Source: Rhodocyclales bacterium
Lineage (GTDB): Bacteria > Pseudomonadota > Gammaproteobacteria > Burkholderiales > Rhodocyclaceae
Reading direction: 5' to 3'
DNA length: 64,000 nt
Assembly: GCA_016235745.1 (NCBI GenBank)
Contig: JACRJA010000017.1
Location: forward strand, 1 to 64,000
The translations under genes were made by a program, and so were the position numbers. Positions 1 through 64,000 of the stretch are shown here, piece by piece; position 1 is the first letter of the stretch; each line of letters begins with the position of its first letter. The notes beneath the pieces were generated by a model. The model made no database searches and was not told the DNA's origin. It saw only the letters and a list, made by a program, of their open reading frames with translations.

Positions 1-144
1 GTGCTCCAGCGTCTGGAGCCCTTGGGTCTTGAGGGTCACGATCATCATCCTCCGATGATGCCCAACCCCGGCCCCTTCAGGCTCACCTCACGTTGGAATC
101 ACGCGCCTCCTTCAGGCTCATGTGTCATTGGACAAGGCTCGATC

Positions 145-173
145 TTGATTTTCACGCGAGGGAGCGATAGAAT
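145..173 (+). promoter_or_regulatory. sigma-70 promoter of tRNA-Thr
   Basis: TTGATT (145-150) and TAGAAT (168-173) are separated by 17 bases and end 34 bases before the tRNA. The remainder of the first 207 bases shows no convincing gene. Confidence 0.65.
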
Positions 174-207
174 GCCGTCTCTTCCAGGCCGCAAGGCCGC
201 GCGCCAC

Positions 208-283
<76 letters not shown>

Positions 284-284
284 A

Positions 285-309
285 AGGCACCTCTAAGGTG
301 CTTTTTTTT
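285..309 (+). terminator. Rho-independent terminator after tRNA-Thr
   Basis: A 6-bp stem GCACCT/AGGTGC with a 3-base loop is followed by eight T residues. It lies between the tRNA and the 3' end of the converging xthA gene. Confidence 0.8.
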
Positions 310-322
310 CGTCGCCCGAGGC

Positions 323-1129
323 TTACGTGCTGGTCTCTGCCGTCGGGGCGAGTTCCAGCACCACAGGGGCGTGATCCGAGGGGCGTTCCCAGCGCCGGGG
401 TTCGACGTCGATCGTGCAGGCGCGCAGCCGCGGCAGCAGGGCGGGCGAGACGAGGATGTGGTCGATGCGCAGGCCCAGGTTGCGCCGGAATGCTCCTTGG
501 CGGTAGTCCCACCAAGAATAGGACTGCGGCGGCTGGGGAAAGCGGCGGAAAGCGTCGACGAGCCCGAGTGAGAGGAGGCGGGCAAAGGCGGCGCGCTCGG
601 GTGGCGAAGCGAGGATGCCGTCCTGCGGCCAGTCGGGGTGGGTGTCGTCCGGCGCCGGGGCGATGTTGAAGTCGCCCATAAGCACGAACGGGCGCTCCGC
701 CAATCGTTCCCGCTCGATCCAGGAAGCGAGCGCGTCGATCCAGGCGAGCTTGTAGACGAACTTGTCGCTGCTTACCGCTTGACCGTTGGGAAAGTAAGCG
801 CTCACCACCACGAGCGGCGCTTCGCTTGCGGGCTCTTCGACCTCGGCCACGACGAGGCGCGCCTGCTCGTCGGCGAAGCCAGGCAGGCCGCGCGCCGCTT
901 CGCGCCAGGGCAAGCCTTCGCGCACCAGCAGCGCCACGCCGTTGTAGGTCTTCTGGCCGTGCACGGCGGCCTCATAGCCGAGCTCGGCGATCGCCTGGGC
1001 AGGAAATTTCTCCACCGGGCATTTGAGCTCCTGCAGCGCGAGCACGTCGGGACGGGCGTCGACAAGCCAGCGCTGCAGGTGCGGCAGCCGGACGGCGATG
1101 GAGTTGACGTTCCAGGTGGCAAGTTTCAT
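323..1129 (-). CDS. xthA: Exodeoxyribonuclease III (AP endonuclease)
   Basis: 268 residues, the usual length for ExoIII. The enzyme incises abasic sites and degrades 3' ends in base excision repair. The endonuclease/exonuclease/phosphatase fold is marked by WNVNSI near the N-terminus, LQELK (metal-binding Glu near residue 34), MGDFNIAP (catalytic Asp/Asn), GLRIDHILVS and the C-terminal SDHAPV (catalytic His). The gene runs toward tRNA-Thr. Its ATG overlaps the stop of a possible small upstream ORF (ATGA). XthA and ExoA are close relatives; the motifs fit the XthA group. Confidence 0.95.
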   Translation of the reverse strand: MKLATWNVNSIAVRLPHLQRWLVDARPDVLALQELKCPVEKFPAQAIAELGYEAAVHGQKTYNGVALLVREGLPWREAARGLPGFADEQARLVVAEVEEPASEAPLVVVSAYFPNGQAVSSDKFVYKLAWIDALASWIERERLAERPFVLMGDFNIAPAPDDTHPDWPQDGILASPPERAAFARLLSLGLVDAFRRFPQPPQSYSWWDYRQGAFRRNLGLRIDHILVSPALLPRLRACTIDVEPRRWERPSDHAPVVLELAPTAETST

Positions 1130-1326
1130 GGGGAAATTGTACCGCGCCGCCGCAGCCGTTCAATACGCTCGGCCGGATCGCCGGCCGACTGGATGAATCC
1201 CTCATTCTTTATCAGGGGGACCTCTGCCTCTTCGACTGGATCGATCAACCGGGCCTGCGCGCACACATCGAGCGCGTGGGCCAGGTGTTTTACGAACGGG
1301 TTTGCGGTTAGAATTCCTTTCGACAT
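1126..1326 (-). CDS. Small hypothetical protein upstream of xthA
   Basis: 66 codons, not recognised. In favour: a strong Shine-Dalgarno (AGGAAAGGAG) stands directly before the ATG, and the stop overlaps the xthA start as ATGA, the arrangement of coupled genes. Against: the start lies only 20 bases from the divergent start of the coiled-coil gene, leaving no room for separate promoters, and the protein has no clear domain. It may be a spurious ORF. Confidence 0.35.
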   Translation of the reverse strand: MSKGILTANPFVKHLAHALDVCAQARLIDPVEEAEVPLIKNEGFIQSAGDPAERIERLRRRGTISP

Positions 1327-1346
1327 GCTCCTTTCCTGGATTTCCC

Positions 1347-1709
1347 ATGGGCGCAGCGCTGAAACTGTACGAAGAACTGCTCGACGCGGGCGAAGACAAG
1401 CGCCGCGCGAAGCTCATCGCCGAGGCGTTCGAAGCGCTGGAAGCGCGCTACCCCGATTTGCGCGACATCGCCACGCATGCGCACCTGCGCGAGAGCGAGC
1501 TGCGCCTGCAGCGCGAGATCGAAGCCATTCGCCTTGAGATCAAGGAGGTCGAGGCCAACCTGCGCAAGGAGCTCGCTGACACGCGTCTGGAGATCAAGAA
1601 CGTCGAGGTGCGCTTGACGCAGGCCATCCATCGCCAGACGGTGTGGGTGATTCTGGCCATTGGCGGCATCACCGGCTTCATCCGCTGGCTAGACGTCTTC
1701 TTCAAGTAG
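1347..1709 (+). CDS. Coiled-coil protein with C-terminal membrane anchor (DUF1640/CCDC90-like)
   Basis: 120 residues. An N-terminal helix ([20 protein letters not shown]) leads into a long Glu/Arg/Leu-rich coiled coil (about residues 45-95, with [20 protein letters not shown]-type heptads). A single hydrophobic segment near the C-terminus ([15 protein letters not shown]) completes the layout of bacterial CCDC90/DUF1640-like proteins, whose role is unknown. The ATG at 1347 gives the domain start; its Shine-Dalgarno is weak. A TAGAAT -10-like hexamer lies at 1309-1314. Confidence 0.7.
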
Positions 1710-1845
1710 CCGCTCCGTCCCAGGCGGGTTTCCCCCGCTACGGCGCTCATGGCGTTCAACCTCTGGCCGCGACCCTTCTGCGCTGCGAACTTTGGGTACA
1801 ATACTTCTGACACACGCCGCCGGCTGCGGCGTCGGGGGAGGGGAG

Positions 1846-2082
1846 ATGAAGTGTGTCATCCTCGCCGGGGGCTACGGCACCCGGATCAGTGAGGAATCTC
1901 ATCTGCGGCGGCCCAAGCCGATGATCGAAATCGGCGGGAAGCCGATCCTGTGGCACGTGATGAAGCTCTATGCCGCGCACGGCATCGAGGAGTTCATTCT
2001 CTGCCTGGGCCACAAAGGCTACGTCATCAAGGAATACTTCGCCAACGACTCATCGTCAAGCGATGCAAAATTGAACTTCTGA
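1846..2082 (+). pseudogene. rfbF: Truncated glucose-1-phosphate cytidylyltransferase
   Basis: The first ~66 residues match the N-terminus of RfbF-type sugar nucleotidyltransferases: [17 protein letters not shown] carries the nucleotide-binding GGxGTR loop, followed by [20 protein letters not shown] and [12 protein letters not shown]. The match stops abruptly at about 2044 and the frame closes 12 codons later, whereas intact enzymes have about 257 residues. A GGGGAG Shine-Dalgarno and an upstream TACAAT (1797-1802) remain. It would have made CDP-glucose for surface polysaccharide, which fits the adjacent glycosyltransferase. Recombination seems to have removed the rest. Confidence 0.75.
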
Positions 2083-2391
2083 TTCACACGGTGGGTCAGT
2101 ACCGGCTTCGCCGGGGTTTGAGGCCGCAGCAGAATGATTGAACAAACAGGATGAAGCGGTGCTAACAGCGGTAGGTCTATCCCGAGATCATTGAATGGGC
2201 CAAGCATGAATGGATGCTGATCTACTGGACTACTGGGGCGGCACGTAGCAAGATTGGTGCACGACTAGCCCCGCGGGGCAAGATGGCGGTGCTCATTCGG
2301 TAATAAAAATGATACGCTTTGGTAATAAAAAATTGATTGTATAATCTGCTCAATCTGCTTTTTCCGAGTTTAATAGCGATGAGTTGATAAC
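2083..2391. other. Degraded junction between rfbF remnant and glycosyltransferase
   Basis: No intact gene. The first part is GC-rich and full of stops in all frames. From about 2300 the composition drops sharply to AT-rich, matching the start of the following gene. TTGGTA (2319-2324) and TATAAT (2340-2345) could be a promoter, though with a short 15-base spacer. Confidence 0.5.
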
Positions 2392-5300
2392 ATGAATATA
2401 TTGATTGCAAATCATTTTTTAAGACAATTTACAGGTTCTGAAATTGCAGCTATAGATTTGGCAAAATTTTTCCACAGAAAAAAGTGGGATGTAACTTTAA
2501 CAAGTTTTATATGTCATGATCCTTTAAAAAAAGAAATAGAAAAACTCGGGCTAAATTATATTAATTTAAGGGATATTGCTTCAAAAAAATATTTTGATTT
2601 TGTTTGGATGCACCATTTTACTACAGCAGAAGAAATATTGTCTAACGGATTTATAGATGCAAATTATTTTATATTCTCGTCATTATCGCCATTTGAAAAT
2701 CTTGAATTGCCGCCCTTGCAATTAGAAAAAGTAAATATTATTTTAGCAAATTCTAACGAAACAAAGAAAAATCTAAATCATTTGGGAATAGATAACAATT
2801 CTATTTTTGTATTTCCTAACCCTGTTTTAAATGATTTTTTTTGCAAAAAAGCGATCCTAAATGAAGAAATAAAAAAAGTTACAGTTGTTTCTAATCATAT
2901 TCCAAAAGAATTGAATGATGCCATTAAAATTCTAGAAAAGAAAATCGACGTTGAAGTGTTCGGTTTTCAAGGAAAAGAAAAACTTGTCGAGCCTGAGGAT
3001 TTGCTAGGATCTGATGCAGTTATTACTATTGGTCGAACTGTTCAATATTCTCTTGCCTTGGGTATTCCTGTATATTGCTACGATAGATTTGGTGGTCCTG
3101 GATGGATATCGCCGGAAAATATAGAAAAATCATCATGGTTTAATTTTTCAGGAAGATGTTGTAATAGAAAGATAGCGGCAGAGGATATTGTTCATGAAAT
3201 ATTTTCTAATTATAAAAATATAAAACTTAATGCCGATGAGATGATAGATTATGCATATAAAAATTTTAGTTTAGAGAAAAAAATAGAGGAATTGTTTGCT
3301 GATTTGAGTGGTAAAAAAAATGTATCTTTTTTTTCAAAAAGTAAGGAAGAAATCTTAAAAAGGCGTGTTAATAAGGCTGTTGAGGAATTGCCCTTGTTTC
3401 ATTACACCACCTACCTCACCCGCCACCACTCCCCCTTCCATCCCGACGATCCGCTCCCCGCCGATAGTCCCGTTGTGACCTTCGTCGTTCCCTGTTCTAG
3501 CGCCGAGCTGCCGCTCTTGGCCGATACGCTCGACAGCCTTGGCGTGCAGTCGGCGCCTTTGTGGCGGCTGGTGGTGCTGGCCGATGCGCCGGCGCCGGAT
3601 GCGATGTGGGACGAGCTGCCGATGCTGCGCTGGCGGGCGCTGGCCTCTTTGGAGGAGATGGGCGAGGCGCTCGGGGATGAGCTGGAGGCGGTGGCTTCGG
3701 GCTGGGTATCGGTGTTTGCGCCGGGGGTGCGGTTGGCGGCCGATGCAGTGGAGCAGCTGGTGCGCCATGCGCTGGCGTTTCCGCAGTGGCGCTTGATGTA
3801 TGGCGATTCCGACACGGTGGATGCGGACGGGGCGCGGCGCGATCCGCTCTTTCGGCCGGATCTCAATTTGGACCTGTTGCGCTCGATGCCGTACTTGGGC
3901 CCGTGCCTGTGGGTGGAGCGCGAGGCGTTTGCGGCGGTGGGGGGCTTGGGCGAGCAGGGCGGGGCGTGGCGCTACGATCTGGCGCTGCGGGTGCTCGACG
4001 CCTTCGGAGATGAGGCGATCGGGCACGTGGACGAGGTGCTCTATTCGCTGCCAGCGGGACGCGAGGAGGCGGTGGACGAGGCGGCGCACCGGCAGGCGCT
4101 GGCGGCGCATCTGGCGCGCCGCGGTCTGGAGGCGGAGGTGGCCGAGGGCTACGTGCCGGGTACCTGGCGCGTGGTGTATCGCTGGCCGCGGCAGCCGCGC
4201 GTGTCGATCATCATTCCCACCAAAGACCAGGCGGATTATCTGCAGGCGTGCGTCGAGAGCGTCCGGGCGAAGACGGCTTATCCCGACTATGAGATTCTGG
4301 TGGTGGATAACGGCAGCACCCAGCCGGAGGCGCTCGCCTATCTGGAGCGCTTGAAAGCGGAAGGGGTGCGGGTGTTGCCTTATCCCAAGCCGTTCAATTT
4401 CTCGGCGATGTGCAATCTGGCCGCGCGCGAGGCAAGCGGCGAGTATCTGCTCTTGCTCAACAACGATACCGCGGTGCTGCAGGAGCATTGGCTGGAGCGC
4501 ATGGTGGCCTACGGGCAGCGGCCGGACGTGGGCATCGTGGGGGTGAAGTTGATGTTCCCTCAGCCGCAGACGGTGCAGCACGTGGGGGTGATCCTGGGCT
4601 TGGGCGGCATTGCCGAGCATCCGTATCTGGGCCTGCTGGGGCTCACCGATGGCGGGTACATGAACCGGGCGCTGGTGGATCAGGATCTTTCGGCGGTGAC
4701 GGCGGCCTGTCTCTTGATCCGCAAGTCGGTGTGGGAGGAGGTGAAGGGGCTGGACGAGCAGGCGTTTCGCGTGTCTTACAACGACGTGGATCTGTGCCTG
4801 AAGGTGCGCGAGCGCGGCTATAAGATTCTGTGGACGCCCTTCGTGGTGCTGGTGCATCACGGCAGCGTGAGCCAGCAGCAGGAGGCGGCCGAGCCGGCCA
4901 AGGCGCGCAAGGCGCAGCAGCGCTTTGGCAAGGAGCAGGAGGCGATGCTGCGCAAGTGGCTGCCGCAACTGGCGCGCGATCCGGCCTACAACCGGCATTT
5001 GAGCCTGACGCACCGCGACTATCGGGTGGAGCCGGAGATCGTGGTGAATTGGGACCCGCGCTTGCCTTCGGAGAAAGTGCGGGTGCTGGGCTGGGAGCAG
5101 TTGAGCGGGGTGATCGAGTATCGCATCAAGCAGCCGCTGGAGGGATTGTGGCGAGTGCGGGCGGTGGAGCGCAGTTTCATCCACGCGCCGGCGGTGCGGC
5201 AGACGCGCATTCCCTTGCTCGTCGAAGTGGAGCGGGCCAGGCCGGATGTCTTTACCGCGAGCGCTTTTTTGGAGCTGAGCGATCATCTGGAGACGGTGCG

Positions 5301-6072
5301 CCAGGTACAGGAGGTTGCGGGCATTCCTTTCCTGCTGCATCTGGATGATCTCATCAGCGAGATTCCGCGCCAGAGCGAGGTCTATGAGCACCGCAACACG
5401 CCGGGGGAGATGAAGCGGGTGGTGCGCACTGCCGACCGGGTGGTGGTGACGACCGAGCCGATCCGTGCGGCGATCGAGAAGTACGCCCGCGAGGTGCGCC
5501 TGATCCCGAACTATCTGCCGGGCTGGGTGTGGAACGAGCTGCGTTCCGAGCGGCGCGTGGGGCCTACGCCGCGCGTGGGCTGGGCGGGGGCGATGCAGCA
5601 CGCGGGGGATCTGGCCCTGATCCGCGAGGTGGTGAAGGCGACGAGCGAGGAGTGCGACTGGGTCTTCTTTGGCATGTGCCCGGAGGAGCTGCGCCCGTTC
5701 GTGAAGGAGTTCCATCCCTTCGTGCCGTTCGAGCAGTACCCGGCCAAGCTCGCGAGCCTGAACCTGGACCTGGCGGTGGCGCCGCTGGAGGTGAACCGCT
5801 TCAACGAGTGCAAGTCGAACCTGCGCCTGTTGGAGTACGGCATTCTCGGCTGGCCGGTGGTGTGCTCGGACGTGATGCCTTATCGCGGCGCGCCGGTGGC
5901 GCGCGTGCCCAACCGCCCGGAGGCCTGGCTGGAGGCGATCCGCGCCCGTATCCACGATCTGGACGCGGCGCAGCAGGAGGGCGAGGCGCTGCAGCGGTGG
6001 GTACGCGAGGGCTGGATGCTGGAGGATCACCTCGGCGAATGGATCGAGGCGTATCGGTTCGGGGAGAAGTGA
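2392..6072 (+). CDS. Multidomain glycosyltransferase, compositional chimera
   Basis: 1226 residues. Residues 1 to about 335 resemble a GT-B type transferase (MNILIANHFL...GSEIAAIDLA) and are very AT-rich, with Lys/Asn/Ile/Phe-rich codon use. From about base 3395 the same frame becomes strongly GC-rich. Residues ~345-590 look like a first GT2 domain (MYGDSDTVDADG, RRDPLFRPDLNLDLL). Residues ~602-865 are a clear GT2 domain (VSIIIPTKDQ, VVDNGS, LLNNDTA with the metal-binding Asp, YNDVDLC). Residues ~900-1226 resemble a GT4-like domain (HLDDLISEIPRQ, VGWAGAMQHAGD, FNECKSNLRLLEYG). It probably builds a cell-surface glycan (O-antigen, capsule or flagellin glycan). The rfbF remnant upstream supports this. 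No Shine-Dalgarno is obvious. Confidence 0.8.
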   Translation: MNILIANHFLRQFTGSEIAAIDLAKFFHRKKWDVTLTSFICHDPLKKEIEKLGLNYINLRDIASKKYFDFVWMHHFTTAEEILSNGFIDANYFIFSSLSPFENLELPPLQLEKVNIILANSNETKKNLNHLGIDNNSIFVFPNPVLNDFFCKKAILNEEIKKVTVVSNHIPKELNDAIKILEKKIDVEVFGFQGKEKLVEPEDLLGSDAVITIGRTVQYSLALGIPVYCYDRFGGPGWISPENIEKSSWFNFSGRCCNRKIAAEDIVHEIFSNYKNIKLNADEMIDYAYKNFSLEKKIEELFADLSGKKNVSFFSKSKEEILKRRVNKAVEELPLFHYTTYLTRHHSPFHPDDPLPADSPVVTFVVPCSSAELPLLADTLDSLGVQSAPLWRLVVLADAPAPDAMWDELPMLRWRALASLEEMGEALGDELEAVASGWVSVFAPGVRLAADAVEQLVRHALAFPQWRLMYGDSDTVDADGARRDPLFRPDLNLDLLRSMPYLGPCLWVEREAFAAVGGLGEQGGAWRYDLALRVLDAFGDEAIGHVDEVLYSLPAGREEAVDEAAHRQALAAHLARRGLEAEVAEGYVPGTWRVVYRWPRQPRVSIIIPTKDQADYLQACVESVRAKTAYPDYEILVVDNGSTQPEALAYLERLKAEGVRVLPYPKPFNFSAMCNLAAREASGEYLLLLNNDTAVLQEHWLERMVAYGQRPDVGIVGVKLMFPQPQTVQHVGVILGLGGIAEHPYLGLLGLTDGGYMNRALVDQDLSAVTAACLLIRKSVWEEVKGLDEQAFRVSYNDVDLCLKVRERGYKILWTPFVVLVHHGSVSQQQEAAEPAKARKAQQRFGKEQEAMLRKWLPQLARDPAYNRHLSLTHRDYRVEPEIVVNWDPRLPSEKVRVLGWEQLSGVIEYRIKQPLEGLWRVRAVERSFIHAPAVRQTRIPLLVEVERARPDVFTASAFLELSDHLETVRQVQEVAGIPFLLHLDDLISEIPRQSEVYEHRNTPGEMKRVVRTADRVVVTTEPIRAAIEKYAREVRLIPNYLPGWVWNELRSERRVGPTPRVGWAGAMQHAGDLALIREVVKATSEECDWVFFGMCPEELRPFVKEFHPFVPFEQYPAKLASLNLDLAVAPLEVNRFNECKSNLRLLEYGILGWPVVCSDVMPYRGAPVARVPNRPEAWLEAIRARIHDLDAAQQEGEALQRWVREGWMLEDHLGEWIEAYRFGEK

Positions 6073-6089
6073 ACCGCGAAACCAGGAAA

Positions 6090-6133
6090 GTGGGCCCAGC
6101 TGGATTCGAACCAGCAACCAACGGATTATGAGT
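6090..6133 (-). repeat. Duplicated 3' half of tRNA-Ile(CAT), att-like direct repeat
   Basis: 44 bases are identical to 7123-7166, the discriminator, T-arm and variable region through to the anticodon loop of the intact tRNA-Ile gene, in the same orientation. The 5' half of the tRNA is absent. Tyrosine integrases leave exactly this: the intact tRNA at one end and a copy of its 3' part at the other. The ~990 bases between hold a toxin-antitoxin pair and no integrase. Confidence 0.8.
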
Positions 6134-6209
6134 TCGTCACCAACGCGCGAAGGTGGGCAAGACTAGGCTCTGTACCGCTGGGTACCGGCGAGATCCGCTT
6201 GTCGCCACG

Positions 6210-6518
6210 TCACGGCGTTTGCTGCGCCGCGTGTTTCACTCGCAAAATTTCCACGGTGCGGGTTTCGTCCAGTACGCGATAGAACACGATGTAATTCCGA
6301 TGGGCGACCAGCTCGCGCACAGAGTCCGGCAGGCCGGGCCGCCCGGTGCGGCCAAGCTCCGGGTGCTGTGCAAGGGGCAAGATCTTGGCGCGTAGCTCCT
6401 GGCCGAAGCTGCGCGCCCTGGTCGGGTTGTCTTTGCCGATGTATCGAACGATGCTGCGCAAATCCTCGCGGGCCTTCGGCCGCCATTCGATGCGGTAAGG
6501 GGTCTTTGCCTGCGCCAT
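6210..6518 (-). CDS. parE: RelE/ParE-family toxin
   Basis: 102 residues, the normal size for this family. YRIEWRPKAREDLRSIVRYI is the typical N-terminal strand and helix, and GRPGLPDSVRELVAHRNYI-VFYRV-VEILRV is the conserved core of ParE toxins, most of which poison DNA gyrase. The family has both gyrase- and ribosome-directed members and the target cannot be read from sequence. It follows its antitoxin gene on the same strand, after a tiny 18-codon ORF, and lies inside the tRNA-flanked insertion. Confidence 0.85.
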   Translation of the reverse strand: MAQAKTPYRIEWRPKAREDLRSIVRYIGKDNPTRARSFGQELRAKILPLAQHPELGRTGRPGLPDSVRELVAHRNYIVFYRVLDETRTVEILRVKHAAQQTP

Positions 6519-6521
6519 GGA

Positions 6522-6578
6522 TCAGTCGGCCAGGATGGCCGGCGGGATGCCCTCGGGCTGGTGCGGTTGCTCCTTCAT
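6522..6578 (-). CDS. 18-residue ORF between antitoxin and toxin genes
   Basis: MKEQPHQPEGIPPAILAD. Its ATG overlaps the antitoxin stop as ATGA and it ends 3 bases before the toxin ATG. It could be a translational coupler that carries ribosomes to the toxin start, or simply fortuitous. Confidence 0.3.
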   Translation of the reverse strand: MKEQPHQPEGIPPAILAD

Positions 6579-7042
6579 GCGTGCTTCCTTGCGGCCGGCT
6601 TGCGTTCGGCCATCAGGGCGGTAATGTCGGCATCCATTTCGGCCATGACTTCATCGTGCGAGATGTTCGGCTGGGGGTCGTCGATGGCCTCCTGAATCTC
6701 GCTGGCCAGCCATTCCGCGTAGGCGGCGGCTTGGTGCGCCTTGCGCATCGCCTCGGCCCGGCCACGGTTACCGGCGGTTTCTTCCTTCTCGGCCGGGTTC
6801 CACTCGCTGGCGTCGAACTGGCCGATGGTGATGCCCACGTTGCGCAGGACGTTCAAGGCGGCAAGGGGATTGCCGAACCGGCGCGGTTCGTTGCTGCGGG
6901 CCTTCGCCAGGAAGGCGGAGGACCCGCTGCGCGTGGCGATCTGGACAAGGAACACCCCGCCCTTCCCTTTGAGGGTCACGCTCTCGACGCCGCCGGCATC
7001 GCTCGCGGCACGAAGCTGTTCAAGGGTCATGCTTTGCATCAT
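6575..7042 (-). CDS. Plasmid-type stability protein with StbD/PaaA-like antitoxin tail
   Basis: 155 residues. The N-terminal ~95 residues (MTLEQLRAASDAGG, VTLKGKGGVFLVQIATRSG, EPRRFGNPLAALNVLRNVGI, IGQFDASEWNP) resemble a ParC-like partition-associated protein found on plasmids. The C-terminal part (AYAEWLASEIQEAIDDPQPN, ISHDEVMAEMDADI) matches the StbD/PaaA-type antitoxins that partner ParE toxins. It is therefore most likely the antitoxin of the downstream toxin. AAGGAG precedes two adjacent ATGs; the second (7039) has the better spacing. A perfect inverted repeat overlaps the ribosome binding site, as expected for autoregulation. Confidence 0.7.
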   Translation of the reverse strand: MMQSMTLEQLRAASDAGGVESVTLKGKGGVFLVQIATRSGSSAFLAKARSNEPRRFGNPLAALNVLRNVGITIGQFDASEWNPAEKEETAGNRGRAEAMRKAHQAAAYAEWLASEIQEAIDDPQPNISHDEVMAEMDADITALMAERKPAARKHA

Positions 7043-7060
7043 TCACTCCTTATAGAGTGA
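7043..7060. promoter_or_regulatory. Probable operator of the toxin-antitoxin operon
   Basis: A perfect 6-bp inverted repeat TCACTC-N6-GAGTGA sits directly upstream of the antitoxin start and covers its Shine-Dalgarno. Antitoxins commonly repress their own operons at such sites. Confidence 0.45.
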
Positions 7061-7120
7061 TGAAAGTAGCAGGGTTGATTGTGCATGTTTTCTAGGAAAC
7101 GTGCAAGCGCCATCAGGAGA

Positions 7121-7196
<76 letters not shown>

Positions 7197-7217
7197 TGCA
7201 GCTGAAATTATCGCATG

Positions 7218-7242
7218 AAAAAACCCCGCCCGAAGGGCGGGG
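7218..7242 (-). terminator. Rho-independent terminator of rpoD
   Basis: A CCCCGCCC/GGGCGGGG stem with a TTC-type loop is followed on the minus strand by six T residues. It lies between the rpoD stop and tRNA-Ile. Confidence 0.9.
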
Positions 7243-7260
7243 CCGAGGCGAGGAGGGGCT

Positions 7261-9291
<2,031 letters not shown>

Positions 9292-9396
9292 GGCAGCAGC
9301 GTGTTTTCCCGGAAAAACTTGCGATTATAAGACGACTCGCCGCGCATCGGGCGGCTTTCTTTTTGTTTATAGCAGCTTCGGCGCCTGGCGTCGCTT

Positions 9397-11226
9397 CTAG
9401 GGAGGTTGGGGAAGGAGAGACGCGCCCGGAGCGCCGACGGGGGTGAGACGGGCTTTCTCGCGCAAAAGTTCGCCGAGGTGCACGGTTTCTTCTGGCGTGA
9501 GCTTGCGCTGGCGGCCAAGGGCGATGAGGGCGGTGATCTCGCGTTCGAGGCGGCGGCGGCGCAGGGTGTGTACGATGTCGCTCAGGGTGGATTCGGCGTC
9601 TTCCCAGGAATGCGTTTCTTCGAGGAGCGCTGCGGCGTGGCGGGAGAGCGCTTCGCCATGCTCGCTGTTGCGGAAGTGCTCGACGAGGGCGGCGGGGGTG
9701 GCGTGCGCATCGAGCGTGCCGACTTCTAGGGCGTCGATGAGGGCGGCGCAGGCGCGCCATTCGGGTTCAGGGTCGTCGAGCGGCAGGAGTTCGACCGGGA
9801 GCCGGGCGGCGAGCAGTGGGTGGGCGATGAGTAGCCGCAGCAGCAGGGCGGCAAGCGGCAGGGGGGCGCGGCGGGCGTGCGGGTGGGCGCGGCGCGGGGC
9901 CGCCGCCCGGGGCGAGGAGGGGGGAGCGGATTCGGCGGGCGGAATCCACTCATGCAGGGTCTCGATGGCGAGCCCGGTGCGTTCGGCAAGTTCCTTTTCT
10001 AGCTGCAGGCGCAGCATGGGGGCACGGATTTTGGCGATCAGCGGCTTGGCGAGGTGGGCGAGCCGGGCGCGCCCTTCGGCGGTGTGCAGGTCTTCGTCCC
10101 GCGTGAGTTCGTCGAAGAGGTAGGTGGTGAGCGGTTTGGCCGCCTCGGTGAGGAGGGCGCGGAAGGCGTCGGCGCCGTGGGCGCGCACGAAGCTGTCGGG
10201 GTCGTGCTCGGGGGGGAGGAAGACGAAACGCAGGCGGCTGTCGTCTTTGAGCGCTTCGAGGGAGTTTTCCAGCGCCCGCCAGGCGGCGCGGCGGCCGGCT
10301 TCGTCGCCGTCGAAGCAGAAGACGACCTGGTCGGTGAGCGCGAGCAGCGTGCGTACGTGTTCGCCGGTGGTGGCGGTGCCCAGCGCCGCGACGGAGTTGG
10401 TGAGGCCGTGCTGGGCGAGCATGATGACGTCGATGTAGCCTTCGGTGACCAGGGCAAAGCCCGCTTCGCGGATTCCGTCGCGCGCGAGCGCCAGGCCGTA
10501 GAGCGTGCGGCCTTTTTCGAAGAGGGGGGTCTCGGGGGAGTTGAGGTACTTGGGCTCGCCGCCGTCGAGGCTGCGTCCGCCGAAGGCGATGATTTTCCCT
10601 TGACGATCGTGGATGGGGAAGATGAGGCGGTCGCGGAAACGGTCGTAGCGTTTGCCGCTGTCGGCGTGGGCGATGACGAGGCCGGCTTTTTCGAGCAGCG
10701 GCTCGCCGTAGTGGGGGAAGACGGCCGAGAGCGCCTGCCATTCGGGTGGGGCGTAGCCCAGGCCGAAGCGCTCGGCGGTGGCAGGAAGAATGCCGCGCTG
10801 ATCGAGGTAGGCTCGGGCTTTGGGGCTGCGCGCGAGGCTGCGGCGGTAGAAGTCGGCCGCTTTGGCGTGCGCTTCCAGCAGGAGCTGGCGTTCGCTTTTT
10901 TGCTGCGCGGCTTCGGCGGCGGAGAGCGAGCCTTGGGCGCGCGGCACGGGGATGCCTACTTCGGCGGCGAGCGCTTCCACGGCGTCGACGAAGCCCAGCC
11001 CTTCGTATTCCATGAGGAAGGTGATGGCGGTGCCGTGCGCACCGCAGCCGAAGCAGTGGTAGAACTGCCTGGCGGGCGAGACGGAGAAGGAGGGCGTTTT
11101 TTCGCCGTGGAAGGGGCAGCAGGCGAAGTAGTTGGCGCCGGATTTCTTGAGCTTGAGGCGCTTGCCGACGACGTCGACGAGGTCGACGCGGGAGAGCAGC
11201 TCGTCGATGAAGTCGCGCGGGATCAT
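9397..11226 (-). CDS. dnaG: DNA primase
   Basis: 609 residues. It makes the RNA primers for replication. The N-terminal CHC2 zinc ribbon has ligands C37, H40, C58 and C61 (CCPFHGEKTPSFSV, HCFGCGAHG). The Toprim core follows (VTEGYIDVIMLAQHG, FDGDEAGRRAA). The C-terminal part holds the helicase-interacting region. The frame is open further upstream, but the ATG at 11226 (MIPRDFIDELL) is the conserved family start. It lies 132 bases after rpsU on the same strand. Confidence 0.97.
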   Translation of the reverse strand: MIPRDFIDELLSRVDLVDVVGKRLKLKKSGANYFACCPFHGEKTPSFSVSPARQFYHCFGCGAHGTAITFLMEYEGLGFVDAVEALAAEVGIPVPRAQGSLSAAEAAQQKSERQLLLEAHAKAADFYRRSLARSPKARAYLDQRGILPATAERFGLGYAPPEWQALSAVFPHYGEPLLEKAGLVIAHADSGKRYDRFRDRLIFPIHDRQGKIIAFGGRSLDGGEPKYLNSPETPLFEKGRTLYGLALARDGIREAGFALVTEGYIDVIMLAQHGLTNSVAALGTATTGEHVRTLLALTDQVVFCFDGDEAGRRAAWRALENSLEALKDDSRLRFVFLPPEHDPDSFVRAHGADAFRALLTEAAKPLTTYLFDELTRDEDLHTAEGRARLAHLAKPLIAKIRAPMLRLQLEKELAERTGLAIETLHEWIPPAESAPPSSPRAAAPRRAHPHARRAPLPLAALLLRLLIAHPLLAARLPVELLPLDDPEPEWRACAALIDALEVGTLDAHATPAALVEHFRNSEHGEALSRHAAALLEETHSWEDAESTLSDIVHTLRRRRLEREITALIALGRQRKLTPEETVHLGELLREKARLTPVGAPGASLLPQPP

Positions 11227-11358
11227 GGCCGGACGACCAGCGAAGGACGTCGCGCGATCGGCGTTCTTGGATGCGGGGGGTGCCGGACGGTGAAGGGGGT
11301 CACGGCAGGGGAGGCGCAACGGGGGCTGACGCGGTGCCCAGCCCCGGCCTGCATTCCA

Positions 11359-11571
11359 TCAATACATCTTGGGCGGAAGCATCTGGCTGCGCAGGCGCTT
11401 TTGATAGCGCTTGATGGCGGCAGCGCGCTTGCGCTTGCGTTCGGCGGTGGGCTTTTCATAGAACTCGCGCTTGCGCAGCTCGGTGAGGACACCGGCTTTC
11501 TCGACCGTGCGCTTGAAGCGGCGCACGGCGACTTCGACGGGTTCGTTTTCTTTGACGCGGATACCGGGCAT
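11359..11571 (-). CDS. rpsU: 30S ribosomal protein S21
   Basis: 70 residues, full length. It matches bS21 throughout ([40 protein letters not shown]) and is very basic. bS21 helps the 30S subunit to initiate on mRNA. It is the first gene of the rpsU-dnaG-rpoD operon and follows a strong promoter. Confidence 0.98.
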
Positions 11572-11609
11572 CTCGATCCTCGATTCGAATGGACGATACG
11601 AAAGCTCGG

Positions 11610-11638
11610 ATTATAGAGGTTGGAAAGAGGACTGGCAA
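11610..11638 (-). promoter_or_regulatory. sigma-70 promoter of the rpsU-dnaG-rpoD operon
   Basis: On the minus strand TTGCCA (11638-11633) and a perfect TATAAT (11615-11610) are 17 bases apart, about 40 bases before rpsU. Confidence 0.8.
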
Positions 11639-11645
11639 GGCGGTT

Positions 11646-11675
11646 TTGGTCATTCGCGGTGCCCGAAGGTACAAT
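11646..11675 (+). promoter_or_regulatory. sigma-70 promoter of tsaD
   Basis: TTGGTC (11646-11651) and TACAAT (11670-11675) are 18 bases apart and end 25 bases before the GTG start. This supports the short form of tsaD. Confidence 0.6.
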
Positions 11676-11700
11676 TTCCGCTTTTGCGCAAGGACGTGGC

Positions 11701-12720
11701 GTGCGTATTCTCGGGATCGAGTCTTCTTGCGACGAGACGGGCGTGGCGCTCTATGATACGGCGCAAGGCTTGCTCGCGCATCGCCTGCATACGCAGGCGC
11801 AGATGCATGCGACCTACGGGGGGGTGGTGCCGGAACTGGCTTCGCGGGATCATGTCCGCCGTCTGCCGGCGCTGGTGCGCGAGGTGATGTCCGATGGGCG
11901 CACGGACTGGACGGAGCTCGACGTGATCGCTTACACGGCAGGGCCGGGATTGGCGGGGGCCTTGCTGGTGGGGGCGAGTTTTGCCGAGAGCCTGGCGCTG
12001 GCGCTCGATCGGCCGACGCTGCCGGTACATCACCTCGAAGGGCATCTGCTCTCGCCGCTCTTAGCCGAGCCGCGGCCGCAGTTCCCCTTTCTTGCCTTGC
12101 TCGTCTCGGGCGGGCATACGCAGCTGATGGCGGTGCAGGGGGTAGGCGATTACCGTCTGCTGGGCGAGACGATCGACGATGCGGCCGGGGAGGCGTTCGA
12201 CAAGACGGCGAAGCTGTTGGGTTTGGGCTATCCGGGCGGGCCGGCGCTCGCGGCACTCGCCGAGGAGGGGGATCCCGCGCGCTTTGCCTTGCCGCGGCCT
12301 TTGTTGCACGCGCCGACGCTCGATTTCAGCTTTAGCGGCTTGAAGACCGCCGTGGCGCTGAAAGTGGGTTCGCCCGACTGGCGGCCGGAGTTCGCGGCGG
12401 ATCTGGCGGCTTCTTTCCAGGAGGCGGTGGTCGAGGTGCTGGTGGCGAAGACGGTGGCGGCGGTGCGCGCCACGGGTTTGAAGCGCGTGGTCGTGGCCGG
12501 CGGGGTCGGGGCGAACCGCCGTCTGCGCCAAGCCTTGGCTGCGGCTGGGGCGGAAGAGGGGTTTTCGGTGTTCTATCCGGACGTGGCGCTATGTACCGAC
12601 AACGGGGCGATGATCGCTTTTGCGGCGGCGCTGCGGCTGGAAGCGGGGGCAGAGGTGAAACGGGACCGGCGCATCGAGGTGCGTCCGCGCTGGGCGCTGG
12701 AAGGGGTGCGTCAAGCTTGA
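11701..12720 (+). CDS. tsaD: tRNA N6-adenosine threonylcarbamoyltransferase
   Basis: 339 residues from the GTG at 11701, the family length. An in-frame ATG at 11620 exists but would add 27 unrelated residues and lies upstream of the promoter. AAGGA precedes the GTG. TsaD transfers the threonylcarbamoyl group to A37 of ANN-decoding tRNAs, together with TsaB and TsaE. ASKHA-fold motifs: [12 protein letters not shown] at the N-terminus, the metal-binding H111-LEG-H115, VSGGHTQL, and the C-terminal [10 protein letters not shown]. It ends 10 bases inside the 3' end of the convergent plsY. Confidence 0.97.
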
Positions 12721-13334
12721 TCGGCGGGGGCCTTGCGCCGGGGCCGTCCGCGGCCGAATTTGGGTTCGGTGCCATTGAGCAGCTGGCGGATGTTGCGCCG
12801 GTGCCGCCAGAAGAGGACGGTCGACATGGCGGCGATGACGAGGACGACGTCACGCGGTAGCGCGAGCAGCAGGGCGAGGAAAGGAGCGCCGGCGGCGGCA
12901 GTGAGGGCGGCGAGCGACGAGTAGCGGGTGACGAAGGCGACGACGAGCCAGATGCCGGCGGCGGCGAGCGCGAGCGCCGGTTGCAGGCCGGCGAGTACGC
13001 CCAGCGCCGTGGCCACACCCTTGCCGCCGCGAAAGCGCAGGAAGAGGCTGTAGACGTGCCCGAGGAAGGCGGCGAGCCCTGCGAGCGCGGCGGTCGTGAC
13101 GTCCGCGCCGAGCCGGTGCACGAGCCAGACGGCGAACCAGCCCTTGGCGGCGTCGCCCGCGAGCGTGAAGAGCGCCGCGGCTTTGTGACCGCTGCGCAGC
13201 ACGTTGGTGGCGCCGGGGTTGCCTGAGCCGTAGGAGCGCGGATCGGGCAGGCCGAAGAGGCGGCTTGCGAGGATGGCGAAGGGAATCGAGCCGATCGCGT
13301 AGCCCATCAGGACGAAAAGCAGGATCTTGGGCAT
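12711..13334 (-). CDS. plsY: Glycerol-3-phosphate acyltransferase (acyl-phosphate type)
   Basis: 207 residues starting at ATG 13334 ([19 protein letters not shown]). The integral membrane enzyme acylates glycerol-3-phosphate with acyl-phosphate, the first step of phospholipid synthesis. Family motifs are visible: [21 protein letters not shown] (the SGNxGATN loop) and [15 protein letters not shown]. Five or so hydrophobic segments alternate with these loops. It converges on tsaD with a 10-base overlap. Its upstream gap holds repeat copy A. Confidence 0.95.
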
Positions 13335-13401
13335 CGGGCGATGATCCAGAGGGAAATATCCTAGTTTACCCCAGCTTTGGCCGGGGTGTGGCAACGGAAG
13401 G

Positions 13402-13545
13402 GGGCGCCGCGAACAGCCGTCGCGAGCGGCTGCAGGGCAAGGCGCCCGGAGCGCAGCCGGCGAGACCTATCATGGAGATAGGCGAGCCTGCGAGCACCGC
13501 GCAACGCCGCCATGCGGCCGCGCAGTAGGTTGTTCGAGGTGCCCT
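13402..13545 (+). repeat. ~145-bp palindromic-ended repeat, copy A
   Basis: It starts GGGCGCCGCGAAC and ends GTTCGAGGTGCCC, imperfect inverted ends. The interior has AGCGGCTGCAGGGCAAGGCG and GAGCACCGCGCAACGCCGCC. It fills the plsY-folB gap. The folB Shine-Dalgarno begins right after its end. Confidence 0.85.
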
Positions 13546-13556
13546 AGGGAGGAGAG

Positions 13557-13919
13557 ATGGACAGCATTTTCATCGAAGGCTTGCGGGTCGAGGCGCGGGT
13601 GGGGGTGTATGCGCGCGAGCAGGCGGCGCCGCAGACCTTGACGATCGACTTGAGTCTGGGTATTCCGCCCGAGGCGGGACGAGGCGATGAACTGGCGACG
13701 ACGATCGATTACGCCCGGGTGATCGACCGGGTGAAGGAGGAGCTTGCCGGACGACATTTCGGTTTGCTCGAGCGGCTGGGGGAGCATCTGGTCGGGATGC
13801 TCTTTGCCGAATTCGACGCTTCGTGGGTGCGGGTGAAGATCGCCAAGATTGGCGTGCGCCCGGAGGTGAAGAACGTGGGAATCCTTTTGGAGCGCAGGCG
13901 GGACGGAGAGGGAAAGTAA
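13557..13919 (+). CDS. folB: Dihydroneopterin aldolase
   Basis: 120 residues, the standard length. MDSIFIEGLRVEARVGVYAREQ is the hallmark N-terminus, with the conserved Glu of the pterin pocket. LATTIDYARVIDRVKEE and LLERLGEHLVGMLFAEF follow the FolB pattern. It cleaves dihydroneopterin to 6-hydroxymethyl-dihydropterin in folate synthesis. GGGAGGAG stands just before the ATG, abutting repeat copy A, so its expression signals are either in or immediately beside the repeat. Confidence 0.95.
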   Translation: MDSIFIEGLRVEARVGVYAREQAAPQTLTIDLSLGIPPEAGRGDELATTIDYARVIDRVKEELAGRHFGLLERLGEHLVGMLFAEFDASWVRVKIAKIGVRPEVKNVGILLERRRDGEGK

Positions 13920-13951
13920 AAAGAAAAACCGCCGGTGGAGCGCCGGCGGTT
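13918..13951 (-). terminator. Terminator of the hns-like gene
   Basis: An AACCGCCGG/CCGGCGGTT hairpin is followed on the minus strand by TTTTTCTTTTT. It overlaps the last codon of the convergent folB. Confidence 0.85.
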
Positions 13952-13967
13952 CGGAAGCGGCAGTCGA

Positions 13968-14291
13968 TTACTTGATTTCGAGTTCTTCGGCGGAACGGCC
14001 GGAATTGGTCCACTCGGTGAACCATTTGGGTGCGCGGCCGTGGCCGTTCCAGGTGATGTTGGGATTTTCTGGGTGACGGTATTTGGGAGGTTTCTTGCCG
14101 GAATCCCTTTCTTTTTTCTCCCCCTTCAGAAGCCCAAGGGCTTCGTCCAGCGAGATGCCCATTTCTTTGGCGAGCTGGGTCACCCGGGCTTTGAATTGAG
14201 ACCGGGCTTCGCGGCGACGCCGTTCGAATTCGTGTTCGATGTCTTTCTTGAGCTGTTCGAGTTCTTCGAGACTGAGTGAGGTGAGGTCCAT
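13968..14291 (-). CDS. H-NS family nucleoid-associated protein
   Basis: 107 residues from the ATG at 14291. The N-terminus is a coiled-coil oligomerisation region (LSLEELEQLKKDIEHEFERR). After a Lys-rich linker the C-terminal domain carries the H-NS DNA-binding core YRHPENPNITWNGHGRAPKW. The TWNGHGRAPKW motif corresponds to the AT-hook-like loop that inserts in the minor groove. H-NS proteins silence AT-rich acquired DNA, relevant here because this window has at least two AT-rich islands. An in-frame ATG at 14333 is ruled out because it overlaps the probable -10 TATAAT. Confidence 0.92.
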   Translation of the reverse strand: MDLTSLSLEELEQLKKDIEHEFERRRREARSQFKARVTQLAKEMGISLDEALGLLKGEKKERDSGKKPPKYRHPENPNITWNGHGRAPKWFTEWTNSGRSAEELEIK

Positions 14292-14321
14292 GATATTCTG
14301 AATGGAGTGGAAGAAGAGGTC

Positions 14322-14350
14322 ATTATACCTCATCTTTCGTTCTTGAAAAG
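14322..14350 (-). promoter_or_regulatory. Probable promoter of the hns-like gene
   Basis: A perfect TATAAT on the minus strand (14327-14322) lies 30 bases before the ATG. The -35 is weak (CTTTTC or TTTCAA near 14343-14350). Confidence 0.5.
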
Positions 14351-14358
14351 GGCTCTTT

Positions 14359-15309
14359 TCATGCTCTGGGGTGATGGCGGCGATAAAGGGCTTCCAGACG
14401 GGCGCGGGCGATGTGGGTGTAGATTTGGGTGGTGGAAATGTCGGCGTGTCCGAGCAACAATTGCACGGCGCGAAGGTCGGCGCCGTGATCGAGCAAATGG
14501 GTGGCAAAGGCGTGGCGTAAAGTATGGGGGGAGAGCCGCTCGGGGGCGATGCCGCAGCGAATCGCGTGTTCCTTGATGATCTGCCAGCAGCGCTGCCGCG
14601 TCATGGCTTCGCCGCGGCGGTTGAGGAAAAGGGTTTCTTCCCGCTTTCTGCCAAGAAGCACGGGGCGCGCTTCCTGCCAATAGCGTTCGAGCCAGCGCAG
14701 CGCTTCTTCGCCCAAGGGGACGAGCCGTTCTTTGCCGCCTTTGCCGAGCACGCGCAGCCAGCCTTCGTTGCGCTCGATCTGGTGCGTCTGCAGTCCCACG
14801 AGTTCGCTCACGCGCAGGCCGGTGGCGTAGAGAGTTTCGAGCATCGCTTTGTCGCGCAGGCCGAGCGGGGTGGCGACGTCGGGGGCGGCAAGCAGGCGCT
14901 CCACGTCCGTTTCGGTGAGCGTCTTGGGGCGGCGCGGCGGCAGCAGCGGCGGTTGCAGGGTGGCGGTGGGGTCGCGGGCGATGGCGCCTTCGCGCAGCAG
15001 CCAGCGGTAGTAGCGCCGCCAGCTCGCGAGCAGCCGCCGCTGGCTGGTGGCCTTGTTGCGGCGGCTGAACTCGGCGAGATAGGCAAGGAGATCGGCGCTG
15101 GCCGCGGTGCGCGGGTCGAGCCCGGCGCGCTGGGCCCAGAGGAAGAATTGGGTGAGGTCGCTGCGATAGGCGGCGAGCGTGGCCGGTGCGAGCCCTTCTT
15201 CCAGCCAAAGGGTCTGCACGAAGGCCTCGAGCGAGGCGTCCAGCGCCGGGGCGAGCGGCTCGGCTGCTTCGTTCAGCGCCGGATCTCGCCTTGGCCGAGC
15301 ACGATCCAT
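14359..15309 (-). CDS. xerD: Site-specific tyrosine recombinase XerD
   Basis: It resolves chromosome dimers at dif together with XerC and FtsK. From the conserved N-terminal [13 protein letters not shown] to the end there are 290 residues. The catalytic domain shows [12 protein letters not shown] (Arg), [12 protein letters not shown] (Lys), [15 protein letters not shown] (His-x-x-Arg), [13 protein letters not shown] (His and nucleophile Tyr) and the C-terminal HHPRA typical of XerD. The start is uncertain: no ATG, GTG or TTG occurs at the expected N-terminus. Options are the ATG at 15309, 37 bases inside proA, or a CTG at 15276 forming CTGA with the proA stop. I give the ATG form. Confidence 0.9.
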
Positions 15310-16553
15310 TTCTGGCTGGTGAGCCCTTCGAGTCCGACCGGTCCGCGGGCGTGGATCTTGTCGGTAGAGATGCCGATCTCGGCGCCGAGCCCGTATTCGA
15401 AGCCGTCGGCGAAGCGGGTGGAGGCGTTGACCATCACCGAGGCGGAGTCGACTTCGCGCAGAAAGCGCAGGGCGGCGCCGTAGTCTTCGGTGAGGATGGC
15501 GTCGGTGTGATGCGAGCCGTAGCGTTCGATGTGCTCGATCGCTTCGTCGAGGTCGGCGACGACGCGAATGGCAATGATGGGGGCGAGGTATTCTTCGCGC
15601 CAGTCTTCCTCGGTGGCGGCCTTGAGGAGCGCGGCGGGCAGGCCGTGGCGCTGCAGGAGGGTGAGCGCGCGCGGGCAGCAGCGCATCTCTACGCCGTGGC
15701 CGGCGAACATGCGCCCGATCTCGGGGAGATGGCGCTCGGCCAGCGCTTCGTCGATGAGCAGCGTCTCGGCGGCGTTGCACACGCCGTAGCGGTGCGTCTT
15801 GGCGTTTTCGACGATGGGCAGCACCTTGGCCGGGTCGGCGGCGGCGTGCACGTAGACGTGGCAGTTGCCGTCGAGGTGCTTGATGACCGGCACGCGGGCG
15901 TCTTTCATCACCGCTTCGATGAGTCCCTTGCCGCCGCGCGGGACGATGACGTCGACCACTTCGGGCGAGGCGACGAGCCGAGGGACGAGCGCGCGTTCGG
16001 TGGTTTCGACGAGCTGCATCGCGGCAAGCGGCAAGCCGGCGGCTTCGAGTCCGGCGCGGATGCAGCGGGCGATCGCCCGGTTGCTCTGCAGGGCTTCCTT
16101 GCCGCCGCGCAGGATGGCGGCGTTGCCGGATTTGAGGCACAGGGCGGCGGCGTCGGCGGTGACGTTGGGGCGCGCTTCGTAGATGATGCCGATCACGCCC
16201 AGGGGCACGCGCATCTTGCCGACCTGGATGCCGCTGGGGCGGCGCTTGACTTCGTCGATCTCGCCCACGGGGTCGGGCAGCGCCGCGACCTGGGCCACGC
16301 CTTCGGCCATCGTCTCTAGACCCTTTTCGCTCAGGGTGAGGCGGTCGATGAGGGCGGGGGAAAGTCCGGCCGCGCGGGCGGCGGCGAGGTCGGTTTCGTT
16401 GGCGGCGAGCACTTCGTCGCGCTGGCGCCGCAGCGCGTCGGCCGCGGCGAGGAGCGCGGCGTTCTTCGCCTGGGTCGAGGCTTTGGCCATGGCGCGCGCG
16501 GCCTGGCGGGCGGCGCGGCCGAGGTCGGCGAGGTAGCGGTCGAGTTCCGTCAT
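15273..16553 (-). CDS. proA: Gamma-glutamyl phosphate reductase
   Basis: 426 residues, full length. It reduces glutamyl-5-phosphate to glutamate-5-semialdehyde with NADPH in proline synthesis. The aldehyde dehydrogenase fold is marked by [34 protein letters not shown] and the catalytic Cys259 in [11 protein letters not shown]. The C-terminus has [20 protein letters not shown]. It lies upstream of xerD with overlapping ends and 25 bases downstream of holA. proB is not in the window. Confidence 0.97.
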
Positions 16554-16578
16554 GGCGTACTCCGGTGGTCGAATGGGG

Positions 16579-17604
16579 TCAGGCGGCGCGTCCGCGGGGC
16601 GGGGCCATGCTCAGGGAGATGAGGAGCCGCTCGGCTTCCAGGGCGAAGTCGCCGGCCTCGGCGCCTTTGGCGATGCGGTCGAGCCGGGCGCAGGCGGTGA
16701 GCGCGGCGCGCAAGGGCGGGAGCCGGCGGGCGCTGTGCTCGATGGCGCGTTTTTCTTCGGGGCGGAAGACGCGTTCCTGGCGCCAGAGCGCTTCGAGCGG
16801 CGCGCGCTGTGCAAGCGCTTCCTGGGCAGCAGCGATGAGGCGCAGGGCCGCGGCGATCGCCCACAGCAGCAGCGGCGCGGCGCAGCCCTCTGCCGTGAGC
16901 GTGCGCAGCAGGCGCAGGGCGCGCAGCGCGTCGCCTTCGAGTACGGCCTGGCGCAGCGCCTCGGGATCGTAGCGGGCGAGGTCGAAGACCGCGGCGCGCA
17001 CTGCTTCTTCCGGCAGCGGCCCTGGGGGAAAGAGCAGGGCGAGCTTCTCCAGTTCCTGCCGCGCGGCGAGGAGGTTTCCTTCCGTGCGTTCGGCGAGCAA
17101 GCGCAAGAGCTCGGGCGAGGCGCTCTGGCCTTGGCGAGCGAGCCGTTCGCGCCACCATTCGGGAAGCTGCTCGCGCGGGGGGGCGTTGGCTTCCACCGCC
17201 ACGGCGTGCTGCTCGAGGGCGGCGAACCAGGCGCTCTTGCGCGCCTGCCAGTCGAGCTCGCCCAAGATGACGAGCAGGATCGTCTCGGGGAGCGGTTTTT
17301 TTGCTCGCTCAGCGAGCCAGGCGGCGCCTTCCGTGCCCGGCTTGCCTTGCGGCAGGCGCAGCTCGAGGAACCGGCGGCTGGCGAAGAGCGAGCGGCTGTC
17401 GGCTTCCTGGCTGAGTCGTTCCCAGGAGAAATTGGCTTCGGCGACGAAGACGAGCCGTTCGTCGAAGCCGAGCGCGCGGGCGCGGGCGCGGATGGCGTCG
17501 GCGGCTTCCTGCACCAGCAGCGGCTCGTCGCCATGGACCGCCCACACGGGTTCCAGCGTTTGGCGTTCGAGGTGGCGGGCAAGTCGCGCGAGCGGCAGTT
17601 TCAT
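16579..17604 (-). CDS. holA: DNA polymerase III subunit delta
   Basis: 341 residues. Delta opens the beta clamp within the clamp loader. N-terminal [20 protein letters not shown] matches the family, as does [20 protein letters not shown] in the middle (the EGNLxAAxQExEKL signature) and [20 protein letters not shown]. Its ATG overlaps the lptE stop (ATGA), so the two are translationally coupled, an arrangement common in proteobacteria (leuS-lptE-holA). Confidence 0.95.
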
Positions 17605-18119
17605 TTGCGGCTGGCAAGCGTGCGGCCGATCATGAGGATCATCTGGTCGACGAGTTGCTGGCGCATGTCGGCGTAGAGGAGCTGTTCCTCTTTTTCCCGG
17701 GCGGTGATCAGATCGTCGTCATAGCTGTAGTCGCGCTCGGCGCTGAGCTCGGTAGAAGGGAGGAGTTCCTGTCCTTCCTTGTCGAGCACGCGGAAACGCA
17801 GGTGCGCGCGGATCAGGTATTCCCGCACCTTGCCGTCGGGGGTGAGCGAGAGGATGTCGCGTTCTTCGCGGTAGGAGAGGATGTCGAGGCGCAGCTCGGC
17901 GGCTTCGGGCGGTTCGACCCAGCGCGTTTCGCTGCCGGACAAGCGCCGGTCGATCGCTCGCCCGAGGGGGCTGGTGCGCGGGACGTTGCCGATCTGCACC
18001 GTGGGCGCGCCGAGCCCGGCCATGCCGCGCGGCCGGAAGCCGCAGCCGGCGAGCGCCAACCCTGCGGCGGCGAACAGCAGGCGGCGCCGGGAGAAGGAAG
18101 GAAGCGAAGGCTCGGCCAT
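17601..18119 (-). CDS. lptE: LPS-assembly lipoprotein LptE
   Basis: 172 residues from ATG 18119. The N-terminus has SRRRLLFAAAGLALAGC, a lipoprotein signal with lipidation Cys26, followed by GFRPRG, typical of LptE. It forms the outer-membrane plug complex with LptD and guides lipopolysaccharide to the surface. The mature part contains LRLDILSYREERDILSLTPD and a C-terminal helix. It lies 10 bases after leuS and overlaps holA. Confidence 0.92.
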   Translation of the reverse strand: MAEPSLPSFSRRRLLFAAAGLALAGCGFRPRGMAGLGAPTVQIGNVPRTSPLGRAIDRRLSGSETRWVEPPEAAELRLDILSYREERDILSLTPDGKVREYLIRAHLRFRVLDKEGQELLPSTELSAERDYSYDDDLITAREKEEQLLYADMRQQLVDQMILMIGRTLASRK

Positions 18120-18129
18120 CGGGATTTCC

Positions 18130-20897
<2,768 letters not shown>

Positions 20898-20919
20898 AAT
20901 GTGTACTCGCGGAGGACGT

Positions 20920-21945
20920 ATGAAAAAAACGCTCACGACGATGGCGGTGCTGACGGCGACGCTCTTCGCCCCGGGGCTGCGGGCCGAAGAAGCGGTGGTC
21001 AACGTCTATTCGACGCGCCACTATCCCACCGACACCCGCCTCTACGAGAGTTTCACCGCCGCCACTGGCATCAAGGTGAATCTGGTCGAAGGGCAGGAAG
21101 ACCCGCTCATCGAGCGCATCCGCGCCGAGGGGGAGAACAGCCCAGCCGACGTGCTCATCACGGTCGATGCCGGGCGGCTGTGGCGCGCCGAGCAGATGGG
21201 GCTGTTTGAACCGATCCGCTCGGAGCGGCTGGAGGCGCGCATCCCGGCGCATTTCCGCCATCCGGAAGGGAAGTGGTTCGGCTTTTCCTACCGTGCGCGC
21301 GTCCTCGTCTATAACAAGGCGGCGGTGTCGCGCGACGAGATCAAGCGCTACGCCGATCTGGCCGATCCGAAATGGAAAGGGCGCGTGTGCGTGCGCTCTT
21401 CGGGCAACGTCTACAACCTCTCGCTGCTCGCGGCGCTCATTGAACACTGGGGGGAGGAGAAGGCGCGCGCCTGGGCGCAGGGAGTGAAGGACAACATGGC
21501 CCGTCCGCCGCAGGGTTCCGACACCGATCAGATCAAGGCGGTGGCCGTCGGCGAGTGCGACGTGGCGCTGGTCAATCACTACTATTACGCGCGCTTTCTT
21601 GCCTCCGACAAGCCTGAGGACATGAACCTCGTGCGCAAGGTCGGGCTGGTGTGGCCCGACCAGGAGGAGTACGGCACCCACGTGAACATCTCCGGAGCCG
21701 GGGTGGTGCGCACCGCGCCGCACAAGGAGGCCGCGATCCGCTTCCTCGAGTATCTGGCGAGCGACGAGGCGCAGGGTTACTTCGCGGTGGGCAACAACGA
21801 ATGGCCTACGGTACCCGGTGTGGCCTATCGCAACCGCGTGCTCGCTTCATTGGGCGAATTCAGGATCGATCCCTTGCCGGTGGCGGTGCTGGGCAAGAAT
21901 CAGCCGCTGGCGCAGAGGATTTTCGACGAGGTGGGCTGGCGCTGA
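20920..21945 (+). CDS. fbpA: Iron(III) ABC transporter, periplasmic binding protein
   Basis: 341 residues from ATG 20920, with GGAGG 5 bases upstream. The signal peptide MKKTLTTMAVLTATLFAPGL ends near ...LRAEE. The mature protein begins VVNVYSTRHYPTDTRLYESF, typical of FbpA/FutA ferric-binding proteins. Paired tyrosines that bind Fe(III) are in LVNHYYYARFLAS. NISGAGVVRTAPHKEAAIRF and FLEYLASDEAQGYFA are family landmarks. The permease and ATPase follow downstream but on different strands. Fur-type control is predicted. Confidence 0.95.
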   Translation: MKKTLTTMAVLTATLFAPGLRAEEAVVNVYSTRHYPTDTRLYESFTAATGIKVNLVEGQEDPLIERIRAEGENSPADVLITVDAGRLWRAEQMGLFEPIRSERLEARIPAHFRHPEGKWFGFSYRARVLVYNKAAVSRDEIKRYADLADPKWKGRVCVRSSGNVYNLSLLAALIEHWGEEKARAWAQGVKDNMARPPQGSDTDQIKAVAVGECDVALVNHYYYARFLASDKPEDMNLVRKVGLVWPDQEEYGTHVNISGAGVVRTAPHKEAAIRFLEYLASDEAQGYFAVGNNEWPTVPGVAYRNRVLASLGEFRIDPLPVAVLGKNQPLAQRIFDEVGWR

Positions 21946-21985
21946 GACCAGGGCGCACGCTACGGTTTTCCCTCGTTCGATGAAT

Positions 21986-22012
21986 GCCCGGCCTGGCGCC
22001 GGGCGTTTTCTT
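21986..22012 (+). terminator. Terminator of fbpA
   Basis: GCCCGGC/GCCGGGC stem followed by TTTTCTT, between fbpA and the convergent fbpB stop. Confidence 0.8.
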
Positions 22013-22013
22013 C

Positions 22014-23699
22014 CTAGGCCGTAGCCGGGGCGGGATCGGTCAGAGGCAGCGGGTTTGCCTCGTTCCCGCCCTTTTGGCCGTGGCGGGTGATCTGGCGTGC
22101 GAGCAGCAGCACCGGCCCGAGCGCGACGAGCACGATGGTGAGCGCGGGCAGTCCCAGTTCGGCCAGCCGTTCGTCGGCCGCCAGCGTATGGACACGGGTG
22201 GAGAGCGTGTCGAAGTTGAAGGGGCGCATCACGAGCGTGGCCGGCAGTTCTTTCATCACGTCGACGAACACGAGCAGGGCGGCGGTGAGCAGGCTTTTCG
22301 TCAGAAGCGGCGCGTGGATGCGCGCCAGGGTGCGCCAGGGGCCGCTGCCCAGCGTGCGGGCGGCCTCGTCCAGCGCCGGGCGGATCTTCGCCAGTCCCGC
22401 TTCCACCGTGTGTAGCGCCGTGGCGAGAAAACGCACGAGATAGGCATAGACGAGGCCGGCGAGGCTGCCGGTGATGAGCAGACCCACGGACCAGCCGAAG
22501 AGCTCGCGCAGCCGGGCGGCGAGCAGGTTGTCGAGCGCGGCCGCGGGCAGCAGCACGCCCACGGCGATGACCACGCCCGGCAGGGCGTAGCCCAGCCCCA
22601 CGAGCCGGTTGAGCAGCCGCGCGAGCGGCGATGGATTGAGCCGCGCGTGGTAGGCGAAGAGAAGCGCCAGGGCGACGGCAAGCAGCGCCGTGAGGCCAGC
22701 AAGCAGCAGGCTGTTGCCGGCGGCACGCCAGAATCGCGGGTCGACGGTCGTCGAGGGCTCGCGCAGGCTCATCGTCAGCAGCAGCACGGCCGGCAGCAGG
22801 AAGCCCAACACCACTGGCAGGGCGCACACGCAGGCGGCCAGCGCCGCGCGCCAGCCGGCAAGCCGCGTGCGCGGCGCGCCAGCGTGATGCCTGCCGCCGT
22901 CGAACTTCGCCCGCCGCCGGCTGGTCTGTTCGAGCCACAGCAAGAGGAGCACGAAACCCACGAGCATCGCGGCAAGCTGAGCCGCCGCCACCCGGTCTCC
23001 CAGGGAATACCAGGTGCGGAAAATGCCCGTGGTGAAGGTCGGGATGCCGAAATAGGCCACGGTGCCATAGTCGGCGAGCGCCTCCATGAGCGCCAGCGCC
23101 GTGCCGGCGGCGATCGCCGGACGGGCGAGCGGCAGGCTCACCCGCCAGAAAGTGCGCCAGGGGGAGGCCCCGAGCGTGCGGGCGGCTTCGTGCATGGCGG
23201 CGCTGCGCTCCAGGAACGCCGTGCGCGTGAGCAGGTAAACGTAAGGGTAGAGCGCGAGCACGAGGATGGCTACGGCCCCGCCCAGCGAGCGGATGGGCGG
23301 AAACCAGTATTCCCGCACGCCCCAGCCGGTGAGGTCGCGCAGCGCGCTTTGCAGCGCACCGCTCACCTGCAAAAAGTCGGTGTAGGCGTAGGCCATCACG
23401 TAGGCCGGCATGGCGAACGGAAGGATCAGCGCCCACTCCAGCACGCGCCGCCCGGGAAACTCGTGCGCGGCGGTGAGCCAGGCGCAGCTCACCCCTACGG
23501 CCACCGTGCCCAGCGCCACGCCCAGCGCGATCCAGCCGGTATTGGCGAGGTATTCGGGCAAGACGGTGCGCAAGAGATGGGCCCAGATCTCGCCCGTGCT
23601 CGGCTGCAGCAGCTGCGCGAGCACGCTTGCCAGCGGCACCAGCGGGAGCAGGGCCAAGAGGGTGGCGAGCAGGGTCAGGAAAGAAAAGGACCGGTGCAT
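22014..23699 (-). CDS. fbpB: Iron(III) ABC transporter, fused permease
   Basis: 561 residues with about twelve hydrophobic segments, the two-halved FbpB/AfuB permease. Each half holds the inner-membrane transport signature with an EAA-like loop (EAARTLGASPWRTFWRVSLP and the second-half counterpart DEAARTLGSGPWRTLARIHA). It moves Fe(III) across the inner membrane. Starts at 23699 or at in-frame ATGs up to 23726 are all possible; 23699 is the best match to homologues. It is convergent with fbpA and divergent from fbpC. Confidence 0.93.
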   Translation of the reverse strand: MHRSFSFLTLLATLLALLPLVPLASVLAQLLQPSTGEIWAHLLRTVLPEYLANTGWIALGVALGTVAVGVSCAWLTAAHEFPGRRVLEWALILPFAMPAYVMAYAYTDFLQVSGALQSALRDLTGWGVREYWFPPIRSLGGAVAILVLALYPYVYLLTRTAFLERSAAMHEAARTLGASPWRTFWRVSLPLARPAIAAGTALALMEALADYGTVAYFGIPTFTTGIFRTWYSLGDRVAAAQLAAMLVGFVLLLLWLEQTSRRRAKFDGGRHHAGAPRTRLAGWRAALAACVCALPVVLGFLLPAVLLLTMSLREPSTTVDPRFWRAAGNSLLLAGLTALLAVALALLFAYHARLNPSPLARLLNRLVGLGYALPGVVIAVGVLLPAAALDNLLAARLRELFGWSVGLLITGSLAGLVYAYLVRFLATALHTVEAGLAKIRPALDEAARTLGSGPWRTLARIHAPLLTKSLLTAALLVFVDVMKELPATLVMRPFNFDTLSTRVHTLAADERLAELGLPALTIVLVALGPVLLLARQITRHGQKGGNEANPLPLTDPAPATA

Positions 23700-23723
23700 G
23701 ATCGTCCCATACATCGAATCGTA

Positions 23724-23750
23724 CATTATAATGAGAATCGATCTATTTTA
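23724..23750. promoter_or_regulatory. Divergent fbpB/fbpC control region with Fur-box-like site
   Basis: TATAAT (23727-23732, plus strand) overlaps AATGAGAATCGATCTATT. The left half AATGAGAAT matches the Fur half-site well; the right half is weaker. Position on the -10 fits repression by iron. Confidence 0.5.
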
Positions 23751-23761
23751 AGCGAGGAAGG

Positions 23762-24814
23762 ATGAAGGTGTCGGCGGCTCTGGAAATCCGTGGCTTGCAT
23801 CACGCCTACGGTGCGCACGCCGTGGTGCGCGATTTGTCGCTGTCTTTGCCGGCGGGCACGATCGGGGCTCTGCTCGGCGCCAGCGGCTGCGGCAAGACGA
23901 CGGTGCTGCGCTGCGTGGCCGGCTTCGAGACGCCCCAGCGCGGCGACATCTTTCTCGATGGCCGGCCCGTGACCCGCCCGGGCCTGATGGTACCGCCGCA
24001 GCAGCGCCGCATCGGCATGGTGTTCCAGGATCACGCCCTTTTTCCGCACCTCACCGTCGCCCAGAACGTCGCCTTCGGCCTGCGGGGGCTGGACCGGCGG
24101 GCGCAGGCGCGGCGCGTGGCCGAGATGCTGGAGGTGGTAGGCCTGAGCGCCTGGGCCGATGCCTGGCCGCATCAGCTCTCGGGCGGGCAGCAGCAGCGGG
24201 CGGCGCTCGCCCGGGCGCTGGCACCGCAGCCGGCGCTGCTGCTGCTCGACGAGCCTTTCTCCAGCCTCGACGAGGCGTTGCGCGCGCGCCTGGCGCACGA
24301 GGTACGGGCTTTGTTGCGCGAGCGCGGCATGACGGCGCTGGTGGTGACCCACGACCAGCACGAGGCCTTCGCCATGGCCGACGCCATCGGCCTGATGCAC
24401 CAAGGGTGCATCGAGCAGTGGGGCAGCCCCGAGGCGCTCTATCGCGCGCCAGCCACGCGATACGCCGCGAGTTTCGTCGGCGAAGGGGTCTTCCTGCGCG
24501 GACGTCTCGCGGGGGAAGGGGAAGTCGAGACCGCCCTGGGTCGCCTGCCGGTGGTCTTCGCCGGAGAAGGAGCGGCCGCGGCGGGGCACGGCAGCGTGGA
24601 GGTGCTGCTGCGGCCGGAAGACGTGCAGCTGGAGGCGTCCTCGATCGTGCGCGCGCGCGTGGTGGATGTCCTTTTTCGCGGGGCGCAGTGCCGCCTTACG
24701 CTGCGGCTGTCTTCCGGCGAAGACGTCTTCGCCCTGGCCGAGGTGGCGCCGCTTGTGGGCGAGACGGTGGGGGTAACGGTGCGTCGGGGGAATTTCCGCG
24801 CCTTCGCCGGATAA
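23762..24814 (+). CDS. fbpC: Iron(III) ABC transporter, ATP-binding protein
   Basis: 350 residues. Walker A GASGCGKTT (39-47), Q-loop region GMVFQDHALFPH, signature LSGGQQQR, Walker B ALLLLDEPFSSLD and the H-loop VVTHDQHEA form a complete ATPase. The C-terminal ~110 residues are a TOBE-type regulatory domain (VEVLLRPEDVQLE). GAGGAAGG precedes the ATG. It energises the FbpB permease, and the promoter overlaps a Fur-like site shared with fbpB. Confidence 0.95.
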   Translation: MKVSAALEIRGLHHAYGAHAVVRDLSLSLPAGTIGALLGASGCGKTTVLRCVAGFETPQRGDIFLDGRPVTRPGLMVPPQQRRIGMVFQDHALFPHLTVAQNVAFGLRGLDRRAQARRVAEMLEVVGLSAWADAWPHQLSGGQQQRAALARALAPQPALLLLDEPFSSLDEALRARLAHEVRALLRERGMTALVVTHDQHEAFAMADAIGLMHQGCIEQWGSPEALYRAPATRYAASFVGEGVFLRGRLAGEGEVETALGRLPVVFAGEGAAAAGHGSVEVLLRPEDVQLEASSIVRARVVDVLFRGAQCRLTLRLSSGEDVFALAEVAPLVGETVGVTVRRGNFRAFAG

Positions 24815-24840
24815 AAAAACGCCCGCACGGGGCGGGCGTT
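24813..24840 (-). terminator. Terminator of the phasin-like gene
   Basis: ACGCCCGC/GCGGGCGT hairpin followed on the minus strand by seven T residues, between convergent fbpC and the 101-residue gene. Confidence 0.85.
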
Positions 24841-24879
24841 AACTCCATCGAGATGGAGAGGGAGGGAGACAAGATTCGG

Positions 24880-25185
24880 TCAGGCGGCGCGGCTGCGTTC
24901 GAGCATTTTTTCGCTGGCGCGCAATAGATCGGTGGCCGCGCGCAGGGGCATGGTCATGAGGCGATGCTGCAGGCGCAGCCAGCTGGTGATCGGGTGCAGG
25001 CGCTGCGATTCGGCTTCGGCCAGGCGGTGGAATTCGTTCCAGGCGGTTTGCCAGTAGAGGGATGAGCCGATCCAGCCGGTGGCCAGCGTGGCCCGGCGCA
25101 CGGCCTCGGCCCATAGCGCCTGGGCGCGCTCTTCGGGCAGGCCGTACTGCTTGGCAAACCAGGGCAGGAGTTTGGGTGCTTTCAT
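24880..25185 (-). CDS. Small helical protein, possibly phasin-like
   Basis: 101 residues from ATG 25185, preceded by AAGGAAC. It is predicted wholly helical (LPEERAQALWAEAVRRATLA, WNEFHRLAEAESQRLHPITS, RAATDLLRASEKMLERSRAA). No signal peptide or membrane segment is seen. Function is not recognised with certainty. Its upstream region holds three TGC/GCA palindromes like those bound by PHB regulators (PhaR/PhbF), and amphipathic helical proteins of this size can coat polyhydroxyalkanoate granules, so a phasin-like role is a reasonable inference only. Confidence 0.55.
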   Translation of the reverse strand: MKAPKLLPWFAKQYGLPEERAQALWAEAVRRATLATGWIGSSLYWQTAWNEFHRLAEAESQRLHPITSWLRLQHRLMTMPLRAATDLLRASEKMLERSRAA

Positions 25186-25231
25186 CGCTCGTTCCTTGCC
25201 GCTTCGTGGGCGGCGATTCCGTTTCGCGGCA

Positions 25232-25391
25232 TGTTGTGCCGCAACACACGCTCGCATTATCGTGCTCCGGGCGGCAGAATGCAAGGGCGGCTTACTTTTT
25301 GTTGCACTGCCGCAACGCCGTGCATCAAGGGTCGTCTGAATTCCAACCGGGCTTTTTTATGAGATGTTCTATTTGATGCTGCACTGCAGCA
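25232..25391. promoter_or_regulatory. Three TGC/GCA palindromes in the divergent region
   Basis: TGTTGTGCCGCAACA (25232-25246), GTTGCACTGCCGCAAC (25301-25316) and the perfect palindrome TGCTGCACTGCAGCA (25377-25391). They resemble the TGC-N-GCA sites of PhaR/PhbF repressors of polyhydroxybutyrate granule genes. They lie between the 101-residue gene and uvrD. Confidence 0.45.
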
Positions 25392-25474
25392 AAAGTTCCC
25401 GGCTGCCGAACTTCGTCGAGAACGGTACAATCGGGGCCGGAAGAAAACGCCGGCACGCAGCCGGAGGACGCACG

Positions 25475-27661
25475 ATGCACGAGGTTTTGCAGGGACTCAA
25501 TCCGGAACAGCGCGCGGCGGTGACCCTGCCGCCGCAGCACGCTCTCATCCTGGCCGGGGCAGGCTCGGGCAAAACCCGGGTGCTCACGAGCCGCATCGCC
25601 TGGCTGCTGGAGACGGGCGAGGCGGAGCCGCACGAGATCATGGCGGTGACCTTTACCAACAAGGCGGCGCGCGAAATGGCTTCGCGCCTGGCGGGGCTCT
25701 TGCCCGAGGCGCGGCGCCCGGGCCTGCGCCGCATGTGGGTGGGCACCTTCCACGCGCTGGCGAACCGCCTGCTGCGCATCCATCACCAGGCTGCCGGCTT
25801 GCCGCAGATGTTCCAGATCCTGGATACGGCCGATCAGCTCTCGGCCCTCAAGCGCCTGCTCAAGCGGCTCAACGTCTCCGAGCAGAGTGCGCCGCCGCGC
25901 GAGCTGCTCTCCTTCATCAACGCGCACAAGGAGCAGGGGCTGCGTCCGGACAAGGTGGCGGCCGAGTCGCGCCGCGCCGAGCGGTTTTTGCCGCTGTGGC
26001 AGGAGTACGAAGCGCAGTGCCAGCGCGAGGGGGTGGTGGATTTTGCCGAATTGCTTCTGCGCAGCGACGAGCTGCTGGCGCGCGACGAGGCGCTGCGGGC
26101 GCATTACCGCGCGCGCTTCCGGCACGTGCTGGTCGACGAATTCCAGGATACCAACGCCTTGCAATACCGCTGGCTGCAGCGCTTCGCCGCCGATCCGGTC
26201 ACCGGCGAAGCCGGGGCTTTTCTTTTTTGCGTGGGCGACGACGATCAGTCGATCTACGGCTTTCGCGGGGCGCTCGCACGCAACCTCATGCGCTTCGAGC
26301 AGGAATTCCGCGTGCAGGCGGTGATCCGCCTGGAGCGCAACTACCGCTCGCACGGCAACATCCTCGCAGCGGCCAACGCCATCATCGCCCACAATCGCGA
26401 GCGTCTGGGCAAGAACCTGTGGACCGAGGCGGGCGAGGGCGAGCCGATCCGCGTGTTCCAGGCCAGCGACGACGGCACCGAGGCCCGCTTCGTGGCCGAG
26501 GAGATCGGCAACCTCCTGCGCGAGGGCGTCTCGGCGGATCAGATCGCCGTGCTCTATCGGGCGAACGCTCAGTCGCGGGCGCTGGAGCACGCGCTGCTCG
26601 CGGCCGGCATTCCCTACCGCGTCCATGGCGGGCAGCGGTTCTTCGACCGCGCCGAGATCAAGCACGCACTCGCTTACCTGCGGCTAGTGTTGCTGCCCGA
26701 CGACGAAACGGCCTTCCTGCGGGTGGTGAATTTTCCGCCGCGCGGCATCGGGGCGCGTACGCTGGAGGCGCTGGCGGCGCAACGCGACGCATCAACCGGC
26801 ATCAGCGCGGCCGCTGCCCGCCTCCCTGGCCGCTCGGGGGCGGCGCTGCAGGGATTCCTGCAACTCCTCGAACGCCTGCGCGAGCAGACCCGCGAGGCGC
26901 CGCTGCCGGAACTCGTCGAGCGGGTGATCGGCGGTTCGGGGCTGCGCACGCACTACGCCGCCGAGCGCGACGGGGCTGACCGGCTGGAGAACCTCGACGA
27001 ACTGGTGAGCGCGGCGAGCGATTTCGTCACCCAGATGGCGCTCGAAGGGATCGAAGCGCAGGGACACGAGATGCTCGCCCTCTTCCTGCAGCACGCCGCG
27101 CTCGAATCAGGCGAGCAGCAGGCCGAGGCGGGGAAGGCGGCGGTGCAGCTGATGACGGTGCACGCCTCCAAGGGGCTGGAATTCGACGTCGTCTTCCTCA
27201 CCGGGCTGGAGGAAGGACTCTTTCCGCACCAGAACAGCCTCTACGCCGAGGGCGGGGTGGAAGAAGAGCGGCGATTGATGTACGTGGCGGTGACCCGCGC
27301 GAGGAAGCGTCTCTATCTTTCATGGTCCGACCTCCGCATGCTGCACGGGCAGACCGAATACCATCAGCCTTCACGCTTCCTCGAGGAGATCCCGCCGGAG
27401 CTGCTGTTGTGGCTCAACGCCAAGCGCCGTGAGCAAAGAACGGCGGCTTCGGCACCGCCGCGCGCTCCCGTTTCCTCGCCGGCGATGGCAGCGGGCAATG
27501 GCTGGCGCAGCGGCGAGCGCGTGCGCCATCCCAAGTTCGGCGAAGGGGTGATTCTGGCGGTGGAAGGGGCCGGGGCGCACGCGCAGGCGAGCGTGAAGTT
27601 CGGCGCCGAGGTGGGGGTCAAGCGGCTGCTGCTGTCGGTGGCGCCGCTCGAGCGGCTCTAG
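25475..27661 (+). CDS. uvrD: DNA helicase II (UvrD/PcrA)
   Basis: 728 residues from ATG 25475, with GGAGGA upstream. Superfamily 1A helicase used in nucleotide-excision and mismatch repair. Motif I is GAGSGKT (28-34), motif Ia VTFTNKAAREMASRL, motif II LVDEFQDTN, motif III GDDDQSIYGFRGA, motif IV ERNYRSHGNIL, motif V MTVHASKGLEFDVVFLTGLE and motif VI YVAVTRARKRLYL. The C-terminal tail (ERVRHPKFGEGVILAVEG, basic tudor-like) is the UvrD/PcrA RNA polymerase-binding module and distinguishes it from Rep. Its stop overlaps the convergent parA by 4 bases. Confidence 0.95.
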   Translation: MHEVLQGLNPEQRAAVTLPPQHALILAGAGSGKTRVLTSRIAWLLETGEAEPHEIMAVTFTNKAAREMASRLAGLLPEARRPGLRRMWVGTFHALANRLLRIHHQAAGLPQMFQILDTADQLSALKRLLKRLNVSEQSAPPRELLSFINAHKEQGLRPDKVAAESRRAERFLPLWQEYEAQCQREGVVDFAELLLRSDELLARDEALRAHYRARFRHVLVDEFQDTNALQYRWLQRFAADPVTGEAGAFLFCVGDDDQSIYGFRGALARNLMRFEQEFRVQAVIRLERNYRSHGNILAAANAIIAHNRERLGKNLWTEAGEGEPIRVFQASDDGTEARFVAEEIGNLLREGVSADQIAVLYRANAQSRALEHALLAAGIPYRVHGGQRFFDRAEIKHALAYLRLVLLPDDETAFLRVVNFPPRGIGARTLEALAAQRDASTGISAAAARLPGRSGAALQGFLQLLERLREQTREAPLPELVERVIGGSGLRTHYAAERDGADRLENLDELVSAASDFVTQMALEGIEAQGHEMLALFLQHAALESGEQQAEAGKAAVQLMTVHASKGLEFDVVFLTGLEEGLFPHQNSLYAEGGVEEERRLMYVAVTRARKRLYLSWSDLRMLHGQTEYHQPSRFLEEIPPELLLWLNAKRREQRTAASAPPRAPVSSPAMAAGNGWRSGERVRHPKFGEGVILAVEGAGAHAQASVKFGAEVGVKRLLLSVAPLERL

Positions 27662-28437
27662 CCGGCGGTGCGCGCCTCGATCGCCTCGAAGAGGGCGGCG
27701 AATTCCTGCGCCAGGCGGTGCCCCGGTTCGAGCGCGGCGAGCGGCAGGCTCTTCTGGTGCGATTCTTTCACCTTGACCGAGCTCGACAGATACGGTTCGA
27801 GCACCGGCAGCCCCTGGCCGATGAGCGCTTCTACCGCCTGGCGCGGCAAGGTGGCGCGGCTCTGGAACTGGTTGACCACGATGCCCGCCAGTTGCAGCTC
27901 CGGATTGTGGTCGGCGCGGACCTCTTCGAGCGTGTCGAGGAGCTGCAGGAGCGCCCGGCGGGCGAATTCGTCGCAGTCGTAAGGGATCAGGCACCAGCGC
28001 GCGGCGATGAGCGCCGAGCGGGTGTAGAAGTTGAGCGCCGGGGGCGTGTCGATATAGATGCGGTCGAACTGCGCCGCGAGCTCGTGCAGCGCCTCGCGCA
28101 GTTTGAAGATCTTGTAGCGCGATTCGAGCTTGCCCTGCAGCTCTTCGAGCGCCCCGTGCCCGGCGAGGAGGGCGAGGTTCTCGTGCGCCGTGGGCAGCAC
28201 GAATTCCTCGGTGCGCCGCGGGTTGAGCTTGAAGTTGAGCGTCTGGTCGAAAAACTCGGCGAGCGTCGGTTCGGCGCTCTCCGTCGCCTCGCCCAGGAGG
28301 TAGCGCGTGGTGTTCGCCTGCGGATCGAGATCGACCACCAGGGTGCGCAGCCCGCGTCGGGCGGCGATGGCGGCGAGATTGACGGTGATGGTGGATTTCC
28401 CCACTCCGCCTTTTTGGTTGAAGACGACGGTGATCAT
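27658..28437 (-). CDS. ParA-family ATPase (orphan)
   Basis: 259 residues. A deviant Walker A KGGVGKST is at the N-terminus (ITVVFNQKGGVGKSTITVNL), Walker A' VVDLDPQANTT and Walker B RIYIDTPPALN follow. ParA/Soj ATPases position DNA or large complexes by nucleoid-bound gradients. No parB or parS is visible next to it. It is the last gene downstream of flgA-flgM-flgN on the same strand, so roles in plasmid-type partition, or in placing a cellular machine, are both open. Confidence 0.85.
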   Translation of the reverse strand: MITVVFNQKGGVGKSTITVNLAAIAARRGLRTLVVDLDPQANTTRYLLGEATESAEPTLAEFFDQTLNFKLNPRRTEEFVLPTAHENLALLAGHGALEELQGKLESRYKIFKLREALHELAAQFDRIYIDTPPALNFYTRSALIAARWCLIPYDCDEFARRALLQLLDTLEEVRADHNPELQLAGIVVNQFQSRATLPRQAVEALIGQGLPVLEPYLSSSVKVKESHQKSLPLAALEPGHRLAQEFAALFEAIEARTAG

Positions 28438-28507
28438 GGCGGTGCGCTCCGAAAATCGGCCGACACCGGCATTGTGGCAGAAAAAAGCGCTGCCGGCGAC
28501 GGGACGT

Positions 28508-28996
28508 TCAGGCCGAACCGAGCGGGCGGCGGGTGGCAGTGCGCAAGTGGGTGGTGCCGAGCGCGTCGTAGGTGGTAAGGCGCTCCTGGGCGCCGAGGAG
28601 CACGTCGAGCGCCTGCTGGTTCACGGCCAGGCGCTCGCGGATGAAGGTGCCGTTTTCCAGGTTGGCGCGGCGGCAGCGCTCGGCGAGCGCCCGGATGCGT
28701 TCCCACGCCGGGGCGAGCGAGTGTTCCTGCACCCATTCCTGCAGCACGGCGGCGGCTCCCTCGTCCGTCTTGCCGGTACTTTTGGCCGCGAGCAGCAGTT
28801 TCTGCCGGCCGCAGTTCTGTAGCGTTTCCGCTACGCGGTTCTTCTCTTCCACGGCCGCGGCGATCGCTTCGGCCTCGCCGGCGAGCAGCGCCCGGCGCTC
28901 CGCTTCGAGCACGGCAAGGAAACGCTCGAGCGCGCGCTCTTCCTGCGCGAGCAGCTGCGACATTAGGGCGAGGACGGCGGGCGGCAGGCTCATCAT
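28508..28996 (-). CDS. flgN: Flagellar export chaperone FlgN
   Basis: 162 residues, largely helical (LLAQEERALERFLAVLEAER, FlgN-type coiled coil). FlgN holds the hook-filament junction proteins FlgK and FlgL for export; both genes are in this cluster. The ATG overlaps the flgM stop (ATGA), so the two are coupled. Identity rests on the helical pattern and on position directly after flgM. Confidence 0.85.
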   Translation of the reverse strand: MMSLPPAVLALMSQLLAQEERALERFLAVLEAERRALLAGEAEAIAAAVEEKNRVAETLQNCGRQKLLLAAKSTGKTDEGAAAVLQEWVQEHSLAPAWERIRALAERCRRANLENGTFIRERLAVNQQALDVLLGAQERLTTYDALGTTHLRTATRRPLGSA

Positions 28997-29310
28997 CCCT
29001 CACGCGCGAGCAGGCCGCGCATTTCGGCGAGCAGGCCGTCGGCAATGCGCTCGGGGTCGACGCGGAAACGCCCGTCGCGGATCGCCTGCGAGAGTTCCTG
29101 TACCCGGGCCGAATCGATCTCGGGCGTGCTTTCCATGGCGCTTTCCCCTTGCGCGAGCAGGTTTGCCAGGCGCGAGACGGCGACCGTATCATCGCCGGCG
29201 CCAGCCGCTTCGCCCGTCGGGGCATTGGGCAGCTTGGTGCCGCTCGTGCTCGACGGCCGCAGGATCTCGGCGCCGCCCGTCGCCGGCGGGGTGGGGGTAC
29301 CGATTTTCAT
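28993..29310 (-). CDS. flgM: Anti-sigma-28 factor FlgM
   Basis: 105 residues. The disordered Pro/Gly/Thr-rich N-terminal half (MKIGTPTPPATGG...) and the helical C-terminal half (VQELSQAIRDGRFRVDPERI, ADGLLAE) match FlgM, which holds sigma-28 (FliA) inactive until it is exported through the completed hook-basal body. A sigma-28-like promoter lies upstream. It sits between flgA and flgN. Confidence 0.92.
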   Translation of the reverse strand: MKIGTPTPPATGGAEILRPSSTSGTKLPNAPTGEAAGAGDDTVAVSRLANLLAQGESAMESTPEIDSARVQELSQAIRDGRFRVDPERIADGLLAEMRGLLAREG

Positions 29311-29347
29311 GGCCAGTCCTCATCCGTCCAATGGCATCTTGAATGAG

Positions 29348-29375
29348 ATTACGGCAGGTGCGACGGGAAACTTTA
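29348..29375 (-). promoter_or_regulatory. sigma-28 (FliA) promoter of flgMN
   Basis: On the minus strand TAAAGTTT, 12 bases, then GCCGTAAT. The flagellar sigma consensus is TAAAGTTT-N11-GCCGATAA. It lies about 40 bases before flgM, giving the usual feedback of FlgM on its own sigma factor. Confidence 0.6.
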
Positions 29376-29382
29376 GCATTTT

Positions 29383-30078
29383 TCAGGGGTTGATGAGGAC
29401 CGAACCGTCGGGCTGCGCCTGTCCCGACACTACGCGCCCGCCCTCGAGCCGCACGCGCACCGTCTCGCCCGGCGCGGCACGGTTGAGCGCTTTACCGCGG
29501 TTCTCCACCACGAAGCCCGGCCCGGCGACGCGCACTGCCACCTCCATGCCAGGCGAGACCACGTCGGGCAGCACCAGCTGGCTCTGGCGCAGGGGCTGGC
29601 CCGCGGCCACGCTCGCGCGCAGGCGCGCGCCCACCGCACGGGAAGCATCCAGCACCACGTCTTCCGGCAGCGCCGTGAGCTCCCCTTCCTCGCGCCGCAG
29701 ATCGTCGGGCGAGAGGATCTGCCCCGAGCGCAGCGGCCGCGCGCTCTGGTAATAGGCGCCGAACACCGCCACCCGGGCGGTGAGATAGGCCGTCCACGGC
29801 GCGGGCTCGGCGCAGCGCACGCCCACCGCCACCCGCCCCCACAGCCGCACGTTTTCCGGCACGAAGGCTTCCAGCTTACGGCAAGGGGGGAGCTGGTTGT
29901 AAGGATCGAAGGGGTCGACCTCGATCTGCACCTGCCCCGGCAGCCCCGCCGTGGCCTGCTGCAAGAAGGCGCGCACCGTCTGTTCCACCGCCTGCGGTTC
30001 CTGCCGCGCCAGGGCCGTACCGAAGCTCAGGGCAAGCGCGGCGAGGCAGAGAAAGGGGAAGAGACGGGTGGCGTTCAT
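29383..30078 (-). CDS. flgA: Flagellar P-ring assembly chaperone FlgA
   Basis: 231 residues from ATG 30078. A signal peptide (LFPFLCLAALALSFGTALA) directs it to the periplasm, where it helps FlgI form the P ring. The C-terminal SAF/beta-clip domain contains RSGQILSPDDLRREEGELTA, VGARLRASVAAGQPL and VVENRGKALNRAAPGETVRV. It is divergent from flgB. Confidence 0.95.
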   Translation of the reverse strand: MNATRLFPFLCLAALALSFGTALARQEPQAVEQTVRAFLQQATAGLPGQVQIEVDPFDPYNQLPPCRKLEAFVPENVRLWGRVAVGVRCAEPAPWTAYLTARVAVFGAYYQSARPLRSGQILSPDDLRREEGELTALPEDVVLDASRAVGARLRASVAAGQPLRQSQLVLPDVVSPGMEVAVRVAGPGFVVENRGKALNRAAPGETVRVRLEGGRVVSGQAQPDGSVLINP

Positions 30079-30201
30079 GGGCCGCAGTTCTAACACGGAT
30101 CGGCAAGCCCGGCAATCCTTGCCGGCAGGCAAGCGCGGATTTGCCGGGAGGAATCCCCGATGTTCCGCCCTTTGCCTTGACGGCAAGGGACTTATCCTGA
30201 C

Positions 30202-30217
30202 AGGCATGGAAACTGCT
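30202..30217 (+). promoter_or_regulatory. sigma-54-like promoter of the flgB operon
   Basis: AGGCATGGAAACTGCT has GG (30203-30204) and GC (30215-30216) at the exact -24/-12 spacing of ten bases between the two dinucleotides. It lies 34 bases before flgB. Class II flagellar genes are often sigma-54 dependent. Confidence 0.6.
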
Positions 30218-30249
30218 TATGACTCGTCGTCCCAAACCGGAGGATGACC

Positions 30250-30651
30250 ATGCTGGAAAAACTCGAACAAGCCCTCGCCTTTCAGCGCCAGGCGCTCGAA
30301 GTGCAGGCGCGGCGTCAGCAGCTCATCGCCTCGAACATCGCCAACGCCGACACGCCCGGGTACAAGGCGCGCGACCTCGACTTCCGCGCCGCCCTCACCA
30401 AAGCCCAGTCGAGCCGCAGCGCGCCGGGGCTGAAGCAAACCGACCCCGAGCACCTCTCGACCGGAGGAAACGATCCGCTCGCCAGATACGAAGGCTATCG
30501 CAGCGAAGTGCAATCGGCCGTGGATGGCAACACCGTCGACATGGACCAGGAGCGCACGGCTTTTGCCGAGACGGCGTTTCACTATGAGGCGAGCCTGAAC
30601 TTCATCAACCGGCTGCTCAAAGGCATGCGCACCGCCATCACCGGGCAGTGA
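30250..30651 (+). CDS. flgB: Flagellar basal-body rod protein FlgB
   Basis: 133 residues. GGAGG (30239-30243) directly abuts an earlier ATG, so the ATG at 30250 is preferred, six bases after it. Motifs: RQQLIASNIANADTPGYKAR (the rod-protein signature) and the C-terminal ETAFHYEASLNFINRLLKGM. It is the proximal rod component, and begins a run of eleven flg genes on the plus strand. Confidence 0.96.
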   Translation: MLEKLEQALAFQRQALEVQARRQQLIASNIANADTPGYKARDLDFRAALTKAQSSRSAPGLKQTDPEHLSTGGNDPLARYEGYRSEVQSAVDGNTVDMDQERTAFAETAFHYEASLNFINRLLKGMRTAITGQ

Positions 30652-30673
30652 GTGAATTCGCAGGGAGATCGTC

Positions 30674-31078
30674 ATGGCAATGCTCGACGTGTTCAAGGTA
30701 GCCGGCTCGGCGCTCACGGCACAGTCGGTCCGCCTCAACACCACCGCTTCCAACCTGGCCAACGCCGAGAGCGTGGTCGGCCCGGATGGCCAACCCTACC
30801 GGGGCAAGCAGGTGGTCTTCCGCACCACGCCCATGGGCGAGGGCCCCGCCCAGGGCGTGCGCGTGCAGGAAGTGGTGGAGAGCGCTGCCCCGCCGCGCCT
30901 CGTCTACGAGCCCAACAACCCGGCCGCCGACGAGAACGGCTACGTGGCCATGCCCAACGTCAACGTGGTCGAGGAGATGGTCAACATGATCTCCGCCTCG
31001 CGCTCGTACCAGAACAACGTGGAAGTCATCAACACGGCACGAAGTTTGCTACAGAAGACATTGACGATCGGGCAGTAA
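30674..31078 (+). CDS. flgC: Flagellar basal-body rod protein FlgC
   Basis: 134 residues. [20 protein letters not shown] with [11 protein letters not shown] is the rod signature, and the C-terminal [20 protein letters not shown] is the FlgC/FlgG family end. Proximal rod protein. A GGGAG Shine-Dalgarno precedes it. It follows flgB after 22 bases. Confidence 0.96.
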
Positions 31079-31136
31079 GGGAGGCGCCGGTCGCGACGCT
31101 TTCGCCGATCGCTGATCTACCCAACGGAGAGTTTCC

Positions 31137-31817
31137 ATGAGCACGACCACCAACCCCACCACGACCACCGCCAGTTCCATCCTGGCGCAGTACGGCCCGC
31201 GCACGACGAGCAGCTCGAGCGTGACTGCCGGGGCCGTGGAGGACATGCAGAACCGCTTCCTGACGCTTCTGACCACCCAGCTCAAGAACCAGGATCCCTT
31301 GAACCCGATGGACAACGCCGAGGTGACCTCGCAGCTGGCGCAGATGAGTACGGTGCAGGGCATCGAGAAGTTGAACCAGCTCGTCTCGGAGCTGGCCGGC
31401 ACGGCGCAGATGACCGACATGGCTTCGCTCGTGGGGCGCGGGGTGCTGGTGGCCGGCAACCAGATCACGCTCACGGGTTCGGGCGGCATCGGCGGGGTCG
31501 ACCTGCCGGCGGCCGCGAGCAGCGTGAAAGTGACCATCACCGACCAGTCGGGGGTGCTGGTGCGCACGCTCGATCTGGGCGTGCTCGAGGCCGGCAGCCA
31601 CAACTTCGTGTGGGACGGCAAGGCCGACGACGGGCAAACCGCCCAGCCGGGTCTCTACAAAATGAAGATCGAGGCGAAAGACGGCAGCGATCCGGTGGCG
31701 GCCACTGCGCTGCAGCTCGGCCAGGTCACGGGCATCGTGAAAGGCCCGAAGAGTACCGACCTGCAGGTGGGCGATCTGGGCATCTTCACCCTCGATGAAG
31801 TCAAACAGATCCTGTGA
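31137..31817 (+). CDS. flgD: Flagellar hook assembly scaffold FlgD
   Basis: 226 residues. The N-terminal export and assembly region contains MQNRFLTLLTTQLKNQDPLN and MDNAEVTSQLAQMSTVQGIE, the FlgD hallmark. The C-terminal FlgD Ig-like/tudor part includes WDGKADDGQTAQPGLYKMKI. FlgD caps the growing hook and is discarded when it is complete. GGAGAG precedes the ATG. Confidence 0.96.
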   Translation: MSTTTNPTTTTASSILAQYGPRTTSSSSVTAGAVEDMQNRFLTLLTTQLKNQDPLNPMDNAEVTSQLAQMSTVQGIEKLNQLVSELAGTAQMTDMASLVGRGVLVAGNQITLTGSGGIGGVDLPAAASSVKVTITDQSGVLVRTLDLGVLEAGSHNFVWDGKADDGQTAQPGLYKMKIEAKDGSDPVAATALQLGQVTGIVKGPKSTDLQVGDLGIFTLDEVKQIL

Positions 31818-31831
31818 GATAGGAGAGTATC

Positions 31832-33091
31832 ATGGCGTTCCAGCAAGGTTTGAGCGGCCTTTCCAGCTCATCGCAGGCGCTCGACGTCATCAGCCACAAC
31901 GTGGCCAACGCCAACACCACCGGCTACAAGGCGAGCCAGACGGTGTTCGCCGACGTCTATTCGTCCACCCTCGGCGCCGACCCGTACAAGCAGGTGGGCA
32001 GCGGCTCGCGCGTGGCCGCCATCCGGCAGAACTTCAGCCAGGGCAGCATCACCGAGACGGGCAATTCGCTCGACATGGCGATCAACGGCGACGGCTTCTT
32101 CATGGTCAAGCGCCCGGTGCTGGGCGACAACCAGATGTATTACACCCGCGCCGGGGAATTCCAGCTCGACAAGGACGGCTACGTGACCACGGCCACCGGC
32201 TACCAGCTGCTCGGCTATCCGGGGATGGCGGGGGCGGGGGACGCGGTGCCGATCCGGGTGCCGTACGACACCGGCACGCCGCGCGAGACCTCGACCGTCA
32301 GCATGACGCTGAATCTGGATGCCAACCAGCCGGTAATGGCTGGAGCGTTCGATCCCAATGATCCTACAACCTATAACTTTTCCACGACGGTCGTGACCTA
32401 CGACTCGCTGGGTATCGCCCACAATTTGAATCTGTATTTCGTACGAACGGCTGCGGGCAATCCATCGACATGGGATGTCTATGGCACCCTTTCCGGGGAT
32501 TCAGCTACGGATCCTGCGGCAACCCCTCCAGGAACCCCTGTTGCTTTGGGCCCTTTGGGATTCGACGCCTCGGGTGCATTGACGGGTGGCTCACCTTTGT
32601 CTTTTAGCGGCATCACCCTTGCCAACGGCGCAGACATTGGTGGAGCGGGCGACGGCATCATCGACATCACCCTCAACGCTACCCAATTTGCCCTCGCTTC
32701 TTCGGTCAATACCATCAGCCAGGACGGCGTGCCGGCCGGAGAGCTGGCGGGGGTGTCGGTCACGAAAGAAGGCCAGGTCCAGGCGCGCTACACCAACGGC
32801 AACGTGGTGACGGTGGGGACGGTGGCGATCGCCGCTTTCCGCAATCCCAACGGCCTGGTGTCGATGGGCGATAACCTGTGGGTTTCCTCGCTCGAGTCCG
32901 GCCCGGGCGTGGCGGGAACCCCGGGGGCAGGCACGCGCGGGTTCATCTCGGGTGGCGCAGTGGAATCCTCCAACGTGGACCTCACCGCCGAGCTGGTCAA
33001 CATGATCGTGCAGCAGCGCGCCTATCAGGCGAACGCCCAGTCGATCAAGACGCAGGACCAGATCCTGCAGACCGTCATCAACCTGCGCTGA
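31832..33091 (+). CDS. flgE: Flagellar hook protein FlgE
   Basis: 419 residues. N-terminal FQQGLSGLSSSSQALDVISH plus NVANANTTGYKASQTVFADV and C-terminal VNMIVQQRAYQANAQSIKTQ form the conserved hook core; the middle (about residues 165-290) is the variable surface-exposed part. In that middle, around 32340-32680, third positions are visibly less GC-rich than the flanks, as often seen in surface-exposed domains exchanged between strains. Confidence 0.96.
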   Translation: MAFQQGLSGLSSSSQALDVISHNVANANTTGYKASQTVFADVYSSTLGADPYKQVGSGSRVAAIRQNFSQGSITETGNSLDMAINGDGFFMVKRPVLGDNQMYYTRAGEFQLDKDGYVTTATGYQLLGYPGMAGAGDAVPIRVPYDTGTPRETSTVSMTLNLDANQPVMAGAFDPNDPTTYNFSTTVVTYDSLGIAHNLNLYFVRTAAGNPSTWDVYGTLSGDSATDPAATPPGTPVALGPLGFDASGALTGGSPLSFSGITLANGADIGGAGDGIIDITLNATQFALASSVNTISQDGVPAGELAGVSVTKEGQVQARYTNGNVVTVGTVAIAAFRNPNGLVSMGDNLWVSSLESGPGVAGTPGAGTRGFISGGAVESSNVDLTAELVNMIVQQRAYQANAQSIKTQDQILQTVINLR

Positions 33092-33116
33092 CCGCCGGCG
33101 CTGAAGGAGAATCGTT

Positions 33117-33860
33117 ATGGACCGCGTCATTTACACCGCCATGACCGGCGCGAAATATACCCTGGAGCAGCAGGGCGCGGTGGCGAACAACCTCGCCAAC
33201 GTGGATACCGCCGGCTTCAAGGAAGCGATGCACCGGCTGCGCGCCGTGCCGGTGCAGACTCAGGCGCTGCCTTCGCGCGCTTTCACGGTGGATGCCACGG
33301 TGGCGACCAATTTCGCGGCCGGCCCGCTCGACTACACCGGCCGGCCGCTCGATGCAGCGATCGAGGGACAGGGCTGGCTCGCCGTGCAGACCCCCGACGG
33401 CGGTGAAGCCTACACGCGCGCGGGCAACTTCCAGCTGAGCGCCAACGGCATCCTGCAGCTGCCCAGCGGCCAACCGGTGCTGGGGGAAGACAACCAGCCC
33501 GTCGCCCTGCCGCCGGATCGGGAATTCACCATCGGCAAGGACGGCACGATTTCGGCGGTCGATCCCACCAACACCCAGGTCACGGAGGTGGTGGGACGGC
33601 TCAAGCTGGTCAATCCGCCGCTGGAGAACCTGCAGCGCGGCGACGATGGACTCTTTCGCCTGCAGGGCGGCGGGGCCGCGCCCATGGACGAGACGGTGCA
33701 GGTTTCGGGCGGCTACCTGGAGAAATCCAACGTCTCGCTGGTCGACCAGATGGTGCGCATGATCGCCGTGGCGCGCCAGTTCGAGATGAACACCAAGGCG
33801 ATCACCACGGCGCAAGAGAACGACGCGCGCGCCTCAGCCATCCTCTCGCCGGCGCGCTGA
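33117..33860 (+). CDS. flgF: Flagellar basal-body rod protein FlgF
   Basis: 247 residues. MDRVIYTAMTGAKYTLEQQG and NNLANVDTAGFKEAMHRLRA give the FlgF N-terminus; PLDAAIEGQGWLAVQTPDGG and the C-terminal LVDQMVRMIAVARQFEMNTK complete the FlgE/F/G fold. Rod component. AAGGAG precedes the ATG. Confidence 0.96.
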   Translation: MDRVIYTAMTGAKYTLEQQGAVANNLANVDTAGFKEAMHRLRAVPVQTQALPSRAFTVDATVATNFAAGPLDYTGRPLDAAIEGQGWLAVQTPDGGEAYTRAGNFQLSANGILQLPSGQPVLGEDNQPVALPPDREFTIGKDGTISAVDPTNTQVTEVVGRLKLVNPPLENLQRGDDGLFRLQGGGAAPMDETVQVSGGYLEKSNVSLVDQMVRMIAVARQFEMNTKAITTAQENDARASAILSPAR

Positions 33861-34007
33861 GGCCGGGTAAACGGCGTAAATAGGGCGGCAAAGCGCCGGT
33901 TTTCCGGCGACGGAGGAGGCGGCGGTGGACGTAAGATGAAACCATGGAACGAAGCAACCGCGCCACCCAGATAGATCGCAATATGTGGCGCCCACAGGAG
34001 ACCGACC

Positions 34008-34790
34008 ATGATCCGTTCGCTTTGGATCGCCCGCACGGGGCTGGATGCGCAGCAGACCCAGCTCGACGTCATCTCGAACAACCTCGCCAACGTCTCGACC
34101 AACGGCTTCAAGCGCCAGCGCGCCGTGTTCGAGGATCTGCTCTACCAGACCCTGCGCCAGCCCGGCGCGCAGCAGACGCAGCAGAACCAGATCGGCAGCG
34201 GCCTGCAGATGGGCACCGGGGTGCGGCCGGTGGCCACCGAGCGCATCTTCACCCAGGGCACGCTGCAGCAGACCGGCAATCCGCTCGACGTCGCCATCCA
34301 GGGACGGGGTTTCTTCCAGATCCAGATGCCCGACGGCACTACCGCCTACACTCGCGACGGCGCGTTCCAGCTCGACAACCAGGGCAACGTGGTCACCGCC
34401 TCGGGCTATCCCTTGGTCGATGCGATCAACATTCCGCCCGATGCGCTCTCCGTCACCATCGGCAAGGACGGGGTGGTGAGCGTGTTGCAGCCGGGAGCGG
34501 TGGCGCCGGTGCAGGTGGGGCAGATCCAGCTCGTCACCTTCGTCAATGAGGGCGGCCTGCAGGCGCTGGGGGAAAACCTCTTCGCCGAGACGCAGTCGAG
34601 CGGCCCGCCAGCGGTGAACATCCCCGGCAACAACGGCGCCGGCGTCTTGAACCAGGGTTACGTGGAGAACTCGAACGTGAACGTGGCTGAGGAGCTGGTG
34701 AGCATGATCATCACCCAGCGCGCCTACGAGCTCAATTCCAAGGCCGTGTCCACATCCGACCAGATGCTCGCCCGTCTGACCCAGCTGTGA
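34008..34790 (+). CDS. flgG: Flagellar distal rod protein FlgG
   Basis: 260 residues, standard length. [56 protein letters not shown] and the C-terminal [20 protein letters not shown] are typical FlgG. The 147-base gap after flgF has no gene. CAGGAG lies before the ATG. Confidence 0.97.
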
Positions 34791-34801
34791 GAGGCAGGGC
34801 C

Positions 34802-35497
34802 ATGAACGCTCCCTTCGCCCGAAGATTCGCCAGGCGCGCCCGCTGGCTGCTCGCCGGGCTTGCCGTCTTGTCCGGCTGTGCCGCCATCGACACCACGCCG
34901 CCGGCCATCGTGCATCAGCCGATGACGGCGCGCCCCGTAGCGCTGCCCTCGGCACCCAACGATGGGGCCATCTTCCAGGCAAGCGGCGTGCGTCCGCTCT
35001 TCGAGGATCGCAAGCCGCGCTACGTCGGCGACACGCTCACCATCAACCTGGTCGAGAACACTTCGGCCAAGAAGAACACCGGCGCCAACGCGAGCCGCAA
35101 CACCAACTCGGAAGTGGGCATCAATTCAATGACCCGCCTGCCGCTCTCAGGATTGGCCGGCCTCGGGCTGAACGCCAGCGGCGACCAGAGCCTGGAAGCC
35201 AAGGGCGGCGCCTCGGCCGACAATACCTTCCGCGGCACGATCACCGTCACCGTGATCGACGTCTATCCCAACGGCAACCTGCTCGTCTCTGGCGAGAAAC
35301 AGCTGGCCATCAACCAGGGTCGGGAGTACATCCGCTTTTCCGGTGTGGTCGATCCGGTGACCATCAGCGGCAAGAACACAGTCGATTCCACCTCGGTGGC
35401 CGACGCGCGCATCGAATACGTCGGCAGCGGCTACATCGACGAAGCGCAGAAGATGGGCTGGCTGCAGCGCTTCTTCCTCAACTTCCTGCCGTTTTGA
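34802..35497 (+). CDS. flgH: Flagellar L-ring lipoprotein FlgH
   Basis: 231 residues from ATG 34802. Lipoprotein signal ...[12 protein letters not shown] with Cys26 lipidated. Mature motifs: [39 protein letters not shown] and [20 protein letters not shown]. It forms the outer-membrane bushing of the flagellar rod. An in-frame ATG 15 bases earlier is less likely. Confidence 0.96.
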
Positions 35498-35507
35498 GGA
35501 ACATGTC

Positions 35508-36677
35508 ATGAACGGAGAGCCGGTGAAGCAATTCGGACGTCGCGGGATCGATCGCCGCAGGCGCATCGGCGGGGCGCTTCTGGCCGCGCTGCTCGCCTTC
35601 GCCTGTTTCTTGCCCGCGTTGCCTGCCCAGGCGGCAGAGCGCATCAAGGACCTCGCCTCCATCGGCGGCGTGCGCGACAACCAGCTCGTAGGCTACGGCC
35701 TGGTGGTGGGGCTAGATGGCAGCGGGGACCAGACCACGCAAACCCCCTTCACAGTGCAGAGCGTGATCAACATGCTGCGCAGCATGGGGGTGAATCTGCC
35801 GCCGACGGGCAACATGCAGCTCAAGAACGTGGCCGCGGTCATGGTCACGGCCGACCTGCCGCCGTTCGCCCGTCCAGGGCAGCGCATCGACGTCACCGTC
35901 TCGGCCATGGGCAACGCCAAGAGCCTCAAGGGCGGCACCCTGGTCATGACTCCGCTCAAGGGGGCCGACGGCCAGATCTACGCCATCGCCCAGGGCAACG
36001 TGGTCGTGGGCGGGGCCGGGGCGCGCGCAGGCGGGGCGGCGCAGCAGATCAACCATCTCTCCGCCGGCCGCATTCCCGACGGGGCCACGGTGGAGCGCGA
36101 GGTGGGAACCAACTTCGCACAATCGGAGGTGATCCGGCTCGAACTGGAAGAGATGGATTTTGGCACCGCCGCCAAGATCACGCGCGCCATCGAGAACGCG
36201 TTTGGCTTTGGCACGGCGGAAGCGATCGACGGACGCACGATTGCCGTTCGCGCTCCAGCCGACCCTTCCGAGCGCGTGGCTTTTCTCGGTCGTCTGCAGA
36301 ATCTCACCGTGGAGCCGGACGTGCAGCGCGCCAAGGTGGTGGTCAATTCGCGTACCGGTTCGGTGGTGATGAACCAGGCCGTGACGCTGCAGCACGTGGC
36401 GGTGGCTCACGGCAGCCTCAAGGTGACCGTGGGCGAGGACGTGCTGGTGAGCCAGCCGAACGCGCCGTTTGCCGGCGGCGCCACCGTGGCCGCGCGGCAA
36501 GGGCAGGTGCAGATCGAGCAGCCGGTTGCGGTGATCCATGACGTCAAGGGCGGGGCCAACCTCTCCGACGTGGTCAAGGCGCTCAACGTGCTCGGCGCCA
36601 CCCCCATGGATCTCATCAGCATCCTGCAGGCGCTCAAGTCTTCGGGCGCGCTGCGCGCCGATCTGGAAGTGATCTGA
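35508..36677 (+). CDS. flgI: Flagellar P-ring protein FlgI
   Basis: 389 residues. The N-terminal signal peptide is preceded by an Arg-rich stretch (GIDRRRRIGGALLAALLAFA) and ends near PAQAAE. RIKDLASIGGVRDNQLVGYG, VVGLDGSGDQTTQTPFTVQS and VNLPPTGNMQLKNVAAVMVT are the FlgI hallmarks. It forms the periplasmic ring around the rod, aided by FlgA. Confidence 0.97.
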   Translation: MNGEPVKQFGRRGIDRRRRIGGALLAALLAFACFLPALPAQAAERIKDLASIGGVRDNQLVGYGLVVGLDGSGDQTTQTPFTVQSVINMLRSMGVNLPPTGNMQLKNVAAVMVTADLPPFARPGQRIDVTVSAMGNAKSLKGGTLVMTPLKGADGQIYAIAQGNVVVGGAGARAGGAAQQINHLSAGRIPDGATVEREVGTNFAQSEVIRLELEEMDFGTAAKITRAIENAFGFGTAEAIDGRTIAVRAPADPSERVAFLGRLQNLTVEPDVQRAKVVVNSRTGSVVMNQAVTLQHVAVAHGSLKVTVGEDVLVSQPNAPFAGGATVAARQGQVQIEQPVAVIHDVKGGANLSDVVKALNVLGATPMDLISILQALKSSGALRADLEVI

Positions 36678-36689
36678 GGGAGCGCGAAG

Positions 36690-37823
36690 ATGAGTGTCCC
36701 GAGCGTCCCCGCCTTCGATCCGCGCTCGCTGCGCTCGCTGCAGAATCTCGGCCAGCAGGGCGACTCGCCCGAGGCGCTGCGCGCCGCCGCCAAGCAGTTC
36801 GAGGCGGTGATGCTGCAGCAGATGCTCAAGGCCATGCGCGCCACCGTGCCGCGCAACGACTTTTCTTCGAGCGACGCCGAGCGCATGTTCCAGGAGATGA
36901 GCGACCAGCAGCTCGCACAGAACCTTGCCGCCAGCCACGGCATCGGCCTGGGCGAGCTGCTCGCGCGCCAGCTGCAGCAGCGCCTGGGAAAGGGCGCCGA
37001 GACGGCCGCGGCGGGCACTGTGCCTGCAGCGGCAGGAACGGCTTCGGCAGGGGGCGCGTCGGCATCCGCCGCGGCCGCGCCGGGCATCTCGCTTGCCGGC
37101 GTGCTGCGCCGGCCGGCAAACCTTGCCGGCAACCGGCAAATGGCGGCCGAGGCCGGCGCGCCGGTCGAAGAAAAAGGCTTCTTCGCCGCCCTGGGTGGGG
37201 CCAGCGATACGGCCGCGCCGCTCGTGCCGCTCGAAGACGGCACGGCACGGCCGCTCTTTGCGCCCGCGGAAGCGGGGGCGGGGCTCATTCCTGCGCTGTC
37301 TGCGGCCGCCAGCGAAGTGCGCCGTGCCCAGGGCGATGGCGCCGAAGTGCCGGAGAAGATCCGCCGCTTCGTGCAGGACACCCTGCCGCAGGCCAAGCGC
37401 GCTGCGGCGCAGCTGGGCGTGCCGGCGGAATTCCTCGTCGCCCAGGCGGCGCTCGAAAGCGGCTGGGGAGAGGCCGTCATCACCCGTCCCGACGGGCGTT
37501 CCAGCCACAACCTCTTCAACATCAAGGCAGGCAGCAGCTGGAGCGGCCCGACCGTGACCCTGCCGGTGACCGAATACGACAACGGCCGCGCGGTGACCGA
37601 GAACGCCAGATTCCGCGTCTATCCTTCCTACGCCGCCGCCTTCGACGACTACGTGCGCCTCATCCGCGACAACGAGCGCTACGCCGACGTGCCCGGCAGC
37701 CGCACCCCGCGCGAATTCGCCTCGGCGCTGGTGCGCGGCGGCTACGCCACCGACCCGCGCTATGCCGACAAGATCGTCTCCATCCTGCAGGACCGGCGCT
37801 TCCGGGCGGCGCTTCCAGGGTGA
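36690..37823 (+). CDS. flgJ: Peptidoglycan hydrolase FlgJ (rod cap)
   Basis: 377 residues, the two-domain form. N-terminal rod-binding domain (AAKQFEAVMLQQMLKAMRAT, AERMFQEMSDQQLAQNLAAS), an Ala/Gly-rich linker (~105-215), then a beta-N-acetylglucosaminidase domain with catalytic Glu256 in AQAALESGWGEAVITRPDGR and FNIKAGSSWSG. It clears peptidoglycan for the rod. Confidence 0.95.
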   Translation: MSVPSVPAFDPRSLRSLQNLGQQGDSPEALRAAAKQFEAVMLQQMLKAMRATVPRNDFSSSDAERMFQEMSDQQLAQNLAASHGIGLGELLARQLQQRLGKGAETAAAGTVPAAAGTASAGGASASAAAAPGISLAGVLRRPANLAGNRQMAAEAGAPVEEKGFFAALGGASDTAAPLVPLEDGTARPLFAPAEAGAGLIPALSAAASEVRRAQGDGAEVPEKIRRFVQDTLPQAKRAAAQLGVPAEFLVAQAALESGWGEAVITRPDGRSSHNLFNIKAGSSWSGPTVTLPVTEYDNGRAVTENARFRVYPSYAAAFDDYVRLIRDNERYADVPGSRTPREFASALVRGGYATDPRYADKIVSILQDRRFRAALPG

Positions 37824-37833
37824 TGGCGGTCCT

Positions 37834-37850
37834 ATGGCATGGGATTTGCT
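37834..37850 (+). promoter_or_regulatory. sigma-54-like promoter of flgKL
   Basis: ATGGCATGGGATTTGCT has GG (37836-37837) and GC (37848-37849) with ten bases between, and the preferred TTTGC element. It lies just after flgJ and 37 bases before flgK. Confidence 0.65.
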
Positions 37851-37886
37851 ACTTGATTGGCAGCACCCCCGTGCCGGGAGAACACC

Positions 37887-39563
37887 ATGGCCGATTTCCT
37901 CAACACCGGTTTGACCGGGCTGATGGCCTCGCAGGCCAAGCTCAACGTCGCCAGCCACAACATCGCCAACGCCGATACCCCCGGCTACAGCCGCCAGATC
38001 GCGGTGCAGACCACCCAGCCTTCCCAGTACATGGGCTATGGCTACGTGGGCCAGGGCACGCGGGTGGTGGACGTGGAGCGCGCCTACGACCAGTTCCTGC
38101 ACAAGCAGCTGCTGCAATCGCAGAGCCAGGCGAGCTACCATCAAACCTACAGCGATCTCGTCGCGCCCATCGACAACCTCATCGCCGACCCCGACGCGGG
38201 CCTGTCCTCGGCCATGTCGCAGTTCTTCGACGCGGTGCAGGAAGTGGCGAACAACCCCTCCAATATCGCCGCGCGCCAGACGATGCTGTCGCAGAGCAGT
38301 ATGCTGGTCAACCGTTTCCAGATGCTCTCCGGTCAGCTCGACCAGATCGACGCCAGCGTGGAGCAGAACATCGCCCTCGCCGCCCAGGACATCACCCAGT
38401 ACGGCCAGCAGATCGCCCGGTTCAACCAGGAGATCTCGCGCGCGCTCGGCGTGGGCAACGGCGCCTCGCCCAACGACCTGCTCGACCAGCGCGACCAGGC
38501 GCTCGCCGAACTCGCCAAGCGCGTGAACGTCCAGGCTGTGGTCGACGACAAAGGGATGATGACGGTCTTCATCGGCAACGGCCAGGCCCTGGTGCAAGGC
38601 ACACAGAGCGCCACCATCGCCACCCGGTCCGATCCCGCCCAGCCTTCGCGCACGCAGGTCACCTACCAGATCGGCACCGGGGCGGCGATGGCGCTGCCCG
38701 AATCGCAGTTGAGTGGCGGCGAGCTGGGCGCGCTGCTCACTTTCCGACGCGAGACGCTCGAACCGGTGCAGGACCAGCTCGGCTTCCTCGCCACGGCGCT
38801 GGCGGCGAAGTTCAACGAGGTGCATGCGGCGGGCTACGGACTGGATGGAAGCACCGGGGAAGATTATTTCTCCGGCATCGATCTCACCCAGCCGGTGGTG
38901 AGCGCCGGATCGCAAGGCAGTACCGTCTCTGTTTCGTTTGTTACTACACCCCTTGATCTATCTGCCCTGCGCCCTGACACCTACGTCATCAGCAACGACA
39001 ATGGCGCGCTCAGCGTGACGCGGCAAAGCGACGGGAAGCGCTTTACCGATTTGAGCAATCCGATCGACGGTCTCAATTTCTTGGGCGTCAGCCTATTGTC
39101 GGGCGAGACCGTCGTCATCGCGCCCTACCGCGACGCCGCTTCCAAGATCGGCGTGGCGATCACCGATCCCCGGCAGATCGCCGCGGCGAAAGACGACCCG
39201 ACCGGTACGGTAGCACCAGGTAGCGGCCCGGCCGACAACCGCAACGCGCTTGCGCTCGCCGCGATCCAGACGGAGAAATTCCTCTACGACAATGGCACTG
39301 GCACGGCGACCGCTACGCTGCAGACGGCTTACGCCCGCACCGTGTCCGCCCTCGGCGCCAAGGCGAGCGAAGTGAAGAACGGAGCTTCTTCCTCGCAGGC
39401 GCTCTACGAGCAGGTCCAGGCGCAGCGCGACAACCACGCCGGCGTCAACCTCGACGAAGAGGCTGCCAACCTGGTACGCTACCAACAAGCCTACCTCGCG
39501 GCGAGCAAGGTCATGCAGATGGCCCAGAAACTCTTCGATTCCGTACTCGCCATTGCCGGCTGA
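37887..39563 (+). CDS. flgK: Flagellar hook-associated protein 1 FlgK
   Basis: 558 residues from ATG 37887. MADFLNTGLTGLMASQAKLN and ASHNIANADTPGYSRQIAVQ begin the protein; the C-terminus has VNLDEEAANLVRYQQAYLAA and SKVMQMAQKLFDSVLAIAG, the HAP1 ending. It joins hook and filament. It has its own probable promoter and partners FlgN for export. Confidence 0.96.
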   Translation: MADFLNTGLTGLMASQAKLNVASHNIANADTPGYSRQIAVQTTQPSQYMGYGYVGQGTRVVDVERAYDQFLHKQLLQSQSQASYHQTYSDLVAPIDNLIADPDAGLSSAMSQFFDAVQEVANNPSNIAARQTMLSQSSMLVNRFQMLSGQLDQIDASVEQNIALAAQDITQYGQQIARFNQEISRALGVGNGASPNDLLDQRDQALAELAKRVNVQAVVDDKGMMTVFIGNGQALVQGTQSATIATRSDPAQPSRTQVTYQIGTGAAMALPESQLSGGELGALLTFRRETLEPVQDQLGFLATALAAKFNEVHAAGYGLDGSTGEDYFSGIDLTQPVVSAGSQGSTVSVSFVTTPLDLSALRPDTYVISNDNGALSVTRQSDGKRFTDLSNPIDGLNFLGVSLLSGETVVIAPYRDAASKIGVAITDPRQIAAAKDDPTGTVAPGSGPADNRNALALAAIQTEKFLYDNGTGTATATLQTAYARTVSALGAKASEVKNGASSSQALYEQVQAQRDNHAGVNLDEEAANLVRYQQAYLAASKVMQMAQKLFDSVLAIAG

Positions 39564-39577
39564 CCGGGAGAACGACC

Positions 39578-40609
39578 ATGCGCATCGCTACTTCGCAGAT
39601 TTTCGACCGCAACATCGCCGCCCTGCAGAACAACCAGGCGCAGCTTGCGCAAACCCAAGCCCAGGTCGCCAGCGGCAAGAAGATGCTCAAGCCCTCGGAC
39701 GACCCGGTGCGCGCCGCGCGCAGCCTCGAGCTGCAGCAATCCCAGAGCGTGAACCAGCAGTTCCTCGCCAACATCGGCTACGCCAAGGACCAGCTCGCGC
39801 TCACCGACACGCGGCTCTCCACGATGACCGACACGCTGCAGTACATGCGGCAGCAGTTCATCAAGGCCGGCAACGGCGGGCTCTCCGCCCAGGACAAGGC
39901 GGCGATCGCTTCCGACCTGCGCAGCCAACTCGACAATCTCGTCGCGCTCGCCAATAGTAAAGACGGGCAGGGGGAATACCTCTTCTCCGGCTACAAGAAC
40001 GACACGGCGCCGATCGCTTTCGGCGATCACGACGGCAACTCCATCACGCCGGAGATCTACTACTACCAGGGCGACGCTGGCACCCGGCAGATGCAGGTCG
40101 GCCCGGAGCGGCGCATGGACGTCTCGGTTCCCGGTTCGGCGAGCGGTGGCGGCGGGCTCTTCGAGGCGGATCAGAGCACGTACGTTCCCGCGGTTCCGCC
40201 GACCGATCCGACCGATCCGACGACCGGAACCCCGGCCCAATATCCCCCGGCCGAGTTTTTCAACCGCCTCAAAATGGCCATCGACGCCATCGATCCGGCC
40301 ACTGCCACAGCGGTCACCTTGCCGGCGGGCTATACCGATCCCACGAGTTACGGCCTCGACACCGTCGACGCCTTCATGGAACGCATCGCCCAGTACCAAT
40401 CCAAGGTCGGTTCCCAGCGCGCCGAGCTCGACTCCCTCGACTTCGCCGGCCAGGCGATCGGCGAGCAGTACGCCGCCGCCCGCTCGCGCATCGAGGATCT
40501 CGACTACAACGAAGCGCTCTCGCGCCTGGCCCAGCAGCAGCTCGTCTTGCAGGCGGCGCAGATGTCCTTCGCGCGGGTGGCCAACCTCTCCCTCTTCCAA
40601 TATCTCTGA
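39578..40609 (+). CDS. flgL: Flagellar hook-associated protein 3 FlgL
   Basis: 343 residues. MRIATSQIFDRNIAALQNNQ, AQVASGKKMLKPSDDPVRAA (flagellin-like D0/D1 motif) and the C-terminal ALSRLAQQQLVLQAAQMSFA-type helix identify FlgL. It caps the hook-filament junction with FlgK. GGGAGA precedes the ATG. Confidence 0.95.
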   Translation: MRIATSQIFDRNIAALQNNQAQLAQTQAQVASGKKMLKPSDDPVRAARSLELQQSQSVNQQFLANIGYAKDQLALTDTRLSTMTDTLQYMRQQFIKAGNGGLSAQDKAAIASDLRSQLDNLVALANSKDGQGEYLFSGYKNDTAPIAFGDHDGNSITPEIYYYQGDAGTRQMQVGPERRMDVSVPGSASGGGGLFEADQSTYVPAVPPTDPTDPTTGTPAQYPPAEFFNRLKMAIDAIDPATATAVTLPAGYTDPTSYGLDTVDAFMERIAQYQSKVGSQRAELDSLDFAGQAIGEQYAAARSRIEDLDYNEALSRLAQQQLVLQAAQMSFARVANLSLFQYL

Positions 40610-40618
40610 GGCCGTTCC

Positions 40619-41170
40619 ATGCGCGCTCTGCCACTTCGTGCCCTTGCCTGTCTTGCCGCGCTCATGGGGGGGTGTGCCGGAGCGCCCTGGAACGACCCCG
40701 AACGCCTGGCCGCGCCGGCGGCGGGCGCCGCAGGCTCGGCGCTCGTGTTCTCGTCCTCGTCGATGAACGTCAACGGCTCGAGCTCGGGCAGCGCCGCCGG
40801 CGGTGCCAATACCGTCACCCCTACGCCCGTGTCGCACGCCGCGCTGCTGCGCCAACTGGGCGGCGCGGCGCTCATCGCCTATGCGCTCTACGACCCGTTC
40901 GATCCCAACTGGCGCATCGAAGTGGAGGAAGCGCCCGCCTACGGCACGGCGCGCATCCGCATGAGCATGCGTACCCTCACCACCGGCGGTCAGGGCGAGG
41001 CCTACACCATCTTTCGCCGCGCGGCCAAGGAGATCGCCTCGCGCCGCGGCGCGGCGAATTTCGAGATCGTCTCGTACGAAGAGGGGATCCACTCCACCCG
41101 GCCGCTCGCGCAGCGCTATGCGGTGGGCGACGTACGGCTCGTCGGGCTGCCCCCTGAAGAGGGGCGCTGA
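40619..41170 (+). CDS. Hypothetical lipoprotein, CC0125/CC1285-like
   Basis: 183 residues. The signal MRALPLRALACLAALMGGC ends at lipidation Cys19. A Ser/Gly/Asn-rich segment (~45-70) leads to a hydrophobic patch (LGGAALIAYALYDPFDPNW) and a mixed alpha/beta C-terminal half (YGTARIRMSMRTLTTGGQGE, YTIFRRAAKEIASRRGAANF, EIVSYEEGI), as in small periplasmic lipoproteins of unknown function. It begins 9 bases after flgL and so could be co-transcribed with flgKL, but a flagellar role is only inferred. Confidence 0.7.
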   Translation: MRALPLRALACLAALMGGCAGAPWNDPERLAAPAAGAAGSALVFSSSSMNVNGSSSGSAAGGANTVTPTPVSHAALLRQLGGAALIAYALYDPFDPNWRIEVEEAPAYGTARIRMSMRTLTTGGQGEAYTIFRRAAKEIASRRGAANFEIVSYEEGIHSTRPLAQRYAVGDVRLVGLPPEEGR

Positions 41171-41198
41171 GGCGCTCGAAGCGCCCGCGACGATGCCT

Positions 41199-41753
41199 TC
41201 ATAGGCGCTCTCGGGGGGAGGAAGGGGCGGGGCGCCGTCCCAGCGTCTTCACCAGCACGCCGTGCCGCGGATGGCGCAGGTGATGGGCGAGCGCGGCGCG
41301 TACCGTCTCGAAGGCGAGCTCGTCCCACGGGATGTGGCGCAGCGGAAAAAGGCGCGTCTCCAGGCTTTCTTCGCCGGGGGCGACGTCTAGGCTGAGCAGA
41401 TTCGCCCGGTAGAAAAGGTGGACCTGTTGGATGGCGGGAACGTCGATGAGCGCCTGCAGCGTGCCGACCTCCACCAGCGCGCCGGCTTCTTCCCAGGTCT
41501 CGCGCATCGCCGCTTCCACCGTGGATTCGCCGTTTTCCATGAAGCCGGCCGGCAGCGTCCACCATCCCAGCCGCGGCTCGATCGCGCGGCGGCACAGCAA
41601 GACCTGGTTCTTCCAGCGCGGGATCGCTCCGACGACGAGTTTCGGGTTTTGATAGTGGATCTCGCCGCAATGAGAACACACGTGCCTTGGCCGGTTGTCA
41701 CCGGCCGGGATGAGGACGTGCAGCGGATGACCGCAGACGGTACAGTAGTTCAT
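41199..41753 (-). CDS. Nudix hydrolase with N-terminal zinc ribbon
   Basis: 184 residues from ATG 41753. A zinc ribbon is formed by CTVCG and CSHCG. The Nudix box is GFMENGESTVEAAMRETWEE-AG, matching Gx5Ex7REUxEExGU. Such proteins hydrolyse nucleoside diphosphates linked to another group (ADP-ribose, NADH, FAD or similar); the substrate cannot be read from the sequence. It converges on the flg operon lipoprotein gene. Confidence 0.9.
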   Translation of the reverse strand: MNYCTVCGHPLHVLIPAGDNRPRHVCSHCGEIHYQNPKLVVGAIPRWKNQVLLCRRAIEPRLGWWTLPAGFMENGESTVEAAMRETWEEAGALVEVGTLQALIDVPAIQQVHLFYRANLLSLDVAPGEESLETRLFPLRHIPWDELAFETVRAALAHHLRHPRHGVLVKTLGRRPAPSSPRERL

Positions 41754-41822
41754 CGCTCGCTCATGAGCGCCTCGATGGCAATGGGCGCTCGTCGAGTATA
41801 CCTTCTTTGCGCTGAGGCAGAG

Positions 41823-41966
41823 GGGCACCGCGCACAACCTACTACGCGGCCGCATGGCGGCGTTGCGCGGTGCTCGCAGGCTCGCCTATTTGCAGGATAT
41901 GTCTCGCCTGCTGCGCTTACGGGCGCCTTGCCCTGCAGCCGCTCGCGACGGTTGTTCGCGGCGCCC
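41823..41966 (-). repeat. ~145-bp palindromic-ended repeat, copy B
   Basis: Inverted relative to copy A. It begins GGGCACCGCGCACAA and ends GTTGTTCGCGGCGCCC. It occupies the gap between the nudix gene and grxD. Confidence 0.85.
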
Positions 41967-42042
41967 AGAGTTTCCATCTTGACGCCGCCCGCTGTGGCTC
42001 GTTAAGATGGCTTTCCCCCAACTGTGCACGGCAAGGACTTCC

Positions 42043-42366
42043 ATGGACATCCAGGAAAAAATCCGTCAGCAGATCGCCGCCGACCCGGTGGTGCTCTATA
42101 TGAAAGGCACGCCCGATTTTCCCTTGTGCGGCTTCTCCGCGGCGGTGGTGCAGGCGCTGCGCCGCTGCGGCCTGAAAGACTTCGCTGCCTACAACGTGCT
42201 CGAAGACGAGGCGCTGCGCCAGGGGATCAAGGAATACGCCAACTGGCCGACGATTCCCCAGCTCTACGTTAAGGGGGAATTCATCGGCGGGGCGGACATC
42301 GTGCGCGAGATGTACGAGTCGGGCGAGCTGCAGGCGCTCTTGAAAGAAGCCGGCGTGCTCGCCTGA
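42043..42366 (+). CDS. grxD: Monothiol glutaredoxin (Grx4 type)
   Basis: 107 residues. The monothiol active site is C29-GFS32 within YMKGTPDFPLCGFSA; WPTIPQLYVKGEFIGGADIV completes the glutathione site. It carries and senses [2Fe-2S] clusters and supplies them to apoproteins. AAGGA precedes the ATG. It is bracketed by repeat copies B and C in the same orientation. Confidence 0.95.
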   Translation: MDIQEKIRQQIAADPVVLYMKGTPDFPLCGFSAAVVQALRRCGLKDFAAYNVLEDEALRQGIKEYANWPTIPQLYVKGEFIGGADIVREMYESGELQALLKEAGVLA

Positions 42367-42372
42367 GCCTTC

Positions 42373-42516
42373 GGGGCGCCGCGAACCACCTACTGCGCGG
42401 CCGCATGGCGGCGTTGCGCGGTGCTCGCAGGCTCGCCTATCTTCATGATATGTCTCGCCTGCTGCGCTCCGGTCGCCTTGCCCTGCAGCCGCTCGCGACG
42501 GTCGTTCGCGGTGCCT
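42373..42516 (-). repeat. ~145-bp palindromic-ended repeat, copy C
   Basis: Same orientation as copy B. It begins GGGGCGCCGCGAAC six bases after the grxD stop and ends GTTCGCGGTGCC five bases before the argH stop, so it fills the entire convergent gap. Confidence 0.85.
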
Positions 42517-42520
42517 TTTT

Positions 42521-43921
42521 TCAGGTGCGCTTCAGCCGCGCCCGGGCCTGCGCGATCGCCTCGCGTACCGCCTCGGGCGCGGTGCCGCCGATGTGCCGCC
42601 GCTGCGCGAGCGAGCCCTCGATCGTCAGCACCCGATACACGTCTTCTTCGATGAGGGGGCTGAAACCGCGCAGCACTTCGAGCGGCAGCTCGGCCAGATC
42701 CACGCCGCGCGCCTCGGCCTCGCGCACGGCGCGCGCCACCGCCTCGTGCGCGTCGCGAAAGGGCACTCCCTTCTTCACCAGATAGTCGGCCAGATCGGTG
42801 GCCGTGGCGAATCCCTGGCGCAACGCTTCGCGCATCGCCTCGGGACGCACGGTGATGCCACCCACCATCTCGGCGTAGATTACGAGCGTGTCGAGCACGG
42901 TATCGACGGCGTCGAAGAGCGGCTCCTTGTCTTCCTGGTTGTCCTTGTTGTAGGCGAGCGGCTGCGCTTTCATGAGGGTGATGAGTCCCATGAGGTGTCC
43001 ATAGACCCGTCCCGTCTTGCCGCGCACGAGTTCTGGCACGTCCGGATTTTTCTTCTGCGGCATGATGGATGAGCCGGTGCAGAAGCGGTCGGCCAGGGTG
43101 ATGAAGCCGAAGCGCGGCGTCATCCACAGGATGAGCTCCTCGGAGAAACGCGACAGGTGCATCATCACAAGGGATGCCGCCGCGAGGAATTCGATGGCAA
43201 AGTCGCGGTCGCTCACCGCGTCGAGCGAGTTGCGGCACACGTCCTCGAAGCCGAGCTCGCGGGCGACGAACTCACGATCGATGGGAAAGGTGGTACCGGC
43301 GAGCGCCGCCGCGCCCAGCGGCAGGCGATTGACGCGCCGGCGCGCGTCGCGCAGCCGCTCGCGGTCGCGCTCGAGCATCTCCACGTAGGCCATGAGGTGG
43401 TGGCCGAAAGTTACCGGCTGCGCCACCTGCAGGTGGGTGAAGCCAGGCATGGGCGTGGCCGCGTGCGCTTCGGCTAGGTCGATGAGCGCGCCTTGCAGTG
43501 CTTCGAGCGCTTCGACGATGGCGTCGATCTGTTCGCGCAGCCACAGGCGCAGGTCGGTGGCAACCTGGTCGTTGCGGCTGCGCCCGGTATGCAGGCGCTT
43601 GCCCGCATCGCCCACCAGGGCTGTGAGGCGCTTCTCGATGTTGAGGTGCACGTCCTCGTCGTCCAGCGACCAGGGAAACTCCCCGCGCGCGATCTCGTCG
43701 CGGATCTGGGCCATGCCGCGCTCGATGTCGGCCAGGTCCTGCGCGCTCAGGATGCCTTGGCGCGCGAGCATTTTTGCGTGGGCGAGCGAGCCGCGGATGT
43801 CGTGCTCGGCAAGCCGCCGGTCGAAGGGAATCGAAGCGGTGTAGCGCTTGACGCGCTCGGAGACGGGTTCGGCGAAGCGTCCCGACCAGGTCTTGGCGGG
43901 CATGTGCGGCGTGTCGGTCAT
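42521..43921 (-). CDS. argH: Argininosuccinate lyase
   Basis: 466 residues from ATG 43921. The fumarase/aspartase family signature is [47 protein letters not shown] and [20 protein letters not shown] are ArgH landmarks. It cleaves argininosuccinate to arginine and fumarate. A TATAAT for this gene (43960-43955 on the minus strand) lies at the very border of repeat copy D, so its -35 region must lie inside the repeat. Confidence 0.97.
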
Positions 43922-43960
43922 GGTGAGGAAGAAGGCTTGGCAATGAAAGAGAGGATTATA

Positions 43961-44103
43961 GGGCACCTCGAACAACCTGCTGCGCGGCCGCATGGCGGCG
44001 TTGCGTGGTGCTCGCAGGCTCGCCTATCTTCACGATAGGTCTCGCCTGCTGCGCTCCGGGCGCCTGGCCCTGTAGCCGCTCGCGACGGTCGTTCGCGGCA
44101 CCC
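43961..44103 (-). repeat. ~145-bp palindromic-ended repeat, copy D
   Basis: Same orientation as copies B and C. It begins GGGCACCTCGAACAA and ends GTTCGCGGCACCC. It separates argH from hemC. Confidence 0.85.
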
Positions 44104-44195
44104 GATAAGGCCGCAGGGCGCCGCGGCGACGATGATAGAATCGCCGCATCCGTTCGTCGTCGGCGCTCGTGCCCGCGCACGCCATGGGAGAATTC

Positions 44196-45155
44196 ATGAC
44201 AGAAGAAATCACCGCCTGCCCGCCTCCGTCGCGTCTGGTCATCGCCACCCGCGAAAGCCGCCTCGCCCTGTGGCAGGCGCAGTTCGTCAAGGCCCGGCTC
44301 GAGGCGCTCTATCCCGGCTGCCGCGTCGAATTCCTGGGCCTGACCACGCGCGGCGACCGCATCCTCGATCGTCCCCTGGCGAAGGTGGGTGGCAAGGGGC
44401 TCTTCGTCAAGGAGCTGGAGGCGGCGCTGCTCGCGGGGGAAGCCGATCTGGCGGTGCATTCGATGAAGGACGTGCCGATGGTGCTCGACGAGGCGTTCGC
44501 GCTCGCCGCCACGCTCGCGCGCGAGGAGCCGGCCGACGCCTTCGTCTCGAACCGCTACGCCAGCCTCGACGATCTGCCGCCGGGGGCGGTGGTGGGCACT
44601 TCCTCGCTGCGGCGTCAGGCGCAACTCATCGCGCAGTACCCTTATCTGGCGGTGAATCCCTTGCGCGGCAATCTCGACACGCGCCTGCGCAAGCTCGACG
44701 AGGGGCAGTTCGACGCCATCATCCTCGCCGCGGCCGGTTTGCGCCGCCTGGAGCTGGGCGAGCGCATCCGGGCGGTGCTGCCGGTCGAGGTCAGCCTGCC
44801 GGCGGCGGGGCAGGGGGCGCTGGGCATCGAGTGCCTGGCCGAACGCGCGGACGTGCGCTCCTGGCTCGCGCCGCTTGCCGATCCCGTCACCACCGCCTGC
44901 GTGGCCGCCGAGCGGGCCTTCGCGCGCGTGCTGGGCGGTAGCTGCGAAGTGCCCATCGCCGCCTATGCCGTGCCCGAGGGTGGGGAACTTTGGTTGCGCG
45001 GCCGGGTGGCCGAGCCCGATGGCAGCCGCATCTACGGCGGCGAGATCCGCGGGCCGCTCCCGGCGGCAGCCCAATTGGGCGAGACCCTGGCGCAGCGCCT
45101 GCTCGATGAAGGGGCGGCGGCGCTCGTCGCGGCGCTCTCGGGCGGCGCGGCATGA
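44196..45155 (+). CDS. hemC: Porphobilinogen deaminase (hydroxymethylbilane synthase)
   Basis: 319 residues from ATG 44196; GGGAG five bases earlier decides this start over an in-frame ATG 27 bases upstream. It polymerises four porphobilinogens in heme synthesis. Substrate-binding HSMKDVP (catalytic Asp92), [11 protein letters not shown] and NLDTRLRKL are present, and Cys250 in [13 protein letters not shown] carries the dipyrromethane cofactor. Its stop overlaps hemD. Confidence 0.97.
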
Positions 45156-45931
45156 AAGCGTCGCCGCCCGCCGTTTGGGTGACGCGGCCGCGCGCGCAGG
45201 CGCAGCGGCTCGAGGCGCTGCTGCGTGAGCAAGGGTTCGTGCCGGTGGCGGCGCCCTTGCTCGCGATCGAACCGATCGAGGACGAAACGAAAGCGGCGCA
45301 GCTCGCCGCCGCGCTGGACGGCTACGCCTGGGTTTTCTTCGTCAACCGCAGCGCCGTCGAACTGGCCGTGCCGCGCCTGCGCCGCCATCGAGACTGGCCG
45401 CCGGGGCCGCCGGTGATGACGGTGGGCGAGGGCAGCGCCGCCTCGTTGCGTGATCTGGGATTCGCAGAGGTCGTCTTTCCCCCTGAAGGGGCGGATTCGG
45501 AGGCGGTGCTCGCGCTGCCGCAGTGTGCGCCCGCCGCCGTCTGCGGCCGTCGGGTGCTGATCGTCAAAGGGGAGGGCGGACGGGCCTTGCTCGCGCAGAC
45601 CCTGACCGAGCGCGGCGCCTGCGTCGACACCTGGGTATGTTATCGTCGCATCCGGCCGCAGTGGTCCGACGAGGTGCTCGCGCCGCTGCGCGAGCGGCGG
45701 CTTGCGGCGATGTTCCTCACGAGCAGCGAGGGGGTCGGGAACCTGCCGGCCTTGGTGCCTCCCGCCGATTGGCCGCGGCTCGTCGACGTGCCGGCCATCG
45801 CCGCGCACCCGCGCATTGCCGCCGCCGCGCTCGCCCTGGGGCTGAAGCAGGTCGTCACCGCGCCGTCCCCGGGCGATGCCGGGCTCGTCGCCGCCCTGGA
45901 ATCCTTGCCCGTTTTGCAGGAGAAGTGCTGA
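45152..45931 (+). CDS. hemD: Uroporphyrinogen-III synthase
   Basis: 259 residues. [20 protein letters not shown] starts the protein, [14 protein letters not shown] and [16 protein letters not shown] continue the weakly conserved HemD pattern, and [17 protein letters not shown] matches the C-terminal SSxxxxN loop. It closes hydroxymethylbilane to uroporphyrinogen III. It overlaps hemC and hemX by a few bases. Confidence 0.92.
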
Positions 45932-47283
45932 TGAACGAACCCAGAGCACAGGAAGAAACCAAGCCTTCGGGGCAGGATCCCCTGGCGGCCGAAACGCCCG
46001 CCGCGGCTGCGGGCGGTGCAACTGCCGGGACCGAAACTCCTTTCCCCTCTCCGCCTGCGGGCGATGCCGCAGCCGCCCAGGCCCAAAGTAGCGCTTCGGC
46101 GGACTCGCCGCCACAGGGGGCTGCCAGCGCAACGCGCGGCGCGCAGGGGGCTTCAACGGCAAGCGCGGTCCCGGCGGCGGCTGCCCGTTCCTCGCGCTCC
46201 GGCCTCTGGGCGCTCGTCGCCGCGATCGCGGCGCTGCTGCTCGCCCTGGGGGCCTACGGCTATGCGCGCTACGTCGCCCAGCAAGAGTCAGAACGGCGCC
46301 AGGTGCTCGAGGAACGGCTCGGCCGGCTCGAACAGGGAGCGCGCCGCAGCGAGGAATCCTTCCAGCAGCTGCAGGGGGCGTTGACCATCTTCTCGCAGCG
46401 CTTGGACAGCGTGCAGCACACGCTCGGGCAGGTCCGTGGGCAGGTGGATGAACTGCGCGAGATCGGCCGGCTGGTAGATCGCCTGACCCAGGCGCTGGCG
46501 CAGCAGGATGAACGGCGCCTGTTCCTGGAAGCGCGCGATGCGCTCACCTATGCGCAACGGCGCATCGACTGGGCGAACGATCCGGCCACAGCGCTCACCG
46601 TGCTTGGCGAGCTCGACGCGCGCCTTGCCAAGGAAAGCCGGGGACTCTTCCTTCCCCTGCGTCAGGCGCTCGCGCGTGACCTGGAGCGGCTACGCGCCGC
46701 ACCCCGGGCCGATCTCGACGGACTCCTCGCCCGGCTCGATGCGCTGGAATCCCGCCTGCCGCAGCTCACCCTCGCCTTCGCCGCCCCCATGCCGGAGACG
46801 GCAGCGGTGACCGCGCCGCAGCTTGCTGCCGAACCTGCGCCGGAAGGCGCTTCATCGCCAGGGGAAGCGCCCTGGTATCGCCGCGCCTGGCAGACGCTGT
46901 TGCGCGGCACGGACGAAGTGCTCGCGTCGGTGGCGCGACTCGTGCGCCTGGAGCGGCTCGATGCCGTGGCGCCGGAGCTGCTCTCGCCGCAGCAGCGCCT
47001 CGTGCTGGAAGAGAACCTGCGGCTGTGGCTTGCCAGCGCCCGGCTCGCGGCGCAGGGCGGAGACGAAGCGCGCTACCGCGCCGCGCTCGGTAAAGTGCGC
47101 GAAACGCTGGTTCGCTTCTATGCAAGCGGCGATCCCGCCGTGGCGTCCACGCTCACCGCCCTCGACGAACTCGCGGCCCAGCCGGTCGCGGCGCATCGCG
47201 TGGCGCTCACCGATTCCTTCGCCGCGCTCGCCCAGATCGAGGCGCGCCTGCAGGCCGAGGCGGCTACCGCCTCCGCGCCTTGA
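45931..47283 (+). CDS. hemX: HemX-like membrane protein
   Basis: 450 residues. A Pro/Ala-rich cytoplasmic N-terminus (1-90), one transmembrane segment (SGLWALVAAIAALLLALGAY), then a coiled-coil periplasmic part (RQVLEERLGRLEQGARRSEE, LGQVRGQVDELREIGRLVDR, LEARDALTYAQRRI) as in proteobacterial HemX, annotated historically as a uroporphyrinogen methyltransferase-like protein but lacking that enzyme's domain. Role is unproven. It overlaps the hemD stop as TGATG. Confidence 0.88.
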   Translation: MNEPRAQEETKPSGQDPLAAETPAAAAGGATAGTETPFPSPPAGDAAAAQAQSSASADSPPQGAASATRGAQGASTASAVPAAAARSSRSGLWALVAAIAALLLALGAYGYARYVAQQESERRQVLEERLGRLEQGARRSEESFQQLQGALTIFSQRLDSVQHTLGQVRGQVDELREIGRLVDRLTQALAQQDERRLFLEARDALTYAQRRIDWANDPATALTVLGELDARLAKESRGLFLPLRQALARDLERLRAAPRADLDGLLARLDALESRLPQLTLAFAAPMPETAAVTAPQLAAEPAPEGASSPGEAPWYRRAWQTLLRGTDEVLASVARLVRLERLDAVAPELLSPQQRLVLEENLRLWLASARLAAQGGDEARYRAALGKVRETLVRFYASGDPAVASTLTALDELAAQPVAAHRVALTDSFAALAQIEARLQAEAATASAP

Positions 47284-47293
47284 GGAGAGCCTC

Positions 47294-48589
47294 ATGAAAG
47301 CCTTGATCACACTCGTGCTCGTGGCTGCGCTGGCGGTGGCGGCAGGGCTCGCCCTCCAGGGCGTGGACGGTTATGTCGTCTTCGTCGTGCCGCCCTGGCG
47401 CGCCCAACTGTCGCTGACGCTCTTCGCGCTGCTCCTCGTGCTTGCCGTCATTGCCCTCTACCTGTTGCTGCGCCTCGGGGTCATGCTGCTCGCCCTGCCT
47501 CGTACCCTGCGCCGGCGGCGCGAAGCGTGGCGCTTGCGCCGGGCCGTGCGCACGCTCGTGCGCCTCGTGCGCGCTCACGTGCTGGGCGATGCGGCAACGG
47601 TCCAACGGCTGGCGCAGCGGCTCGACCGGGATCCCGCCGTCGCCGAGGCCGGCGCGGCGCTCGCGGCAGTCACGGCGCTCGAGCGCAACGACGAGGCGAG
47701 GGCGGAGAATTGGCTCGCCCGTCTCGAGCGCTGGCCCGACGTCTGCACGGTGCTGGAAGCCGAGTTCGGCGTGCGTTTCTCCCGTCCCGAACGCCTGAAA
47801 GCGGCGATGGAGCGTCTGGAACGAATACCCGCTCTTCCCGAAGCCACGGCGCTGCGCCTGCGGCTCGAAGCCGCCAAGAGGGAAGAAAAGTGGCAGGAAG
47901 TGCTCGAATCGGCCCGCCGCTTGCGCGCGCTCGAATCTGTGGGGCGCCGCGAGCAAGCGTCGCGAGCGGCTGCAGGGCAAGGCGCCCGGAGCGCAGCAGG
48001 CGAGACATATCCTGCAGATAGGCGAGCCTGCGAGCACCGCGCAACGCCGCCATGCGGCCGCGCAGTAGGTTGTTCGCGGTGCCCTCTGGATGCGACCGAG
48101 GCCGCCGCCCTCATCCGCCAGGCCCATCTGCACGAGGCCTCCTCACGGCTCGCGCTTGGCGCCGATCTCTTCGCTTGGTGGAAGCGCCTGCCCAAGGAAG
48201 AACGATTCGATCCCGAGTTCCTCCTTGCCTTGGCGCATCTGGCGCTCGATCGGGGGGAAGGCACGAAGGTTCAGCCGATCCTGCAGGCTACCCTGAGCAA
48301 GCGCTGGTTGCCCGAACTGGTGCGTCTCTACCCGCTTTGCGTCGAATCGGGCAGACGGCAAGCGGCGCTCGCCCGGTTGGAAGAATGGCTCCAAGCGCAC
48401 CCGGAGGAAACGGCGGTGCTCGAGGCGCTCGTCGAACTCTGCCTCGAGCTGCAGCTGTGGGGCAAGGCGCAGGACTATCTCGCCCGCTTGCGCCGCCTCG
48501 GCGCGGATCCCAAGGTGCTCGAGCGCTTCGCCGCGCGCTTGCAGTCGGCCGAGGCCGGCCGAGGCGGGGCGATCCTTCCGGCGCCCTGA
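47294..48589 (+). CDS. hemY: HemY-like TPR membrane protein, interrupted in frame by a repeat
   Basis: 431 residues. Two N-terminal transmembrane segments (residues ~2-20, ~40-68) are followed by TPR-like helices (NDEARAENWLARLERWPDVC, KWQEVLESARRLRALES; then DATEAAALIRQAHLHEASSR, LARLEEWLQAHPEETAVLEA, LQLWGKAQDYLARLRRLGAD). HemY-N proteins lie last in hemCDXY operons; their exact role is unclear. Residues 216-264 are encoded by repeat copy E (47941-48085): about 49 extra codons, Arg/Ala/Cys-rich and without family likeness, that leave both sides in frame. Confidence 0.88.
   Translation: MKALITLVLVAALAVAAGLALQGVDGYVVFVVPPWRAQLSLTLFALLLVLAVIALYLLLRLGVMLLALPRTLRRRREAWRLRRAVRTLVRLVRAHVLGDAATVQRLAQRLDRDPAVAEAGAALAAVTALERNDEARAENWLARLERWPDVCTVLEAEFGVRFSRPERLKAAMERLERIPALPEATALRLRLEAAKREEKWQEVLESARRLRALESVGRREQASRAAAGQGARSAAGETYPADRRACEHRATPPCGRAVGCSRCPLDATEAAALIRQAHLHEASSRLALGADLFAWWKRLPKEERFDPEFLLALAHLALDRGEGTKVQPILQATLSKRWLPELVRLYPLCVESGRRQAALARLEEWLQAHPEETAVLEALVELCLELQLWGKAQDYLARLRRLGADPKVLERFAARLQSAEAGRGGAILPAP
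47941..48085 (+). repeat. ~145-bp palindromic-ended repeat, copy E, inside hemY
   Basis: It begins GGGGCGCCGCGAGCAA and ends TTGTTCGCGGTGCCC, orientation as copy A. It is read through without a stop in the hemY frame. A plausible ancestral junction (..CTCGAATCT-CTGGATGCG..) restores a continuous TPR helix region. Confidence 0.85.
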
Positions 48590-48635
48590 GCGCGCACGAA
48601 GCAATCGTCTCGCGTGCGGCGGCAAAAGGCCGTGC

Positions 48636-48641
48636 TACAAT
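48636..48641 (+). promoter_or_regulatory. -10 element of the SRP RNA gene
   Basis: TACAAT lies 9 bases before the predicted RNA 5' end. The -35 is not clear. Confidence 0.4.
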
Positions 48642-48649
48642 GCCGTCCG

Positions 48650-48748
48650 TGGCGGGTCGCCCCGCATTGCGGCGCGGGAACCGGGTCAGGGCCGGAAGGC
48701 AGCAGCCCTAACCGCTCCCCGCAAGTGCCGGGGGTCCGGCTCGCCACC
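48650..48748 (+). ncRNA. ffs: Signal recognition particle RNA (4.5S, small bacterial type)
   Basis: The apical domain GGGTCAGGGCCGGAAGGCAG then CAGCCCTAACC is the Ffh-binding hairpin with its GGAA tetraloop. The ends GTGGCG and CGCCAC (48650-48655 and 48742-48747) pair, giving a long rod of about 98 bases. It binds Ffh and directs membrane protein synthesis to the translocon. It lies between hemY and the convergent ZIP gene. Confidence 0.93.
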
Positions 48749-48753
48749 CCTCA

Positions 48754-49593
48754 TCACATCCATGCCGACAGGCCCAGCACCAGGGCGGAGCCGCTTGCCA
48801 AGGGCAGCATCGCGCGCACCCCCACCCGGCGCAGCCGGGGGGCGAATTCGTGGATCAGCACGAAGCCCATCGCCCCGGCGGCCAGGCCTGCCATCAAGAC
48901 CGCATGTTCGGCAACGGCAAGCCCCAAGCTTTTTGCCAGCAAGGCCACCGCAGGCTCGACCGAGACCGCCGCGAATCCCCAGGCCCCTGCTCTCGCCGCG
49001 GACCAGCCCGCCGCCGTGAGCAACCACATCGCCAGTACACTCTCGGGTACGTTCTGGATGGCGATGCCCAAGGCGAGGGTGGGCCCCATCACTTCGCTCA
49101 TGCTCAACGCCAACCCTTCGGGAACGTTGTGCAGGGCGAGCGCGAACAGAAACAAGAGCGCCGTGCGATCCTGTCCAGCGACCGGCGCGTGGCGGTGCGG
49201 CACGAGCCGGTCGAGCAGCGCCAGTATCCCGGCTCCGGCGCTCAGCGCCAGGGCCCATTGAGCCGCCGCCGGCGCCCACGCCTCGTGCGCCGCGATCTCC
49301 TGCAGTGCGGGCACGATCAAACCGACGATCACGCTCGTGCCCATCACGCCAGCGGCAAAGATCTCGGCCGTGACGGGAGAAGCCGCCACCCACGACGACA
49401 GGGTACGCGCGAGCAGCAGGCCGCCGAGGGCGGCGAGCAGGGAGAGGCACACGAGCAAGCCCCAGGGCGAGATGGCCTGCAGCCGTGCCAAGGATGCGAA
49501 GAGCACCACGGCCGCACCACCGAGCCAGATCGCCCAGCCGATGGCGGCGCGGGACACGAGCGGTGCGGTGCGCGTAAGGACTTTGCTGATCAT
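48754..49593 (-). CDS. ZIP-family divalent metal transporter
   Basis: 279 residues with about eight membrane segments. The ZIP metal-binding signature in segment 4 is ALHNVPEGLALSM, and segment 5 has GIAIQNVPESVLAM. The cytoplasmic His-containing stretch (VPHRHAPVAGQDR) fits the variable loop. It takes up Zn, Fe or Mn. A palindrome resembling a Fur box upstream suggests iron-responsive control, but the metal cannot be read from sequence. Confidence 0.9.
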   Translation of the reverse strand: MISKVLTRTAPLVSRAAIGWAIWLGGAAVVLFASLARLQAISPWGLLVCLSLLAALGGLLLARTLSSWVAASPVTAEIFAAGVMGTSVIVGLIVPALQEIAAHEAWAPAAAQWALALSAGAGILALLDRLVPHRHAPVAGQDRTALLFLFALALHNVPEGLALSMSEVMGPTLALGIAIQNVPESVLAMWLLTAAGWSAARAGAWGFAAVSVEPAVALLAKSLGLAVAEHAVLMAGLAAGAMGFVLIHEFAPRLRRVGVRAMLPLASGSALVLGLSAWM

Positions 49594-49664
49594 GGCGGGC
49601 TCCTTCGAGGTCTATTGCCGTGCGTTCTGGAGTCATGATAGGGAAAACGGCCATTGAACTCAAA

Positions 49665-49690
49665 TGATATTGAGAAATAATCTCAATTAA
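49665..49690. promoter_or_regulatory. Fur-box-like palindrome upstream of the ZIP gene
   Basis: TTGAGAAATAATCTCAA (49670-49686) is an inverted repeat TTGAGA-N5-TCTCAA in an AT-rich patch, similar to the beta-proteobacterial Fur site TGAGAAT-N-ATTCTCA. It lies between ZIP and dnaX. Confidence 0.5.
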
Positions 49691-49748
49691 AAATTCCCAT
49701 CCCGGCGCACTTCGTGGTCGCGGCGCAAGAATCCGGTAGAATTCACTC

Positions 49749-51572
49749 ATGACCCAGCTCGCCCTCGCCCGCAAATGGCGTCCCCGCCGCTTCGACGCGC
49801 TCGTGGGGCAAGACCACGTCGTGCGCGCGCTCACGCATGCGCTCGCCACGCAGCGGCTGCACCACGCCTATCTCTTCACCGGCACGCGCGGGGTGGGCAA
49901 GACCACCATCAGCCGCATCTTTGCCAAGGCGCTCAACTGCGAGCGCGGCGTCACGTCCGAGCCCTGCGGGGTCTGTGCCGCCTGTCTGGCCATCGACGCC
50001 GACCGGTTTCCCGACTACGTCGAGATGGACGCCGCCTCCAACCGCGGCGTCGACGACATGGCGGCGCTGCTCGAGCAGGCCGTCTATGCCCCCGTGCAAG
50101 GGCGCTTCAAGGTCTACATGATCGACGAAGTGCACATGCTCACCGGGCACGCCTTCAACGCCATGCTGAAGACCCTCGAAGAGCCGCCCGAGCACGTCAA
50201 GTTCATCCTGGCCACCACCGATCCGCAGAAGATCCCCGTCACGGTGCTGTCGCGCTGCCTGCAGTTCAACCTCCGCTCACTGCCGCCGGCGCTCATCGCC
50301 GAGCACGCTGCCCGTATCCTGGAAGCCGAGGCCGTGCCCTACGAGCGCGGCGCGCTCGAACTCGTGGGGCAAGCCGCGCGCGGTTCCGTGCGTGACGCCC
50401 TCTCGCTCCTCGATCAGGCGCTCGCTTACGGGGCGGGGGAGGTGCGCGAGGCGCAGGTGGCCGAGATGCTGGGCCTGGTGGCGAGCGCCACCTTGCGCGA
50501 ACTCTTCGAGGCCGTGGTGGCGGCCGATGCGCCGGCCGCGCTCGCGCTCGCCGACCGGCTGGCCATGAGCGGTGCCTCGCTCGAATCGGCCCTGGCGGCG
50601 CTCGCCCAGCTCGTGCATCAGCTCGCCGTGCTGCAGTTCGCCCCCGAGGCCGTGGAGCCGCAGACGCATGAGGCGCTCGCCCCGCTTTCCGCCCGGCTCG
50701 ATCCGGAATACCTTCAGCTCGCCTACGACATCCTCACGCACGCGCGCCGCGACCTGCCGCTTGCGCCCGATCCAGCCGTCGGCTTCTCGATGGCGATCTT
50801 ACGATTGCTCGCCTTCGCGCCCCAGGCCACGGCCGCGCCGCCGCCCGCGGTGCCTGGCCCGAGCGCGGCGCCCAGAAGTGATGAGAGCGCAGAAGCAGCC
50901 GAAACGAGCCGCAGCGAGCCGCCTTCCGGACGAACGCACGCACCGTCGACCGCGGCCGGCGAAGCGCGGCACGCCGCGTCTTCGCCGCCGCGCCAGGAGC
51001 AGGGTAGGGCGCTTGGCCCGGCACCGCCCGAGGTCGCCGGGGTTTCTCCGGCGCAGGAAGACGGCATGCCGGTGCAATCTCCTTCCCCCGAGCCGTCCGG
51101 CGCGGCGGAGCCGGGCGTGTCCCTGCGGGAAGACTGGAAAGGCCCTGGCAGCCGAGTCGATGCCTGGCACGAGTGGTTCGCCGCCATGTCCCTCATGGGG
51201 CTTGCGCGCGAGTTCGCGCAGCATTGCCTCTGCCGCGCGGTTGAAAACGACACGGTCGAGCTCCTGCTCGATGCCTCGCACCGCGTGCTGCTCGATCTGC
51301 ATCCAGAATGCGTCGAGCGCATCGCCGAGGCGCTCAGCGAGGTCTTGGGGCGGCGCGTGAACGTGCGCGTCACCCTGGCCGAAGTCGCCGATACGCCGGC
51401 GCAGCGCGAGGCCGAGGCCCGTCGCCAGGCCCATGCTGCCGCCGTCTCCCGTCTGCTCACTCATCCCGTCACCCAGCGGCTCATCGAACGGTTCGACGCC
51501 ACGCTCGACGAAACCAGCGTCACGTGGTCCACCCCCTCACCCCCTTCTGGAGAAACACGCCATGTTCAATAA
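49749..51572 (+). CDS. dnaX: DNA polymerase III subunit tau (clamp loader)
   Basis: 607 residues. Walker [10 protein letters not shown] (45-53), zinc Cys64, Cys73, Cys76, Cys79 (CGVCAACL), Walker [11 protein letters not shown] and sensor 1 region [19 protein letters not shown] form the AAA+ domain. The Pro/Ala-rich tail (~350-450) and C-terminal tau domain follow. I saw no AAAAAAG slippage site, so a separate gamma made by frameshift is not indicated. It overlaps ybaB by 11 bases. Confidence 0.96.
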
Positions 51573-51888
51573 GAATGCCCTCTCCGGCCTGATGCGCCAG
51601 GCGCAGCAGATGCAGGAAAACATGAAGAAAGTACAAGACGAGCTCGCCGCGCTCGAAATCGAAGGGCAAGCCGGCGCCGGACTCGTCAAAGTCCTCATGA
51701 CCTGCAAGTACGACGTGCGCCGCGTCAGCATCGACCCCTCGGTGCTCGACGACAAGGAGATGCTCGAGGATCTGATGGCCGCCGCGGTCAATGACGCCGT
51801 GCGCCGGGTCGAAGCGACCACCCAGGAGAAGATGGCCGCCGTCACCGCCGGCATGCCGCTGCCTCCGGGCATGAAACTGCCTTTCTGA
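51562..51888 (+). CDS. ybaB: Nucleoid-associated protein YbaB/EbfC
   Basis: 108 residues. [40 protein letters not shown] and LPPGMKLPF at the C-terminus are the family landmarks. It forms a DNA-binding dimer. Its ATG lies inside the end of dnaX, and recR begins 6 bases after it: the usual dnaX-ybaB-recR operon. Confidence 0.95.
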
Positions 51889-51894
51889 GAGCCC

Positions 51895-52494
51895 ATGCCC
51901 ACGCCGCTCGACGAGCTCATCGAGGCGCTGCGCTGCCTGCCGGGCGTCGGCGTGAAGAGCGCGCAGCGCATGGCGCACCACCTGCTGCAGCGCGAACGGC
52001 GCGGGGCGCAGCGGCTGGCCCGGGCGATCGAAGCGGCGCTCTCCACCCTCACGCACTGCGAGCGCTGCAATGCCTTCAGTCAGACCGCCGTGTGCGCCCG
52101 CTGCAGCGACCCGGCGCGCGATGCCGCGCTCGTGTGCGTGGTCGAATCGCCCGCCGACATGGAAGCGATCGAGCAGACCCATACCTACCGCGGTCTCTAC
52201 TATGTGCTCATGGGGCACTTGTCGCCGCTCGACGGCATCGGTCCCAAAGAGCTCGAACTGGAACGCCTGCTCGCGCGGCTCGCTGCGCCCGAAGTACGCG
52301 AAGTGGTGCTCGCCACCAACTTCACCAACGAGGGCGAAGCCACGGCGCACTGGATCGCCGAACGGGTGCGTCCGCGCGGGGTGACGGTCACGCGCCTGGC
52401 GCGCGGCGTGCCGCTCGGCGGTGAGCTCGAATACGTCGACGCCGCCACCGTGGCGCACGCCCTCATCGATCGCCGCCGTCTCGACGTGAGCTGA
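51895..52494 (+). CDS. recR: Recombination protein RecR
   Basis: 199 residues. HhH motif [17 protein letters not shown], zinc finger [16 protein letters not shown] and Toprim [20 protein letters not shown] complete the RecR plan. With RecO it loads RecA at single-strand gaps. C-terminal [20 protein letters not shown] is the conserved Walker-B-like tail. Confidence 0.97.
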
Positions 52495-52508
52495 GCGCCG
52501 CTTTCCTC

Positions 52509-52537
52509 TTGGATGCACCCTGGCGATCCTTTATAAT
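52509..52537 (+). promoter_or_regulatory. sigma-70 promoter of petABC
   Basis: TTGGAT (52509-52514) and a perfect TATAAT (52532-52537) are separated by 17 bases, 43 bases before petA. Confidence 0.8.
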
Positions 52538-52580
52538 CTACAAATTTGCACCGTCTTCCCATCTATTGAGGGTTCGCGCC

Positions 52581-53171
52581 ATGAGCAAGGATCAAGCATT
52601 GGACGACAACCGGCGGCAGTTGCTGATCGCCACCTCCGTCGTCGGCGGAGCGGGAGTGGTCGCCGCCGCCGCTCCCTTCGTCGCCAGTCTCACCCCCTCC
52701 GAACGCGCCAAGGCGGCGGGCGCTCCGGCCGAGGCCGACATCAGCAAGCTCGCTCCCGGCGAGATGATGACCGTCGAATGGCGCGGTCAGCCCGTCTGGA
52801 TCCTGCGCCGCACCGAGGCGATGCTCGCCACGCTCGAAGAGGTCGAACCGCAGCTCGCCGACCCCACGTCCGAGAAATCCGTCCAGCCGCCCTACGCCAA
52901 GAACCGGCACCGCTCCATCAAGCCGGAATACCTCGTGGTGATCGGCATCTGCACCCACCTCGGCTGCTCCCCCACGGCCAAGTTCGCCAAGGGCGAGGCG
53001 AGCGGCATCGGCAAGGACTGGCTCGGCGGCTACCTCTGCCCCTGTCACGGCTCACTGTTCGACCTCGCCGCGCGCGTGTTCAAGAGTCAGCCGGCGCCAA
53101 CGAACCTCACCGTGCCGCCGCACCAATACCTGACCGATACCAAGATCCTCATCGGCGAAGACAAAGCTTGA
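52581..53171 (+). CDS. petA: Ubiquinol-cytochrome c reductase Rieske iron-sulfur subunit
   Basis: 196 residues. A twin-arginine-like N-terminus (DDNRRQLLIATSVVGGAGVV) anchors it. The [2Fe-2S] ligands are Cys124 and His126 in CTHLGCS and Cys153 and His156 in CPCHGS; Cys129 and Cys155 form the disulfide. It takes the first electron from ubiquinol in the bc1 complex. petB follows after 16 bases. Confidence 0.97.
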   Translation: MSKDQALDDNRRQLLIATSVVGGAGVVAAAAPFVASLTPSERAKAAGAPAEADISKLAPGEMMTVEWRGQPVWILRRTEAMLATLEEVEPQLADPTSEKSVQPPYAKNRHRSIKPEYLVVIGICTHLGCSPTAKFAKGEASGIGKDWLGGYLCPCHGSLFDLAARVFKSQPAPTNLTVPPHQYLTDTKILIGEDKA

Positions 53172-53187
53172 CGCGCGAGGAAAGAAC

Positions 53188-54453
53188 ATGACCACCAAAT
53201 CCGGCCTGCTTCAGTGGATTGACGAGCGCTTCCCGCTCACCTCCACGATCCGCGAGCATCTCACCGAATACTACGCTCCCAAGAACTTCAACTTCTGGTA
53301 CTACTTCGGCTCGCTGGCGCTTCTCGTGCTGGTGATCCAGATCGTCACTGGCATCTTCCTCGTGATGCACTACAAACCCGACGCCTCGCTCAACGCCTCC
53401 GGCATCCCGGTGGCCTTCGCCAGCGTCGAGTACATCATGCGCGAGGTGCCCGGCGGCTGGTTCATCCGCTACATGCACTCCACCGGCGCCTCGGCCTTCT
53501 TCATCGTGGTCTATCTGCACATGTTCCGCGGCCTGCTCTACGGCTCCTACCGCAAGCCGCGCGAGCTCGTGTGGATCTTCGGCGTGCTCATCTTCCTCGC
53601 CCTGATGGCCGAGGCCTTCATGGGCTATCTCCTGCCCTGGGGCCAGATGTCCTACTGGGGAGCGCAGGTCATCATCAACCTCTTCTCGGCCATCCCCGTG
53701 ATCGGGCCGGATCTCTCCACGGTCATCCGCGGCGACTTCGTCATCTCCGACGCCACCCTCAACCGCTTCTTCTCGCTGCACGTCATCGCCGTGCCGCTGG
53801 TGCTGCTGCTGCTCGTGGCCGCGCACATCATCGCGCTGCACGAAGTCGGCTCCAACAACCCCGACGGCATCGAGATCAAGAAGAAGAAAGACGCCAACGG
53901 CCGCCCGCTCGACGGCATCCCCTTCCATCCGTACTACACGGTGAAGGACATCGTCGGCGTGGCCGGTTTCCTCATCGTCTTCTTCGCGGTGCTCTTCTTC
54001 GTGCCCGAGGCGGGCGGCTACTTCCTCGAATACAACAACTTCATCCCGGCCAACCCCATGGTCACACCGCCGCACATCGCGCCGGTGTGGTACTTCACCC
54101 CCTTCTACTCCATCCTGCGCGCCGTCACCTATCCGCTCTTCGGCATCGACGCCAAGTTCTGGGGGGTGGTGGCCATGGGCGCGGCGGTCATCATCATCGC
54201 CTTCCTGCCCTGGCTCGACCGCGCGCCGGTGAAGTCCATCCGCTACAAGGGGCCGATCTACAAAACCGCACTGACGATCTTCGTCATCTCCTTCCTCATC
54301 CTCGGCTACCTCGGCGTGCTCCCGCCCACTCCGGGCCGGACCCTGGTCTCCCAGATCTGCGCGGTGCTCTACTTCGCCTTCTTCTTGCTGATGCCCTGGT
54401 ACAGCAAGATCGATCCTTGCAAACCCGAACCGGAAAGGGTGACCTGGAAATGA
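53188..54453 (+). CDS. petB: Cytochrome b of the bc1 complex
   Basis: 421 residues, eight or more membrane segments. HSTGASAFFIVVYLHMFRGL and HVIAVPLVLLLLVAAHIIAL carry the four heme-ligand His. MGYLLPWGQMSYWGAQVI (Qo site) and the PPW-like HIAPVWYFTPFYSILRAV are conserved. It holds the Qo and Qi sites. Its stop overlaps the petC ATG (ATGA). Confidence 0.97.
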   Translation: MTTKSGLLQWIDERFPLTSTIREHLTEYYAPKNFNFWYYFGSLALLVLVIQIVTGIFLVMHYKPDASLNASGIPVAFASVEYIMREVPGGWFIRYMHSTGASAFFIVVYLHMFRGLLYGSYRKPRELVWIFGVLIFLALMAEAFMGYLLPWGQMSYWGAQVIINLFSAIPVIGPDLSTVIRGDFVISDATLNRFFSLHVIAVPLVLLLLVAAHIIALHEVGSNNPDGIEIKKKKDANGRPLDGIPFHPYYTVKDIVGVAGFLIVFFAVLFFVPEAGGYFLEYNNFIPANPMVTPPHIAPVWYFTPFYSILRAVTYPLFGIDAKFWGVVAMGAAVIIIAFLPWLDRAPVKSIRYKGPIYKTALTIFVISFLILGYLGVLPPTPGRTLVSQICAVLYFAFFLLMPWYSKIDPCKPEPERVTWK

Positions 54454-55205
54454 AGAACCTCATCGTCCATGCCAAGCGGCTCATCGCGGCCGCGCTCCTC
54501 GCCCCCGCCCTCGTGCTTGCCGCGACCGCCGGACCGCAACTCGACAAGGCGCCCCTGTCCAAGGATGTGGAGCGCCTCAAGCGCGGGGCGACGATCTTCG
54601 TCACCACCTGCCTGGCCTGCCACTCTGCAAGCTTCATGCGCTACAACAAGCTCACCGAGATCGGCTTCACCGAAGAAGAGATCAAGGAAAAGCTGCTGCC
54701 GCCGGATAAAAAGGTGGGCGATCTCATGACCATCGCCATGCGGCCGCAAGACGCCAAGAAATGGTTCGGCGGGGTGGCGCCGCCCGATCTCACCCTGGTG
54801 ACGCGCCAGCGCAATTCCGAGCTCGGCAGCGGTGCAGACTGGGTCTACACCTACCTGCGCACCTTCTACCGCGATCCTACCCGGCCCAACGGCTGGAACA
54901 ACGTCGTCTTCCCTGGCGCAGGCATGCCGCACGTCTTCTGGGAACTCCAGGGCGAACAGACGGCCAAAGTCACCAAGCACCCGGATGGCACCGAGTCGAT
55001 CGAGCTCGTGCTCGCCAAACCCGGCAGCATGAGCACGCAGGAATACGACGAGATGGTGGCCGACGTGGTCTCGTTCATGCAGTGGATGGGCGAGCCGATC
55101 GCCGACAAGCGCAAGTCCATCGGCATTTGGGTGATGATTTACCTGGCCGTGTTCTTTGCGCTTGCCTATGCGCTCAAGAAAGCATATTGGAAAGACGTCC
55201 ATTGA
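54450..55205 (+). CDS. petC: Cytochrome c1 of the bc1 complex
   Basis: 251 residues. Signal/anchor MKNLIVHAKRLIAAALLAPA. Heme motif C54-LAC57-H58 (TCLACHSASFMRYNKL). The axial Met region is PGAGMPHVFWELQGEQ. A C-terminal membrane helix (GIWVMIYLAVFFALAYALKK) completes it. It passes electrons to cytochrome c. Confidence 0.97.
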   Translation: MKNLIVHAKRLIAAALLAPALVLAATAGPQLDKAPLSKDVERLKRGATIFVTTCLACHSASFMRYNKLTEIGFTEEEIKEKLLPPDKKVGDLMTIAMRPQDAKKWFGGVAPPDLTLVTRQRNSELGSGADWVYTYLRTFYRDPTRPNGWNNVVFPGAGMPHVFWELQGEQTAKVTKHPDGTESIELVLAKPGSMSTQEYDEMVADVVSFMQWMGEPIADKRKSIGIWVMIYLAVFFALAYALKKAYWKDVH

Positions 55206-55267
55206 ACCCGGCTGCGGCGGGGCGCCGCGGCTTGGCCGGAAGCTACCTCCGCCCCGTCGTCACGTGC

Positions 55268-55295
55268 GCACCCCGGCCGGGGTGCGTTCGTTTTT
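55268..55295 (+). terminator. Terminator of petABC
   Basis: A perfect 18-base palindrome GCACCCCGG/CCGGGGTGC followed after a few bases by TTTTT. Confidence 0.8.
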
Positions 55296-55313
55296 CTTCG
55301 TGAGACGCATGCC

Positions 55314-55916
55314 ATGATGAACCTCTATTCGGGATCGGTCGATCCCTTCAGCCACCGTTGCCGTATCGTCCTCTATGAAAAGGGGATGGATTTCGAAGTC
55401 ACCGACGTCGATCTGCTCGACAAGCAGGCCGACGTCGCCCGCATCAACCCCTACGGGCGGGTGCCGGTGCTCGTCGACCGCGAGCTCGTGCTCTTCGAGC
55501 CCAACATCATCAACGAGTACATCGACGAGCGTTTCCCCCACCCGCAGCTGATGCCGCCCGACCCCATCCTGCGCGCCCGCGCCCGCCAGCTGCTGCAAAC
55601 GCTGGAGAACGAACTCTTCCGCCACATGCGCGTGCTGGAAGAGGCGCAAGAAGAGGCCTCGCGCGAACAGGCGCGCCAGACGATCCGCGACCAGCTGGTG
55701 CAGCTCGCACCCATCCTCAACCGGCAGAAGTACCTCTTCGGCGAAGACTATTCGATGATCGACGTGGCGATGGCGCCGCTCCTGTGGCGGCTCGAACACT
55801 ACGGCATCGCGCTGCCTGCGGCGGCCTCGCCGATCATGAAGTATGCCGAGCGCCTTTTCAGCCGCCAGGGGTTCATCGACGCCCTCTCGCCTGCCGAAAA
55901 ACTCATGAGGAAGTGA
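55314..55916 (+). CDS. sspA: Stringent starvation protein A
   Basis: 200 residues. The N-terminal thioredoxin-fold GST domain (MMNLYSGSVDPFSHRCRIVL, EKGMDFEVTDVDL, NPYGRVPVLVDRELVLFEPN) and helical C-terminal domain match SspA, an RNA polymerase-associated regulator without GST activity. Position after petABC and before sspB is the classic betaproteobacterial order. Confidence 0.95.
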   Translation: MMNLYSGSVDPFSHRCRIVLYEKGMDFEVTDVDLLDKQADVARINPYGRVPVLVDRELVLFEPNIINEYIDERFPHPQLMPPDPILRARARQLLQTLENELFRHMRVLEEAQEEASREQARQTIRDQLVQLAPILNRQKYLFGEDYSMIDVAMAPLLWRLEHYGIALPAAASPIMKYAERLFSRQGFIDALSPAEKLMRK

Positions 55917-55918
55917 CG

Positions 55919-56329
55919 ATGCTGCCTCCCTCGGCCAAACTCTACCTCGCCCGCGCCCTCTACGACTGGTGCCTCGACCGCGGGCTCACGCCCTACGTCA
56001 GCGCCAAGGTCGAAGGGGCGAGCGTTCCCCGCGGCTACGACCAGGACGGAGTCATCGTGCTCAACCTCGGGCCGGAGGCGACGAACCGCTTCGCCTTCGA
56101 GCCCGACGGTATCTCCTTCCAGGCCCGTTTCGGCGGCAAGGTCTTCGACATCTGGCTGCCGGCGGAAAACGTCCTTGCGATCTACGCCCGCGAGACGGGG
56201 CACGGCATCGCGCTGCCCAACGAGATGTTCACCGCCCCCGAACCCGACGGCGGTCCGACGCCGCCCGACGAACCCGAAGAAAAACCCGCCGGCAAACGCG
56301 GCGGGGGGTTCCTGCGCGTGGTGAAATAG
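55919..56329 (+). CDS. sspB: ClpXP protease specificity-enhancing factor
   Basis: 136 residues. SAKLYLARALYDWCLDRGLT and PYVSAKVEGASVPRGYDQDG begin the tag-binding domain; FQARFGGKVFDIWLPAENVL and IYARETGHGIAL follow. The acidic/Pro linker ends with the ClpX-docking basic tail GGGFLRVVK. It delivers ssrA-tagged proteins to ClpXP. It starts 2 bases after the sspA stop. Confidence 0.95.
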   Translation: MLPPSAKLYLARALYDWCLDRGLTPYVSAKVEGASVPRGYDQDGVIVLNLGPEATNRFAFEPDGISFQARFGGKVFDIWLPAENVLAIYARETGHGIALPNEMFTAPEPDGGPTPPDEPEEKPAGKRGGGFLRVVK

Positions 56330-56335
56330 ACCCGC

Positions 56336-57592
56336 TCAGCCGACGAAGGGAAAGGCTTCCAGTCCGGGAGGCGTTTTCCCTTCCAGGCGCTCGGCGAGCG
56401 CCTGCGCCGAACCGCAGGCGAGCGTCCAACCCAGCGACCCATGGCCGCTGTTCACCCACACGTTTTCCATGGGACTGCGCCCGATGAGCGGCACGCCGCC
56501 CGGGGTCATCGGCCGCAGCCCCGCCCAGGTTTCGGCCGCTTCCAGATCCGCCACGCCGGGCAGCATCGCCTCGGCCCAGCGCCTCAAGGGCGTGATGCGC
56601 TCAGGGCGCACCGAGTCGTCGTAGCCGGCGATCTCGGCAGTACCGGCAAAGCGCAAGCGGTTCCCCAGCCGCGAGCACACGATACGCTTCGATTCGTCGG
56701 TGAGCGAGGCGGTGGGCGCGCGATCCGGCGCGAGAATGGGCGCCGTGAGCGAGTAGCCCTTGACGGGATAGATCGGCGCTTTCATCCCCAGGGGCGCGAG
56801 CAGTCGCGGGCTATCCACCCCGGCGCAGACCACGATCGCCTCGGCCGTGAGCTCGAAGGCGCCGGCCGGCCCCTCGAAGCGCGCCGCCTCGCAGCGGCCT
56901 TTGCCCAAGCGCCAGCCGCTGCAGCGCGTCTCGAAGAGTACCTCGGCCCCAGCCTGGCGTAGCCGCTCTACCATCTCCTCGCAGAAGCGGCGCGCGTCAC
57001 CCGATTCGTCTTCTGGCGCGTACAGGGCACCGCAGAGCTTCGCGGCCACCGCTGCGAGCGCCGGTTCGATCTCCACCGCCTCGCCGGGCGAGAGGGCCCG
57101 GATGGGAATGCCCAGCTCGCGCAATTCCCGCTCGTGCCGCCGCCCGGTTTCCCAGTCGCTCGGCGTGAAGAAAAGGTGCAGAATGCCGCGGGTCTGCACG
57201 TCGTACTCGAGCCCCAGCGCCTCGCGCCAGCGCCGCAGCACCTGGAGGCTATGGCGCGCGAGCAGCGCGATGGCCCGCGTGTTGCGCTCGTGGCGCGAGG
57301 GCAGGCATTCGCGCAGAAACGCCGTGAGCCAGCACCATTGCTGGGAATCGAGCGCAGGGCGCCAGTGAAAGGGCCCGTCCTCGCGCCGTAGTGATTCCAG
57401 CGCGATCAACGGCGCTCTGGGGCTGGACCACGGCTGCGGGTGGCTCACCGAGATCTGCGACCCGTTGGCATAGCTCGCGCCACGCCCCGGCGCCTCGCGC
57501 GCATCCACCAGGGTCACCGTATGCCCTGCTTCCTGCAAGGCCCAGGCGGTGGAGACGCCGATCACGCCGGCGCCGATCACGAGGGTTTTCAT
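56336..57592 (-). CDS. dadA: D-amino-acid dehydrogenase (DadA-type)
   Basis: 418 residues from ATG 57592. The FAD-binding motif IGAGVIGVSTAWALQEAG begins the protein. YANGSQISVSHPQPWSSP and VVCAGVDSPRLLAPLG, TSPGG-like GLRPMTPGGVPLIGRSPMEN and the C-terminal WVNSGHGSLGWTLACGSAQA are the DadA core. It oxidises D-amino acids to oxo acids, feeding electrons to the respiratory chain. The gene converges on sspB. Confidence 0.93.
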   Translation of the reverse strand: MKTLVIGAGVIGVSTAWALQEAGHTVTLVDAREAPGRGASYANGSQISVSHPQPWSSPRAPLIALESLRREDGPFHWRPALDSQQWCWLTAFLRECLPSRHERNTRAIALLARHSLQVLRRWREALGLEYDVQTRGILHLFFTPSDWETGRRHERELRELGIPIRALSPGEAVEIEPALAAVAAKLCGALYAPEDESGDARRFCEEMVERLRQAGAEVLFETRCSGWRLGKGRCEAARFEGPAGAFELTAEAIVVCAGVDSPRLLAPLGMKAPIYPVKGYSLTAPILAPDRAPTASLTDESKRIVCSRLGNRLRFAGTAEIAGYDDSVRPERITPLRRWAEAMLPGVADLEAAETWAGLRPMTPGGVPLIGRSPMENVWVNSGHGSLGWTLACGSAQALAERLEGKTPPGLEAFPFVG

Positions 57593-57892
57593 GGGGTACG
57601 TTCCTCCATTTGGGCAGACTTCAGTGTAGCTCACGCAGTGTGCGCCGGCGTCATTTTCGTGGCAAACTTACCGCCGCTTTGGTAAGGAACGCCTCATGGA
57701 CCAACGCATCAGTCGGGTTCGCTTCCACTGCACCAGCCTCGGTCTGCGCTGGGATGGTTTTCCCAGTAACCTTATGCATAGTAGATCGGCATGATGCTGC
57801 AGCGGACGACGCCACTACGGTTCGAACCGCTCTACGGTACGTCCTCCGATTGGGAATGTCTCGAGAATCTGCTGGTCGCGAACGGATAAAAA
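57593..57892. other. AT-richer border region with two short ORFs
   Basis: MDQRISRVRFHCTSLGLRWD-type ORF (57696-57794, 32 codons) has an AAGGAA Shine-Dalgarno. It overlaps a second ORF (57791-57889, MMLQRTTPLRFEPLYGTSSD..., 32 codons) as ATGA; that one ends 3 bases before the CARF protein. They may be one frameshifted gene or small coupled leaders. A TTACC-N-GGTAA inverted repeat lies just upstream (57669-57684). I do not recognise either product. Confidence 0.45.
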
Positions 57893-58747
57893 ATGAATTT
57901 AATGGAGAAAATAAAGTCTAAGCTTTGGATGGGAAGTAAAGAGGTATTGCTGGTTTTTTTAGGGACCTTATGCTTTGCCATTGGATCGAGCTGGATATCG
58001 GAGTCGATTGACTTGAAGGAATTGAGCTTCGATGTCTCGATGTTTTCCATTGGGTTGTCCGTAAGTGTTATTGGCGCTTACTTGGCGATACATTTCGGCA
58101 GGAAGTTGCTGCCAATTACCACATTGCGGCAAAGGGACGAGCCCAGGCCGCATAAAGTATTGCTCATGTTTGTTTCCACTGCGAATCCGCTGCCAAAAAA
58201 AACAGATAATGGATGGATGCTCGAAAAAGAGGGAAAAATCGTCAAACTGGAACCTTCTTTGGATGAGGTGATCCAGCAGAAAATCAACGGAGTACCATTT
58301 CCGTGGCAACAACTCTTACGTGCCATCAAGACGCACCAGAAAGAAGGATCTCCTCGCGTCGAGGCGGTATACCTCATCGGTTCGGGCGACATTTGCGAAG
58401 GAAAAGGATCTCATGGACAGTTGAATACGGCGGTGGAATTCATTCGCTTTTATTTTCCGGAGCTTAAAAAAATAGAGGGGTGACCGCGTGATCGAGGTAT
58501 TGATTTCGAAAATATGAATGAGATCATCAGCCTATTGAACGATTTGGTGAATGAAGCAAAGGAAGATGGTTATCAGGAAAAAGACATCATGATCGACATA
58601 ACCGGCGGACAAAAAACTGCGAGCGTCGCAGGTGCGCTCGTCACCCTTCATCACTCCGAGCTGGAATTCCAGTACGTGGGAACCAACGCCCCTTACGTGA
58701 CGAAGAGTTTCAACGCCATTCTTGCCGAACGCGGTGAGCCGGGTTGA
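57893..58747 (+). pseudogene. Two-TM membrane protein with CARF-like domain, one in-frame TGA
   Basis: Read through the TGA at 58481-58483 it would be 284 residues. Two membrane segments (about 17-35 and 50-67) precede a cytosolic CARF-like domain: KVLLMFVSTANPL (first strand), a FPWQQLLRAI helix, VEAVYLIGSGDICEGKGSHG, GIDFENMNEIISLL, and DITGGQKTASVAGA (235-248), the ligand-binding signature, then LEFQYVGTNAP. CARF domains bind cyclic oligoadenylates made by type III CRISPR; membrane CARF proteins (Cam1 type) depolarise cells. The stop falls at residue 197, in a linker, in both halves' frame. The rest would have to restart at ATG 58514, which lacks a Shine-Dalgarno. Composition is AT-richer than its neighbours. 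CARF identity is from motif recognition, not a search. Confidence 0.7.
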
Positions 58748-58786
58748 TCGCTTGCCTGCGGAGCAAGTCAAGCTTGTCATCGCTGT

Positions 58787-59104
58787 CTACTCGAGGCGCT
58801 CTAGCAGGCCGAACTCCTGGGGAAGGCGTTTCAGGGCAAGGACATCGAGTAGCGTACCTTCGGGAAGCCGTTCCAGCAGGCGGAAGACGACGGCTTGATC
58901 TCCTGGGTCGAGCCGAACTGCCTGGCGGTTTCGCGGTACGGGCAGACCGAGGAGTTCGCTGAGATGAAGGGCCGTGGTTTCGTGCCCGATCGCCGAGACG
59001 AACCCTTGCCGGAGAAGAGAACGGATTTCTTCGAGGGGGATGGGACCGCGGAAGCGGTACAGACCGTAATCGGTGACTACGGGGGAATTGAGGAGATAGC
59101 GCAT
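58787..59104 (-). CDS. crn2: DUF1874 protein, AcrIII-1/Crn2-type cA4 ring nuclease
   Basis: 105 residues from ATG 59104, with GGAGAG 9 bases earlier. The match is full-length: MRYLLNSPVVTDYGLYRFR, IPLEEIRSLLRQGFVSAIGH, ETTALHLSELLGLPVPRNRQ, AVVFRLLERLPEGTLLDVLA and PQEFGLLERLE. His41 in SAIGHETT aligns with the catalytic His47 of the SIRV1 gp29 anti-CRISPR (SIGHDST). This family cleaves cyclic tetra-adenylate and so silences type III CRISPR effectors; cellular members are called Crn2. It is convergent with the CARF gene, 39 bases apart. No Cas gene is present here. Confidence 0.85.
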   Translation of the reverse strand: MRYLLNSPVVTDYGLYRFRGPIPLEEIRSLLRQGFVSAIGHETTALHLSELLGLPVPRNRQAVRLDPGDQAVVFRLLERLPEGTLLDVLALKRLPQEFGLLERLE

Positions 59105-59132
59105 GATGTCGTCTCTCCGTGGAGCGGAGGTG

Positions 59133-59161
59133 ATTGTAGTAGGTTTGCGTTTCCTGAGAAA
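59133..59161 (-). promoter_or_regulatory. Probable promoter of the DUF1874 gene
   Basis: TTTCTC (59161-59156) and TACAAT (59138-59133) on the minus strand are 17 bases apart, about 30 bases before the ATG. Confidence 0.45.
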
Positions 59162-59257
59162 GGTAGGTTTTGGTAGGATCGGGGGGTGGTGAATCCAGCG
59201 GCAAGCGGCATCAAGGCAAGCGCTTGCCGTTTTCTTTTTTGCTCGGAGGAGCTTGGG

Positions 59258-60658
59258 GTGTCGGCAGAGGTCATCACCGCAACACAGTGGAAGGAAAGTA
59301 GGGCGGAGATCGTGACATTGCTCCGCCTGGCCGGACCGATGGTGCTGTCGCAGACGGCCTTCGTGCTCATGGGGCTGGTCGATACGGCCATGTCGGGACA
59401 CGCCGGGGCGCAGGAGCAGGCGGTGGTGGGGCTGGGGGTGGCGTTGTGGATTCCGGTCTTCATCGGCTTGATGAACGTGGTGCAGGCGGTGAGCCCTTTC
59501 GTGGCGCGGCACTACGGGGCGGGGGATCATGCGGCGATCGTGCGCGACACGCGCGAGGCGATGTGGCTGGCACTCTGGACTTCGCTCGTGCCATTGGCGG
59601 CCCTGCCTTTCGTGCCGGGACTGTTGCACGCCTTCGGGATCACAGCGGAACTGGCAGAGAAGACGACCTTTTTCCTGCAAGGAATCGGCTGTGGTCTGCC
59701 CGCGGCGCTGATGTTCCGGGCGCTCGCTTTCTACTCGGCAAGCGTAAACCGTCCCAAGCCGATCATGACGATCGCCTTGGCTGGGCTCGGGATCAATGCC
59801 TTTTTCAACTGGGTGCTGATCTACGGTCGCCTCGGGGCGCCGGCCTTGGGCGGGGCGGGATGCGGCTGGGCTACGGCGATCGGGATGTGGTGCAGCCTGG
59901 TGGCGATGGGGCTGTGGACGGCGTTCGCGCCGGCCTATGCGCCGTTTCGCCTCTGGCGCGGCGGCTGGAGCTGGCCGAGCTGGGAGGGGCAGAAGCGCTT
60001 GTTGCGCCTGGGGCTGCCCATGGGCGGGGCGGGACTAGCGGAGGTGGCAGCCTTTACCGGCATCGCAGTGCTGATCGGGCGCTTCGGACCGGTGCAGATC
60101 GCGGCGCATCAGGTGGCGCTCAACGTGGCTTCGCTCCTCTTCATGTTGCCGGCGGGCATCGGGGCGGCGCTGGCGATCCGGGTGGGACAGAGCCTGGGGG
60201 CGGGGGATGCGGTGCGGGCGCGGCGGCTGGCGTGGACGGGGGTGGTGATAGGTCTGGCGATCGGGCTGCTGATGATGGGGCCGGTACTGGCGGGGCGGCA
60301 GGCGATCACGGCGCTCTACAGTTCGGACTCGGCGGTGCGGGATCTCGCGTCCTCGCTCCTGGTCCTGGCGGCGCTATGGCAGGTGTTCGACGCGACCCAA
60401 GCCTGCATGATGGGCGCCTTGCGCGGCTATCATGTCACCCTGTTGCCGATGCTCCTCATGCTCGGGGCGTTCTGGCTGGTGGGCATTCCCCTGGGGGCTT
60501 GGCTTGGCTACGAGGGGGGCTTGTTCGGGCAACCCTTGGGGGTATTCGGTTTCTGGATCGGCCTGCTGGTGGGGCTTGCGCTGGTGTCTTGCGGACTGGC
60601 GCTCACCTTGCGTTCGGTGGCCGATGCGGCGTTGTCGCGGCAAAGGGAGGGGGCGTGA
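59258..60658 (+). CDS. MATE-family multidrug/Na+ exporter
   Basis: 466 residues from GTG 59258, chosen because GGAGGAG stands six bases upstream; an earlier GTG at 59186 has none. Twelve membrane segments. RLAGPMVLSQTAFVLMGLVD, DTAMSGHAGAQEQAVVGLGV and the second half (LRLGLPMGGAGLAEVAAFTG, GPVQIAAHQVALNVASLLFM, LPAGIGAALAIRVGQSLGAG) are MATE/NorM-type landmarks. It exports cationic drugs by Na+ or H+ antiport. Confidence 0.93.
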   Translation: MSAEVITATQWKESRAEIVTLLRLAGPMVLSQTAFVLMGLVDTAMSGHAGAQEQAVVGLGVALWIPVFIGLMNVVQAVSPFVARHYGAGDHAAIVRDTREAMWLALWTSLVPLAALPFVPGLLHAFGITAELAEKTTFFLQGIGCGLPAALMFRALAFYSASVNRPKPIMTIALAGLGINAFFNWVLIYGRLGAPALGGAGCGWATAIGMWCSLVAMGLWTAFAPAYAPFRLWRGGWSWPSWEGQKRLLRLGLPMGGAGLAEVAAFTGIAVLIGRFGPVQIAAHQVALNVASLLFMLPAGIGAALAIRVGQSLGAGDAVRARRLAWTGVVIGLAIGLLMMGPVLAGRQAITALYSSDSAVRDLASSLLVLAALWQVFDATQACMMGALRGYHVTLLPMLLMLGAFWLVGIPLGAWLGYEGGLFGQPLGVFGFWIGLLVGLALVSCGLALTLRSVADAALSRQREGA

Positions 60659-60756
60659 TGACGTTCTCGCTCGATCACTGCGGGTACTGCGGGTGCACGC
60701 GGTGATGCGCTGGGGCAGGGTACGTCGGCGGAGGGGAAAAGGTGGGTGATGCGCGC

Positions 60757-60912
60757 ATGAGCCCCGAAGCTTGGATCGATTTTGCCGCGCCGACGGCGGA
60801 GAATGTGCCGCTGCAGGGCCACTTCATTGGTCTTCGAGCTGTCTTGCGCGGCTGGGTGCCGGTGGTTTTGATGCAAGAGGGGGAAAGCGATGCGCCAGGG
60901 TGTGGAGGATGA
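60757..60912 (+). CDS. Short hypothetical ORF
   Basis: 51 residues (MSPEAWIDFAAPTAENVPLQ, then GHFIGLRAVLRGWVPVVLMQ...). It overlaps the start of the following gene and no domain is recognised. Coding status is uncertain. Confidence 0.25.
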   Translation: MSPEAWIDFAAPTAENVPLQGHFIGLRAVLRGWVPVVLMQEGESDAPGCGG

Positions 60913-61876
60913 AAGGCAGACCATCCAAGGGGTGGAGCGTCTGAAGCTTGCCGTGAGCGCCTGCGTGCTGGGGCAGCCAGTGCGCTACAACGGCGGGCAC
61001 AAACGTTCGGCCTTGTGCGTGGAGCTTCTGGGGCAAGCGTTCGATTTCGTGCCTTTGTGTCCGGAAGTAGGGATCGGCCTGGGGACGCCGCGTCCGCCCA
61101 TCCGCCTCGTCGGCTCGCCCGAGTCGCCGCGGGCCGTGGGCGTGGGCGATGCCACGCTCGACGTGACCGAGCGCCTGCGCGCCTGGGCCGATCGTATGGC
61201 AGAGACGCTCGAAGGGGTGAGCGGGGTCGTTCTCATGCAGCGCTCGCCCTCCTGTGGTCTTTTTCGGGTCAAGGTATATCGGCAGGACGATCGACCGCCG
61301 CAGTTCGGCAGCGGCATCTTCGCGGCCACGCTCGCGCGCCGACTGCCGGAGCTGCCCATCGAGGAAGAGGGGCGGTTGCACGATCCGGTGCTTCTGGAAA
61401 ATTTCGTCGTCCGGGTGCGCGCCTATGGTGAGTGGCAGCGACTGCTCGCCGCGGGGCTCACGCGCGGCGCGATCGTCGCTTTTCATTCGCGCTACAAGTA
61501 TCTGCTGCTCGCGCACGACCCTGCGGGGTACCGCACCCTGGGGCGCATGGTGGCCGGGATCGGCAAGGAACATCCCGAGGCGTTCGCGGCGCGCTACTTT
61601 CCGGCGTTCATGGCCGCCTTGAGGCGGCGCGCCACGCGTGGCACTCATGCCAACGTGCTGCAGCATCTGGCCGGCTACCTGCGCCGGGTGCTGCCGGCCG
61701 AGGAGCGCCAGGAGCTGCAGGAGCTCATCGCGCAATATCGCCAGGGCGTGGTACCGCTCGTTGCGCCCATGGTGCTGCTACGCCACCACCTGCGCCGTCA
61801 TGCCGACCCTTATCTGGCGCAGCAGGTCTATCTGGAACCGCATCCGCCCCGGCTGGGCTTGCGCAACGCGCTATAG
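60890..61876 (+). CDS. DUF523/DUF1722 protein (YbgA-like)
   Basis: 328 residues. The N-terminal DUF523 domain has LAVSACVLGQPVRYNGGHKR, FVPLCPEVGIGLGTPRPPIR and MQRSPSCGLFRVKVY with conserved Cys. The C-terminal DUF1722 (YbgA) domain has FHSRYKYLLLAHDPAGYRTL and THANVLQHLAGYLRRVLPAE. The exact reaction is not known; homologues are often placed near DNA photolyase or stress genes. GAGGGGG lies before the ATG. Confidence 0.9.
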   Translation: MRQGVEDERQTIQGVERLKLAVSACVLGQPVRYNGGHKRSALCVELLGQAFDFVPLCPEVGIGLGTPRPPIRLVGSPESPRAVGVGDATLDVTERLRAWADRMAETLEGVSGVVLMQRSPSCGLFRVKVYRQDDRPPQFGSGIFAATLARRLPELPIEEEGRLHDPVLLENFVVRVRAYGEWQRLLAAGLTRGAIVAFHSRYKYLLLAHDPAGYRTLGRMVAGIGKEHPEAFAARYFPAFMAALRRRATRGTHANVLQHLAGYLRRVLPAEERQELQELIAQYRQGVVPLVAPMVLLRHHLRRHADPYLAQQVYLEPHPPRLGLRNAL

Positions 61877-61931
61877 GGAAGCTTTGCGGCTGCTATCATG
61901 GGTTCATTGCCAAAACGTCGGAGGTCAGAAC

Positions 61932-62693
61932 ATGCCCCCCACCGTATTCCCTCCGGAAGAAACCCTGCGAGCGGGGTGCGATCGTTGCCGCCAGGACTTG
62001 GGGTTTTCTTTCAGCTTTGCCTTTCAGCCCATCGTGGACGTGGAACGGCGCGAGGTCTTCGGCTATGAGGCGCTGGTGCGGGGCCCGGGAGGTGAGCCGG
62101 CGATGACCGTGCTCGGCCGAGTCGACGATGCCAACCGCTACGCGTTCGACCAAGCCTGCCGTGTGCACGCGATCACGTTGGCGAGCCGCCTAGGGCTAGA
62201 CCGGCATCTGAGCATCAATTTCCTTCCCAACGCCGTCTATGAGCCTTCCCTGTGCATTCGCAGCACCTTGGAGGCGGCGCAGAAGTGCGGGTTTCCGGCC
62301 GAGAAGATCCTCTTCGAGGTCACGGAGGCGGAGCGCATCGACGAGGTCGAGCACCTCACCAATATCTTCGCCTATTACCGGTCGCGCGGATTTCTCACCG
62401 CGCTCGACGATTTCGGCGCCGGTCATTCGGGGTTGAACATGCTGGCGCGCTTCGTGCCCGATCTCATCAAGATCGACATGGCCCTCGTGCGCGATGTGCA
62501 CCGTGACCGCATCAAGCAGGCGATCCTCGAAGGCTTGCTGCTCACCTGCCGCGAACTGGGGGTGAAAGTGCTTCCCGAAGGTGTGGAACAGGCTGAAGAA
62601 GCGGAGTGGTTCGCCGCGCGCGGCGTGGCGCTGATGCAGGGGTATTTCTTCGCCAAGCCAGGATTCGAATGCCTGCCGCCGGTGCGCTGGTAG
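61932..62693 (+). CDS. Stand-alone EAL domain c-di-GMP phosphodiesterase
   Basis: 253 residues, one EAL domain. Catalytic and metal-binding motifs are complete: YEALVRG (EAL), INFLPNAV (Asn), FEVTEAERI (Glu), LDDFGAGHSGLN (DDFG), LIKIDMALVRD (Lys/Asp) and LPEGVEQAEEAEWF (Glu). It should hydrolyse c-di-GMP to pGpG, favouring motility. CDRCRQD near residue 20 is a CxxC pair of unknown meaning, without a sensory domain. Confidence 0.92.
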   Translation: MPPTVFPPEETLRAGCDRCRQDLGFSFSFAFQPIVDVERREVFGYEALVRGPGGEPAMTVLGRVDDANRYAFDQACRVHAITLASRLGLDRHLSINFLPNAVYEPSLCIRSTLEAAQKCGFPAEKILFEVTEAERIDEVEHLTNIFAYYRSRGFLTALDDFGAGHSGLNMLARFVPDLIKIDMALVRDVHRDRIKQAILEGLLLTCRELGVKVLPEGVEQAEEAEWFAARGVALMQGYFFAKPGFECLPPVRW

Positions 62694-62721
62694 GCGCGCA
62701 CCGGCGGCGTGCCCGCCGGCT

Positions 62722-64000
62722 TCAGCGCAGGGCGATGCGGCGGTAGAACACAACGCACACCGCGACGAGCGCCGCCAGCCCCAGCCATTGCGCCAGCGGC
62801 TCGAACCCTTCGCCCACGAGCGCGAGTGGGGCTTCCTTGCCGGTGCCGGCAATGAGGGCAGCGAGCACGATGCCCATGAGGCTCTCGCCGACGATGAAAC
62901 CGGAGGCGAGCAGGACACCGCGGCGCCGTGGCTCTTCGCGTTCGGCCGCTGGCCTGCGAGCCAGGGTCCGCTCGACGGCATGGCCCAGCAGCGCTCCGAC
63001 CACCAAGGTCATGCCGATGGTCGGCGGAAGGTAGATGCCCAGCCCCACTGCGAGTACCGGCAGGGAACCGGCGCCGCTGCGGCGCAGGATCCGGTCGATG
63101 ACGATGAGCAGCGCGCCGAGCGCCACGCCGCCCAGGATCATCTTCCATTCCAGCGTGGCGTGGAAGATGCCCATGGCGATCGCGGTCATCAAGGTGGCCT
63201 GCGGGGCAGCGAGCGCCTGCGCCGGATCCATGCCGGGACGCGGCAGCGCACCGCTAAACCCATAGGCTTGGTAGAGGAGCTCGAGCACCGGCGGGATCAC
63301 CGCGGCGCCCACCACGCAGCCGATCATCAAGGCCACCTGCTGACGCCAAGGGGTGGCGCCGAGCAGGTACCCTGTCTTGAGATCCTGCAGATTGTCGTTG
63401 GAGATGGCCGCGATCGCCACCACTACCGAAGTGGTGAAGAGCGCCAGAGCCACGGCGAGCTTACCCTCGTTGGCATCGGTGAGCTGCGGCACGGCGCCAG
63501 CAAAAGCGAGCAGCATGAGCGAGGCGAGGATCACGGCCAGGATGCCGATACCGGAGATGGGGCTGCTCGAAGAGCCGACGAGTCCGGCCATGTACCCGGC
63601 AGCCGCGGCGATGAGAAAGCCGAAGAGCGCCGCGAAGAGCGTGCAGGCGAGCACCAGGGCGCCATAGGCCAAGGGGCCGAGGCCGGGGTCGGCCGCCGCG
63701 AGGAAGCGATGGAAGACGACGAGCAACACCAGGAGCGAGGCCAGACCCACCGCCATGATCGCCCGGGGCGAGAGATCCCGTTCCGTGCGGCGGGCGGTGC
63801 CATTGCCCAGATGTACCGCCTCGAGCGCGGTGCGGATCCCGCCCCACATCGGCTTGGCGAGCGTGACGAGCGTCCACAGGGCCGCCACGCCGATGGTACC
63901 GGCGCCGAAGAATCGTACCTGCTCTCGCCACAAGCTCATGGCGAGCGCCGGCAGCGTCTGTTCTGGCGCGGGCACGGCCTGAAACGTCAGCCAGGGCACG
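62722..64000 (-). CDS. OPT-family oligopeptide/metal transporter, partial
   Basis: The frame runs off the right edge of the window, so the N-terminus is missing. At least ten hydrophobic segments are seen. NLQDLKTGYLLGATPWRQQV, GIFHATLEWKMILGGVALGA, LGIYLPPTIGMTLVVGALLG and LLASGFIVGESLMGIVLAAL resemble the OPT superfamily. The substrate (short peptides or metal-siderophore) is not evident. Confidence 0.88.
   Translation of the reverse strand, partial: VPWLTFQAVPAPEQTLPALAMSLWREQVRFFGAGTIGVAALWTLVTLAKPMWGGIRTALEAVHLGNGTARRTERDLSPRAIMAVGLASLLVLLVVFHRFLAAADPGLGPLAYGALVLACTLFAALFGFLIAAAAGYMAGLVGSSSSPISGIGILAVILASLMLLAFAGAVPQLTDANEGKLAVALALFTTSVVVAIAAISNDNLQDLKTGYLLGATPWRQQVALMIGCVVGAAVIPPVLELLYQAYGFSGALPRPGMDPAQALAAPQATLMTAIAMGIFHATLEWKMILGGVALGALLIVIDRILRRSGAGSLPVLAVGLGIYLPPTIGMTLVVGALLGHAVERTLARRPAAEREEPRRRGVLLASGFIVGESLMGIVLAALIAGTGKEAPLALVGEGFEPLAQWLGLAALVAVCVVFYRRIALR

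Follow-up and report, generated by a model that had tools for sequence, protein, structure and literature searches.

An in-frame miniature inverted-repeat element adds 49 codons to hemY in a Rhodocyclales bacterium

The window, by which we mean the whole stretch of 64,000 nucleotides analysed here, carries hemY downstream of hemC (identified with Pfam) and of open reading frames that we take to be hemD and hemX, with a small SRP RNA gene nearby at 48651-48748. The hemY product matches the NCBIfam profile of the HemY family (TIGR00540) with 163.5 bits against a cut-off of 142. Pfam HemY_N covers its residues 26-128, and TPR_19 is found at residues 351-407 with 24.4 bits, slightly below the cut-off of 25. 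A copy of a short repeat lies inside hemY, and the window holds five copies in all, the hemY copy included. The features are listed below, with the boundaries of the copies taken from a 40-copy alignment.

47294-48589, + strand: hemY, 431 aa, with an in-frame insertion; frame intact over 431 codons
47938-47941, + strand: left target-site duplication TGTG, flanking the element; the site is empty in T. succinatimandens hemY
47942-48084, + strand: miniature inverted-repeat element (copy E), 143 bp, read in + strand frame 0
47942-47959, + strand: left terminal inverted repeat of the hemY copy, from the consensus fold
48067-48084, - strand: right terminal inverted repeat of the hemY copy, GGGCACCGCGAACAACCT
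48085-48088, + strand: right target-site duplication TCTG, identical to the left TGTG at 3 of 4 positions
13402-13544, + strand: element copy
41823-41966, - strand: element copy, 144 bp
42374-42516, - strand: element copy immediately downstream of argH
43961-44103, - strand: element copy between argH and hemC

Three of these copies fall within 2.3 kb (41823-44103), two of them flanking argH. Elsewhere in the window, 47 bp at 6090-6136 repeat part of a tRNA-Met gene (7121-7196, - strand), about 1 kb away, with 98% identity. The interval encodes a toxin of the ParE type (6210-6518) and a protein whose end resembles the antitoxin PaaA2 (6575-7042), an arrangement that would fit integration of a small toxin-antitoxin cassette next to the tRNA (6090-7196).

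The net gain in hemY is 147 bp (47942-48088), that is 143 bp of element plus 4 bp, or 49 codons (residues 216-264), and it is in frame because 143 + 4 is divisible by three and one frame of the element is open. In Tepidiphilus succinatimandens, T. olei, T. margaritifer and the MAG STCSWMC_214, hemY encodes 380-382 aa and lacks the 49 residues; the matches of these congeners cover residues 1-216 (1-212 in one) and start again from 260, 264 or 265. The four were named through hemY sequences identical to those of named genomes. The host is treated here as a Tepidiphilus sp., a genus for which NCBI also lists T. thermophilus and T. baoligensis. In the DNA, the T. succinatimandens site reads CGAATCCATGGACGC, and the window reads CGAATCTGTG, the element and then TCTGGATGC. 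The insertion in hemY is thus confirmed as real and precise. The initial annotation, made from the sequence alone, had described a repeat copy in the hemY coding sequence, translated without a stop into an Arg/Ala/Cys-rich insert at residues 216-264, and both points hold, with 11 Ala, 9 Arg and 4 Cys among the 49 residues. The span it gave, 47941-48085, is at the right location and one base too wide on each side of the element. The flanks do join once 147 bases are removed, and line up with hemY of the relatives. It had proposed a search for an empty site in related hemY genes, which all four congeners have, and none of the four carries the segment as a conserved domain, the observation that it had named as contrary to its view.

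A genome search with the hemY copy returned, besides the query itself, at least 39 matches (E 5e-65 to 5e-40; 40 of 110 candidates scored), far more than chance would give. With up to three mismatches, a pattern for the left end matched 42 times in the genome, compared with 0 for a reversed-pattern control, and a core pattern matched 41 times, so that the genome contains about 41-42 copies. All 40 BLAST matches were kept in the alignment, in which unlike flanks meet the copies at sharp boundaries. The length is exactly 143 bp in 30 of the 40 copies (129-146 bp in the remainder), and length plus 4 is divisible by three in 33. Half of the copies (20/40) have an exact 4-bp duplication, where 2000 shuffles of the right flanks give 0.96 on average and never more than 6; the flanks of the others agree at three of four positions in 10 copies (hemY among them), at two in 8 and at one in 2. 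Folding the consensus gives a single long hairpin (-85.2 kcal/mol, z -6.25 on the + strand; -81.4, z -4.94 on the other), and 16 of the first 17 bases of the consensus pair with the opposite end, forming terminal inverted repeats. The repeat is short, multi-copy and without a transposase gene, and has terminal inverted repeats, target duplications and empty hemY sites in congeners, this last property being seen, among the genome's own copies, at the single site in hemY. It is a transposed miniature inverted-repeat element (MITE).

The right end of the hemY copy agrees at 15 of 17 bases with an IS5-type end, GGGCACCTCGAAAAACC, and the consensus element at 16 of 17. The same GGGCACCTCGAAAAACC forms the left end of sequences whose IS5-type transposase, encoded in two reading frames, matches Pfam DUF772 and DDE_Tnp_1; the best NCBIfam match, IS5_4, is below cut-off. 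Longer IS5-type copies are present in T. margaritifer and T. succinatimandens, and this genome has remnants. In the window's genome, which is 94% complete in 73 contigs, we found no intact IS5-type transposase gene or autonomous IS. Inspected by eye, the six IS copies for which both ends can be seen, orthologues among them, show no target duplication; for these two reasons mobilisation in trans is something that we infer. The 143-bp non-autonomous MITE was probably moved in trans by an IS5-type transposase recognising its terminal inverted repeats, and its ends suggest the transposase described here. It would have entered hemY of this Tepidiphilus lineage after the split from T. succinatimandens, duplicating 4 bp of target.

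That the insertion damaged hemY, which would now be becoming a pseudogene, might be expected from 49 foreign residues in a TPR protein, but the frame is intact across all 431 codons. By the Nei-Gojobori method, dN/dS between the window and T. succinatimandens hemY is 0.219 before the insert and 0.155 after it; for T. succinatimandens and T. olei, both with empty sites, it is 0.234 in the N-terminal and 0.183 in the C-terminal part. When changes are polarised by T. olei and T. margaritifer, the window branch has 19 synonymous and 12 nonsynonymous changes compared with 20 and 11 on the sister branch (T. succinatimandens), in tests that span time preceding the insertion and that a recent loss of function could escape. 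At the sequence level hemY thus appears to show no sign of decay and no excess of amino-acid changes. Perhaps too little time has passed for decay to appear; overall, we consider a damaged hemY quite unlikely.

In the AlphaFold model of the empty HemY the site is a loop between helices 200-212 and 218-239, and the insert is therefore predicted to sit between two helices, in agreement with the initial annotation. In the model with the insert, the first helix continues to residue 234, residues 229-264 have pLDDT below 50 and ten-residue blocks of 271-420 average 88-96; both models were built on 5 sequences and are of middling quality (pTM 0.53 and 0.50). Four Cys and nine Arg in 49 residues, in a gene that is not decaying, could be taken to mean that the insert has been domesticated and gives HemY a new property. 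We regard this as quite unlikely: the peptide is near the frame-0 translation of the element consensus, it is predicted to be disordered, and none of the four congeners has it. Since the insert would lie in a loop, the HemY protein would have tolerated the 49 extra codons; the modified HemY is presumably made and working, and the insert presumably neutral.

Transposition of a MITE into hemY, with a tolerated in-frame gain of 49 codons, is as a whole very probably the correct explanation. Its insertion, duplication, empty sites and open frame, and the lack of an excess of amino-acid changes, are shown as far as sequence comparison can show them. Besides the failure to find an intact transposase gene in this genome or target duplications of the IS, the imperfect duplication at hemY (3/4) and the ten of 40 copies whose flanks match at no more than two of four positions count against it. 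It is a case in which a small mobile element has made a conserved protein longer without breaking the frame, and four relatives have the empty orthologue.

How often the element lies in genes bears on a further alternative. We scanned 40 ORFs for domains, hemY and 39 others. The 39 run through copies outside the window and extend at least 25 codons beyond the element in each direction; of the 35 own copies there, 25 have such ORFs and ten have none. Only hemY has domains on both sides, a count that includes TPR_19, just below its cut-off; among the 39 others no family was found on both sides of the element, and two have a domain downstream only (peptidase M48 and the antiporter MnhG). A 3-periodic coding score over 150-base flanks, the sole measure for the four further window copies, was computed for all 40 copies, and hemY alone is clearly coding, with one open frame on both sides; the copy at 43961-44103 has the same open frame on both flanks with a left score of only 0.4. 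Given that 31 ORFs of at least 250 codons, counted as genes without further check, cover 46,953 of the 64,000 window bases, one shown genic copy in 40 suggests a strong loss of genic insertions. Many in-gene copies were accordingly rejected as a candidate, as was selection for open element frames, since three of the six frames of the consensus are open and shuffles average 2.83. Frame +0 is open in 26 of the 30 full own copies. In other genera, seven ORFs (141-598 aa) that run through or are joined to copies matched no Pfam family, and the same was true of one further ORF without a real copy.

A second in-frame case was detected in T. margaritifer. There, a copy with ends GGAAACGCTGAAGAA (L162:1712-1854, G004:C2) lies inside the Radical_SAM_N domain (Pfam) of a 742-codon reading frame, presumably ygiQ. 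It belongs to a sister subfamily with ends different from those of the hemY copy, and its flanks are CCAG/CCAA. Matches to ygiQ in the four remaining Tepidiphilus genomes stop at residues 265-267 and resume at 313-316; the net difference is not exactly 49 codons because the site is a variable linker. The hemY and ygiQ inserts are read on the same element strand and in the same frame, with the related core QGARSAA-ETY--DRR--EHRAT. This is a mild coincidence, because frame +0 is open in 26 of 30 own copies and in five of eight copies from the sister subfamily (L163, among the eight, is cut a base off). Among eight congener ORFs, chosen for long open frames and so no random sample, ygiQ is the true case, two TilS ORFs have domains after the element only and five have none. 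In L163 (T. olei) and L165 (T. margaritifer) a copy lies just before a tilS-type gene or in frame with its start, possibly an orthologous insertion supplying a new N-terminus. With hemY and a second independent case in the genus, direct testing by comparison of natural alleles becomes possible.

The shared strand, frame and core of the two inserts, together with a net 147 bp that preserves the frame, would also fit a coding repeat of the Rickettsia type, which spreads through genes with its peptide tolerated and its frame kept open by selection. This is very unlikely here: the consensus has about as many open frames as its shuffles, both the domain scan and the coding scores single out hemY alone, and, with long ORFs covering so much of the window, random insertion and later loss of harmful copies predict the same picture. 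As for an ancestral hemY domain lost in relatives, no supporting evidence was found, and the idea is refuted by the roughly 40 further occurrences of the same sequence in the genome, many of them flanked by a target duplication of their own, and by the empty sites of all four congeners, so that it can be set aside with near certainty.

The MITE found in hemY has relatives well beyond the genus. In other genera the core is kept and the length mostly so, 27 of 32 loci measuring 139-149 bp, often with other ends; these figures are indicative only, as the 32 loci include some elements fetched twice and the end-finding script rewarded matching flanks and mildly favoured about 145 bp. The count of 4-bp duplications in the 40 own copies is free of that bias. 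Within the order, a covariance model built from 17 copies, with rough E-values, detected the element in 53 of 150 genomes, representing 40 of 92 genera. In the phylum, Pseudomonadota, it did so in 61 of 299 genomes, some outside the window's class, and the carriers belong to many families. Both tallies include the window's own genome, and copy numbers from these searches are lower bounds because no more than 21 candidates per genome were scored in the order and 10 in the phylum. Plasmid records gave a single match, on a Nitrosomonas plasmid, found in both the protein and the DNA search. One genome of the order has head-to-tail runs of copies (G102:C5:33718-34422 and 139755-140254), mostly spaced at 120-150 bp.

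Among 23 aligned copies, standard pairs fill 93.9% of the pair cells, 34 of 40 pairs vary on both sides and covariation scores 0.693 compared with 0.199 in shuffles, the pair counts leaning towards the model to which the alignment was fitted. The inner helices 4, 5 and 6, in which 11/12, 6/8 and 4/4 pairs change on both sides, are more telling because the outer helix would covary in any MITE. Between end types, cores are 70% and ends 42% identical; within types the values are 81% and 72%, the agreement of the ends being partly due to how the types were made. The core-only tree used 44 rows (of 83 rows, 13 were dropped as identical or longer than 155 nt, and 26 of the remaining 70 lie outside the four hand-made end types) and requires five changes of end type, compared with a minimum of three and a shuffled mean of 22.7. 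One group of this tree is mixed (support 97), joining two B-end rows with thirteen A-end rows, and one locus in another genome (G023) has copies of two end types. Frequent swapping of ends was rejected on the tree count, and the ends mostly travel with the core lineage.

Half of one element variant (L065:1493-1567, - strand) scores 44.7 bits with the Rfam family sX9 (RF02228; cut-off 44), a Xanthomonas sRNA. It is the only one of seven loci scanned to pass (L050 reaches 24.4). Two other own copies gave no match even with E values up to 1, and window positions 40000-52000, which contain the hemY copy, gave none at the cut-off; six genomes gave none, though the controls were likewise silent. In an excerpt of a Herbaspirillum survey, sX9 is listed in two strains (PMC6337395). 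By this similarity, sX9 may be part of a mobile repeat.

Tentatively, these elements could be seen as one apparently undescribed hairpin family of about 143 bp, present in at least two classes of the phylum, in which core and length are conserved and the ends have diversified to match different IS5-type transposases, sometimes with two kinds of ends within one genome. The core would be a passenger that occasionally changes its vehicle, half of one branch would have been catalogued as sX9, and the hemY and ygiQ cases would be by-products of the fixed length; we hold this to be possible and no firmer than that. The family is the part that may be new, and we found no description of the element in the open-licence literature (CC0, CC BY or CC BY-SA). 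It raises the question of what conserves a non-coding core when the ends, the parts that a transposase would recognise, change.

Rickettsia palindromic elements, reportedly described by Ogata in 2000 and 2002, are the parallel drawn by the initial annotation. In one set of these elements, 11 of 12 lie in frame in genes, according to a review that treats them (PMC10969869). The parallel is apt for the in-frame insertion, a repeat of about 150 bp lengthening a protein (hemY, and ygiQ in T. margaritifer), and fails for the frequent genic location with a frame kept open: here genic copies are rare (1/40 shown), open frames are at the level of shuffles, and there are target duplications and IS5-like ends. 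The further idea that such repeats create new protein segments gains some support from ygiQ, while the hemY segment shows no sign of function. As the same review describes them, bacterial MITEs are under 200 bp, have terminal inverted repeats, target duplications, dozens of copies and no transposase gene, and have ends like those of IS of the genus, all of which the hemY element shares; their likeness to an IS extends over much of it or is confined to the ends (PMC10969869). The present family differs in having, besides its ends, a conserved and covarying hairpin core across many genera. In-frame fusion has been documented for intragenic ERIC sequences (PMC10969869, in part) and, by Delihas 2007 (PMC2759123), for the enterobacterial RU-1, RU-2 and RU-3, which are MITE-like, 103-168 bp long, intergenic and also fused in frame within annotated genes; these have other hosts and are likened here by description, not by sequence. 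Intragenic GTAG/CGTC REP repeats, for example in Thauera, are short palindromes that encode inserted peptides; as summarised in portions of PMC3733652, REPs are 20-40 bp long and RAYT enzymes are believed to move the GTAG type, in contrast to 143 bp and IS5-like ends here. Among these systems, the hemY insertion is a clean further example of a documented phenomenon, the in-frame fusion of a short repeat with a gene.
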